Positions 1 through 64,000 of a DNA stretch of 64,000 nt are shown here, piece by piece (the stretch's first letter is position 1; each line of letters begins with the position of its first letter). Below the pieces are notes generated by a model. That model did no database searches and had not been told where the DNA came from. It saw only the letters and a list, made by a program, of their open reading frames with translations. The position numbers and the translations under genes were made by a program. The stretch is from Cystobasidiopsis lactophilus. Lineage: Eukaryota; Basidiomycota; Agaricostilbomycetes; Agaricostilbales; Chionosphaeraceae. Location: the NCBI GenBank assembly GCA_001599975.1, contig BCIO01000001.1, forward strand, positions 4,833,631-4,897,630, in the 5' to 3' direction.

Positions 1-1003
1 TTTTGGTCCGATAACTCTATCCTCTTCTTGGCTGGCAAAGGGTGCGTTGTGAAGGCGTCCTGTTTCAACTCGGCCACCAATGTTGATCTTCACTTCATCA
101 CGGCACAGAGATGGCAACTGCCGCTATTACGAATACGAAAACGACGACCTGCACTACCTGTCCGAGTTCAAGTCGACTGACCCACACCGGGGCGCAACTT
201 TCCTGCCCCGCCGAGCGCTCAATGTGGCCGAGTGCGAAATTGCTCGCATGTACAAGGTCACTAACAACGCCGTCGAGCCCATCTCCTTCATCGTGCCGCG
301 CAAGGTGAGAAGCCGCCCATAGCTGTAGCTGGTCATCATGGCCCAGCTAATCGCGAGAATTTCTTCTCACAGTCGGAAGCCTTCCAAGCCGACATCTTCC
401 CTCCCGCACCGTCGTCCACTCCTGCACTGTCTGCGGCAGAGTTCTTCGCGGGCCAGACTAAGCCGCCGGTGTACCTCGACCTCGAGTCCAAGCAGACCAC
501 CGCTGCGCCACCAACTCCCGCCCCCGCTCCTTCGACTCCCGCAGCGGCATCGCCAGCCCCTAAGTCCACCCCTACTGCCTCGAGCTTCTCCGGCGCTGCT
601 AGTCCCATCGAGCCCACCAAGCTCTCCACTGCCATCCCAGCCGCGCCCGCCACTCCGAAAGAGGTCGAGTCGCCGAAGGAGGCCACCCCCGCACCAGCAA
701 CGCCGGTCGCTGCTGAAGAACCACCAACACCCAAGACCCCGAAATCGGCCTCATTGCCAACTAACGGCCCATCAACGGCGGGCGCCTCGTCAGAGGAGGT
801 TGGCAAGCTCAAGCAGGAAAAGGCCGCGCTAGAGAGCGAGCTGGCCGAGGCTCATACGCTGATCCGGGCCTTGGAGCTCAAGGTGAGAGTTTGCTGCCAC
901 CCAATGAGAGCGTGTTCACTAATGCCAATGCGGTCCGCCCCTCAAGGTCGAAAAGCTCACCATCGCCCACAAAAAGGCGGCCGCGGCCTACGCCGACGTC
1001 TGA
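1..1003 (+). CDS. CRN1: Coronin, 3' part (actin-binding WD-repeat protein)
   Basis: Coronins bind F-actin and the Arp2/3 complex at cortical actin patches. The gene enters the window already in frame. Visible exons are 1-41, 109-304, 373-882 and 947-1003 (stop TGA 1001-1003). Splicing exon one to two gives LAGKGDGNCRYYEYE, the hallmark of the last coronin propeller blade. It is followed by EPISFIVPRK and the conserved extension SEAFQADIFPP. A long Pro/Ala/Ser/Thr-rich linker follows, and then a C-terminal coiled coil (KLKQEKAALESELAEAHTL...) that normally trimerises coronin. The N-terminal blades lie outside the window. All three introns are GT-AG and 64-68 bases long. Family assignment is secure; the symbol assumes the usual single fungal coronin. 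Confidence 0.93.
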
Positions 1004-1163
1004 GCCTCCAGTTTTTCGTTGCGCTTGGCTGGGTCCTAGAAGTCACGAAGAGAGATATAACGAGAGAAGTTCGGTTTGGGAAAGCCTCTATGAACAATCT
1101 GCAATTTCGTCTTGTAACGAAGAACGATGTACGGGAAGAATACAACTCGGTGGTCGCGCCCCC

Positions 1164-4100
1164 TTAATCAGAGCTGCTGCCCCCTTCTCTATACGACACT
1201 TTGGCGGCCGCTTTGCGAGCCGATACAGGCCGAGGCAAGTCGACCAGGTCCAGCGCCTCGTTGTCTTCTTCGTCCGTGGATTGGAAGAGCGCTTGGGATT
1301 TGGGCTGGCGCTTCTTGCGAGTGGCTTTTGGCTTGGCTGCCGTGCGCTTGGGCGGAGGCGGCGTACCCGAGGCAGAGTTTGAAGCCTTCTTGCGAGGTGC
1401 CCTCTTTCTCTTTTTGGGTGGCGGCGCCTCTTCCTCCCTCTCCTCGTCCTTGTCCGATGCGGGCTCGAGCAGTGCATTTGCGTCGGCCTTCGATTTTTGA
1501 GCCGCTTTCCAGGACTTGATCACATTTTGCATCCGGTTGGACTGGGTGGTGTGCTTCGACTTCACGAATCGACCAGCGCCACCACTGACATCGAACTGTG
1601 CTGCGGAGTTAGCTAACTGCTTGATTGATGATTCGACGAATTGAGACACACGAAGCTATCCAGGGTGCCTTGCATGTTAGCCACGCCCTGGCTGCGCTGA
1701 TGCATGCGCTTAATGAGAGGCGTCAGGAGGTCGTCCACCTTGACCGTCGACCAGCCAAGATGCTCGGCCAGATAGCTTGGCCGCTTGTCAGTCAAGTCTA
1801 TGACTGAGCTACAGATCATGCCTACCTTCTCAGGCCGTCGAGATCTGGCGAGCCCCACGCGAAGCGCTCGTCTGAGGTGTCGACGGTCGGGTGCAGGTAG
1901 GCCTCTCGGACGTCCGGATTGGGCCACGACTCATCAAGATAAAGCTCCTTCTTGAGGTGCGTCTTTTTCTGCGATGGCAGTTAGCAAGAAAGCAAAGCGA
2001 AAGGCGCATCGACTCACGAAACGCCGCTTGAAGGCAGAGTCTGTGTCCTCGTCCGAGTCCTTGCCCGTCTGCACTTTGCCCCACCAATCTCGAAAAGCCT
2101 CCAAGGTCCGAAACTCCTTCATCAGCTCCAACGCGTTCACTGGTCCCACGCCAGGCAAGCCGCTGCAATAGTCGGAGCCCAGAAAGTAGCCCAGCTTGAT
2201 GAGATCGTTCTTGGTAAGGCCCAGCTCGCGCTCGATGTCGCTCAAGAGATAGAGCTCGACGTATTTGGCTTGGTTGAAGAGGTTCTTGTAGACGCGAGAG
2301 CCGCCCTCGAAGAGGAACACGTCGGAGTCGTCCGTAATGATGCCGTCCACCAAGTTGAGGCGTAACAGCTCCGCACATTGAGCTTCAGCTTCCATGGGGG
2401 CAATGACGTAGGGCAGGCCAAAGAGGCGAAGCATGCCTTGGATCTCCTTCGACATTTGAGTCGTGATGTCTTCGGCGTCCCGGCGATCTTTCTTGCGTTG
2501 CGCTTTCAAATCAGAGATCTCGGCGTCCACTTCGCCACGCAGATCGTCCAGGTTGCGCTTGTTGAGATCGTCGAGAAATTTTGCAAAGTGCGAGGTCTCT
2601 TGCTGGATGTTGACGGCCAGCTCCACGTCATCGCGTTCGCCAGCGTCCAACTCTTCATCCGACAGTTCGTGGCCCGTCCGAAGGAGAGGAAAGTCATCCG
2701 GCACCTCGTCAGGGCCGTACTGCTTGCGTAATGCGTCTTCCGCGTCAGACCAAGCCGGCGAGCTCTCTTTTCCAGATATCGCCCCTTTGGTAGGTTCATC
2801 GCCATCGCTTGCCCACTCGGGAGAGACTTCACGAAGTGGCGAAGGGGCTGCTGGAGGGGGCGGGGATGGCCTCTTTGGGGGAGTGGGAGAGCGCTGCAGC
2901 AAAGCTGGAGAAGGCGACCGGAGCCGAGCCTGTTCCGCGTTTGAGTTGAGCAGCGTGACCTCAGAAGGAGCCACGGCCGGCATGAGTGGGATAGTGGTTT
3001 TTGATGTCGACGCGATCGGTGGCTCAGCGGCGTGCGGCGCCATCTGGGGGCGTGGAGCTTTGAGCGGCGTCACTTCTTCAACGTCCGAATCCGACGAGTC
3101 GTCAGCAGCTGCCAAAGCAGCAGCAACCAAAGAAGGGCCAGTGTCGAACTGCTCCTCGTCGTACGTGTCGTCGCCTTCCATCGGCGTTGGTCGAGCTGAG
3201 GAGCGTCGCGGATCATGCGAAATAGGCGCGCCGTAATCGCGAACAAGCAGACCGTCGGATGCCTTTGAAGCGGGTCCGACAGAGCCATGAATGCTGGGCA
3301 ACGGCGACTTGGACGCTCGGGGTGAAAGGTGGGCTCTCGTGGGCAAGGGAGAGATTCGGCGGAGGGCGGACTTGGTGTTTGGCGGTTCGATATATTCCAG
3401 AGAATCGTTGTCAGAGTCGTAAGACGGCGGTGCAGGGGCTTTGGGTGGAGACGGAAGGCGGACATCTTCGAATTCAGCGTCGTCGTCGCTGTCGGGCGAC
3501 CCGGGCGCCGGGGCGCGAAGAGGCGCTGCAGCCGGATCATTGATGCCGAGGATATCTTGCCAGAGGGAAGGATCGTCATCCGCGGCCGCGAGGACTGCGT
3601 CGTCGAACAGTGGCTCTTGCTCCGGCAGCTGCTGGAACCCGTCTTCGTCCAGCGCATCTTTTGAAGGGCTCGAGCCGAAGCGTCTTTGGATCGCGTTGAA
3701 GGCATTGGTCTGTCTATCCTCTAGGCTGGGAGAGGCGTGGCGTGGACTACCGGCTCTTTCAGCTTGACTCAATTGACTCCATGTCAGCATCCTCACCGAG
3801 TTGGAATGGGCACCGGCTCAAACTCGCCATCCGACGTGTGAGAGAGGTCAGTTTCAGACTCGGAGCCTGAGATGTCGATTTTGACAGGCTTTTTCTGGGT
3901 GCCGTCGTTGACAGGATCGCGGACGCCCAGCGCCCAACCGCCTCCCGCAGCGGCGTCATTTTTGACCAGCACATAGTGCTTGTTTCGCTCGCTGGCGATT
4001 CTGATGGGAATGGAAAGATGTGCGTTGGAGATGTCGTCCGTCACTGTCAATAGCTTTTGCGTGAGGTCGTTGCGTTGCATGAGGAATTTGATCTGGGCCT

Positions 4101-5066
4101 TCGAGAAGTCGAGCGGAGTGGCGGACTGCCGCATGGCGTCGACGCGTTTGTGATTTGCTTGCCTAGATTTGATGCGCAAGTCGCCAATGATCTCGTACTT
4201 GACTTCAGTCGAGAGGCCGTTGAACCACTCGCTGTCCACATCAAAATCTTCTGGCCGCATGTCCTCGATAAAGTCTCGCAGCTCTTCCTCCGTCGCCATT
4301 CTAGGATCCTGGAGGGTCGCCTTGGACTGGATGGACTCTTGTAGCTCGGGTAGGGCGTAGGCGTCGCGGTGGACATATTTCTTCTTCTTGGCAGGCGAAG
4401 GCCCATCATCCACCCGAGCTGCACTGATGCTGCCGCCACCGCCAGGGTCGCCACGAGCAGCAATTCCAGCAGGCAAGTCTTCCAGGAAGACCGTGTTCTC
4501 GTCAATGAGGTCTCCCGTCTCTCGAGTCATTTGCCGCCTTGGTCCTGCGTGAGCAAAAGTCCGGTCTAAAGGAGTACACGAGGCCCACTTTTGAGCTTCA
4601 GCGATAGCCTGTTGCCTCATCTGGGCCGCCAGCAGCTTCTCCGCCGTCTTGGCCAGGTTTTCAGCGCCACCACGCTTTCGCTTTTTGCGCTCGCCGATGG
4701 CAATCTTCTTGACAGCAGGGGCTCCACCATCAAAAACGAAGATCGGCTTGATGCCATAGAAGAGTAGCTTGGTGATTCTTCGGAGAAAGCCGAGGATGTG
4801 GGCATTGTCGAGGGCTCGCCCTTCCTTGTCGCGAATTGCGAGTTGGCTATTCGCCACCTGGCTTAGCCTTTATGCTCTGCGTTCATGCGACAGCGACTTG
4901 CAACTGGTAAAGCCAAATGGACGAGTCGATTGCCAGGCGCTTGTTACCGAGCGTCTCTAAAGCGATTGGTCGAGCAACAGGATGCAGGATCTGCCAGAGA
5001 CCTGGTGGAGGGCTCGTTGAGCTCGGCCCGGGCTCTCGTTCACTTCTGCGCACCATGTACACCCAT
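1164..5066 (-). CDS. RAD2: XPG/Rad2 structure-specific DNA repair endonuclease
   Basis: Makes the 3' incision in nucleotide excision repair. Exons, in transcript order: 5066-5054, 5001-4898, 4857-3797, 3755-2018, 1968-1826, 1775-1652, 1595-1164, giving about 1204 residues. A 13-nt first exon supplies MGVH, so the N-terminus reads [17 protein letters not shown], as in the family. The N-domain (ends near [11 protein letters not shown]) is separated by a long acidic spacer from the I-domain ([47 protein letters not shown]). These carry the metal-binding acidic residues. A PIP box, QGTLDSFF, is completed only by joining exons 6 and 7, and a Lys/Arg-rich tail follows. The join after IWLYQLQ (intron 4897-4858) keeps frame but adds a few residues compared with yeast Rad2, so that splice is the least certain. 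Confidence 0.93.
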
Positions 5067-5317
5067 CTTGACTCATTTGCTCGTCCGTACCTCGTCGCTG
5101 CTGGCAGAGAGGTGTGCCCCTTTCCCATCACCGGATGTGCCGGTCTTCGGGCCGAATCTCCGAACAATGACCTCGTTTTCAGCTTTTTCACATGGAACAA
5201 CCATCTTTGACGAACTGATACTCCTTGTGTAGCTCAGTATACCCACTCAAAAGAGCCTGCGGCACGAATCAGAGCCTTTCACCCGGCTTAATTAAAATAG
5301 CACTGACGGCATTCTCA
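5067..5317. promoter_or_regulatory. Divergent intergenic region, RAD2 / membrane protein
   Basis: About 250 bases separate the RAD2 start codon (5066, minus strand) from the start of the membrane protein gene (5318, plus strand). It must hold both promoters. I recognise no specific binding site in it. An AT-richer patch (5283-5300) lies just before the plus-strand start. Confidence 0.5.
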
Positions 5318-6562
5318 ATGGACGCCGAAGCGCAAAACAGCAAAAGTCAGACGCAGTCCTCGCAGGCGCACCGCCAGCTTTCCATACTAGAAAAACACAA
5401 CCCAGAAGAGACCTGGCGGATCCCGGGTTGCCACCCCCATCAAGCTCGCATCCGTCGAACTCCCACGTTTGTCCTTTTCCCTCCTGCAAAGTCCCTCGTT
5501 TGGTCCCAGCCATTGACGGAAATGTGTGCACAGAGGCGAGACCTTCGACGATGCAGCGGGCAAAGGCGGTGAAGGGGAGGTCTTCGACTGGAGTTCTCGC
5601 CAGCACCGCAAAGGGCGGCACCCGCCAGCCCGAGGGCGGCGAAATCACAAGCTGGTGTGGCTGAACTTCAACCCGGGCAACATCAGTTGGTGGGTTGGCA
5701 TGCTGTTCACCGTGGGCTCGGTGGTTTGGGTCGTCAACGGCTTTCTCGTCTTCCTCCCTTTGCTCTACCCAAGTTTTTCGGCGGACGCTGGCGCAGCCTG
5801 GACAGCTTGGGTCGGAGGCACCATCTTCTTGTTTGGAGCATACGCTGCGCTGCTGGAAGCCCTGAACCGGGGACACGAAGTCGACTTTGGCCACGCTGTC
5901 CATCAAGGCGTCCATTCGCCCGCATCGTCCTCCTCGCTCACGCTGGCCCACTCCCACTCCGCCGGCCGACTTCACACCCGCCACCTTCCCATCCACAAGC
6001 GCAAGCAAAAGCTGCTCTTGCAAGGCCAAGGCCACTCGGAGGAGGCGGAGTGGGTGTGGCTGGGCGCAAGGTGGAAGGAGATTGGTTACGACGCGACCTT
6101 GGTGCAAATGTTCGGCGCCATCATCTTCTGGATCTCGGTCGTCACTGGTCTGCCCGGCGTGCTGCCCGAGCTCTCTGGGCCATTGGCGAACGGCGTCTAC
6201 TGGAGCATGCAGGTTGTCGGCGGGTCGGGGTTCATCATCTCGGCGGCCGTGTTCATGGGCGAGGAGCAAAAGAAGTGGTGGAAGATCGAGCCGCTCAAGC
6301 TTGGCTGGCAGGTTGGCCTGTGGAACTTTGTGGGCGGCATCGGATTCTGCGGCTGCGGCGCCCTGGGGATGGCTACCTCGTCCAAAGCCGAGTTCCAGAG
6401 CGCCTGCTTCACTTTTTGGGGCTCATTTGCCTTCCTGATCGGATCCTACATGCAGGTCAGTTCGAGCCCTTGTGCCCTAGAAAGGACGCTTGCTCACGAG
6501 GAAGTCCCCAGTGGTTCGAAGGGATGAACAGCGAGCTGGTCAAAGTCAAAGGGCTAGAGTGA
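5318..6562 (+). CDS. Conserved fungal multi-pass integral membrane protein
   Basis: Exons 5318-5466, 5534-6455 and 6512-6562 join in frame (phases 2 and 0) to give 373 residues. After a hydrophilic N-terminus of about 110 residues there are about six hydrophobic segments (for example SWWVGMLFTVGSVVWVVNGF and FGAIIFWISVVTGLPGVLP). The C-terminus, IGSYMQ plus WFEGMNSEL, matches the layout I know from unnamed fungal 'integral membrane proteins', which also end in a Q-W-Y/F-E motif. The loop between the second and third segments carries a His/Ser-rich insert. No catalytic motif is visible and I do not assign a function. The first intron was chosen because the phase-2 donor at 5467 fits the acceptor before GETFDDAAG. 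Confidence 0.75.
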
Positions 6563-6633
6563 CGCCAAGGACAATGCCACTAGCTGTATTCTAGTCGAAG
6601 GACGATCATCTGCCATACACTTGCGATGCTCCC

Positions 6634-7250
6634 TTAAGACGGCCGAGGGCCGAAGCGGCTGCCAAGTCGGGACATCAAACGACTGCAGTTAGCGCCAAGG
6701 CAATTCGCCAGCCGAGGTGCCGCCCAGAAACAAGTTGCTAATCTGACTGGCAGCAGAACCTGGACGAAGACCTTTGAGAACCAAAGCTTTGACAAGACCG
6801 AGAGGTGGCAATGCGAACTTTGACAATCAGGTACGCGGCCACGGCATTCGTGGTGGTCGCTGTGAACTTGACCAGCGCTTCGTCGGTGAGCTTCTCGCTG
6901 GCCTCGGCGCCTTTGGAGTAGCCGCACCAGCCGTAGCGGCGGGCGCACTTGTCGAACTTTGAAGCGCCGGCGTCGCACCATCGATGCATGGTTTCGCTCT
7001 CAGACTGCTCGAACCAGTTGGCCAGCTTGAGGCCCAAGTCGCAGGATTGAAACACAGCGAAGAAGCCGAAGCACGGGATCGCGGCCGTCACTTCATGCAG
7101 CACAATAAAAGAGCCGACCAGGCTGGAGACGTTGCTGCTCGGGTACCGGGCCTTGAGCTTCTCGATCTGGGATCTGATGTAGGACCTGGACGAGGCCTGC
7201 CTGACCGAGGGCCGATGCCAGAGGCCGGGCGGAGGTCGCAGCCGCCACAT
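6634..7250 (-). CDS. Mitochondrial DUF1279-type membrane protein
   Basis: Exons 7250-6819 and 6759-6634, a phase-0 join, give 185 residues. The start at 7250 was chosen because it opens a textbook mitochondrial presequence (MWRLRPPPGLWHRPSVRQAS), rich in Arg and Ser with no acidic residue. The body, KLKARYPSSNVSSLVGSFIV then LHEVTAAIPCFGFFAVF, and the C-terminal AAYLIVK|VLLPVRLA resemble the fungal DUF1279/FAM210-like family, which has two membrane spans and sits in mitochondria. The molecular role is not known to me. The start codon lies only 53 bases from the sorting nexin start on the other strand. The gene is convergent with the membrane protein gene upstream (about 70 bases between stops). 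Confidence 0.75.
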
Positions 7251-7303
7251 TCGAGGTTGCGGGCGAAGCTGTTTTGAACTCGAACAGTTCAACTCTGGAT
7301 GGC
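7251..7303. promoter_or_regulatory. 53-bp divergent promoter
   Basis: Only 53 bases lie between the start codons of the mitochondrial protein (7250, minus strand) and the sorting nexin (7304, plus strand). Either both genes have very short 5' leaders or transcription starts inside the opposite gene. No TATA-like sequence is seen in it. Confidence 0.55.
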
Positions 7304-10300
7304 ATGGCGACGGCTCTGTATGTGTTGGCCGGCGTCATCGTGCTGGTCATTGGCATCAGCGGCTTCAAGAACGGCGTGGTAGTCCTGCTGTTGACTGGGT
7401 CAGTCGGCTGGCCTGCTTCGAACTGGCGACGCAAGCTAATCAGCGCTGGCCTTCTGACAGCGTCTTGCTGGCCGATACGCCCCTCAGAACTACTCTAGAG
7501 AGCTTCCTTCGCAGTCCTGTGCGTCCATATGCTGCCCCTATAACAGCGCGCAGGCTCAAACGCGAGCGCATCCAGACGCAGACGAGGCTGCCTCCTCAGG
7601 TCTCAGCTTCGACCGCTTCCAACGCCAAAGCCGACGATGCCAAGCCGCAAGAATCGGACAAGCTGGTCGAGCTCAACGTGCCCCAAGAAGTGAAGCGGCC
7701 ATTGGACAAGCTGCTGGAGCTGGTGTCGCGAGACTTTGTTGATAGCTGGTGCGTCCATGCTCTTTCTTATAGGTCGTCCTGTTGCTCGCTTTTTGACATG
7801 GATGCACAGGTATCAATCGTACATCTCACTGGGCGACAAGACGTTCGCGGTGCAGGCCCGCTCAACCCTCAATCAGCTCGTGAACAATCTCTGCTCTCGC
7901 ATCACCGCCCTCGACACCAAAGAAGTCTCCATCTACCTTCTTCACTCGCTTTCTACCTCTTTGGTGAAGGAGCTCCGCAATGCTGCTTCAGCAGAGCCAG
8001 ACAACCACCTTGACGCGGCCGCCATCCAGGCCAAGATGCGCAGCGCGGCCAGGGAACTCTTGCACCTCACCGCGCCTGCCAGCGCCTTACAAGAGCCAGC
8101 TATCACCTTGTGCACCGAGCTGCTCACCCTCCAGCTCTGGAAGACGGTCGACTCGCTCTCGGACGACTTCTTCAACCAGTCCATCGTCGCTGCTTTGGAG
8201 CCTGTCGTTCTCGCTGCGAACACGCCCAAACTGAACGGACAAGAGCCAGCAGTGCCTACCATCCCACCACCAGATGTCAAGTCGGCCATGCAAGTCTGCT
8301 TGAACGAGCCGCCAGAAGTGGTCGACGCCCTGCTGCTGCAGATCGAGCACTACTTGAGCACCGTCGACCCGGTTCTTGAGAACGGGTATGATGATGCGCA
8401 CACCGAGCTGCTGCAAGCGGTGCTGTCCAGGCACAACGACGAATTGGCTGAAGCCTTCCACGTGAGTTGGACAGCAACCCTTTCGGCTCGGAGAGCTGAT
8501 TCTTTGACAACCCCTGCAGGACTTCATCGAGCAGCTACCGCAGCTCAATAAAGTGCGGTCTCAGAGCTTTGTCCGCCTGCACGGCCAGCTAGACTCCTTC
8601 AAGCGAGTGGTCGAAATGACCCAGCCTACGCCCACCGACTTTCGCACCGACGCCTTGGCCGTCCTTTCCAGGATATTCGATGCGCTCGGGGCAGAGATGA
8701 CGGATCCTCTGAGGGCGGCTTTCTTGCGCTGCCTGGTGCGCGCCGTGGCATCGCGTGTGGAGAAGGATGCGCTGCAGCCTCTGCAAGACTGGATCTTGGC
8801 ACAGCTGCAGCACGACTACTTTACGCCTTTTCAATCAGAAAAGCATGGCGTCATGTCTCCCTTGTCTCCTTCCAAGGCCGGCGAGGGTGTCTTTTCCCCT
8901 CTCGCCCCCTTCTCTCCGCCAACCTCAAATTCGGACGATCCTAGGACCAGTCTGGACTCCATCTCCTCTTCTGAAGCCGACTCGTCTTTCGACCTTCCTA
9001 CTTTTACCATCAACGTCACCGACATTTCAGAGCCTACCGCTTTCGTGGACAATGTCGTTAAGAACAAGCGCGACCTCTCCTACCTCGTCGCAGTCGAAGG
9101 CAACGGCCCCTCACCAGGCTACATCTTGCAGCGTTCTTTCCCAGAGATCGAAAAGATGGACGCCGAGCTGGTCAAAGCCTTTCCCAGTGCTGGCACGCCC
9201 GCCTTTCCCCGAGCGCTTTTGCCCGCCACCAACCTCAAGACAGCGGACGAGCTCGCTCAAAATCTGGAGGCCTACTTCACCCAGTTGCTGTCCAACGACC
9301 GTTACGCAGTGTCGGCGCCAGTGCAAAAGTTCTTCGAGAAGGAAAGGGCCGGGCCATCGCAGCCGGCGTTGACGCTATGGGATTTGGGGCGGAACGCAAC
9401 TAAAGCGACCAAAAAGATCGCTAAGTCGGGCGAAAGCGCGGCGAATTTGGCGACCAGAGGGCTGACATCCAGCTTCAACCAAATGGGCTCGGTCCTCGGC
9501 GGTCTCAAGCCACCCTCTTCTTTGATCTCGCGCAAGTCGTCGGCTTCCTCCATCTACTCGACATCCAGTTTCGGACCGGAACTGCCGTCCTCAGACGCGC
9601 ACTCGCTTACTGATTCCGCCATCATCACCGACGAGCCGAAGCCCATGGAAATCGAAATTCCAACGCCCGGTCCTGCGGACGAGACGCTGGGCATGGAGGA
9701 AGCCATCACTCCTCGCATGCCCGCCTTTGTCGACCCGACAGGGCCAACACCCGCAACGGCTGCCCCTCTGCCAATCCCAGAGTCTAAGCCGTCCCTGTCG
9801 GCCACCACGCTCTCGGCCCAAGACTTTGACCACATCCTCTACTCGGCGCTTTCGGTGCTGGAAGAAGCTTATCTGCTCACCAACCAGCAGTGGAGTTTGA
9901 AGCGCGGCATCCTCCGCATCATCGAGACGGTGGTGCGCACGACCTACGCAGGCTACATCAAGACTGCCTTCTTGCAGCTCGTCCACTCAGCGGACGCAGA
10001 AACGTTTGGACGGAAAATCGATGGCCTGCGCTCTTCCTTTTGGCCCCACGACGTCTGGTATGCGACTTCTTCGGGTCCATCCCCGCCCAGATCTGCAGAC
10101 GACATGCAACATAGTCGGATAACGGCGAAAAACCTCCTTGTTAGTCAAGCCCCAGATGGGCTCAAGCTGGCACTTGGCGCAGCAGGTTCGTCCCTGCCCA
10201 TCTTTTGCCCGCCCCACAGGCGGCTCTTGTCCCCACCTAACCAAGAGTTTGTTACTTTCCACAGATACAACGGAGGCCATCAAAAGGCTGTTCGACTCGG

Positions 10301-10374
10301 TGCAAGGCCCGGCAGCGACGAAACGCATTGCAGCCAGCGTCCTGTTGGATCTGCTGAGGTTGCTTTTACTGTGA
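7304..10374 (+). CDS. PXA-PX-Nexin_C sorting nexin, membrane-anchored
   Basis: Exons 7304-7398, 7461-7748, 7810-8461, 8520-10185 and 10265-10374 sum to 936 codons. The N-terminus (MATALYVLAGVIVLVIGISG) is a single membrane anchor. A PXA domain follows (ELNVPQEVKRPLDKLLELV, FVDSWYQSYI), then a PX domain at about residues 480-600 (LVAVEGNGPSPGYILQRSFP, FPRALLPA) that should bind phosphoinositides, and a C-terminal Nexin_C domain ending AIKRLFDSVQGP. No RGS domain is visible between PXA and PX, so it resembles the Nvj3/Snx13-Snx25-like contact-site proteins rather than full Mdm1. The probable place of action is the ER or a contact between ER and vacuole or droplet; that is inference from the family. 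Confidence 0.88.
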
Positions 10375-10653
10375 ATGGAGCGATCGCATGTGAATTAGAG
10401 CCTTGAAAGCTGGTTTCAAGGGGTGCCTTAAATCGAGTTACACTTGACATGGCCTCATCGATGCTCAATCGTTGAGGTCCAGACCAACGTGATATAGCCG
10501 AGGGGTTTTGAGCTGCCAATTGAGGGGGGCATTTCGTTTCGCCGGGGTCATCACCTAAGGCTGGGAGGGTTGATGATCGCCGGGTGCATGTTGCGTCCAA
10601 AAACTTTAGTAGTTTTCGACGACAACCAATGCCATAATCGTCCGTTGCCATCA

Positions 10654-13600
10654 ATGGAGCCCACCAAGAAAGCGCCCAAAAGGCCCAAGTCGGAAGAGGG
10701 CGACGACGAAAAGAAGAGGAGGTCGTCGAAGGCATGCGACCAGGTGAGCAGCTCGTCGCGGTGTTGCGCTCCCTCCAAGAAAACTAACATCGCGCTCGTT
10801 TTCTCAGTGTCGTCGAACGAGTGAGCATTCTCAGCAGCAAATCTGAGGAGGCAGCGAGCTCAGAACGCCTTCCCGCAGAATGCAAGTGCACTGTTGTGCC
10901 CGACGCAGAAGGCAATGTCCAAGGCCCTTGCCGTGAGTGCTTTGGCTTCAGGGAGCGTTCCCGTGCTCATTCTCCCCTAGAAAACTGTGTTGCCACTAGC
11001 CAGGAATGCACGTTCAATCAGCACTCCAAGAAGCGGTGAGTGCAAGCCCGAAACAGCAACTCTTCGCGCAGCCTTCCTGACTTTCGCGCACAGAGGACCT
11101 CCAAAAGGCTACCTGGTGAGCTTACAAGAAAGGACTTTGTTGTATGAGGCTGGTTTTGAGCTTCACAGGACGCTGTCGAGGGGCGCCTCCACCGCATGGA
11201 ATCGCTTTTGGGAAATCTTTTGCAAAATGAGGACCCAAGGGCGCAAGCTCTCATCACCGAGTATGTTATTATAAGACTGAGAACTGATTGGTGACTTCTC
11301 AGCTTATTAGTGCTCTACAGATTGATTGGCGACGATGAGGCGCGCGAGCTGTTCACCGCTGACCTCAGGGCGGCGGCCACTATCGGACCTAATGGCAAGG
11401 CTCGTCGCTCATGGGCAGGCATGTCTTTGTCGAAAGGGGAAGACGGAGCAAACGGCGATGAATGGGGTGGCGGCCCAGAATCGGTCGGCGGCGATACCAT
11501 CAGCAAGCGCCCCTCGTCTACAGATGAAGGCCGCCCTCGGCAGAAGCGAAAAACTGCCTCGGATGCTCTGCTGGAACCGCATTCACCAGCGTCGGTTTTC
11601 GTCAAGAATGGTGGCACCCTCGCCAACCCTTCCACGGGCACTATCAACCACACTGGCTTCGCTGGATCCCCCGATGGCGCCTTCCCTTTTACAGAGCTTG
11701 CCGACGTCGTTGGGCAGCTCAGCCTGGATGAAAACAATGAGATACGCTATCACGGCAGGTAGATAAACTTTTCTCCGCACCTTGCGAAAAGTTTCGGCCG
11801 ACGTTAATTTGCCCCAACCACAGATCGAGTGGCCTCTACCTGATCAGCAACTCATCGCGATACCAGAATTTCTTTTGGCGTTTCCCGAAGTCCGGCATAT
11901 GGCCGGCGGCCCTCCCAGAATCGTCGCAAGACATTGCCGCCCACCGCGATCGGCAGGTCGTGGCCGACGCCATCAACGCCCTACCTGACCGTACCACCCA
12001 AGCAAGACTTCTCGACCACTACTGGGCATATGTGCATACCCACTTTCCCGTCATCCACCGGCCTTGGTTTGGTGCGGTGGCGTTCTTCGCATATTTTATT
12101 CAAAGCCTCCTGATGCCCCCAACTTCACAGCTGCACTGTATGGCGGCCTCCGAATCGAAACGATACAGCCTTTTGGTGGCCCAATACCCGTCTTCCTGCT
12201 CATGTCAATGTTCGCTGTGGCGGCTCGATACAGCGAGGCACCAATTGACTACGTCGAAGGCACCCATTGGTCGGCCGGCGACGAGTACTTGATGCATGCC
12301 AAGGCCTTGATGGGAACAGAAGCATTTGAGGGCAGCCACTTGACGAGCGTTCAAGGCATGCTGTTGTTGGCCTACCGCCAAATCGGTGTCGGCGCCATGG
12401 CCAACAGCTGGAGGTGCGCTTGTCTTTGCTTTCTGTGTTCAAAAGCTAGCTCATTGCTGAAGCTTCGTGCAGCCTGGTTGGTGCTGGCAAGTTTAATGAG
12501 TGCTTGCCAGACTTTTTCGCCATGCTGAAAGTTTCGCACAGCGATCCGCATGGCGCAAGATATTGGCCTCTTCCGAGACGCTGACCGCTGGTTCATGCCC
12601 ACCATGTTCAAGTTCTCGCGAGAAGGTTGGTTGACTCGGTCTTGTGCGCCTTTGGAGTGATCTGATAATGTGATGGCAGAAATCCAAAGCCGCAAACGAG
12701 TGTGGTGGGCTTGCATCACCATGGACAAGTAGGTGGTCCAGACTCTACTTTCACTATGGTCTAATAGGAAGCTTGCAGATATGTCTCCTCCTGTTCGTTC
12801 CTCGCACCTCCCGGCAGAATGTTGGCACTGACTTTTTAAGCAGACATCGGGAGACCCATGGCTGTCTTCGAGCGCGACTGGGACACTGCCCTTGCTGGCG
12901 AAGAGGAGCAGGACGAGTTTGAACCGTGGCGGACGCCACCCCGTGCCGGCCAGTCGTCGCCAATCATGGGCCGCATCGAAAGGCCTTGCCACGCCATCTC
13001 CACCTTCAACCGGGTGGCCGACCTTTCTGTACACATCAGCCGCATCATATCCTACATCTACGCCATCCGAGTCCGAGTGATTGGCCAAAGTTCCGAGGCG
13101 TTGCTCACCCACCTCGACCAAGGCTTGGCCAAGTTCTACCTGCAGCTGCCGCCTCACCTCGCCTATGACGCCAAGTCTTCAGATGTGCCACCACCACCAG
13201 TGCTCACCTTGCACTGCCAATTCTTCACGGCCCTAATCCTCTTGCACAGACCTTTGTAAGTGGGGGGGGTCTCCCGTCCTTCGCCGGATCCGGCATCCGG
13301 GTCAATCCAATTTTTTAACTTTCGGGTCTCCACAGCATGCCACTCCGGACTGACCCCTCAATGACCACCACGGCCCTGCCGAGCCATGCCATCGCCACCA
13401 CTGCCGCAAATGCGATCTCCAACCTGAGCGTGGTCTATCAGCAGCACTACAACCTGCAGCAGGCCGGCCCTTTCATGGTCTTCTACATCTTTACCGCCGC
13501 CATCATGCACGTCTACAACGCCAAGTGGCCAGCAGAGGCAGAGACGGCCAAGGTGCACTTGGCGAGGTGCGTGGCCGCGTTAGAAACCATGCGCGTGACC

Positions 13601-14230
13601 TGGGGTGGAGCGGCTCGCCAGCGGGACTTGATTGCTGGGCTGGTGGACCTGCGCGGCGTTGGCACACCGCCGAACGGCCATTATGGCGACATCCGGCGCA
13701 ACACCAGCAACCCCAACCTGCCGGAAGCCTTCCGCATGACCACGTCGTCGGCGCCGGCCTCGACCGCCTCCTCGAATCCAACGCCACCGCTCCGGTCCAT
13801 GTCAGCCGGCCTACCAATGCATCCGAACCTGTTCGAGCCGCAGGGCCATGTGCCGTCGCACCCTTCGTCTGAAGGCGCGGGCAGCATGAGCGAGCCCAGC
13901 GCTATGAACCCGCACTACGCGTTTGCCAACATTCCCGCCTCCAACTCAGGCCCCGAAGCGCTCGACATTATGTACGACGACTGGCTGTCCAACTTTCTCG
14001 GCCCGCCTTCCTCTGGTCTGCCGGCAGACCCGATGGGCGGCGCGGACCCAATGGTCGGCCAGTCGCCCTTCTTCCTCTCGCAAGGCATGCCGCCCGACTT
14101 CTACTCCCTGCCCAACCCGGTACAGCAGCAGCCTGGCAACCCGATGAGCGTGCTCTCCACCGTCGCCCTGGGCCACAATCCATCTTCGACTTCCCAGCAG
14201 CAGACTTCCGATTTTCTGTTGCCCGCCTGA
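10654..14230 (+). CDS. Zn2Cys6 fungal-specific transcription factor
   Basis: Fifteen exons: 10654-10743, 10808-10820, 10879-10932, 10981-11035, 11094-11115, 11169-11260, 11303-11758, 11824-12071, 12131-12413, 12473-12486, 12542-12625, 12680-12728, 12779-12792, 12844-13255, 13336-14230. They sum exactly to 926 residues. The binuclear zinc cluster uses Cys 28, 31, 38, 52, 55 and 62 (CDQCRRTKCKC ... CQNCVATSQEC). It is followed by KKRGPPKGYL, the XlnR/Xyr1-like signature, and a coiled coil (VEGRLHRMESLLGNLLQ). The regulatory middle homology domain is clear (HTHFPVIHRPWF, AIRMAQDIGLFRDADRW, RVWWACITMDKYVSSYIGRP). The tail is Ser/Pro/Gln-rich. Four exons are only 13, 14, 14 and 22 bases. Intron 12487-12541 uses a GC donor. 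The targets are unknown. Confidence 0.9.
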
Positions 14231-14421
14231 ACAAATGCCGCCCCGACCTTTCCCCTCCTCAAAAGAAGGTGTTCATATACCCAACGACCTTTGCATGCGC
14301 CCTCTACCCCGGTGTAATTTGTCCTATAGCTGATGCCTGCTCCACGTAATTGCCATTGCCACCATCTTCCTTTGCCACCCCTGATCTTTCTTGTTGCATT
14401 GCCCCTTGCCACCTCAGCAAC

Positions 14422-14452
14422 TGACGTGGCCAGGGCATAGCTCTTGACGTGG
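14422..14452 (+). promoter_or_regulatory. Two UPRE-like TGACGTGG boxes upstream of BiP
   Basis: TGACGTGG occurs twice, at 14422-14429 and 14445-14452, the same way round and 23 bases apart, about 110-140 bases before the BiP start codon. TGACGTG(G/A) is the classical unfolded-protein-response element bound by XBP1/ATF6 and, in fungi, by Hac1/Cib1-type bZIP factors. Their position in front of the main UPR target gene makes a functional role likely, although I infer it from sequence only. Confidence 0.7.
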
Positions 14453-14562
14453 CCCAACGATGAGTGGCGAAGATCCGCAACGTGACCTCGAACTTTTTCG
14501 CGTTTGTTCTCTGTCGGGCTTGTCCTGCTTCCTCCACCCTTCGCTTGGTTCCGGCAATCAGC

Positions 14563-17463
<2,901 letters not shown>

Positions 17464-18001
17464 AACGCACCACGAAAAAAAACTACCTGGGCCTCCTTTG
17501 CTTTGCCCTCCCCCCATATATTCCCTCTCCTTCTTTCACAGTAGTGTGTAAGGCAAAACCCAAAGCAGATATCAATCCCGCGTGCGACCAAACTCAGGCC
17601 AGACAAGAGAGTGGTCTTGGGTGAGACAATGCCACCAAGCTCATGAGCATGAGAAGATGGATTCCGGTCTTTGTGACTCCTGACCAAACTCAATCTGCAA
17701 CGGCACTCGCTTGTCCTGCCGTCTCTGTCTCTGTAACGTCCCGGCACAGCGCAAATCACAAGAGCGAGGGAAGGACAACGCGGCCTTCCTCGCGTGGCAA
17801 AGCGGTCGCAGTTCATTTGCCGCGCCTGGAAGCCGTGGCCCTTGCCTAATTATTGCTTGCCCTTTCCTCAACCGCCAAATTGCACGCCTTTTCATCGTCT
17901 TTTGGGCCTGCACGGCCGTCTGTACAACTCGCCCTATGTGCCGGTAGTCCCTGTTCTGTATCGCTGTCGCATTTCCCGCCTCCAAAAACCCGTCCCGCAC
18001 G
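17464..18001. other. Intergenic region, BiP to GPCR
   Basis: About 540 bases between two plus-strand genes. It holds the BiP 3' region and the GPCR promoter and leader. I see no coding sequence, repeat or recognisable regulatory motif. Confidence 0.6.
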
Positions 18002-20033
18002 ATGTCCCATCATCCGCTTGGCGGCGTCTCGATGGGCCCTACCAACAGCACATCCTACGACACAGAAGCGCAGGTCTGGGGCGTGCAGACCGTGAACCGG
18101 GTCGACTTGGTCATTTGCTCGGTGGTGCGTCTTGCTTTGCTGGCATGAGTGCCAATGCAGACCCGCGCTTTCGCTAAATATTGCGACCTACAGTCTCTCG
18201 TATCCACTATTGGCATGCTCTTGGCCTTTTGCATCTCTCGGAGCATGCGCAAGATCCGCCACCGCCTCATCTTTGGCCTGGCCTTCTCAGATTTCGTCCT
18301 CACCCTCGCAGTGCGTTCCAAACCCGATCTGCTCCAACCCCGTGCCCGGCTTGATTCCAAATTGTCTGCTGCAGGTTTTTGTGCCTACTATCTACGACAT
18401 GGCAGAAGGCCGGCTGCCATCAAATTCGGCCGGCTGTCAAGCGAGCGGATTCGTGAGTTGTCGCCCTTCCCACTTCGGTCCACGACTTGAGTTGAGTTCT
18501 CCGCTTTAGATCTACCTCGCGTCAATGCTGGCTACGAATCTATGGGCATTAGCGTAGGCGATTCGGTCAGGTGCTCGCCCGAGAACTTTAATTAACGCTC
18601 CTGAACTCCCAGAATCGCCGTCGCCACCTATGCCCTTCTCGTCCACCCCCTGTCCCGCTTAAGTCGAGGCCTCGAGACCGTAAAGCTGCACGTGTGCTCC
18701 TGGCTTGTTATTTGGCTCATCGGGTGAGCTGCAACTCATCGGCCCACCAAGCCGCGCGCGTGCTGACCTCGCATTCCTCGACAGCATTGCTATCGCGACG
18801 GCTGGCATACTAAAATACGACGTGATCGACGTCGGTGGCTTCTGCTTCTTCTCGTCGCGCCGGGGCAAATTCGGGGACTTGGTGCTGTTCATCCCAAGGT
18901 GCGTCCGATTCGCACGGTTCCACTTTCGGCTCCCCTCTGACAAGCGCGCAGAGCCTTCACGCTTGTCTTCGTGGTCATCCTTTATCTGCGCCTATACTTC
19001 TTCTTCCGCCGAAAGCCCACATTCCGAACCCGGATGGCCAGCGTGGGCGATTTGCCGCCAGAGGCGACCGAGAAGAAGGCCTCGTTTTCCAATCCTGTCA
19101 GCTGGGCCTACGACCGGATACGCAAGCCGAGGAAGGACTCTGAAGCGACTGTCTGGTCGGACTTGGCCGACGTAAAGTTGGACATTCGCGAGCCGGTGCC
19201 GATCTCCACTCATCGGTGGTCGAGCGATGGCACCCTTGTGGCGAGCGCGCCCAACTCGCGCCCCTCCACTGGCAAAGATGCGGTTGCTTGGGACACCACG
19301 GTTCAGTGGAATGTTGACTGCGGCCTGCAGGCGAGACCGTCGGAGGAAGACTTGCCACCGACAAGTCCCCGCAGCGTTCGACGACTCTCTCACCTCGCCC
19401 ATCCTGATTCCTTTCGCGACGTCTCCCCTTCTCCTCTTTCGCCTGATACGTCACGGCGGCCGTCCGCGTGCCCTTTGCTCGCTCCGCCTTTCACCCCTTC
19501 CACCTCCGAAAAATTAACACATCGCGCCTCGATCGTGGCTGACCACCAGCTGGCCTCTTTTGCTGAAATGCTCAACGAAGAGTCTAGTCTCCCTCGCGAT
19601 CACCCGACGATCAGCGCCAACGAGATGAACCGGAGGGCCAGCATGCTCATGCTGCTTTATCCGGCTGCCGTGCGTTGTCTCGTTCTATTTCCCGCGCACT
19701 TTATGCTCAAGGCGAGTACAGTATGTCCTGCTCTTCCTGATGGCGTTGGCTAGAGTTGTTGTCGACCTAGCAAATAACCACCATTACACAAATTCCACCA
19801 CCATCTTGCATGGTCTCAGCAGATGGGTGCTGCTAGCTTCCGGCTTTGTCGACGCCATCATCTTCGTAGTGATTGAGCAGTGGTTCAAGCGCGCGGCAAT
19901 GGTATGTCTTCCTCCTTTTTCCTTCGATGATGTCGAACGGATCACTCAAGTTTCGTGCACGCAACAGCACAAGGCGCGCAAGCAGCAGCATGTCGAGCAA
20001 ATCTCGTCTTACTCGTTTCCACCGCGTTCGTAA
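18002..20033 (+). CDS. Git3/Gpr1-like G-protein-coupled receptor
   Basis: Exons 18002-18124, 18194-18310, 18375-18452, 18510-18553, 18613-18723, 18785-18898, 18952-19669, 19722-19901 and 19968-20033 give 410 residues. Seven hydrophobic segments are visible: five before a large third cytoplasmic loop (about residues 200-320, Ser/Pro-rich) and two after it. The segment before the sixth span, EMNRRASMLMLLYPAAYVLL, is typical of the Git3 C-terminal domain. Git3/Gpr1 receptors sense glucose or amino acids and act through a G-alpha to adenylyl cyclase. The ligand here is unknown. It could equally be one of the cAMP-receptor-like fungal GPCRs, which share the fold. Confidence 0.82.
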
Positions 20034-20265
20034 ACCTTCAGCTGCCGTATTCGCATGATGGCTCCACAAGTGTACAAACATTATTGATCGCAAAAGTTTC
20101 GGGTCCCTTGTATAAATGTTCTTCTTGTATACCATCACATACAGCAAGCCTGTCATACCCATGGCGATCATCATATAGACTGGAATTGCAAACGACTGCG
20201 CCGTCTGCGCAACTGGTACACAAAAGCTCTCCCTTTGAGATAGCTCTAGGTTCGACGGTGCGACT

Positions 20266-21472
20266 TCAGATGCAGCGCCCGCCATCCACAGGCATGTCAA
20301 TTCCAGTGATGAAATGAGCTGGGACGCCACCGGTGCTAAGAACGGGATCGCATCACACTCTCTCAGATAAAGCAACATACCATTGTCAGACGCGAGGAAG
20401 GCGCAGGCATCTCCGATATCAGTCGGTTGAGCAAGTCTGGAGTCAACTCAATTCGAGGTGCGAGGATAAGTACAGAAGAGGACACACACCTTCCCAAGGG
20501 AATTGTCTGTGCAATGTGCTTGACAGAATCCTCTGTCACCTTGACGCCTCCCACAAAGCTCTCCAGGAGAGGTGTATCGCCAGCGACCGGGCACACGGTG
20601 TTGGAGCGGATGTTGTGGCTGGCAAACTCGATTGCCCAGGATTTCGAAGTCAACGAGGCGGCTCCCTGAGCAATCTCTGTAAGCCTTCTGACAGCGGGTC
20701 GGAGGCGCTTGATATGAAACCTACCTTTGTGGCATTGTACCAGCAGAGGTTGGGCCGGGGGCGCAAAGCCGAAGCCGAGCTGATGGTGGTCACTGTGCCC
20801 CCTTTGCCTTGTTCAACCCAGTATGGAAGGATGACGGTGGCAAAAGCCCAAAGACTTTTGACATTGATTGCCATGACCTACTCACGACATCAGAACATGT
20901 ACCATGAGCCCATGAAACCAGACTTACTTTGTCGAAGTCAGCCTCAGACACCAGGACTGACGACTGCAAGAGAGTCAATACATGCGTTTCAGTTTCACGG
21001 TTCAGAGAAGCAAGCTTGCCTTTGCATTGTATGTCCAGCCCTTTATAAACAGTCAGAGGGAACACTGGGGAACGACTTGGGAAGGAGGACCGACTGCATT
21101 GTTGACGACAGAATCCAATCGGCCAAATTTGTCCACGGCCAGCTTCAGAGCAGCTTTCCAGGTGTCTTGCTTGGTCACATCGCCTTTGACAAAGAGCGAG
21201 CCAGATGCCTTGGCCTTGGCCTCTCCGAGCTCCGCGTTCAAGTCGACCAGAATAACGTTCGCCTTTCCTCGTCCACTTGTCAGTCTCATGCATATACTTG
21301 TTCGAAAACAACTCACGCCATCACGTCGAAATGAGTCCACAATGCCCGAACCGAAACCTGTGTGGCGGAACCCCTTTCAATTGAGCCCAGGGCAGTAGCA
21401 TCCGAATGGATTCCCACCTTGACCGCCACCAGTGATAATGGCTGTTTTCCCTTGGAGAGATTGACCAGACAT
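20266..21472 (-). CDS. Short-chain dehydrogenase/reductase (SDR)
   Basis: Eight exons in transcript order: 21472-21418, 21357-21317, 21262-21095, 20963-20928, 20877-20725, 20665-20490, 20436-20381, 20318-20266. They join in frame to 245 residues, the usual classical SDR size. Motifs: cofactor loop TGGGQGFGSGI, acidic residue in VILVDL (suggesting an NAD preference), NNA after strand 4, ISSASALRP with the catalytic Ser, WYNATKG with the catalytic Tyr and Lys, and the C-terminal ITGIDMPVDGGRCI. The substrate is unknown. A 333-codon open frame on the opposite strand spans most of the gene and is an antisense shadow. The gene is convergent with the GPCR. Confidence 0.9.
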
Positions 21473-22210
21473 GCTTAGAAATGAAGAGCTCGGAGGATGG
21501 AGGACAAGAAGGCAGTCCGCTGTAGATTTGCGGCGGAGAAGACGCCTCCGCTCCGTCTGGATGAACTCCTTGCACCAACATGGTGAATATCCAGTGCGTG
21601 TGCCGAGATCATCAGCGCCGCTCAAAAGGCTGTGGGGAATGAATTGCCCTTGCAAGGTCCCCGCCTTGCAGGCTTGCCGAGAGGCGATCCATCAAAACGC
21701 ACGCCTTTGGCATTCGAAGCAGGGTTCACCCAATCATGTCCGCTAAGACAATCCACAAAGAGTCAAATGCACAGCAAGCAAGCGCAGAAGCGAGTTTGCC
21801 ATCGCCATCTCTCAAAATTTGGACGTGAGCGGACAACCTTGTTCCGCGACTGTCGGCTTCGGATTTGCTCCCATGAGGACTCTTGTGCCACATTGCTGTG
21901 TTTCTCTCTTGTGAACAATGCCTGGTGCCGGAAAAAAAAGGGAAGGGAGGCGAATTTGCTCGCCGGGCCCTTTGCCACCGTCTTTGATTCTCGCTGATCT
22001 CAGCTCCCAAGTTGCGCCTTGTTTGCGTTTGCCATTGGTGACAAGGAACTGAAGGCTACGTAACCTGTGTTAGTCCGCTGCCTGTCTGTGTCTCAGTGGC
22101 TTGTGAAAGTGACGATCGCCGTTGGAACCTTGTTGACGCCGCTGCTCCCTTGCTCTCTTCTTCCTCTTCATCCATCATCTTCTTTGACTCGACCATCTTT
22201 CTCCCTTTGC
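21473..22210. other. Divergent intergenic region, 738 bp
   Basis: Separates the SDR start (minus strand) from the start of an unknown plus-strand gene. Short open frames here have no plausible protein features. Presumably it holds two promoters; no known motif was found. Confidence 0.55.
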
Positions 22211-23280
22211 ATGAAAGTTGTCGCAGTCGCTGTCAACATCGTGGTTCTGCCTCTTGTCGCCACCGTAGCGATCCCTGTTCTCTGCGTCTCGGTACGTCCA
22301 AGGCAATCATTAGTATTTCTTCTCTAAGCGTCTTTGCTACCGAGCAGGCTATCACAAAGAGGGTCCGCAAATCAAGACTCGAGAAAACCAGAATGGCAGC
22401 CAAAGCCGCTTCCGCTGCGCATGAAAGGGCTCACGAGCGAGCCGTCAAAGCTGCCAACGGCTCTGGGGCGAGAGTGTCAAGGATGAAGGTACGACCCCAC
22501 TGCCATTAATTGCACAGGGGCCTGAATGTTTCTGAAGGCTTCGCCCGGCCCCTCTTTCGCTCAAGCTGTTCAGCCCTTCATTACAATCGAAGCCCCGGCG
22601 ATTGTTCAGGAAGGACAAGCCGTCTCGTCAAGGCCGTCTTTGTACGCCGAGCTCCCCGATACTGAAGTAAACCATTCCTCTACGATCTTCTTTGCCACCA
22701 TTAACCCTTGACCTTGCAGTCCTTGGCCGAGACCTTGCACGAAAAGCTCAGCGTTCTGGGACCTTCAGATAGTCAAGTAAGCTCAGCAAACCCTTCCCGA
22801 AATGGTGAGAGCTCATGGCTTCTGAAGGAGCAGGGCGCTTCTGGTGAACGATCACCCTCTGGCGACAATGAACCCGAGGGGGACGAAGACGACGTACCCG
22901 AGCTTTCGCCATCATCTTCCGGCTGGCAGTCACCACTTTCCAACTCTGGTGCAACCACCCCCATCACCCCATCAGCTTCAGGCCACTTCCCACGCCCCTC
23001 GCTCCGTCGATACCCAAAGGTTGTCATCCCGCCGGCGCTCCTCGAGAGGATCCCTTACTCTCAAGTGCCTCTGCCCCAACAACAACAAAAGACGCCCGAA
23101 GAACGACCTCTCAGCAGTCCCCTGTTCCCGGACTCGTTCCTGGCGCATGCCAGAGAGGATCCAGAAGGGGCCGAAGTGCTGGCCAAAAGGATTAATCAGT
23201 TCATGGCAGATAGGCAGAGGGCTCGGCCTGTGAAGACACAGGCCACAATGTCCGGTTCTGCGAGAGCGAGAGGTTTGTGA
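22211..23280 (+). CDS. Unknown protein with N-terminal membrane segment
   Basis: Exons 22211-22291, 22348-22488, 22538-22666 and 22720-23280, all phase 0, give 303 residues. Exon one is almost entirely a hydrophobic segment (VVAVAVNIVVLPLVATVAI), a signal anchor. Exon two is basic (KRVRKSRLEKTRMAAKAA), as expected for the cytosolic flank of an anchor. The rest is polar and low-complexity except for a region around RRYPKVVIPPALLERIPYS that looks ordered. I do not recognise the family. The consistent phases and splice sites support a real gene. Confidence 0.6.
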
Positions 23281-23510
23281 GGCCTCGCCCAGAACACATA
23301 ATGGAACAAAGCGAAGGCCAAGAAGCCGAGCGCCTAAGACTCTGTAAATCAATTCTGAAATGGGAAATCAGGAACCAAGAGAGTGAAAGCGATCGAAGGT
23401 CGATGGTGCCAGTGCCAGAAACATCGACGCCCAAGAAACTCAAGCGAGGGCAAAGGAAAGTGGAAGGCATGCACCGTGTGCATCATTTCAAAAGCGGGGA
23501 CCACGCCGCA

Positions 23511-24283
23511 TCATTGGTCCTTCTTGCTGTCGTCTATGCTCTCCCGTTGAAGCACCAACAGAGCCGCCTGAGCTTTTGCGTATTGCTTCTCGCTGTACCA
23601 CTCGGAAAGCTGGAGGACGACGATCAAGCCCAAGAGGACCATGGTGATGACGTTGCCGGCGCAGATGACGGAGAGGGCCTCTTGGCGTTCGGCGGCGTCC
23701 ATCACTTCGGGGCGGGCCAGCTTGGGAGCGTGCCTGGAGACGGTCATGTAGAAGGGCCTCGAGTCATCTTCAGGCGACAGAAGGTGGATGCCAGGAACGA
23801 CCACAGCGCCGTAGACGGCCATGCAGCACAAGGCAGCCACTGCGAAAGATGCCACGCCATCAGAAAGCGGTCGACTTTCGGTCGTTGCAAGGCGACACCT
23901 ACGCATTGAGCCTCCATCATAGTAGAGACTCTCTTCCGTCCAGTACACAGCCAACTTGGCGGCCAATGCGATGAGCAGAGCGCCGACGACGCCATGCAGC
24001 AACGCCTTCACTCCGAGCGGGCTGTTCCACCAGAGCTTGTAGTATCGCTCCGCCTTGTCGAGCGCGTCCGGCGTGATTGGCGCCTTGAACAGCACTGGCG
24101 CATCGACGGACAAGCCCAAGAACAGCGTGCCGAGCAGGAAGGCGGACAAGGTGAGGCTTTGAACGAAAATTGGCGAGATTTCAGCCTTCCCGCGTCCTGG
24201 AGTGCACAGTCGAAAAAGGGCGCTCACACTGCCGCTCTCCGAAAGGAGCCTCGCATGAGCCAGGGTGCAGCTACTTCCGGCAT
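23511..24283 (-). CDS. SHR3: SHR3-like ER membrane chaperone of amino acid permeases
   Basis: Exons 24283-24228, 24156-23903 and 23839-23511 (phases 2 and 1) give 212 residues. Four hydrophobic segments are present. The first ends AFLLGTLFLGLSVDAPVLF, followed by ERYYKLWWNSPLGVKALLH and ESLYYDGGS. The last segment ends VLQLSEWYSEKQ. This order and spacing match the fungal Shr3 family, ER proteins that keep amino acid permeases soluble until they are packaged into COPII vesicles. The start was chosen from a 56-nt first exon joining in phase to the first transmembrane segment. The gene is convergent with the unknown gene upstream. Confidence 0.85.
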
Positions 24284-24617
24284 GTTTGGCAGCTTGCAGA
24301 CAACCTGTCGGGGTGGCGAGCCTGGACTTGGACTTTCGTGACGTCGGAACCGTGGTGCAAAATCCTCAAGGACTTGAGCTCAAGACTTGTGCGTTGTAGG
24401 CCTCATTGCATTCAAAGTGAGCCACAATGGGCAAAAACGAAGAGCGTTTCCGCTCGAGGCTCACAGACTTGGCTAGAGTTTCGCAGGGGAGAGATATCTT
24501 GAGAGGCTATGGTATCATCATGCTAGTATCGACATCAGAGAGATCTCGTAGAGACATAAGGTTTGTACACAGAGAGGAGGGAACGACCTGAGGGCCAATC
24601 GAGAGCCTTGAAAGGTT
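24284..24617. other. Intergenic region, 334 bp
   Basis: Lies between the SHR3-like start and the stop of the next minus-strand gene. It should carry the SHR3 promoter and leader and the neighbour's 3' end. No feature recognised. Confidence 0.5.
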
Positions 24618-25413
24618 TCACGCCACCAGCGCAATGACGAGCGCCTTCTGCAGCGGCCGGAGCCTCCAAGCCACCACTCCTGTGAGCATGCACATATCAA
24701 ACAGATCCGTCGGTTCGCCATTGATGTCGAGCAAGCGGTCGCTGGGATGTCGGGCGGCATCGGGGAAGATGGTCAGCTGGCCGCGCCAACGTCTGAAAGG
24801 AAGGCCGTGGTAGGCAGCCAAGGGTTGGGGTATATTTTCTGGGCTAGAGTCGGTCGTTGCGTACAGCTTGGCGTCAAGAGGTCAGGTGACGGTCAAAAAG
24901 GGAGGCAAAGGAAGCGCACCTCGGCTCTTTGGCGCCAACCCTTGATGACGAGCTTGTACTCCCTGTCGTTGACTTTCAACTGGCGAAGACTGATCTCGTA
25001 AGCATCTGTGAGTCGGTTTCAAGCGGCAGCAAGAGGATGGCGACGAACCCTCCGGCCCATGGTGGGAACTCGCCCGGCTTAATGCGAAGGCCTTCGGGGT
25101 AACCTCCCAGATACACCTCTCCTCCTTTAATCACCCCAACACGCAGATCCAATCCGTCTTTCCGCATTCGCACAACTGAAAGGCGGCGGCCCGAGTTCAG
25201 GAACCCAAACCGGACATTCTCCACCCTGTAGAGCTCCTCGCTGTTCGGTCCGTAGATGGTGGACCGCAGACAAGAAGCAGTTCTGATCATTTTCAAAGGG
25301 AGGAGAACGCCCGCCGAAGGAGGAGCAGACTTGTCATTTGACGTTTCGGAAGGAGCAGAGGAAGAGGGCGCTTTCGCGTCCGCGGAGATGAGAGAAGGGT
25401 TGGGTTCAATCAT
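24618..25413 (-). CDS. Tandem paralogue A, fungal domain of DUF6593/Tubby-like type
   Basis: Exons 25413-25049, 24989-24920 and 24866-24618 give 227 residues. The core reads LYRVENVRFGFLNSGRRLSV then GGEVYLGGYPEG, then (exon 2) LKVNDREYKLVIKGWRQRAE, and the C-terminus GQLTIFPD...GEPTDLFDMCMLTGVVAWR. It aligns along its whole length with the next gene (25832-26604), including both intron positions, both intron phases and a second exon of exactly 70 bases. The beta-rich pattern resembles the basidiomycete DUF6593 family (Tubby/LURP-one-like fold); that link is from memory and tentative. The function is unknown. Confidence 0.7.
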
Positions 25414-25831
25414 CACAGGGAAGCAAAAGCAGCAGGAGAAACTGAATCAGAGGACTTGGCAGAGGCTTGGTCGACGACGAGATTCAAGAGAGGCCGAGGC
25501 AGTTTTCCCGCGGTGGTGGCACCGCATTGCATCACGGCACGCTCGCCGTCTCACTCGAACCAATCGCAGACTTGATTGACAGCCAAAGATCAATACCAGA
25601 GCTCAGAAACGAACGAGGAAAGAGCGAAATTTTCGTCAGGCGAGCTCAAGGTCTTTTGAGTGGCAAAAAAGTCTGAGAGGTATTTGGACAAAGGGATGGT
25701 GCTACAAGTCTCTCTACGAAGGGTATCATCATGCTTCGATATCAACACTGCCAACTGCCCAACCGAAAACAGAACCAACCCGGCATTAGCCCAAGCCAAC
25801 GCCCACCGACCTTCGCCGACCCTTGGAACCT
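25414..25831. other. Intergenic region between tandem paralogues
   Basis: 418 bases between the start of paralogue A and the stop of paralogue B, both on the minus strand. It serves as promoter for A. No additional gene or repeat seen. Confidence 0.5.
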
Positions 25832-26604
25832 TCAAAGCATCCTCGTCCTGTGCATCTTCCACCCCACCACGCTCGCCATCACACACCTGTCAAACAGCGC
25901 GGTCGGCTCTCCTTTCTGATTCAATAAGCTGTCCCCTCCGTCCGAAGTTGGGAAGATGGCGAGCTGTCCCCGGGCGGAGAAGGCGTGCGTGGTGGAGGTG
26001 TATGTCGCGAGTGGTTTTCTTGGGTCCTTAGTGAACAGCTGTACGACGCTCGTTGTTAAGTCAGGCGGGCGGAACTAGGGGAAATGGAGGAAGAGACGAA
26101 CCTTGATGACCGGCCTCCAACCTGACATTGACAAGCGATACTCTTGGTCGTTGAACATGAACTTCCTACATCTGTACATATCGTGCTCACTAAGACCACG
26201 CCGAGAGCAAAGTCTTTAGTGAAGCCGGGCACGCACCTTCCTTCTTCCAGGGGCAAGAACCGATCCAGTCTGACTCTTTCACCATCTGGGTAGCCACCAA
26301 TATACACCTCGTGCCCCTTGAGAACGGCTAGTAGCAGGACATGGCCATCTGGAAGAAGGCGAGAGATGGAGTAGCGCCGACCGAGGCCGAACAAGCCCCA
26401 GCGCAGGGATTCTATCGTGTACAGCGGGGCATCCTGGGCGGAGTGGATGGTGGTCAGAGTACCATGGGCAGCTTTGGTGACCGTAAGAGAGAGAAGGGAG
26501 CCTGTGAGAGGGAACAGAGTCTTGGCATTGGTCGAGGGCACTGAGCGGTCGTCAAGGCGTGAAATTATTGGGGAGTCTTTGGTCGAGGGGCTCGCGTCGC
26601 CCAT
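25832..26604 (-). CDS. Tandem paralogue B, fungal domain of DUF6593/Tubby-like type
   Basis: Exons 26604-26237, 26171-26102 and 26038-25832 give 214 residues. The core is LYTIESLRWGLFGLGRRYSI then GHEVYIGGYPDGERVRLDRF, exon 2 RKFMFNDQEYRLSMSGWRPVI, and the C-terminal GQLAIFPT...GEPTALFDRCVMASVVGWK. It is the tandem copy of the neighbouring gene, diverged to roughly a third identity by eye, so the duplication is old. An upstream in-frame ATG would add a hydrophobic Cys/Leu-rich stretch. I chose 26604 because it matches the length of the paralogue. The function is unknown. Confidence 0.68.
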
Positions 26605-26982
26605 CAAAACCAACCAGCAACAGCCAGAGAGACACGAGAGCAGTCCGGGACAGCAGCCGTGGAGCCAGAGCAAGCCCGGGGAGACGCGCATGAATTTCCT
26701 CAGCCTCCCAACGCACAGACCTCTTTCCGCGTTTCGACAGGTTGCTCTCGAGCGTCCGGCGACCATGTTGATCCATCAGGCCGAGAGAAGCGAGGGTGGG
26801 CGAGCCAAAGCCAACCCACAAGCTCAGAGCTCCGGCATTTTAGCAAATCAAAACAAACCCACTCCTCTTGACCCGAGGTCGCGGCTGGCCAATTCTGCTT
26901 CGAGCCGCCAACACTAATTCCCCTTTAGCCCTCTGTTTACCCTCAGCCACCACCCTGTAACCACACAGGAGCGAGGCAAGCA
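26605..26982. other. Divergent intergenic region, 378 bp
   Basis: Lies between paralogue B (minus strand) and the kinase (plus strand). It holds both promoters; no known motif recognised. Confidence 0.5.
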
Positions 26983-29900
26983 ATGGCGACGCCCAGGCAG
27001 AGGAAGCAAGAGCCGATTGTGATTCACTCTGGCGCACCGGCGGGCAGAGTGACAGCTACCGGCGCCCCGACGCCGCAGCCCAAACAACAAGCGCCAGCGC
27101 CAAAGCGGAATGACAAGGCGTCCAGGAGCGCGGAGGACAGGGACCCGAAGATGATTGGGCCGTGGCGGATTGGCAAAACAATCGGCAAAGGCTCCTCCGG
27201 TGCGTTTCTGCCTTCTCTCCTTGGCCTGGCTGGTGGCTGACAGGGCAATGGGCCACGCAGGGAGGGTGAAGATTTGCAAGCACGTCCACACGTCGCAAAT
27301 GGCGGCGGTCAAGATTGTGCCCAAGCAGGCCCTGTTGTCCTCCCGCTTGAGCGTCAACGAAGCCGCCACCAAGGTGCGTGCTCGTGCCCTATCACATCTA
27401 CGCACACGCAGGAGATTGAAAGGTTGTTGTCCATGCACAGGCGGACAAGGCGCTGCTCGGCATCGAGCGCGAGATTGTCATCATGAAGCTCATCGAGCAC
27501 CCCAACGTCCTCCGCCTCTTCGACGTTTGGGAGACCGGTTCAGAGCTGTGAGTTTGACTTCTGCATGCTGTCTACGGGCGTCCGCCTGGTGGCAAAGGGC
27601 CCGGTCGCGCTTGTTCATGATTTGGACTGACCACCTTCGCCCGCGTTCACAGATATTTGGTGATGGAGTACGCCGAGGGTGGCGAGCTGTTCGACTACCT
27701 CGTCTCTCGCGGTCGACTAGAGCCCAACGAGGCCTTGGACTACTTCCAGCAAATGTACGACATCCATTCCCCCACTTGGAAGTCAGAAAAAAACAACAAC
27801 TAATCGTTCGGGAGACGCAGCATCTCCGGGGTGGACTACTGCCACAAGTTCAACATTTGCCACCGCGACCTCAAGCCGGAGAACCTGCTGCTGGACAAGG
27901 ACAAGAACATCAAGATCGCCGACTTTGGCATGGCCGCCCTCGAGAAGGTCGACAAGCTGCTCGAGACCAGCTGCGGGAGCCCGCACTACGCCTCGCCCGA
28001 GATCGTCGCTGTTCGTTGCCTCTCTTTACTCTAGCATTGTGGTCGATGCTGACGGGCAGATGTTGGAACAGGGACACAACTATCACGGCTCCTCGTCTGA
28101 CATTTGGTCCTGCGGCATCATCCTCTTCGCCCTCCTCACCGGTCGCCTGCCGTTCGACGACGAGAACATCCGCAACTTACTGGCCAAGGTCAAGGCTGGC
28201 AAATACAACATGCCCCAGGACTTGCCCGCCGACGCCAAAGACTTGATCACCAGGATGCTGGAGGTCGACCCGGCCAAGCGCATCACCGTTCGTCCTCTTC
28301 TCTCCCTTTATCTATTCATAGATATTCACTGCTGAAGTGGTTGCAACAGATGGAGAAGATCCAAGCTCACCCTTGGTTCACCCGCCGCCCAGCTCGGGCT
28401 GTTGGAACCGTCATTTCCCCTCCCACAGTCGACCAGCTCAAGCGGCCCATCGGGAGCGCGAGGGACATCGACCCGGACATCCTCCAGAACCTCAAGACGC
28501 TCTGGCAAGGCACGCCGGAGAAGGAGATCGTTTCCGTGTTGACTTCTGAAGGGTGAGCCCACCACCTTTCCCCCTTTATCCAAATTGGATTCAGACTAAA
28601 GGACGCGGGCAACACAGGAAATCATGGCACAAGGTGTTTTACATCCTGCTGTTGAAGTATCGGACCCGGCACTTGGAGAACTTCAACATGGAAGATGAGG
28701 AGGTGTCGGCGGCTGGAGTGGACGCGGCGGTGGCGAGGCAGAAGTGTTCGTTTTCCTCTCTTTACATTTGCCCTTTTCATCGAGGCTGAGTCAGATGGTT
28801 TACGAACAGCCGCACCTAAAGCAATGCCAGCTCCCAAAGTCATTTCTCGCTCGGCCCGCTCGAGGGAGTCGCTCTCCGACATCGCCAACCACGTCAACGC
28901 CATCGCTGCCAAAGCCACACCTGCACCTTCGGCCACACCCGAAGCTCGAACATCCCGCCAACCAGTCCGGCCTGCGCCCCCAGTTCCTTCCAGCCCAGCA
29001 GCGAGCCGCGCCACCTCCCCTCGCCCTCTCCCTCCCGCTCCCCTTTCACCAGCAGCCAACAGCAACAGGTCTTCAGCAGCAGTCACGCCTAAAGTCGAAA
29101 AGGTGGTGCCCTCCATTCAATTCCAAGAAGCCACGCCGCAAACCCCAGACGTCGGCGCTCTCCCGACTTCGCCTTTGCCCTCCCCTTCACCACTGGGACC
29201 AGCTGGCGGCTCCCCCATTCTTCCAATTGCCATACCCCAAACAGGCGACGCGGCCATGCAGCGCTTCTTCCACGATATCGTCGACCAGCTCCAGACTATG
29301 TCCAACAGGCCCGGGTCGGTCATTTCTTCAGTCGGCGGCTCCCCGACCTTCAGCCAGGGCTCCTCCCTTGGCGACGCGACCTCCATGACCAGCTACTCCC
29401 CCCGCATCACGTACGAAGACACCAACCAGTTCGAGGACGCCGAGGACGACCAGTCCGTCGCCTCCTCCTCGGCTGCCTCTCCTTCCACCTTGTCTCCCCG
29501 ACCCAGCCCGCAAATGGGAGCCAGCCCACAACTGGGAGCACGGCTTTCCTTGCGCAACCCACCTCGCTCAGTCCCTACCCGCCCCAGTCCCAGGCCGAAC
29601 TCCGCCTTCGCGGCCGTCTCCTCCCCGCCCATCCCTGCCACCCGTATCCATGCGCCCCAGTACAACACCCAGGACAAGGAGAACGTGCCCCTTCGGACCT
29701 CCAACAACCGTCCGACCGCCACGCCTCTCGGGCTGGGCATCGCCTCACCGGGAATGCCGGGCATGGACATGTTCGGCGGCGCGGGCAGCACCAGCAGCAA
29801 GAAGTCCTCCAAGCGCCCATCCCCCGCTTCTTCACCTGCGTCGTCGGCTTCGCCTACATTCTCCGAGCCGCTGCAAGTCGTCAAGGGAAGCTGGTTCCAG

Positions 29901-30513
29901 AGCTTATTCAGCTGGAAGCAACCTGTAAGCTCTTTGGCCTTCCCTTTCATTAGTCTGAAGCTAAGAAGGGCGGTACGCAGACTTATACCTTGCCTTCGCT
30001 GGAGCCGGTGGACATCACCCGCGCCGAGTGTCGAAGGCTCTTGCAGTCGTTTGGCACCGCGGTCATCCTCCAGAACGCCGATGGCGCCGCCATCCTCAAG
30101 TGCAAGACTGACAACATTATTGGTGAGCTCTTCTCCTTACCTCTTTTCCCATTGAGAGGAGGGTCTGAAGAGTTGAATCACAGGTTACGGCCAAGCTGTC
30201 AAGTCGGTCCGCTTCCGAGTCGAGTTCACACAGCAATCGCATTCTCCTCTATCTTCCTCTAATTATTCCCCCAACCCTTCGGATCACCACCGCCCCCAGT
30301 ACGTGTGCCAGCTCAGCCTGGTGATGGAAAAGGGCGCGCACTCGACCTTCAAGATCATGTCCGCCATCCTACGTAAATCCTGGTTGTGCGTCGCCTCTCT
30401 CTCTAGTTCTTCTCACTTGGCACATGATTCTAATGTTGTGTGTCTATGGCAGCTTGGATACCAGTCGAGGTTATAGCGAAGGCGCAGGGTCTCCGCTCTT
30501 GCAGATGTTGTAA
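26983..30513 (+). CDS. Gin4/Hsl1/Cdr2-type septin-associated protein kinase
   Basis: Exons 26983-27199, 27261-27373, 27441-27547, 27653-27754, 27821-28010, 28072-28287, 28350-28552, 28618-28702, 28785-29924, 29981-30122, 30184-30385 and 30453-30513 sum to 925 residues. The Ser/Thr kinase domain (about residues 60-335) shows [17 protein letters not shown]-like [14 protein letters not shown], the catalytic [12 protein letters not shown] and the activation start ADFGMAAL. The APE motif is SPE in [11 protein letters not shown] long Ser/Pro-rich linker follows. The C-terminus carries a KA1-like domain ([25 protein letters not shown]), which binds acidic membranes. This architecture is that of the Nim1-related kinases that couple septins and cell size to Wee1. 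The donor ending exon 8 is ambiguous; three phase-0 choices exist. Confidence 0.88.
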
Positions 30514-30789
30514 ACAAGTCTAATTTATTCGCCCCGTCCATCATTATTTACATGCAAAAATGGCTCGTACAAGTAAAAGCTTTACATCCGAAAGGAGAAG
30601 AAGAAGGCTCGACGGGAAAAAATGTCCTCGTCAAAAGAAGAAAACAAGCCGGAGGGGTATGAACGCCATATTGCGGGTGCGTAAAGGAGAAAGCAAAACG
30701 AAAGGACAGGCTCCAAAATAACTGAGAGCCACGAAGAGGAGGGCGAGGGAAGAGGAAGGATTCTCCCAAACATTATCCCCCCAAACAAA

Positions 30790-31771
30790 TCACACCGGAC
30801 AGACGTCGTGAAGGTTGACCGCGGGGTCAAAGGAGTCGTAAGCAAGAGTCGGAGAAGTGTAGGCGGCCGCAGAGAAGTCGTAATAGCCGGAGTGGTGCAT
30901 GTGCTGGACGCCGCCACCAGCGCCGCCGTGGTGCCAAGATTCCATCGGCGTGAAGGGAAGGTGCTGCGGCTGCTGTGGCGGTGGGAAGTAGTGTTCGTAA
31001 GGTGCCAGAGGCTTGGGCATGGTCAAGGGGCCTTCGTCTGCCGAGGTGGCGGGCGAGTCCTCGGAGTAAGAGGGCTGATCCGAGGGCGACCAGTTGTCCA
31101 GCATCAGGTCGTCCCACTGCCCTTGCGGCTCCGGCGCGCCGATGAAAACGTCAGGTGATGGGCTCTTGAAGATGCCAGCATCGGGCATGACGAGCTTGCT
31201 GGGCAGGGCTTGGCGGAAGGTGGCATCCGAGTCGCCCTCTTCGTTGTCCGACGACATGACCGTCGAAAGTCCCAGCTCCGAGCCGTTGACGCTCTCCGCC
31301 ATCCCTCCATCCATCGACTGCAGCAGGCTCTTCCTCATATTCGAGCGGCCCTTGACCGAGGCGTTGAGCTTGTTCGGCTTGCGGCGCTGCGAGTTGGACC
31401 GAGTCTGCTTCGTTTTCTTCGAAAGCGCCTTCTTGCTCTTGGCCAGCAAGTTCTCCTCTGCGCTGACTTTGGTGTACATGCACTTGATGGCGCGAGAGTG
31501 GCAGTTCTGGCAAGTAGAATCTGCATCGGCTGTCGTGGGGCCTGAGCAGCGAATTTTCCTGCTCGACCGGTGGCGTTAGGGCGCCGTTTGGGGTGCCAAG
31601 GAGGAACAAAACGCACCTCTGCCTGCAGTAGACGCATGCTCGATAGATTCGCCGCCGCTGGCCCAGATCCCCATCGCTTCCAGGGCCAAAGTCGTCGTCC
31701 GACAACGTGGACGACAGCGAGGCCTGCATCCTGGAGCTCTGGCGGCTGGGTGCAGCGCTGAAGTCCTCCAT
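30790..31771 (-). CDS. Small Zn2Cys6 DNA-binding protein
   Basis: Exons 31771-31617 and 31558-30790 (phase 2) give 307 residues. Splicing completes a zinc cluster, RACVYCRQRKIRCSG...STCQNCHSRAIKCMY, with the expected six cysteines. A basic stretch follows (KSKKALSKKTKQTRSNSQRR). There is no fungal-trans middle homology domain; the remainder is Ser/Pro/His-rich and probably disordered. An in-frame ATG at 31885 could add 38 residues. It is probably a sequence-specific regulator with unknown targets. Confidence 0.8.
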
Positions 31772-32036
31772 CTCGCTCAGCCACCTGCAGACTGCGTGAA
31801 GCAGCGTTGGAGGAGTGGGTGCAACTTTGAGAGATGAAAGTGCGAGATGTTGAAGGTCACGTTTGAGCGATCGAGAAATTTTCATTTTGCCACCACTGAG
31901 ACAACGATTTCAGGCACGATTTCTCTTTTGGGAACTTTGAGGCTGCGGCGTGATAGGAGGTTGATGCAAGGGCAAGGGCAGCTAAGAATCAGAGGGCAGG
32001 ATGGGCCACTAGGCGATTTGGAGCAAGGACCCCGGT

Positions 32037-33744
32037 TTACATGATGGTGCACTTGTCCTTCTTTTGCTTGCCCGATTTCACATGCTGAGGTGCGACGTCA
32101 GGGGTCGCTCTCATAGCCGCGCCGGGCCGTGGATCTTCAGCGGGCCGGACATTATTGCTGGGCGTCTGGGATCCGGACGCTGCTGGCGTTGCTGACGCAG
32201 ACCTGGCTGCTTCCCGTCGTTGGCGCTCTTCCCGATAAGCCTGGTCTTCTTCGTTTTGGAGCTGCATGGCCAAGAGCATACTGGAAGAGAGCAGGTCGCG
32301 TCGCCGTTTAGTGTGCGAAATGCAATCTCGAAGCCGAAGGTTTGATCGACGTACTCGGGGCTAGGCGGTCGACCACGTTGCTGATTAAGATTATTGGACT
32401 GGTTGGTGCTTGGTTCCATTGCCGCTGGCCGATTTCTGACGAACGGACTTGCCGCCTGTTGAGGGTGCAAATGCGAGTCGTAAAGCTCTTCGCCATGCCC
32501 ATCTACGTCGACCAAACTGCTCCACACGATACCGTCTTCGAACTGGAAGCTGGCATCGGTGACTGTTTCGTCATCGGTGCAAGATGAGGTTCGGCAGGAC
32601 AAGGTTCGCCGGTGGGACGAAGACTTACCTAAGGAGTAGAGACGAGGCTTGTGCGGATTTAGGGCCTCTTTAGTGTGTGGTTTGCTCAACAGAACGGATC
32701 TGCGCCCGTCAGAGGCATCAGCAGTATTCTCCAGAGAGAGCCAAGGAAAAGCGCACAGGTGATTTCCACGGAAGAGCGCCGAGAGCGAACCCGGCTTGAG
32801 AGTAGAGCTGAGCTCAAAAAGCCCAGCATAAGTGAGCTGCGAAGGGTTGGCGGAAAGGAAACGTTGAATTAGGTGGGCATCTTCCGCTAGCTGCCTTTGT
32901 TCGGGTGTCCAGGCGGTCTCCTGGGAGTCCATGCTGTGCAAGTCGACGTGTTCTAGAATAACGTCGTCCGAGAGGAGCCTGCCGCCCAGCAGCTCGTCGC
33001 CTTCGACGACCTTCATGTTTGCTGCGAGCGCTCTTGAGTGGCGTTCACCAACTCGAGCTGTACCGCCAGACTCACCTGCGTCAAAGCTTCCTGTGCGTGT
33101 CACCAAAGCGTCCCACAGAGCCTTGTTCTGCTTGTCGGCCACAAATCCGTGCACTAGGGGAACGCCCGCAAGCGCAAACAACAGCATCTCGCCCTTTTGC
33201 CTTGAGCTGGCTTCAAAGCTTTCGTGATTATCGAAGCAAATGTCCACGTCTAGCCCTTCTCTAGTCGCCGGCTGTGAATCTGGCTTCAGTGGCAAACCCG
33301 GGCAGCGAAAAGCCTTGGGAAACCCACAAGGATGGAAAGCACACGAGTGAGCTCTTCCGCTTCCGTACCATCTCTATGCTTTCGCAACAGATAATCACAA
33401 AGCACAGATGCCAGCACTGAAAACGGGACCGAGTCTTGATACTTCGACGGGATGGTGATGTGGCCTTCGAGCAGCAGTATGTTACATAGAGCTGCATGAC
33501 GGGGCAGCGATTAGCGAAAGTTTATCTTGAAGGCCATAAAGCCGTACCTAGAAAGCTACCTGCACATGTCGAAGCGCAGAATTCTCAGTATGTGAACGGA
33601 CCTTTAAAGCCAAGTCGACTTACACGGCCCATTGTGCCTTTGAAGGACCACTTTCCGAGTCTTTTGATGGTTCGGCTTCTCGTAAGGAGGAAATAGCACA
33701 GATTTAAGAGGCCATTGCTCGTCGGGGAGCTCGTGAACGTTCAT
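32037..33744 (-). CDS. MINDY-family deubiquitinase with C-terminal CaaX
   Basis: Exons 33744-33624, 33559-33548, 33491-33328, 33271-33076, 33021-32757, 32699-32629, 32562-32355 and 32280-32037 give 426 residues. MINDY enzymes trim K48-linked polyubiquitin. The catalytic motif HNGPCSFLALCNILLLEG is assembled from three exons: the Cys41 codon is split by an intron and a 12-nt exon follows it. Other family blocks are GVPLVHGFV (catalytic His), LTYAGLFELSSTL, ALFRGNHLS, LYSLVTDASF and VWSSLVDVDG. A ubiquitin-interacting helix (AMQLQNEEDQAYREE) lies near the end. The protein ends KCTIM, a CaaX box predicting prenylation and membrane attachment. Three introns (54, 57 and 66 bases) are in-frame and stop-free. 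Confidence 0.9.
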
Positions 33745-34223
33745 GCTGCTGGGCTTATCGAGTTCTTGCCCACGGTCTCGGAACGCAATCCAAAGGCTTC
33801 TGAGGTGCGGACAGAGGGCGAACCAAGAGCTTTAAAAGCCAGAAGCGCAAAAGCTCGCTTAGAAGGCAGTACAGCCACTGGGTCGGACTCCGAAAGACGA
33901 CAAGCCGGTGTTGACAAATGGGCAGCGAGAAGGCCAGGCCGCTCAGAAGGAGATGGTGGCCGCTCGGGGCAAACGGACAAGGGCAATTGTAAGCACCTTT
34001 CTAAGAACTTAATGATGACGACGCCCAGAGAGGAAAAGCCTGTGGCTGTGCGGAACTGCGAAGCGATTTTGCTCGCGAGGGTGGATTTCGGCCGGCGGAG
34101 GAGAGTTAGGGTGCGCTGAGCGAGATTAGGTTCAGTGGCGCTCTTGGCTCGTCAAGGCGAGGCAGGGAGTTTGGAAATCGTCAATAATTATTTTGTCTCT
34201 CAGCCGACAGACCCAAAATCAGA
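33745..34223. other. Intergenic region, 479 bp
   Basis: Lies between the MINDY start and the phosphofructokinase stop, both on the minus strand. It contains the MINDY promoter. No further feature recognised. Confidence 0.5.
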
Positions 34224-37200
34224 TCATTTGGCCGCCACCTTTGCGCCCTTCTCCAACAAATCGTTCACCCCACCCGTCGGTCCTTCGCCATCCAGATCCA
34301 GTCGACCAGACATGAGCTGTACGAGCGCTTCCAACCGACGCCACCACTCGTTCTTGCCCCTCCGCTGCTTCATATCGGCCGCCGCTTCCATCTCTTTCAG
34401 GTCGACAAAGCGCAAGTCGGCGCCTTGGATGACGACAACAGCCATGTCGTGAGGCTCCTTCTGCTGCACCTGACCTTTGCCGCTCCCGCCAGCGTGCAAG
34501 ACGGGGAAGGTCTCGAGGCCGGAGCCGTGGCGTTCCAAGAACTGGACGGCGCGAATGGCCAAACGAGTGGCTCGTGTCCGGTCTCGGGGCGTAGGAACAC
34601 CACCTTGAAGGGTGTGACCAAGCTTGACGTTGCGGGCGTCGAAGATGTCGCCGCCCTCGTCCGAGAGGATGTCGGTGAGCACATCGGTCGTGTAAACTTT
34701 GGAGGCCTTTTCGCTGCGGATGACAAGGCGGCCTTCGCTTTTGCCCTTGGCGTCGGCTGAGTAGCGCTGCTTGAGGAAGCGAACGTCGTTGGCCACCATT
34801 TCGAGCGACATCCCAGTCTCGGGAATGTAGACGACCAGCGCTCCAGAAGCCAGAGCGCCAAGCGTTGCGATGTAGCCGCATGTCTGTAGGGGTGACATGA
34901 CTCCTTAGCTTGCTCGAACTGCAGTGAGGTGCATCAACCCTACCCCGCCTTGGCATTCGATGACGAAAACTCGGTTTCTTGAGGCGGAAGCGCTCTGCTT
35001 GATGGCGTCGCAGTCTGTTTGGGCGTAATCGCATCAAAAGGCTGAGAACGGGAGGCTTAAAACGAGAACGTTACGCACTCTCAACCAGCACATTGATGGA
35101 CGTGTCGGAACCCAACGACCATTCAGAAAGCGGCACGTTGTTGCTGATCTGTTCTCGATACAAAGTGAACCTATCAGCTTGCTCCATTTGATGAGAGCAT
35201 GTCTACGAACAGTAGCGGGGATGTGGATCATGGGAATCTTGAAGGCCTTATAGGTCTGCCTGGCCTTTTGGAGGATGAGCAAGCTGCTCATGGCCTCAAA
35301 GCCGCCAATGATGAGCAAGCTGTCGATTTTGTACTTCTTGAACTGGTGCGCCACGCCCTCGAGATCGAGGTCGGGCAGCTTGCGGTTGGTGCCCAGCTCT
35401 GAGCCGCCGCGGGTCGTCCACTCGTCTACGTGCAGCCAGGAGAGCTCGGACACATGGTCGTCAAGCAGGCCGCCCCACGAGTTGTAAATGCCGAGCGGAG
35501 TGTGCCCGCGAGCCAAGCAGTACTGAACCGCCGTTCGAGTGGCAGTGTTCATTCCTCCTGCTGGTGCTCCGACACTGTGGACACACATCAAAGAATATGA
35601 GGATAAAGCAAAGCCATAAGCTCAGCGAAAACACCCACTGAATGATGCCGACGATGAGCCGTTGGCTTTCGGGCAGCTTGAGGCTGTCATCCAAAGTGCT
35701 GGTCGCCCTGAAAGCGGTGAGGCAGTCGGAAAACTCCGAGTCCCTCAAGCTGAGCGCTTTGGCAAAGTCCTTGGCCTCGATAGCCTTGGTGACCTCTTGC
35801 GTGAGGGCGACAGCGTCCATCAAGGGTTTCCGAGTGACCTTGTTCTCCTCGATGCCGATGACTGGGGATGGATCGCCGGGTTTGGAAGATAGAAGGGCTT
35901 CAACGGCCTCGACACCTTGGAGGGTGGCGAGCAGGCGGTCGAAAGCGCACGGCCGACCACCGCGCTGAACGTGACCCAAGGTGGTCACTCGGGTGTCGAG
36001 CTTGAGCTGGCCAGAGAGCACTTCCTTGATCATGTCGGGCGTGATGGGCTTGAGGTTTTTGTCCGCCGCGCCCTCGGCCACGATGACAATGTTCTTGCGC
36101 TTGCCCATCGCTCGGTGCTGTGGTTGGGGCAAGAACGACCAAAACTCAGCTATCTGATTCGGTGTCTGGTGGTAAAGCCTTGGCTCACCCTCTGAATGAC
36201 ATCGCACATCTCCTGGGCCCAGTCATCTGAAGTCGGTGGGCTTTCAGGGACGAACAAAAAATCTGCTCCCGTGCTGTGTAATGACAACCCAGTATCAGCA
36301 TCTGAATCAAGACTGATAGAGAACGGCCAGGATAACGAACCTGATAGCGGCCATGACAGCGAGCCAGCCACAGTGGCGGCCCATGACCTCGACGACAAAG
36401 GCGCGCGAGTGGGAGGAAGCGGTGGAGGAAATGGAGTCGACGGCGTCGCAGATGCGGTGCAGGGCGGTCGAGGCGCCAATGGTCAAGTCGGTGCCCGACA
36501 TGTCGTTGTCGATGCTGCCCACCGCTGTGCGTTCAAGATGTCAAGTTCCTACTCAATTTGGTGACACGCTCAAAGGCTCAACGCACTCTGTTTGATGGCG
36601 CCGGGATTCGCATCAGAACCGTGGCAATGACCCAGGTACGGAAGGGCAACTCACGCCTGCAATGTTCAAGGTGGAGTACTTGTCGGCGGTGGCCTGGTCA
36701 ATTCTGCCGTCCTTGACGAGCGCCTTGAGGTGATCGGGCCACTCTGCCCTGAGCTTGTCCGCGCCCGTCAAGCTGCCGTCGCCACCGCAGACGACCAGGG
36801 CGTCAATGCCATGTTTGACCAAGTTGTAGGCCGCCTTCGTCCTGCCCTCAAACTCCCTGAACTCGGCGGACCGGGCGGTGCCAATCAGCGTCCCGCCAGC
36901 CTGCAAAAAGCCCCTGACGTCGTCCCAGCCGACCTGGATGATGTGGCGGCCCTTGAGAGCGACGCCGCCCTCGCCGTCTTTGAGCATCTCGCCCTCGCCG
37001 TACGTGGCCAGGAAGCGGGTCGAGGTGTGGGTGGTCGTGCCCAGCGCCTTGCTGCCGGACGACTTGAACTGGGCCACGTTGTTGCTGGACGAGGCCGACG
37101 TTGACGCAGCGGCGGCCGAGGTGTTGCCTTGGATCAAACCTTCCCAGCCCTCGCGCACGATGAACGTCTCGCAGCCCCGGTTCAGGCCCATTCGCACTAC

Positions 37201-37425
37201 AGCGCGCACACAGGCTGCATCCAACCACGATGAGCAGGGGCCCATCAAAGCGAGGGCGAGCCATCTATACCGCTCATGCCAGCTGCATCTCTGGTTTGGA
37301 CGCCAAGGCTCAGCGCTGCACTCTGTGACACCCACTGGGAACTGCGCTCACCCTCCACTGGTCAACACAGCCAATCTGCGCGGGGTGGCACTGGCCGGAG
37401 CAGGCTCAGTCGGTTCCAGCTCCAT
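34224..37425 (-). CDS. PFK1: ATP-dependent 6-phosphofructokinase, two-domain fungal type
   Basis: Phosphorylates fructose-6-phosphate in glycolysis. Exons in transcript order: 37425-37352, 37290-37271, 37214-36655, 36587 alone, 36524-36341, 36273-36189, 36117-35639, 35574-35211, 35148-35079, 35014-34944, 34883-34224, 855 residues. Domain one: [31 protein letters not shown], the catalytic [15 protein letters not shown] and [10 protein letters not shown]. Domain two: [19 protein letters not shown] and IECQGG. The model only stays in frame if the single base at 36587 is an exon. That exon and the next one together form Thr219 and give NIAG-T-VGSIDND, exactly the family spacing. A short 20-nt exon also lies inside the first ATP-binding loop. 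The symbol refers to the family, not to a particular yeast subunit. Confidence 0.92.
36587..36587 (-). other. Candidate single-nucleotide exon in phosphofructokinase
   Basis: Upstream exon ends GGC at 36655 (phase 0) before a strong GTGAGT donor. The downstream exon begins CG-GTG at 36524 after CGCACAG and needs phase 1. A direct join shifts frame. Between them lies AAACAG, then A, then GTGCGT at 36590-36581. Treating that A as an exon gives two normal introns (36654-36588, 67 nt; 36586-36525, 62 nt), restores frame and gives family-length NIAGTVGSIDND. The alternative, a GC donor one codon earlier, would remove a conserved Gly. Confidence 0.7.
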
Positions 37426-37981
37426 CTGTCAACGTCGCTGGCTGCTGATAAGAATTCGAGCGTCACTTTGGGGCAGCACTTCTTGAACCCGAACCGCCAC
37501 TGGTTTCCTGGAAATTGCTGCCTGATTGCTTTCTGAAGCTTCCTGAGCGAGCCAATGCAGACGCCAGCATGGCTGATTTGGCCAGGCTGCCTGATTTCTT
37601 CCGAAAACGAACGACAAGCTGTGACTAGGCCAAGCGTTTGATTCTCAGTTCCTGCCCTCATTCAATCTGCTCTACTATGCTTTCAAAGAAGTACTGCCTA
37701 GCGAAAAGTCCTTATTTGTGAAGCGATCCGGCAGCTGTGGAAGCGGGCGACTTTGCACTTGGTGGCAACCGGTTCTTTAGACCTAGCAAGATCCCGATAA
37801 ACCCTTCACGCAACTACAAATAGGCCAAGAAGTGACCTGGTAGGCTAGTTCGGCTCAATGATTGGTCGGTTGCAAGGCTGACTGAACTCTGCTTTCGAAG
37901 TTGCTAGATCTGCCCACTTGTGACTTGTACATCGGTGTGCCCAGATAGCACGAAGACCAAATTTTACAAACATCTTCACCG
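37426..37981. other. Intergenic region with unresolved 5' end of next gene
   Basis: About 550 bases between the phosphofructokinase start and the first readable exon of the next plus-strand gene. A possible first exon, ATGATTG at 37858-37864 with a donor at 37865 and an acceptor before 37956, would join in phase, but I cannot confirm it. Confidence 0.35.
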
Positions 37982-38796
37982 CACGCCACCAACATCGAGG
38001 CGTGGCAACCTCAAACAGATGCCATCCTCGCCTTGCTCTACCCGGACCACCTCCTAGACCTGGACGCCGACGAGCCAGAGCGGCAACTAGAAGGCCGACA
38101 GCAAGTACTGGCCTCCACCAGCTCCGTCGAGCTGTTCGAAACCTTGGCCAAGCCGCGCATCAGCTCGACGACGGTCACCTGGAAGCGCTCAAAGGCGCGC
38201 AAGTTCCACCTCCAGTCCCTCGGCATCCACGTCGACTTNAANGAGCCGNCNCCTTTGTCCCAGTCCACCTCCTCGGCCGTGGACACCCTCGAACCTNATG
38301 GCCGGCCCAGCTTGCCTGGCATCAAGACGAACGTCTCGAAAGCCAGCTCCCCAGCTTCGGCGCCCGTGCCACTGACCAACCAAGCCGCTCTAGTGATTTC
38401 AATATCCCGCGCTCCCACGCCGCTCAGCCCACCGCCGCTGGACTGCCGGAAAGTGGAAGCGTTGCTGGCGTGGAGCAAGGATGCGCTAGCAGGCGAGAGC
38501 GTCCAGACGCTGGAGGAGCTGCAGGAAAGCTTGGTCGAGGCAGTCAGTAATGTCCGCGAGGCTTTAACATATGCGGTCGAGAAGCGGGAGAAGCTCAAGG
38601 GCGACGGCGAGAGGTACGACCAAATGATCCAGGTGTGTCTCCCTTGACCTTCCTTTGGCGTTCCATTGTGATCTGATGCTCATAAGGTGATGCTTAGACC
38701 ATAGCCTTTCCTATCATCTAGTTCTAATTGAATTCAATCCTTTTCGGTCAAAAGATGTTCGTGCAGCACATGTATGCCCAGATTCAAAAGCCATAG
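37956..38796 (+). CDS. Unknown protein, 5' end unresolved, contains ambiguous bases
   Basis: A readable frame runs from about 37982 to 38632 and splices (phase 0) to a last exon 38755-38796. It has no in-frame ATG before a stop at 37946, so the start lies in an upstream exon. Sequence such as WQPQTDAILALLYPDHLLDL and SSTTVTWKRSKARKFHLQSL looks conserved, and the C-terminal half (VEALLAWSKDALAGESVQTL, VREALTYAVEKREKLKGDG) is helical. I do not recognise the family. Five ambiguous bases (38239, 38242, 38249, 38251, 38297) obscure the middle. Its stop codon overlaps the 3' end of the gene on the other strand. Confidence 0.55.
38239..38297. other. Ambiguous bases (N)
   Basis: Five isolated N positions at 38239, 38242, 38249, 38251 and 38297, all within the coding exon of the unknown gene. 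They do not change frame, so they look like unresolved base calls rather than a gap. Confidence 0.95.
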
Positions 38797-40075
38797 TCTT
38801 CAAATCGCATCTGAGCGAGCATCCTCCAGTACACCGATGCGAGTTCATTGGACAGATCGACCCACTCTTGCTGGTCATCGTCGTTCTCGTCGTCTTTCGT
38901 CTGCTCGCAACTCTCAGCTACTAGCCATAGCTCGACACCGGAAGACCTCACCAGAGATTGGTATTGCTGGAAAACTGCTTGAGACCAGCCAGCAGCGGTG
39001 GTGAGGCCGACGGCGAGCGGGATCGCTTGGGGGACTTTATGGCACTCATTGAACCAGAAGAGCAGCATGTGGAGAGCGGCGGCCTCGGGAGTCAGACCGG
39101 CACCTTCAACAGCGATGACTCTGGCAAAGATGGTGTCGAACGCCTCGACAGCTCTGGGGACGGTCAGCTTCTGAATGCACGGGGCAAGCCAGAACAAAAG
39201 TGCCCACCTCAGGCCAGACTCGACCACGATAGCCTGGCCGAAATACAGCAAGACATCTCTCAAGAAGTCCATGTATGCCAGCGGGCATGCTGGGGCGACG
39301 AAGTCAGAGGGTGGAGGCGCGACGGCGGCGGCGGCGTCAGAGTCCGGGTTGGCGGCGGTGGCGCGGACGGGGAGGCTGGTGAGCAAGGAAGTGGAGGGAG
39401 CCGTCGAGGTGGCCGAAGCCAAGATGGCAGCAGGTGTGGCGGCGGAGACGGGGACGGTGTGGGCTGGAGCTGGGGCGGCAGCGGCGGTGGTAGAGCTGCT
39501 GGGCGTCAGAGCCGAGGTGGACGTGCCAGAATCCGACAAGCCAGCTGCCATTTTGAGATCCTCGAAGAAAGAGACGGCGGCCTGGTTGATCTTGGCCACG
39601 GCGGCCTGCTGCTCCGATGTTTGAGGACCGAACGACGCCTTTGTTGGCAGATCAGCCCATGCCCAACCAGAATGAGATTCGAACAAACACACCTTGTTGT
39701 AGACTCCCAGCACCTTGTTGGCAAAGCCCTCGTCCGAGATGATCTGCGTCGCCGCCTTGCCGACATGGTCCTCCTTCAAGGCGATCTTGCCCAAGCTGAG
39801 CGCCATGGCGAAAGCTACGGCAAGGCTGGACAGACCCTGGCCAAAGGCGACGAGCTCTCGAGGAAGGGTAGAGCTTCGGAGCGCGGCGAGCCTGGAGGCA
39901 CGGGGAGCTTAGATTGAGCAGCTGTCAACAAATCTGAGTTGGAGAGGAGGCCAGCTCACCGTTTCTCGATGACAATCTCGGGGTACATGGCCATGTATTT
40001 AACAATGACCTCTTTGACCTTTTCGCTGCGCAGGGACGGCACGACAGGGACGGGACTGGGCTTGCGCTCGGCCAT
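38784..40075 (-). CDS. Unknown conserved-looking protein
   Basis: Exons 40075-39960, 39891-39693 and 39638-38784 (phases 2 and 0) give 389 residues. The N-terminus (KVKEVIVKYMAMYPEIVIEK, LVAFGQGLSSLAVAFAMALS) is helical. A low-complexity Ala/Ser/Thr-rich linker (about residues 150-210) leads to a hydrophobic helical C-terminal half (YMDFLRDVLLYFGQAIVVES, WALLFWLAPCIQKL, MLLFWFNECHKV). I do not recognise the family. The second intron is 54 bases, in-frame and stop-free, so a longer 407-residue form is possible. The last 13 coding bases overlap the convergent gene. Confidence 0.6.
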
Positions 40076-41764
40076 TGTGTACGTATGGAGCAAAAGTGTC
40101 GAAGATGAAGACTGCTGGGATGAGGTTGAGCAGTGATGGACCTTGTAATGAGGCTGTTCTTACAGAGCAAGACTTCGGCGACAGGGAAGCAAGCGGCCGA
40201 ACGAGAGCAAAAGATTTCAACGGGCGCACTGACCGTTGCCCAAAGCGACAACTTCTGGCACAATGGTCCTGAAGCACACCCACATCAACTCAACCAGAAG
40301 CAACGGTATTCAGCAAACAGAGCCATGAGACTCAGACTCGGCCTGCCGTTCGAAGGCCCTCACTTTCAGATGGCTCCGGCTCCAAAGCCTCGAGTGACTG
40401 TTCCATCGCACCCCCTCCGAGCAAACTCCTTTTTGGCCATCATGAATAGGGAGATAGAGCTAACGATACTTCACGCGCGTTGTAACAATGCAGAACGGCG
40501 ATGTTAGGGCTGGATTGATGTGCTTCTCTGGCCGCCCTTCCTTCCACACGCTTGCGGGTAAGGGCAGTGAGCGACGACGACACATCCCATAGCTGAATAG
40601 GGTACACAGTGAGTGTGCTAGAGAGTGAGAGACAGGTTGCAGGACAAGCAAATCGAGATCATTGGTGCAGTTTTGTTTGACTTGGTGGCGAAACCCACAA
40701 TTCTGTGCCTGGGACCGTTAGAGACCTTTGCAAAATACCCACGAGTTGACTGGGACCGACAAATTTGCTCCAATAGCCAAGTTGGCTGAGACATATTGCC
40801 GACGATCGCATAGTCACTGAGGCGAGTATCTGGCGCGCTCGACTTAGCTCTTCGAGCGAGTCGGTCAGAAACCAGACCTAGCAGCCACAGTGATAGTGCT
40901 ACCTTCTATAGCACTCGACAATGCGAAGAAACCTGCTCTCGGCCACGCCACACTCGACGCCTTTTTTTTTGTGTCCTGACTGCACTGGGACCGTTGGACA
41001 CGTTCAGCAATGCCACTTGGCAAGGCTCATACGTTCAATTCGTGCATTGAGCAGCAACCATGAGTGAAAACTTACGCCATTCGCGAGGCTCACGGCCAAG
41101 ACCGACTGCCGACGCATGATGGCTAGAGAAAGGCACAAATCGTTTGCAGCTTGAGAGCAGTGTTTGACGCCGGAAACCATGTCTATCATGCATCTCGTGA
41201 TCATAAATGGTGTCGGAGCAGCAGAAAAGGCAGCGGTCATGGAGAACTATTCGAGCATTGATTTTGCGACCGAAAAGGTCGGAGGAGAGCGGGCAATGAG
41301 ATGATCGCGTCTTTTGGCCAAGCCAGGCGTCTCCGATAACGACTGGTGTATGAACACGAGCCTTGAAGCGGCTTCGATCTGGCATCAGCCTTGACTGCGC
41401 GGAAATGAGAGGCCGCCGCCGAAATTGGCGCGCCCTGGTCGAAGGGTTCGCCACACTTGGTTTTGTCTAAAAAGTGATTCCAAAGAGGCAAGCACTACAC
41501 TGAGATCGTAACGGCACGAACTAGTAATACAAAGGCGGGTTTCCCGAAGAGCTCAATCGGAGCCTCACCGAGTGGACCTACTCCTTGGACATCTTGGACC
41601 TGCCTACAAGGCCGCTCTGTTCGCCATTTGGAAGTGCACCTTTGTAGGTCATCCAAGACACCAGGCGGGTTCTCCTTTCCGGCACTTGGTGCTTCTGCCT
41701 GGACACTTGCCGCACGATGCGGAACCCCGCGGCAATGACGAACCAGATGGCGTGTAGGTACTCT
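40076..41764. other. Gene-poor stretch, 1.7 kb
   Basis: The longest stretch without a supported gene. Open frames on either strand (up to about 140 codons) have no hydrophobic core, family motif or consistent splicing. A T10 tract lies at about 40969. No tRNA fold, terminal repeat or transposase-like sequence is visible. It flanks the 3' end of a secreted-protein gene. Confidence 0.5.
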
Positions 41765-42629
41765 TCAGAAGAAGTCGAGGCAGAACGCGAAAGAGAGGGC
41801 CAAGACAATGGGCAGAAGAAGCAATGCGGTCGCGATGCCAACAAACTGGACCGGAGGGCCAGCTGCCGAGACAAGCCTCGTCGAAGTGAGCGTCAGCACC
41901 CCGACGCCTGTCGGAGAGGTAAGAGAAGAAGACGCTCCTATTTCGGTGATGGTATCGACGGCATCCGAAGTTGATATCTGGGTGGACTCTGTCCGAAAGA
42001 GCTTGGTTAAGTGGCGCTCTCTAGGCTTAACGACCATGCTCACCTTCAACGACCACTGATGCAGATGATGCAAGCGAAGAAATTGCTGGAAGAGAAAGGG
42101 CGATTTTTGGGGAGAGCACGGTCGGCGCAGCAGCTGTGGCGGGCGCGGGAGCCGGAGCCAGTGTGATCGTCGCGAGAGTTTGAGTGAAGGTGGTTTGATA
42201 AGTCGCCACGACTTCAGTGGTGGAGACGGATTGCTCTGCTGTCGTGAAGAAGGTGCCCAAGAGCTGGACATAGTCGCGCCCAGAGAGGAAGCATTCCATC
42301 AAATGGCTTTCCGTTTTGGCGGCTAACGAGGAGCATTCGGAGGATGCCCCTTTGGCGGCATACTTAGTCCCAATGTCGTCCATCGTCTCGTCGTAGTGAA
42401 CCGTATCGTCCGCCGGCGGAGGAGCGTTGCCCATAAGAACATGGGCTGTCAGAGTGGGAACGAAGGTAGTATGGGGCGGAAGGGTAGTGGTAACTAGTTT
42501 CTGATTGGTGATGCTGATGACGGTCACGACGGTCGTCACAGAGAAGGACACTACAGGAGCATCTGCGGCCTTGGACAGGACGGCAAGAAGTCCCGTTGCG
42601 AAGAGGATCTGGAGGTGCCACAGGGACAT
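41765..42629 (-). CDS. Secreted or membrane-anchored protein, paralogue 1
   Basis: Exons 42629-42044 and 41988-41765 (phase 1) give 269 residues. An N-terminal signal peptide (LQILFATGLLAVLSKAADA) precedes a Thr/Val-rich region, then HVLMGNAPPPADDTVHYDE and FFTTAEQSVSTTEVVATYQT. The C-terminus ends in a long hydrophobic segment (IATALLLLPIVLALSFAFCL) preceded by a Ser/Thr-rich stretch. That pattern fits a GPI anchor or one membrane span. It is homologous over its length to the gene at 49890-50746 and shares its single phase-1 intron. I do not recognise a named family. Confidence 0.72.
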
Positions 42630-43548
42630 GGCCACTCATGACAGCCAGCAAGAAAAGGTAGAGGATGGCCGCCGAGAGGCTGGCTTGCTGTTTGAGGCTC
42701 GGCTCGGCTCGAAGACGATGGTCGAAACTTTGTGGCGTCGAGGCCGACTGTCGCCATTAAGAGGGCAATTGGCATCCGTTCAAAATGAAACATTTTGATC
42801 TATTGGTGTATCTGAGGGCCAGCGGGCAATCTCAAAAGGCGGCAGAGTGAGAGGCAGATGCAGTAAAAGAATGGCAGGAGGTTTCAGAGACGCTTCGGCC
42901 CGGAAAGCCTCAGATAGACGAAGGCAAGGGGACCACCATCGTGAAGATCGTTAAGCCAATCATTCGTGAAGCCAATAAATGTCGTCGTCGGTGCCAAAGA
43001 CTTCGCGCCACTGGCAAGCTTGGCCACATGCGCGCAACTCTGGTGGCAAAATTCTGCCTTGCTCCGGGCCACGACTGTCGACTGGGCACTTTGTTTTCGA
43101 AAACTGAATAGGCACAGACTCAAAGCTGGCCGGCAACTCCAACGTGGAGTGCGCGTCTGGGATGGAGCGAGATCAACCCTCTCGATGCGATTTGCCGTGG
43201 CATCTCAGCTTCCTGGAGCTTGGCTTGTGGACTGCTTCTTCGTTTCTTGGAACAAGCCTTCATGCCTTCAATGACATCCAACGTCTCGCCTCTCCAGCTG
43301 TGCTCCTCAGACTTGCCGCCGTTGCTGCTTGATGGTCTGCTCACGCCGAACGCCGGATGATGAACTGCTGCCATCTCTTTGAAACAAACGACATTGTTGT
43401 TCGATTTTCGTTCCCCAGTCATTACAACAAGACCAGAGGAATCGGGAAGCCACTGAGTGAGACACGACGTCCAGTACATCTTCGGAACATGACCTGCTCG
43501 TTCGTTTCTCATGTCTACTTTCGTCGAACCGCTCTTGCTGTCGAAGAC
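42630..43548. other. Divergent intergenic region, about 0.9 kb
   Basis: Lies between the anchored-protein gene (minus strand) and an unknown plus-strand gene whose start is uncertain. An in-frame ATG pair at 43357-43362 could move that start upstream. Nothing else recognised. Confidence 0.45.
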
Positions 43549-44694
43549 ATGTCCAATTTACAGAAAAGAAGAGCGCTCTGCGTAGCAAGGGCTCTACTCT
43601 TCTTTCTTCAGATGTACCGCGACTCGAACTCTCGCCGTGTCGAGGGATTGGAGCTCATTGCGTTCGGAGGGCCAATGACAATCTCAAGGGATCTTTTCCG
43701 GTGCCAGATCGACGGCAAGCAATATCTCGTTCAAGTCGAGTTTGACCCCGAGACCGGCGCATACAAGCCAATGGGTGCAAGGGTCGAAGAAGAAGAACGC
43801 CAAGAAGTGGCGCGTCTCCAAGACAAGAAGAGAGGACTGTCTTTCATCAGAGCAGTCGTTCCTTCGGGGCAGGTCTTTGGAAGTATTGTCCCTTCTCGGC
43901 CTGCGCTCTGGGTCCACCGAACCGAGACTGGAACGATCTTGGCAAGTTCCATCAATTGTTTCAATCATTGCACCGACACCGACTGACTGAACTGATTTTT
44001 CAGAGCCTCTGGAGCTTCCTCGCTCAGTGCAAGCCGAAATGGAATGGACTGGACCCCTCTTGGGAACACCGAGCCAGCATCTCTCGTCAGATCCTGCGAG
44101 CGTTCTGCCTCGCCGTTTATCATGGGACTCTCAAGGACTCATGGGACATAAGGCCTCATTACACCGTCGAAATCACGGGCACCGGCGTCAAGGTGTACAT
44201 CTCGGGGTGGACGGCGGCCCATCATGTCGAGGCCTTGGACGTCTATCGTGGTGAGAACAAGCCAGAGTGAGTGCGAATGCCCCTTGTATGAATTTAATTC
44301 CCTGCTTGACTGACATGCTGAAAGCGCTCTGCCTGCCTTTGCCGACCATGCTTTCTCGCATCACCGGCCCACGCTGCACGACCGCTTGGAACAACTCGAG
44401 CGCATACTGTACGTCCATTATTCCAACGACTCGCGATGAGGAGCAGGTTATGACCAAGCGAGCAGTATTGCCATCAAGAATTCGGGGCCACCAGCCGGAC
44501 TTAAGACGGCGTGTCAAATCTGTCACACTTTTACGGTCGTCGTGGAGCAGGCCATAGACGCGGTGAACTGGACACTTGGACAAACGAAGGAAGGACATCG
44601 TTTCCCGAAGGAGTACCCTGAGGCTGAAGAGCACAAAGAGAAGAAAGCGGCTCTGGCCGCCCTGCAGGTCCTCGGATCGCACTGCGGCTTATAG
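43549..44694 (+). CDS. Unknown protein, four exons, GC-AG intron
   Basis: Exons 43549-43941, 44004-44266, 44325-44408 and 44466-44694 join in frame to about 322 residues. The first intron has a GCAAGT donor and no phase-compatible GT alternative. Sequence shows LIAFGGPMTISRDLFRCQID, HYTVEITGTGVKVYISGWTA and a C-terminal half with FADHAFSHHRPTLHDRLEQL and a small Cys/His cluster (ACQICH). It has no signal peptide with the chosen start and no family I recognise. The start is uncertain: 43357, 43549 or an exon beginning at 43612 after a strong acceptor are all possible. Confidence 0.6.
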
Positions 44695-45004
44695 ATTCTC
44701 GTATGAGTTTGCATTTTAGAACTACAGCACATGAAGCCAACGCACAGGGAGGGAAATCTTTCGCCGACGTTTTTGCCACCCGCCCGGCTCGATGCCTGAC
44801 AATGGACGGCGAACTGCAGCAGCATTGCGTAGTGTGTGGGTATACGCCATTTCACTCCCCAAGACTTTTCCTAAAAGGTGAAAAGAAGACCACCAAAGCA
44901 AAAGCGAAACCCCAAAGTGTTCATAAAAGGCCGTGCGTGCGCTCCGAGAAAGCAAGAGCGGGAGAAGGTCTAGAGGATGATGCAGCCCTTGCAACCTGTT
45001 CGCC
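44695..45004. other. Convergent intergenic region, 310 bp
   Basis: Between the stops of the unknown plus-strand gene and Ras on the minus strand. It holds the two 3' ends. No feature recognised. Confidence 0.5.
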
Positions 45005-46237
45005 CTAGAAATCAGAATGCATCTGTAAGGTGTGTGGAAGGGAATGAGACGAACAGCCCGAGGAGTCGGCGTCCTTTTGAGCCATGGCCATGGTAGCTTG
45101 CTGTGTTGTTCGACCCGCCGTTTGTTCCTGTTCGCAATCGCACAGGTGTGAGAACCGACGAGCCCAAGAGTTTCCAAGGGAATGAAGCCCGAAACGAACC
45201 CGGTTGTATTTTCGGATCTCGCGGACCAGGTTGGCGAAGGCCTCGTCGACGTTGATGCGCTGCTTAGCCGAGGTCTCGATGAACCGGCACCCAAAGTGCT
45301 TTGCCAAATCCCTCCCCTCTGTGTGTCGCAATGGAGATGCCCTAATCAGCATGTGTTGCTTGGGCAGATTGTGGCGAGACGAGGCAACGCACCATGAGAG
45401 CCGACCTGGCGCTCGTACTCCAAGTCGCACTTGTTGGCGACGACGACGACTGGGAAGTAGTCCCGGTCCTTGACGCGCAGGATTTGCTGGTGGAAAGTCG
45501 ATCTGCGCGATGGGCCCATCCCGAGTGAGTATCTCGCAATGGTGTCGACGGCTTGGTAGGGCAAGACGACGCACATTTCTTCAAACGAGTTGCGGCTGGT
45601 TATTGAGTAGACGAGGAGGAAGCCTTCGCCCGTCCGCATGTACTGCTCCCGCATCGCGCTGCGTCCCACCAGACTCGGTTTAGTACCCAGTTCTGCTCCC
45701 GCCCAACGGACTTGAGCCGGTCGACCGCAACGCACCTGTACTCCTCCTGTCCCGCCGTATCCAGCACATCCAGCAAAGCCACCTCGTCGTCAATCACGCA
45801 TTGCTTTCTATAAGAATCTGAACACACGCCACGTCGAGATCCCCAATCAGCCGAGCCCGCCGACGAAGCCAAGTGGACGGGGGAGGCGCACCTTCTATGG
45901 TCGGGTCGTACTCGTCTACGAAGTGGGATTGGATGAACTGGATCGTGAGCGCCGACTTGCCCACGCCTGGACGAGCGCAAATCACGGAAGGGGCTTGAGC
46001 ACACCACTAATTCCCGTTGGGCGCTAAACTCACCACCGCCGCCGACAATGACTGTGATACGAACCCAGCATTACTCATCAGCAATGTCACTGATGATGGT
46101 AACGAGCCGGCGCACCTAGCTTGTATTCTCTCAAAAAGGTCTGTTATTGCCCGGCAAACAGGGGCACCAACGCTCAGCTCGCCGGCCTGACCAACCCGCA
46201 CGCAAGCGCGAATGCAATCCAAACTCACAGAAGCCAT
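45005..46237 (-). CDS. RAS1: Ras small GTPase
   Basis: Signalling GTPase upstream of cAMP and MAPK pathways. Exons in transcript order: 46237-46229, 46140-46116, 46051-46034, 45966-45892, 45817-45736, 45658-45575, 45502-45393, 45318-45200, 45127-45005, 214 residues. The first exon is 9 bases (MAS) and the third 18. Joined, they give [20 protein letters not shown], then [15 protein letters not shown] (effector loop), [19 protein letters not shown] and ETSAKQ, all canonical. The hypervariable tail reads [20 protein letters not shown] then DSSGCSSH and stops without a CaaX box in this model. A 28-nt in-tail intron would reach GCSCILIS but no stop follows. The 3' end therefore needs a transcript to settle it. 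Confidence 0.9.
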
Positions 46238-46681
46238 CGGAGCGCTCATTCGGTAGCTGCTCTCCAAGGTTCCAAAGGCAACACCAAGAACAAAAGTAAG
46301 GTTTGCTGCTCGCAGAGAGGACGCGCGCTCTTTTTTGTGTGGTTGTTATTCGAGGCGGTCGAGGCTGCTGTGGCCGGGCCTGGTGGATAGCGCCTGAATT
46401 GGGTATTTGTGAGAACACGGAAGAGGGTGGACGAGGAGCAAGACGGAGCGTGTGCGGCAAAGGCAAAGGCGAAGGCTTGATTACGAGATGGCCTCGATCA
46501 TGGATGGACCGGGTGACCTCTTGGTGGAAGGACTAGAATAGCTTGGAAGGGCAGATACAGTGGTTGGTTAATGAAGTGGGAAGAGGGCTTAGAAGTGCAA
46601 GGTGCATTTCACGGGGCTTTCGACCGGGTGGCAAAAAGGCGCCCCTCCACGCTCGTCCGCCCAGTCGCCGATGTTCCAAGC
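46238..46681. other. Intergenic region, 444 bp
   Basis: Ras promoter region and 3' side of the repeat-protein gene. A purine-rich patch (GAACACGGAAGAGGGTGGACGA, split at 46411-46432) is present but not a recognised element. No gene seen. Confidence 0.45.
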
Positions 46682-48044
46682 CTAGAACCTCTTGAATAGG
46701 AACTTGTGCAGCACAGGATGCGCCAGGAAGTCAGCTCGCCACGCCGATTCAGGGTAGCGCGAGGGCCGGTTCGCTGCGCAGAATCGCGCCCACTTTGCGC
46801 GGTGCCGTGTGGAGTGGCCGTCCCATATGCTCTCCAGGAACGAGTTGTAGCGCTGATAACCCTCAGACAAGAACACCTCGGGAGGTTTCTTGTAGATAAG
46901 CTGCGCATGGCCTTGGGTGAGGATGCAAAAGTCGACGACTGGGCGCGGGAGCAGCTTCCACTTGGCCGGAGGACTGGCTCCTAGGTAGACCCTGAGAGTG
47001 CCAAGTTCTGCCCAAGGAGGGGAGGCCGCCAATGAAGCCGAATCTTCAATGGCCGAGAGGCGGACTTGTTGGGTCCACTCCTTCAGGCCGACGACCAATC
47101 GGATGGCCCGACAAATGTAGTACATCACTTCCTGGCATCCCCTTTTGGTCATTCGGCTGGTCTTCTTGGATGTCCGCAAGGCGCGACCAAGGAGGATGTA
47201 GATCGTCGCCAGCGCTTCTTGATTTCGGCCAAGAGAGTCGCTCTTGAACTCGAAGACATAAAGCCACCTGGACGACCCTATTGCATGAGAACAACAGGCG
47301 CCCGTCATCAGATCAGGCTTCGTCGCTTATCACAGCGAATTCAGCCGCACCCGTGAATCCAGCGAACTCTGCCAAGCCGCCGGGCAGCGGCGATGATAAG
47401 GACGGGTACGAGGTGAGAGGATTTTCGTCGCAAAAGCGATTCCATCCAACCTGCGTGGTGCTCGTAGGCCCGCAGTCGTCGAATTGGCGGCGCAGGAAGT
47501 CGTAGCGCTCCTGGCCCTTCCCAAGAATGACCAGCCTCCCGTCCGTCTCTGGCACACTGGGTCCAATGCGCTTGATTCCGCGGGTGACCAAGCAGAAGTC
47601 GACGATAGGCACCCAATTGCAAGTGGAGCAGGCTCCGACGTAGATCCTGAGCATGGCTTGCTCTTGGCTCGGCAAACGCTTCTTCAAGCTGGCCGTGTCG
47701 GCCACAGCACTGACTTGGACAAATTTCCAGTCCTTGCCAAGGGTCTTCCTCACTCCGGCGTAAAAGCAATCCAATACAACCTCACAAGGTTTCATTTTCG
47801 GCGAAAATAAGTCGTTGCGCAAAGAACGCCGAAAGTTGTCATAGATGGATTGATCTCTGTCTTTGCGTATGCCCGCAAGCTCGAAGACGTATAGATATTC
47901 AGAAAGGCCTGATGGCAAAGGGAAATGCGACTAAACACATTAGAGCCAGCTTTTGAGAGCCAAACGGCCAAAGAAGGGTGATTTCTGACCTTTGAAGGAA
48001 GTTGGACGGGCAGACACGGCTGTAGAGGAAGAAGTTGTGGACAT
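46682..48044 (-). CDS. Unknown protein of two exon-encoded tandem repeats
   Basis: Exons 48044-47990 (MSTTSSSTAVSARPTSFK), 47908-47351 and 47277-46682 join in phase 1 twice and give 402 residues. Exons 2 and 3 each encode one copy of a repeat of about 190 residues. Copy 1 begins GLSEYLYVFELAG and contains VSAVADTASLKKRL, LRIYVGACSTCNWVPIVDFC. Copy 2 begins GSSRWLYVFEFKS and contains LSAIEDSASLAASP, LRVYLGASP...PVVDFCIL. The symmetric phase-1 exon is what exon duplication produces. The alternative is two tandem genes, since copy 1 would otherwise stop at 47313 and copy 2 has an ATG 4 bases later at 47308. I do not recognise the domain. Confidence 0.62.
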
Positions 48045-49218
48045 GACTGTTGGAAGAGGGAGGGGTCCTCAGCCTGGCACTTTGGAATTGCCGGGACCGA
48101 ATGACGGGCGTCGGGCGCCAAGACAAGAGTCGAGGAAGATGGAGCCAGTCGCTTCCAGCGCTTGTCAATGTCAGGATGAAGGCAAGGGGATTTCGACAGA
48201 TCCAACAGGAGAGCACAACTTTAGGGAACGAGAGCAAGAGCAAGGATCCAAGAACGGGGTGGTTGGTCTTCTAAGGGCAAACCGAGACAGACAGCCATTC
48301 AAGCCATGCACAAAGGGAGCAAAGGGCTTTGAGGGGCATCGAATTGGCTGTCTCTCGTACCAGGTAACGGCGTAAGACGCCTTCTAGCCACCTAGATTTT
48401 GACTTCGACTGGGCCGCTCCATGGCAAAGAGCCATTGCCAATCAAAACAGGCGTTCTAGGAGAGGTTTTCAAGCACTCAGAAGGAGAACAAGGGACAAAA
48501 AGCGTGGCGAGAGCATGAGCTGCTGAGAAGCCGGGAAGCGATCCGATTCCGTGGCACGGCGCAGAGGGAGCAATCCTTCCTGCTCCTGAACGCTTCACAG
48601 TGCTTGACTGGCTGCTCTTGAAGATGTGTATATGCAACAGAGACCAGACCCGAGCATCGCATTAGTGACGAACCCTCCTCATGGGCTGGCCGCTGCAGGC
48701 TGGCCGCCTGACGGTTTCTGTCTCGTCCTTGGCTTCGCTGGCCATGCTTTAAATCAATCTTTTGGTGATTTTCAATTGTTACACTTGCCCGGATTGGCTT
48801 CGGTCGGCTGCGGTTTGTCCATGCCAAGTTCTCGCCGCCTTCTTGTTCACTTTTTGCTTTGACTTGACTTGACTTTCCATTCTTTATCTTTTGTCATAGA
48901 GATGTAAGCCATGCACCCTGTTCTACCGTAGCCGCCTCCCTTGAGCAAGAATGCAAATGCCCTGTCGAGATGATTTGAGATGTGCGCTTACCACTTCTGA
49001 ACAACAGCAAAACGGACAGTAGGACGCACGCGAAGTCTTTCCGTGACCTTCCGTTTCGTACAAGCTGTCCTTCTTCACCAGTTCCGCGGTACGGCCTGGC
49101 GTCGCTCTGCCGAAGACGACTGCTCCGCTCTTATTCTAACACCTACCTCAACCCTCCGACCGAGAGCTTTCGCGCAAGGCCAGCACCAAAGACACCTTCA
49201 CTCCTTCATGCTCGAAGG
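48045..49218. other. Intergenic region, 1.2 kb
   Basis: Divergent space between the repeat-protein gene (minus strand) and a small secreted-protein gene (plus strand). No supported gene. The frame of the downstream gene is open back to 48982 but the extension has no protein-like character. Confidence 0.5.
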
Positions 49219-49725
49219 ATGCGGCCCTCCAGCCGGCCTTCTATCTATCTCTTCCTGACCAGTGCCATCTCCTCGGCTGCTCTAGCCCTCGATCTGTGCC
49301 AAGGGAGCTGCCCAAACAGCGCTCAAATTGGTCAATGGGGTACTTTTGTTGGGCCAGATACTTGCTTTAACGCCTCCTCTGATTCGTCCTTCTCGTTCAC
49401 TGGCACCTTTCAAGTCCCTTCGTTCCTCTGGCCCAACAACAACTCCAACTTCCAGGGTCAATGTCTAAATGTCGTCATCAACGGCACTCCTGGTTTCAAT
49501 GCCGCATGGAGTGGGGACATGTCATCCGACAGTCTTGTGCGTTCGACCAGCATTGTGATTTCCTATGCATCATGTCTAATCCGCGGTCAACAGTATCTCT
49601 TCTATAGCGAGACTGACTGCCAAGGAGACGATGTGGCTTGGATGGCACCGAAACAAGCGGCGACATGCGTCGGAGCAGCGGCCGGAGCACCTTTTCGCTC
49701 TGTTATGGTCGCGGTCAAGACCTGA
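49219..49725 (+). CDS. Small cysteine-containing secreted protein
   Basis: A single exon of 168 residues. The start at 49219 opens a clear signal peptide (MRPSSRPSIYLFLTSAISSA, cleavage near ALAL-DLCQG). The mature part is about 145 residues with seven cysteines (CQGSC, DTCFN, GQCLN, ASCL, DCQG, ATCVG) and potential N-glycosylation sites (NAS, NGT). No enzyme motif is visible. Size and cysteine content are those of fungal small secreted proteins. It neighbours two further secreted-protein genes. I do not recognise the family. Confidence 0.68.
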   Translation: MRPSSRPSIYLFLTSAISSAALALDLCQGSCPNSAQIGQWGTFVGPDTCFNASSDSSFSFTGTFQVPSFLWPNNNSNFQGQCLNVVINGTPGFNAAWSGDMSSDSLVRSTSIVISYASCLIRGQQYLFYSETDCQGDDVAWMAPKQAATCVGAAAGAPFRSVMVAVKT

Positions 49726-49889
49726 CAAAGCGCCCATCGCCTCTCTCAGTCTGTCCTTCAAAGTGCATTCTTCAACATGGAAGCACCACTTCCAATCTTT
49801 GTTGCCACCTTGGAAGCGAGGATGATACAGAAGACCGGGTCTGGTTCTCGTTCCGCCTCTGACTTGGCATGTAGGCAAGCAACCACCAA

Positions 49890-50746
49890 ATGTACAACTT
49901 TCGTTCTCTGACAGTCATGCTCTTAGCTGGAGCAGGAATGCTCAGATGCCGGGCCACCGACTCGCCCTCACTTTCTTTCATTCTCACCACGGTTACGGAA
50001 GACGCCCCGGCGACCAGCTCGGTTCCAATCACCATAACGCTACCTCCTTACGCCACATTCAGCCCGACCTCCACGCTGCACGTCCTTATGGGGGACGCTG
50101 CCCCAGATCCTGGGGATACAGTTCCCTATGACCTGAAGATGCCAGATATATGGACGAAAGACCTCATGGATGGCGCCTCGTCGTACTGTGCATCTCTCGC
50201 GGCAATGACCACTGGCCACATTATGCGCTGCTCTTTAAATCACCGGGATTACGACTACGTGAACGGCGTCTTCTTCACAACTGCCGAAGTCACCGTCTCC
50301 CAAAGCGCTCAGGTCTTCTCTTTCAAGACGGCTATCGTAAAAACCCTTTCGAAAATCACTCTGAACCCACCCTCAGCGACTCCGCCGCCAAGTTCAACGC
50401 CGCCACCGACAACTTTCTCAGGGGCGACTACTTCAGGCAAGCCACCTGTTGCCCAAGGTAGCTTTCTCTCCTCTGAGTTCCCTATTGCCTTTTTTCAGTC
50501 GTTTCAGCAACAGAATCAGTTTCGACAGCTGTCGACACCGTCATGTCGGACACAGTGGTGACGCTGTCGCCACCTGCCGATAACGCTATCTTGACCGTCA
50601 CTTCGACATCGACGACGATGATCCCTGCGGGGCCAATGAATGCTTTGGCCTGTCGCCTCGGCTTCTACTCGGTGCGCAACCTTGGCCTGGCCTTACCCCT
50701 TCCAGTCTTTGTCGCCATCTCTTTCCTGCCACCGTTCTTCTTTTAA
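49890..50746 (+). CDS. Secreted or membrane-anchored protein, paralogue 2
   Basis: Exons 49890-50457 and 50499-50746 (phase 1) give 271 residues. Signal peptide MYNFRSLTVMLLAGAGML... is followed by a Thr-rich stretch, HVLMGDAAPDPGDTVPYDLK, ASSYCASLAAMTTGHIMRCS, FFTTAEVTVSQSAQVFSF and a Pro/Ser/Thr-rich linker. The end is a hydrophobic tail (LALPLPVFVAISFLPPFFF). The same blocks in the same order, with two matching cysteines and the same intron phase, occur in the gene at 41765-42629, on the opposite strand 7.3 kb away. A GPI-anchored or single-span cell-surface protein is likely. Confidence 0.74.
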
Positions 50747-51649
50747 GATGGAAGATGGCCCTCTACCAATCGAAAGCGGTGGTGTCTATGGCTAGAAAGA
50801 TGCACTTCGGCACCTCAATCGAAGGCACGGTGGCGTTCGTGGCTGAGAGGCGCGGAGGGGGGAGGTCGCTTCGGCCGGACCTTGAGCGGTTTCCCGAGAA
50901 ACACGGTGTAGATACGATAGCATCTCCGGTGTAAAGTGCCAGAGGCAAGGGACGCGCTTGAAAGTTCTTGAAACCAGTTCCCGTGAAGGCCGCGGTGGTG
51001 GCAAACAGCCCGCAGCCCTCTCACACAGTTTGACCTCGACGTCGGATCTGCCCTCGAGAGCATCATCTCTTGTTTCTCCTTCTGGGCGCTTTAGAAGCCC
51101 CCTCTGTAGCTGCTGTAGCCCCTTTGGTCGTGGACGGGCGCGTACGCGGATCCTTTTCATTTGCTTCCCCGTGTCCTCTTCCGTGGTCCTTTTCTTCGCC
51201 GCGAAGTTCTGCCTTACGTTAAGGCCCTGACTGTCATCAGGTCGCGGGATCTGTGAGCGCTCAATAGGTCAGCCCAAGTCGCGGCGCCAACGGCTTTGCC
51301 TTCTCTGGGGCCAATTCGATTTACTCGATCGTGCATTGTCCTGCCCATCGCGATTCGGGCCTGGCAGCATCTCGAGACCTGAATACATTTGTGCACGAGA
51401 ACGTCAAGGCTCGTCAAGCACATTTCTCGTTACATACGCAAAGGTTCTATCGAGACGCGTCCGTCGATCCTTTTCTGCTAAACATCATGTTGTGTTGTGT
51501 TGGTCAGGGATCTCTAGCTTCCGCGTTCTCTCTTTCTCTCTCTTTTGTCCCATCGACCACAAACACATTCATTTTCAAATCACACACTCCTTAAGACAAG
51601 TACGCCCTCACGGCCCAGTTGGCTCAGCTTCGCTCACCATTCAAACAGG
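50747..51649. other. Intergenic region, 0.9 kb, with pyrimidine tract
   Basis: Upstream region of the secreted-protein gene at 51650. A CT-rich tract (about 51525-51550) sits about 100 bases before the start codon, as is common in fungal promoters of highly expressed genes. No gene or repeat supported. Confidence 0.5.
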
Positions 51650-52721
51650 ATGCACTCTGCTCTCCTGCTGCTGGCCATCTCAACCATGGCCATGGCCGGC
51701 AAGATCGACTTTGCGACCCGCAATCTGAACACCATCAAGAAGATTTACTCGCTCACGAATTAGTGAGCATGCGCATCGGACGCGATTGCATCCGTCCTCA
51801 TGACCTTTGCAGCCCCAAGAACCTACCCATCATCGCTGCCGGCTCGGCAGCGGTGCCAAAGGGTCTTTTCAATGCCAAAGTCTCGGGACGCATCAACCCC
51901 GTCGGCACTTTCTCCGGCTTGGAGGACTCCATCGAGTACTTCTTCGCTTTGGCGCCCACTCCTGGCAGCAACCCGGCCGGTGCCGCCATCTCTGGTGCCC
52001 GCATCCACCAGTTCGAGAGCGCTTGCCCATCGGTAGCCACCTCCACTGTCGTCCTGCCGCTGGTGGCCTTCATCAACGAGACCATCAACACTGGCCACGT
52101 TCTCTCTTACATCCGTCAAACTGGCTTCTGGCACTTTGATAGCAAGGGTGCAGTAGATGCCTATGACTTGGTGATCGAATCTTTGGAAGAGGCCCTCGAG
52201 CCCCTCGGTGTTTTGCCCGGTCTTCCTCAAGTGCAGACCGCCACCATTCAGTCGGTCTGCGGTGCCACTCAAGCGCTTTGCGTCGGCCCCAACGCACAGT
52301 GGGATTCGGTGCAGTCATGCATTGAAGGCTTGTCTGCTAAAACCTGTGCGTTTAGTCTTTTGGACTCCTTACGAACAACAAGGATTGCGGCTCACATTGC
52401 GCCTTTGTCCCCGCAGATGGCACTTACTACAAGTATGAATGTAGCTCTCTTCGAGCTCGACTAGGACTAACGGGAGTCTTGCAGTGTTTGGAGCGACTCG
52501 GTTGTGTGCCGCTCAGTCCATATCGAATTGGCGGCCATTCGCCCCGATGTGCACTGCCCTCACGTTGGACCCACCGGCGGCATGAGTACGCTCTTTACCT
52601 TTTGCGATCATGTAGGAGCACTGATCTCACTTTGCCCACCGAAACAGAATGCGTCGACACCCCTTACCTTCAAAAGTACTACTCGGACAACATGTTCCAA
52701 AGGACCAAGTTCCTGTGCTAG
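51650..52721 (+). CDS. Secreted basidiomycete-type protein of unknown function
   Basis: Exons 51650-51762, 51813-52345, 52417-52432, 52485-52585 and 52648-52721 give 278 residues. Signal peptide MHSALLLLAISTMAMAG. The mature protein begins KIDFATRNLNTIKKIYSLTN, then YPKNLPIIAAGSAAVPKGLF, and ends VVCRSVHIELAAIRPDVHCP-HVGPTGGMKCVD. I recall this N-terminal and HCPHVGPTGG arrangement from a family of uncharacterised secreted proteins in mushrooms and other basidiomycetes. Six or more cysteines are conserved in the C-terminal half. One exon is only 16 bases. The biochemical role is unknown. Confidence 0.8.
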
Positions 52722-52791
52722 GCACTGGCTCCCAAAGCCTCTTATCTTCGCTTTTTATTGTGCTATTCTATTGGCCAGGGGGGCTAGTCGA

Positions 52792-52877
52792 GGCTTCGCC
52801 TGGGTGGCGTTGCCTTCGCCTGATGTAGTCATTGCGTTCGCTTGATGGCGGCGTTGCGTTCGCTTGATGTATTCATC
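52792..52877 (+). repeat. Minisatellite, four units of 20-22 bp
   Basis: Four head-to-tail units start at 52792, 52812, 52834 and 52856. The last three are 22 bases and begin GCGTTCGCTTGATG or GCCTTCGCCTGATG; the first is a diverged 20-base copy. The array lies between the secreted-protein stop and the FES1 start, so it is probably in a 3' flank or promoter. Confidence 0.85.
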
Positions 52878-53013
52878 ATGTTACTGCACATCTGCAGACA
52901 ACGAATTGACCTCATTAGGAGGCGCTTGATTGAAAGCACCAGAACCTTCTGCGTGGTGGTGGCGGCGTGAAAATCGCTTCGTCTTGGACCGCCTCGACCT
53001 GGACTATTCTCTC

Positions 53014-54404
53014 ATGGCTGACAGACCTCCCAATCAAAACTTAGAAGGCTTGCTTCAATGGGGTGAGGCTCCGCAATGCGATCCAGACGCCGACCTCGTC
53101 CTCATGCAGAATTCGAGAGAGCAGGCCTGGCCAACTCCAATCCCAGCTCCGCGCCTGTTGACCCCTTGCGAAGCCGAGAGCATGTCGATGTGGGTCTTTC
53201 GAAAGGTTGCTAGGCGGGCGCAGAAGGCTCACGCGAGCGCCGACCAGCTGCTCAACAAGATTCTTTCGAAGCAAGTTTCTGACGCAGACCGCATGAGGGT
53301 CAGTTTCTTTCGATGGACTGGCTCCGAAATAGTGACTCATTCCCCCTTTTTGAAGGCTGCCATCACCATTATCAACGACAAAGACTCGCCTGTAAGCCCA
53401 CCCTCTGCTTCGAGCGAAGGAGAAAAGCTTACAGTGAGGGCGAATCAGCTTGACGACCAGATAGACGCCTGGGATGAATTAGAGCTCCTCATAGAAAGGT
53501 GCGTGTTAAACTACAAAGATGGGGCCTCTAAACTGATAGGAAGATGATGCGCAAAAGCCTGGACAATGCCAACGACCTGAAGCCTCTGAAGCTGTGGCCG
53601 GAGATCGTCAAGCATTTCAACAGTTCCGAGCCCGAAGTTGTTGTTCAAGCACTATGGGTCGCTGGCACTGCCGTCCAGGTGAGCATTTTGACAACACTCA
53701 GCTGCGTGTCTGACTGTTCTTGTTGGCGAGATCAGAACAATCCCTCCTCTCAAGCCGAGGTAAAAATAAAGCACATCTTCTTGGATTATGACTCACGTTG
53801 GATGCGGCTGCAGTTCCTATCCACCGGCTCTCTCCCTACCGTCATTGCCCTGTTGGCCAACCCTTCGTCCACAGCCGAGATCCGCGCCAAAGCTGTCTAC
53901 TGCTTGGGGAGCGCGATCAAGCACAACGAAGACGCAGTTAAAGACTTTGAGAAGCACGAAGGGTGGCAGGCGTTGGACTCAGCTTTGAAAGGTCCGGTGG
54001 TCATGCGCAACTCGCTGCTTTTCATACTGACGCGCCTCCGTCCTGCAGATCCCTCCATCAGTTGTCGCCGCAAGACAGCATTTTTGATCGACTCTCTTTT
54101 CCAGCACGCTGAAGACCCGAAGGCGTTGCTCGAATCCGCGCGGGCCAGCTCGTCGGCGATCGGCACATTGGTCGCATCCATGACGCCCTCGGTCACGCCC
54201 TTCGGCGAGAATGGCGATCTGACTGACGATATTGACCTCAAAGAGAAGGCAGCCAACGCTGTCCTGGGGATCTTGAAGCGAGCGGGGCCCGACGCCTTGA
54301 CCTTGAAGGAAAAGGCGGAGGTGGCGGCGGTTCTCGCGGGCAGCGATGACTCGCTGGGGCTGGCGCAGAGCGAGAAGGAGGAGTTCAAGGCGTTGCTGCA
54401 ATAG
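53014..54404 (+). CDS. FES1: Hsp70 nucleotide-exchange factor Fes1
   Basis: Armadillo-repeat exchange factor for cytosolic Hsp70 (HspBP1 family). Exons 53014-53062, 53125-53189, 53248-53298, 53356-53391, 53449-53498, 53540-53678, 53736-53759, 53814-53991 and 54049-54404 give 315 residues. The N-terminus LEGLLQWGLANSN is typical. Family blocks follow: LDDQIDAWDELELLIE, DNANDLKPLKLWP, VVQALWVAGTAVQNNPSSQA, AVYCLGSAIKHNEDAV, GWQALDSALKDPS and CRRKTAFLIDSLF. A 24-nt exon encodes NNPSSQAE. Two introns (53392-53448 and 53992-54048, 57 bases each) are in-frame and stop-free, so unspliced RNA would add residues to the repeats without stopping translation. Confidence 0.92.
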
Positions 54405-54555
54405 CAAGCTGGATGGCCTCGGCTACCACTTGTTCCTGCCTGGAGCTTATCAGGGCCGGAACGCGCTCTCGCCACGAGTCTCAGGGGCTCTTCTCTGGTC
54501 AACGACGTCCGCCCTCTTAACAACACCGACAATCCCCCACATACTCTCCTTAACA

Positions 54556-56447
54556 ATGGGATCCGCCCAGTCTTCGACCAAGCCCGCACCCTCCACTTTT
54601 AATGAGAAGCGTAGCCACGCGGCCCTGGACCAGCCACACGACAGTGCCGTCTCTCGATTGAGCCGCCTCCAACTGGCGGATGCCTCCACCACCAGCAGCG
54701 ATGGCGTCCTTTCGACTTCTAAGATTCCCGCTTGGGAGGACTCTGTCGCCTCCAATCCAGCGCGCGTCTTGGCTCGGACCATCTTGACTAAGACCAGCAT
54801 CGCCGATGCTCTGGTGCAGCAGGCAAGTTTGTCCAGGACTCTGGTAGATCATCATGCTCATGACTTCTACAGTCCGTCGTAACTGCCGATACGCAAGTCT
54901 ACAACGTCAAGATCCCGAACGAAAGCAGCCACCGCACTAACCAGAAGAGCTCTGGCCGCTGCTGGCTCTTTGCCACCACCAACATCGCTAGACTCTCAGT
55001 CATCGAAAAGCTTGGCCTGGATGCCGAGTTCGAACTGTCGCAGTCCTATCTGTTCTTCTACGACTCTTTGGAGAAGGCCAACTACCTCTTGGAGAACATG
55101 ATCGAGCTGGCCAAGGAGCCCCTGACTGATAGGGTGATCCAGTGTCTACTGGAATCGCCCGAGAACGATGGGGGTCAGTGGGACATGGCGGCTGCTCTAC
55201 TCACCAAATACGGCCTGGTTCCCCAGTCCATCTACCCCGAGTCCTTCAATAGCTCTAACTCGTCCAAAGTGGACGGAATTCTATCCAGCAAGCTTCGCGA
55301 GTTCACCATCGAGCTTCGAACCGTGTACGGCCAAGCCTTGGACTGCCTGGAGAGCACTTTTGGGCCGTCCAAAACCTTCGCAGAGAAGCATAGGATCGCG
55401 GTTCAAACTGCTCGTGCTGTCAAAGAGAAGGTAGGCTTATTGTCCGTTTTTGAGACCGAACGGGACGCTGAGCTTTCATCCATCAGCAAATGGCCGAAAT
55501 TTACACCATCCTATCGGTAACTCTGGGCGCCCCTCCCGAGCCCAGCAAGCCATTCACCTTCGAATACTACGACAAAGCCGGCAAGTTCCACACTATGAAG
55601 ACCACGCCTTTGGACTTCTACGCTAGCTCTGGATTTGACGCGTCTGTCAACATCAGCTTGGTGCACGATCCGCGCCACAAGGCATACGAGCTCATGACTG
55701 TCGATGTGGGTCTTTCCAGTCGACCTCATTTTTTCGCTGACACTCTGGTGCGAAGCGCTTGGGCAACGTCTGGAACTCTCGCCCAGTCTCCTGTTTGTCG
55801 TTTTGATTTGGGTGCTGTGTTCGGCGCTGAATCCCTCCTCAGATGTCAACACAGAGATTGAAGACATGAAGGCTGTCGTCATTTCGATGTTAAAGGCTGG
55901 CAAGGCTGTTTGGTTTGGATGCGACGTGGGCAAGTCTTCCAACACTCGTGAGTCGCGTCTCTGGGCAAAGCTTGATTGTTAAGGCTTGACGATCGATTTT
56001 AGCAACGGGAGTGATGGACGTTGATCTGCATGATCTACCGAATGCTTTTGGAACCACGCTCGGCATGAGCAAAGCACAACGCTTGGAAACTGGCGAATCG
56101 GAAATGACGCATGCCATGGTGATCACCGCTGTGCACTTGGACGATAACGGCAAGCCAGTGAGGTACAGAGTCGAGAACAGCTGGTGCGTCCGTTCGCACT
56201 TCCTGAGGCAGAATCAGACTCATTCCACCGTGGCAGGGGTGATGCTGTTGGCACCAAGGGCTTCTTCGTTATGTCGGACGCCTGGTTCGAAGAATACGTC
56301 TTTCAGATCGTGGCGCCTCGCACGGCGGTCCCAAAGAAACTTAAGGACATCTTTGAGAACGGCACGCCACTCCACTTGCCGGTTTACGACCCCTTGGGTT
56401 CGCTGGCATACTCAACTAGGGCGGCAAAGAGGGCAATGAGGTTCTAG
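54556..56447 (+). CDS. LAP3: Bleomycin hydrolase (C1B cysteine peptidase)
   Basis: Cytosolic homocysteine-thiolactonase and aminopeptidase of the papain clan. Exons 54556-54822, 54873-55430, 55487-55705, 55756-55792, 55843-55947, 56003-56183 and 56237-56447 sum to 525 residues. The catalytic Cys is in TNQKSSGRCWLFATTN (about residue 119), the His in EMTHAMVITAVH and the Asn in YRVENSWG. Other family blocks are LSQSYLFFYDSLEKANYLLE, GGQWDM, AVWFGCDVGK and MSDAWFEEYVFQI. The N-terminal extension of about 90 residues is Ser/Thr-rich, starts MGSAQSS and may be myristoylated at Gly2, which is unusual. The first intron probably uses a GC donor (CAG before GCAAGT). The C-terminus runs about 12 residues past the usual PLGSLA end. 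Confidence 0.93.
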
Positions 56448-56514
56448 AAGGAACTAGATGCGATAGAATGCCAAGACTATGCTACATGTATCGATGGAAT
56501 CAGGATTAAGGAAG

Positions 56515-59500
56515 TTAAGGAAGCTCCTTCTCTGGCTCAGCCAAATCCGGAACCTCGCCGAACTGCGCTTTCGTAATGTCGTCTTCTGTTATGTTGGAGC
56601 GGTCACACATGCTCCGGAAGATGCCTGCTTGGTGGAATAGCCGAGCCGGAGTGTCGAACTCGGCCACCTCGCCTTGGTCCATGACCAGAACGCGGTCGTA
56701 AGAGATGATGGTCTGCAAGCTCCGGGTCAGAAAATGGCATCCCAAGCCAAAAGTGAAGACTCACTCGGAGACGATGGGCAATGCACAGCAAGGTCTTGTG
56801 TGCAAACTCCGTTCGGATGGTCATCTGGATCCGAGAATCGGTGGCAAAGTCGACGGACGCTGTTGCCTCGTCCAAGATCTACAGAAGAAGAGGCTTGAGC
56901 TTACGCAAGGAAAAACCCGAGAAGGGAGGCACGCACGACAACCTGAGAATCCTTAACCAGGGCTCTAGCCAAGCTGACGAGTGACCTCTCGCCGACAGAG
57001 AGGTTGTTGCCCTCCTCCTCTACCACAGTTTCGAGATTGAAGCGGTTTGCGGAAGTCGATCTTCGCTCCTGGCCATCGTCGACAGTCATGGCGGGCGAAT
57101 CGACCAACCAAGCTCGGCGCATGGCATCGTTCAGCCGAGCGTCATCGTAAACACCAAATGGATCCAGGTTGGTCCGGATTGTGCCGTTGAATAGAAGCGC
57201 CTCTTGAGGGATGATAGCAATACCATTGCGCAGATCGGCGAGGCCAATCGTCGAGATGTCGATGCCGTCCACAGTGATGGTGCCTTCTGTAAGCTCCACG
57301 ATTCGAAGCAAGGCCTGCATCAAGCTCGACTTGCCCGCGCCTGGGTAAGGTCTGCTCAGTCGGGAATTCGCCCTGTAGAAATGCATGCTACTCACCAGTT
57401 CGACCAACAATGCCGACCTTCTCGCCAGGATTGACGGACAAGGAGAGGCCCTTCAAGACAGACGGCAAGCCAGCACGATAGGACATGACGACTTTGTCGA
57501 ACTTGACTGCGCCTTGAGCTGGCCATCCAGAGGGCGGCTTGTTGTCTGCAATTTCCATGGGCCGCTCTTGCTCCAGCTCATTTGCGTAATGAAGCAGTCG
57601 CTCGACTGAGGTCGAGTCGTTCTCTAGTTCTAAAATCGAGCGCGTTTGAGCTTGAGTGGAAACGATCAAAGGAGGCAGTTGACGAACCTGCGACCTGCCG
57701 AACTCCCCACGAGAAAGCCATTTGGACCGAGAGGATGTACGAAAGGATGAGGCCGATTTGACTCGGGGTGATCGAGTAGCGGGTCGCCACCGATATGATG
57801 GCAACAGTGAAGGCCAGCAGTGCTCCGAACAAATCCAGTCGAATACCGAGCCATCGCTGGTTGTAGACAGACAGCAAGTAGGCGCGGTTTTCGAGGTCGA
57901 TGAAATCTCGGTTTTGGCGGAGAAAGCGCTCTTGCTCGCCATAGGCGCGGATGCTTGCCAAACCGCCAAGTGACTCGCTGAAGTGAGCATACAGGCTCGA
58001 TCGTAGTATGTTATCCAGACGTTTGATCTCGCGGGCGGAAGATCGATAGAAACGCGCGGCTTGAAAGTAGAGGACCAAAATGCCGGCAACGGCGATGATG
58101 AACCATTGGTCCACGATGGCAATTAAGACAATGGCGCCAAGCACTTGACCGAGTGTGCTGAGAGCCATCCGGAAAGAGTCGTTCAGTTGATTGTCGACCT
58201 GCCAGCAAATCAGAAAAGGTTGAGGGCACCTCCATGACACAGAACTCACGACGTCGATGTCCTTAGAAAACCGGGCAATGAGCCGCCCCAAGGGCGTAGT
58301 GTCAAACATCGACATTGGCGCCAGCAGTACTCGCTTGGCTGCACCGGCGTGAAGAGACCGAGAAGCGTTGTAGCCCATGATGGCGGCCGCAGTGCCCATC
58401 ATGAACATGAAGAGCGCTTGTAAGATGCCCAGCGCCGCATACATGCCCATCTAATGGAATGTTTGAGCGCGTGATTAGCAAATGAGCGCATCGCGGTACT
58501 CACGTAGAATCCTTTTGGCTGACCAAACTCATCTTCGCCCCACCACACCAGCCAGTAGTTGCCACTGCCAAAGACCATCAGCAGAGCCTCCGATCCGCAG
58601 GTCGACGCAGCTTACATGACTTGCGAGGTTTGTGATAGCGCCAACGACAACAAGACAAGGGGCACCGTCCACTGCCCCTTAGCGGCTTTGATGAAGCTGA
58701 GGTAGACTGCACTCGGGGTCAGCTAAACCCGATGCATGGTGAGAAGGCCAGTACTGACCTTTGCCAGAGACCGAACCAGTCATGCGCTCTTCTTCCTGCA
58801 TCAACACCTTTGGCTTGAGTTTGGCGGCCTCGTCCTTCTTGGGTTCGGCCTCTTCTATTGCCGCTTCTTCCTTCGCCTCGCTCTCCTCTCGTTTGTCCTC
58901 TTGGTCACCTCCGAAATCGGTAACGAGATCTGAAAAAGCGCCGCCCTTCGCCATAAGATCCGCGTAGGTTCCTTGCTCCGAAACGCGCCCATGGTCGATG
59001 ACAATGATGTAGTCGACCATAGGAAGGAAATGCAAGGCATGAGTGACAAGCTGTGAGGGTAATCATGAGCAGCTAATCGTGGAGTCTGAATGCGGACCTC
59101 TTACCAAGCGGGTTTTGTCGACCAGTGCTCCTTTGATGGCGTGTTCGAAGAGGTATTGGCCCACATGAGCATCAACAGCACTCAAAGGATCGCTGGCAAA
59201 GGAAAGAGCTGTGAGCCCAAGTCAATGTGTTGACGAAGGAAACGATGAGCTCACTCGAATGCCACAATATCTGCATCAAAATAGAGGGCACGCGCGATAC
59301 CGACACGTTGGCGCTGTCCGCCAGACAGATTGATGCCCTGAACGTCCCGGTAAGTCTTCAAATCTAGGCCGTGGCTTCAATCGAGCGCACCTTTTCCCCG
59401 ATTTCGGTGAGGTCGCCGTCCGGCAAGATCTGGTAGGCAAGCGGTCAGCCTGCGCACTAGCAGAGGGAAGAGCGTGACTTACAGCAAGATCAGGCTCCAG

Positions 59501-61838
59501 GCAGGCATCTTTGACCGCTTGGAGGTATCGAGCTTCGTTTAGAGGACGGCCAAACAGGATGTTATCGCGTAGGGAAGCGTTTTGGATCCAAGCATTTTGG
59601 GCGCAATAGGCGATGGAGCCGCCGACAGTGACCGTGCCGCTGACCCTCTTCATGTCGCCAATCAGGGCGGAGAGAAAGGAGGATTTGCCGGCGCCCACAG
59701 CACCCACAATAGCGCACAGCTGGCCTCGCGGGATGGTGAGGTTGATGTTGTTGAGCTGAAGCAGGTCTTCGGCATTGGCCGGCGTCTCCTTGGTTTCGGC
59801 AGTGATAGGCACTGCTTGGGCCACGTCGATGGCGGCTTCAGCCAATGGATCTGGCTGCGACGGATCTTGGATATCCGCCTCGATCGCCAACTTCTCGCTT
59901 TCCTTGGGTGTAGAATGGCCAGACCGCGCTGGAGTAGAAGCTCGCGGGGTGTCCTGCTTGGGCGTGCCACTGGGGCCAGATGCCTTGCGCGTCCGCCGGG
60001 CCTCTTCCTTCTCTTTCTTGTGCTCGGCCTTGTCCCGCTTGGCCTGCTTGTCGTCCGCCTTTTTCTGCTGCTTCTTGCTCAGGACCTCCGGCGGCGGTGC
60101 CTCCCACCGGAAGTTGCCGTCCTCGATCTTGATCGCGTAGTCGGCGTCTCGGGCCATGTCAAATGGTTTGTCCATCTTCTCCGCAACAAACACCTCGGTC
60201 AAGCGCTGCATGGCTGCCGCTGCGTCCGAGATGGTTCCCAAGGCCATCGGGAACATCATCAATGGCATCCTCACTGATTCGAGGTTGTGAGCTTTCAGCA
60301 ACGAGCCAAAGTCAAAGACCACTCACGCAAATTGAAGAGCGTCAAAGAGGTGAAGATGACTGCTGGAGAATCGAAGGGGTGGGTGGCAGAGTAGGTCACG
60401 AACGCCACGACGGTGGCCAAGACGGGGACGGCGAGTGCCACCGCCATGCTGCCAGCGCGGATAATGAGCAGGCTGCGTAGCTTCTTGAGCTCGTCGTTGC
60501 GGTACGCTGTGAGCTTCTTGAGGTACGGGATCTCCCAGGCGAAAAGCTTGATGACCTTGACGCCCCCGAGCAGCTCCTGGATGAGCTTGACCCGCTTGTC
60601 GGTGAAGACGGCCGTCTTGCGGCGAAGAGAGAACATGGCCTTCATGGCCCAGGTCTGAGCTGGGGTCATGATGAGCATGAAGCCGATGCCAGCCAGCGAA
60701 GACGGGCCCAGGTTGACGAGCAGGATGACGATGACGACTGCCAATTGAATGATCGAGGTCCAAGCCAAGTGCGCGAAGCCGGCCGCAAAGTCGATGCGCG
60801 AGACGTCTGTGGAGATGAAGGAGATGACGCGGCCGTTCGGGATCTGCGCCCGTGATTTGCCGCTGAGGTAGAGCGAGTTCTTGTAAATCGAGGAGATGAG
60901 AGTGCCCCGGACCAAGACGCCGACGGACATAGAGCGGGCGAAGAATTGGTGCAAAAAGAGGGAGGCGACGAGCGACATGAACAGCAAGCCAATAGCCAAG
61001 CCGATGCCCCTGCCGATCGGCGGGTTGGTGTAGCCCTCGACGCCACGGTGCGAAAGGTAGGCCGACGTGCCAAAGACGATGATGGCTTTCGTCACCAGCG
61101 GCTGAGTGGTCGTCAGGCCATCTGCAAGCACCTTGAGCAGGCCTGCCACCCAGTACTCCTTCCCGAAGACGTCGTTCAAGGCCATGAAGATGCCCGGCCG
61201 CGCTGACCCATCTTTGTTGCCAAAGCCGAAGAAGGCCTTGAAAGGCCACCAGAGCCGCTTTCGCAAGAAAGATGGCTTGTATTCGCCAGACTTCAGCCGC
61301 TCGTTCCACACTCGATCCTGTGCCAGACGTCGATCGACGGCCGCCAAAAACTTGGCCGACAAGTCCTCGCATTCTCGGCTCTTGTCCAGCTTCCAAAGGT
61401 CCTCTTTTTGCAATGGCCGAAGGTACCCCAAAGCCAAGATGCTGGCCATCCATTGGAACGTCAAGATCGACAGCCAGTTTGCGGAGGCCAGGGGGATGAC
61501 TGCCGCACAGATCCGCATCAGCAAATGTGGCCCGCAAGTGGACCTCAAGCAGTGCAGACACGTACTAGGCGGTTCCAAAGGCGGTTCTGGGATAGGGCCG
61601 CCACTGGTCAGGGGCACAAACTTGCGCCTGTTTTGTTTAAATTTGGATCAGCTGTGGCTCCCGTTTGGTTGGCCCAATCCCAGCCGGAGGACACTCACCA
61701 CTTGCCCTTGGGCTTAGAGTTCTCGTAGCGAGGCGCTCGGGGCCGCGGTGGGTCGTCCGCCGATGCCACATCGGTGCCGGTGGATGACAACGCATCCTCC
61801 TTTGACCCTTTGGACGCTGCCTTCTCCAAATCTGCCAT
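56515..61838 (-). CDS. YOR1: ABCC-type full ABC transporter, YOR1-like
   Basis: Sixteen exons in transcript order: 61838-61699, 61627-61566, 61499-60327, 60273-59483, 59429-59391, 59337-59255, 59192-59105, 59050-58759, 58706-58616, 58564-58504, 58450-58250, 58198-57688, 57629-57396, 57340-56943, 56878-56765, 56712-56515; 1491 residues. The N-terminus lacks the extra TMD0 of Ycf1. TMD1 is followed by NBD1 ([20 protein letters not shown]; signature [26 protein letters not shown]), TMD2 and NBD2 ([43 protein letters not shown]). NBD2 has LSVGE in place of LSGGQ. The linker before NBD1 holds a Lys/Glu-rich insert. Size and order fit Yor1, a plasma-membrane exporter of drugs and phospholipids. Confidence 0.92.
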
Positions 61839-62232
61839 TTGCCAGCCCCTCGTTACTGCGCTCAAGGTTCAGCTTTCGCTGGTGGGTGTGGAGTGGCGAG
61901 GGCGAAGGAGGGCAGCGGCCAATGAAGTGCGGGCGATTCGTCGGACGAGCGCAAGCGCAAGAGATGCCTTTGCTCCACCATGACCGACTGACCGAGTGCT
62001 GACGAGTCCTTTCGAAATTGCATGCTGTACACATCGGATATGGCGTTGCTGCGCGTCGCAAGCCCAATCTTGCCCAATCCCGCGGTTTTCTGCCTTTGCC
62101 ATCAAAAAATGCGTCGGCCGAGCACCGATTTGGCTTCGCTTTTGAATGCAAGGCCTGCTAGCCTCTGGGAAGCTCGTTCAAACAGATCAGATTCTACAGT
62201 TCTATGTCTATGTAGCGATGCAATGTTGGCCT

Positions 62233-63581
62233 CTACCTGCGTTTTCCCTTGTCCCCTCGTGCCCGCTCGCGCTCCAGACGTCTGCGCTCTTTTCCTGAAT
62301 CCTCCCACAGTCTTTTCGCGTCCGCCTCGAGGATCTTCTCAATGGTCCTGCCCGCTGCGTACAGTGCTTCGAGCTCGCCTCCGCGCCGGGTGAGTCGCGT
62401 TCGATAGTCATCGCAGAGGATCGTGTAACCAATTGAGGTCGAGCTTCTCTGGACTAGACGATAGCTGGAGTAGTCGGTATTCTTGGCCTTCAAATCGTTT
62501 AATAGGCTCGTGTGGTCTGGAAGCGAGGTCAGAGTTGTCTCCTCGCTTGGTCGGCGCTGCTTACTCTGAAAGGCCTGGCTGGCTCTCACCTCTTGTGCCA
62601 GTGTCAAAATATCAGCGGCAAAACATTCTTTGATCGCTGTAGGGTCGACCGGGAGCTGTGCACCGTCTCTGGCCACTCTGTGCGTCGCACTGGCGACTAC
62701 ATAACCCATCGCCGAATCAGGGTTCGATTCTAGCTTTGTATTAGGATGCTGGGCAGCAACTTCGGACCAAAGATGGGCGAGATCTAGACCGACTTCGTGT
62801 TCAACCTGTCCACTCGGTCGAAATGAAGCGCGCTCACAACTTGGGTTCATTTGCCGCCTTGCAATTCTTAGCACCCCCGCTAGCTGTTCGTCCTTCGTTT
62901 TGAGCGTTTCCATTAGGGGCTTTGACGTCACGCCGTTGCTGCCGTCTTTCTTCTTGACGTTGACGTTGCCATTCCGAATGCCTTCCAAATCTTGGTGGCG
63001 GAAGTGATGGGCTGTTTCCTTCCCATTTGTGCACCCTACTACCATGCGCAACCCATCGTTCTCGATGAAATGGAGGAAGGTGTCTCTGAAGCGGGCGCGC
63101 TTGTTCTCCCTAGCGTCCTTACTTCGGAACAGGGACACAGCATCTTACGGAACATTTGAGCCCTTCATATGGAATAAGGTCATGAATGCATACCCAGAAC
63201 TCCCAGAAAGATCTGATGATGAGCGTCGAGCATTGCGCAGCATGTCTCTCGACGGAATCGGCCGTTCCTTTGAGTCCAGACGGTGGCCCATTCGGATGCG
63301 ATCTCTTCAGGGATTTCCATCTCCGCCCGGAAACCGGAACAGGCCATAGTAAATCCTTTCAGCAAGTGGTGCGGAGTCCCCTTCAAGCAGAAGGCCTTGT
63401 CTCCATATCGCCGCTTGCCACTGTATCGTTCCTCGTAATATTTGTAGTAACTAATGCACTCTTCAAGATCCATTCGGACTGACTCGGATCTCAAATGTCC
63501 AGCTGTCGATGGCCCAGGTGAAGCAGTCCGCGGTGTCTGAGAGAAGGAAGCCTTCATCTCGGGAAAAGTCAGGGGCCGCAT
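62233..63581 (-). CDS. Unknown protein
   Basis: Exons 63581-63201 and 63117-62233 join in phase 0 to about 421 residues. The first exon has an ordered-looking segment (ECISYYKYYEERYSGKRRYG, HLLKGFTMACSGFRAEM). The second contains RARFRDTFLHFIENDGLRMV and ends in a highly charged helix (KRLWEDSGKERRRLERERAR, then GDKGKRR). I recognise no family. The splice donor at 63200 is one of two options (the other, at 63196, would need a different acceptor). The gene may continue upstream through further exons toward the window end, so the start is provisional. Confidence 0.5.
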
Positions 63582-64000
63582 GGGACCGGACTCACCTGTA
63601 TATTGAGTCCGGGCTTGGGCGCCACCGGGTCAGTGTGCGTTCGAAGAGGCGTCTTAGGCTCCTCAGCCGGAAAGGTGTTGGCCCGATGGTTTGCCGCCGT
63701 TGGGTTAGGCTCTTGACCGCCTGATCCGAAGAGAACCTCCCCTGGATGGATCTGTAAGCTCGGCACAGCAGGACGTAGGCCTCCGTTTTACATACCATTT
63801 TTCCACTCTTGTAGGGCGCCTGTCCTTTCTGGCCCGATGGAAATCTTCGGATACCGGGCGTCTGTCTGGTGACCAGTTGGTGGTTGATGTGGAGAAGGCT
63901 TATTCTGCGGTGAGGAGCGGGTGTGGGGGGCGGGCGAGGCACCTCCATTGGCTGCGGACGGCTCTGGCGGCATTTGCGCCAGCATTTCCCGCAATTTCTC
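63582..64000 (-). other. Window edge, coding-like Pro/Ser-rich sequence
   Basis: All three minus-strand frames are partly open here, with low-complexity Pro/Ser/Asn-rich text (for example PSAANGGASPAPHTRSSPQ). A GTGAGT donor at 63595 and an acceptor near 63740 suggest exons of a gene entering from beyond 64000, possibly the same gene as the preceding unknown one. No reliable model can be given. Confidence 0.35.

Follow-up and report, generated by a model that had tools for sequence, protein, structure and literature searches.

A predicted single-nucleotide exon in the phosphofructokinase gene of the basidiomycete Cystobasidiopsis lactophilus

The APC11 gene of Arabidopsis contains a single-nucleotide exon, the base A, located 333 nt into a 422-nt stretch (PMC4674806), and both APC11 and VPS55 of plants are described as carrying such exons (PMC8831610). 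For the plant exons, both reports propose that the introns are removed sequentially (PMC4674806, PMC8831610). CYP621A of Fusarium harbors a one-base exon within a double intron of 139 nt in F. graminearum, which its authors call the first for a fungal gene (PMC12940212). In addition, a one-base exon is described in the placozoan mitochondrial cox1 gene (PMC5436844), and stwintrons are short introns in direct contact that are spliced consecutively, as the PFK introns discussed below would be (PMC5639578).

Here we analyse a one-base exon, A36587, predicted in the phosphofructokinase (PFK) gene of C. lactophilus. Like the exons of APC11 and VPS55, it is a single frame-needed base between AG and GT, bordered by nuclear GT-AG introns for which sequential removal is proposed, and it shares with APC11 the base A. 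The APC11 exon was proven with cDNA and constructs, whereas the PFK exon is predicted from genomic sequence. The plant exons have flanking introns of differing size, while that of PFK lies between short fungal introns in a glycolytic gene. CYP621A resembles PFK in being fungal, in being masked as one double-length intron (139 versus 130 nt) and in restoring a residue of a conserved motif. Its base is G in the middle of a Gly codon, whereas that of PFK is A at the first position of a Thr codon; moreover, the CYP621A exon belongs to the Ascomycota, is conserved in many orthologues and is seen in RNA reads (PMC12940212). The PFK exon, in contrast, lies in a basidiomycete gene of central metabolism, and its genome has another probable case. 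Stwintrons keep nothing between their introns, whereas PFK would keep one base (PMC5639578). Placozoan cox1 shares the exon size, but is apparently mitochondrial and not nuclear spliceosomal as in PFK (PMC5436844). The PFK exon would join a very rare class already known from plants and Fusarium. The original prediction had called one-base exons very rarely documented and pointed to a single plant case; the rarity stands, whereas the count does not, with more than one plant gene and also Fusarium on record. No nuclear single-base exon from a basidiomycete was found in the literature searched, which includes few subscription papers.

The window (the whole 64,000-nt stretch of DNA analysed; C1:4833631-4897630) belongs to a genome of 22.1 Mb in 8 contigs and contains a complete PFK gene on the minus strand (37425..34224). 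The coding sequence consists of 11 parts (Table 1), which sum to 2,568 nt encoding 855 aa and a stop, with no internal stops, and all ten introns are GT-AG introns of 56 to 71 nt. A genome search with the PF00365 profile gives five exon matches, every one at this locus, and a second PFK locus was not found by this search of the whole 22.1 Mb; with a single locus found, a broken reading frame would be costly. Among the matches listed, the top protein match is from Rhodotorula toruloides (65% identity), and 22 of the first 23 carry names that we take to be those of Pucciniomycotina, the remaining one being nameless; on these matches the species probably belongs to that group. Five N bases are present in the window, each single, at 38239-38297 upstream of the gene, and none lies within it. 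The shortness of coding part 2 is one more sign of dense short introns.

Table 1. Features of the PFK locus (positions in the window)
Feature	Position	Strand	Remarks
Whole coding region	34224..37425	-	joined reading frame; all PF00365 matches here
Coding part 1	37425-37352	-	
Coding part 2	37290-37271	-	20 nt; introns of 61 and 56 nt either side
Coding part 3	37214-36655	-	ends ...AACATTGCAGGC, phase 0
Upstream intron	36588..36654	-	67 nt, GTGAGT...AAACAG; branch-like CTGAT 25 nt from end
Coding part 4	36587	-	predicted single-nucleotide exon A, base 1 of ACG Thr codon
Downstream intron	36525..36586	-	62 nt, GTGCGT...GCACAG; branch-like TTGAC 16 nt from end
Coding part 5	36524-36341	-	starts CG/GTGGGCAGC
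Coding part 6	36273-36189	-	
Coding part 7	36117-35639	-	
Coding part 8	35574-35211	-	
Coding part 9	35148-35079	-	
Coding part 10	35014-34944	-	
Coding part 11	34883-34224	-	
Rival GC donor CAG/GCGTGA	36654..36656	-	overlaps the GT donor
Rival GT donor TGA/GTTGCC	36645..36650	-	1.3rd percentile

Part 3 closes in phase 0 with the codon GGC at 36655, and the donor GTGAGT comes next at 36654. Part 5 opens with CG/GTG at 36524 after CACAG and requires one preceding base. A36587 sits between ATCAAACAG and GTGCGT, reading AAACAG/A/GTGCGT, with AG before it and GT after it on the coding strand. When this base is omitted, GGC meets CGGTG and the frame is lost; when it is included, 855 aa are read unbroken. 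The protein then reads NIAG-T-VGSIDND, A36587 contributing to the single T residue. All 120 PFK homologues listed (8,000 scored) have a single residue separating G from VGSIDND, and the base is required for the family's residue count as well as for the frame. The residue at this position is Leu in 119 of the listed homologues and Val in one; Thr is thus not the usual one. The CG start of part 5 permits only Ser, Pro, Thr or Ala here, and the PDB alignments show Thr in 3o8o_B and Ala in 3opy_B at the same position. All four PDB alignments shown are gap-free through the NIAG-T-VGSIDND stretch. The coordinates and frame of the one-base exon are confirmed on the minus strand, and the original prediction proved accurate in placing the phase-0 GGC and CG/GTG, in finding the 11-part coding sequence divisible by three and in recognizing the residue count as that of other phosphofructokinases. 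Its description of A36587 as lying exactly between a good acceptor and a good donor, with introns of normal length on both sides, is likewise borne out by the statistics below.

Homology-derived intron lengths were taken from the gaps between contiguous pairs of exon matches in five Pfam families, giving 73 values. The rows entered number 47 of 48 for PF00071, 37 for PF00118, 25 for PF00012, 16 for PF00063 and 28 for PF00225; the PF00071 row left out overlaps another in a different frame, and PF00069, with 143 rows, is not part of the table. The median is 62 nt and the 5th to 95th percentile range is 54-79 nt, one value of 28 being an alignment-edge artefact. Three of the 73 exceed 90: a real intron of 98 nt, an in-frame insertion (120) and a value of 130 that conceals a small exon flanked by introns of 71 and 59 nt. 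With the two non-introns removed, none of the 71 remaining lengths reaches 100 nt. The 151 gene-finder introns include none of 120-140 nt and 22 of at least 100 nt, some of the latter probably being fused-gene artefacts. A lone PFK intron of 126-132 nt would fall outside the usual range of this genome, while a pair of 67 and 62 nt would be typical.

Splice sites were ranked against 151 reliable introns outside the PFK gene. Among these introns, the donor at 36654 and the acceptor at 36588 lie at the 58.9th and 47.7th percentiles, and the donor at 36586 and the acceptor at 36525 at the 72.2nd and 88.1st. Both introns flanking A36587 are normal for the genome in their sites and length. When the 130-nt region is shuffled 20,000 times with dinucleotides preserved, an AG-N-GT flanked by two introns of 46-81 nt turns up in 2,357 of the shuffles, and by itself the motif would be weak evidence. 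Requiring both sites to exceed the 5th percentile of real sites leaves 277 of the 20,000, and an arrangement as good as the real one occurs in three, or in eight when middle exons of 1, 4, 7, 10 or 13 nt are permitted (cut-offs rounded very slightly higher than the real scores). The real DNA, 264 kb made up of the window and a further 200 kb and read on both strands, has 1,570 AG-N-GT sites; one is this good, and it is the PFK site itself. The branch motif YTRAY is present in 187 of 355 introns versus 98 after shuffling, and for the PFK introns the branch-motif test is only supportive. Separately, the end of the upstream intron (36604-36583) and a stretch of part 10 (35011-34990) have 18 of 22 bases the same, both encoding AIKQSA; the likeness was noticed post hoc, is equalled in 2 of 200 block shuffles and is possibly due to chance.

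A gene finder blind to proteins, combining a simple coding model with a splice-site model, was trained on 264 kb of the genome. Its training was seeded by eight PFK introns, excluding both in question; later rounds used its own predictions, about 490 introns with the two PFK ones among them. A first training, which had too small an intron penalty and put 4,913 introns into 4 'genes', was rejected. The version with a higher penalty still fused adjacent genes, which was largely fixed by a 200-nt intron limit and the admission of GC donors. The gene finder recovered PFK parts 4 to 11, the A exon among them; it started part 3 too late and missed parts 1-2. The higher-penalty run carried the PFK prediction on into the neighbouring gene; once GC donors were admitted at a prior of 1.5%, the A exon was kept and the end of the gene was correct. 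For the margin, the site models were retrained on a set of 449 introns that excluded PFK and Rho, both of which stayed in the models for coding and length. Masking the donor at 36586 lowers the score by 8.5 nats. The last round of the higher-penalty run contains two internal exons of 3 nt or less among 430, both of one base. Other tiny exons predicted in a later run (3, 3 and 4 nt) each adjoin one or two introns above 100 nt and are probably artefacts. Frame, residue count, site and length statistics and the protein-blind gene finder all support the one-base exon, which is very probably the correct reading.

One-intron ALTERNATIVES were enumerated around the junction with GT, GC or AT donors and AG or AC acceptors. 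The enumeration gives 15 in-frame stop-free joins, only two of which combine an AG acceptor with the motif to within one residue. Splicing at a GC donor, a possibility raised by the original prediction, would remove one GC-AG intron of 132 nt from the donor at 36656 and dispense with the one-base exon. The join is in frame and free of stops, GC-AG introns seem to be present in the genome (AT/GCAAGT in a Rho3-like gene and AG/GCGAGT in a Rab-like gene), and it is the second choice of the gene finder. It nevertheless stays 8.5 nats lower with the 1.5% prior for GC donors, drops the residue that all 120 listed homologues keep, and implies an intron longer than all 71 homology-defined ones. In addition, GCGTGA departs from the consensus at +4 and +6, unlike the two other GC donors, and ranks below all 151 introns in a matrix trained on GT donors. 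Lacking both an otherwise strong consensus and a family-fitting product, this intron is highly unlikely. A single intron of 126 nt from the GT donor at 36650, giving NIAG-VT-VGSIDND, is less credible still and hardly deserves weight: its frame is open and its dinucleotides are canonical, but the donor has a very low rank and lies four bases below a strong GTGAGT, the intron is too long, and the added residue is found in none of the 120 listed homologues.

The same frame problem in PFK would be produced by an assembly lacking one base in an adjoining exon, or by a real frameshift of the strain, with a single intron of about 130 nt, and the five N bases of the window lie near the gene. Such an error leaves without account that the best AG-N-GT of 264 kb falls exactly where two introns of typical length result, and it implies an intron of unusual length; moreover, the rest of PFK is intact, no second locus was found by the profile search, and no N lies within the gene. 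We regard a missing base as improbable, to about the same degree as the GC-AG intron. A stwintron, in which a nested intron is removed, a splice site is rebuilt and the whole stretch is then removed, would also involve adjoining short introns spliced consecutively, and stwintrons are reported from fungi (PMC5639578). In a stwintron everything between the outer exons is removed. Whole removal of the 130 nt between GGC and CGG, another outcome foreseen by the original prediction, breaks the PFK frame, which can be kept only if 1 nt, or 1 nt more than a multiple of three, stays in the mRNA; a stwintron is exceedingly improbable here.

It is highly likely that this basidiomycete PFK gene is functional and that A36587 serves it as a constitutive exon of one nucleotide, and we infer that the exon is used in the cell, that this use is constitutive and that its introns are spliced sequentially. 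Two ordinary short GT-AG introns one base apart would each be recognised via intron definition. Two spliceosomes should not fit on inner sites one base apart; without simultaneous use of these sites, the introns would be removed in sequence. If the upstream intron left first, GGCA/GTGCGT would remain as donor; if the downstream intron left first, AAACAG/ACGGTG would remain as acceptor. Good sites would persist in both intermediates, so that either order of removal may be workable. The mature mRNA would read GGC-ACG-GTG and give full-length PFK.

A second one-base exon is predicted in the same genome, the base C at C1:1001269 (minus strand), with introns of 56 and 64 nt. It lies in a Rho3-like GTPase gene (C1:1001553-1000377), hand-joined from ten parts to 224 aa with the C-terminus CFSF, and one intron of this gene is GC-AG (AT/GCAAGT). 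Many of the listed homologues of this Rho-family gene are named Rho3. The C completes TAC for the switch-I tyrosine in FSYV-Y-EPTVFE, and without it the join reads TAG. The stretch aligns gap-free to both RHO1 chains shown. Among 120 listed Rho homologues, 118 match F..xYxPTVF with Tyr, another reads VYEPTIF (119 in total), and one has no match. The sites of this exon rank at 34, 23, 32 and 32%, lower than those of PFK, and its gene-finder margin of 3.1 nats is also smaller. Thirteen in-frame single-intron joins exist in this gene, the best-keeping GT-AG join still being two residues short. CTAAC lies 14 nt before the end of the upstream intron, and a pattern search finds no YTRAY in the downstream intron. 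On the evidence of the gene finder and homology, C1:1001269 is a probable second single-nucleotide exon.

Two one-base exons were found in 264 kb, one of them in 200 kb chosen regardless of the finding. Scaled to 22 Mb, this gives a number on the order of a hundred, with Poisson bounds of about 3 to about 600, an estimate resting on two cases of which the PFK one was the starting point of the analysis. Further one-base exons were sought in six Pfam families, in 14 stretches where successive exon matches lie far apart. All 14 of these gaps in conserved genes can be explained without a one-base exon, evidence against a very high rate. Twelve of the stretches join to a sensible protein with 22 ordinary introns of 53-98 nt and exons down to 8 nt, and in two (L026 and L032) a single frame stays open across the gap. 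That single-nucleotide exons form a recurrent class in this genome, rather than freaks, is a tentative and somewhat doubtful proposal. If it is true, one-base exons would mark the gain of a short intron one base from an older intron, and later loss of one partner would leave an intron seemingly slid by a single base.

Other very short exons were observed in the genome. An Hsp70 gene (PF00012) in the window has consecutive exons of 24 and 10 nt (14753-14776 and 14850-14859) with introns of 54, 73 and 58 nt. In a Rab-like gene (L036; C2:2392380-2392760), a GC-AG intron of 70 nt (GCGAGT) is followed by the 8-nt exon ACTTCAAG, and the join gives GIDFKIRTIEL.

PFK is a classic control point of glycolysis. 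Skipping the one-base exon of what is apparently the sole PFK should destroy the enzyme, and if the gene is spliced as predicted, splicing across one base must reach the accuracy that a gene of central metabolism demands. The PFK exon would be a small natural system for testing sequential splicing by intron definition. The second case in the same genome raises the interest of the PFK exon, and one-base exons may be less freakish than thought. Together, the PFK and Rho3-like cases suggest that ordinary annotation may overlook many one-base exons in genomes whose introns are short and dense.
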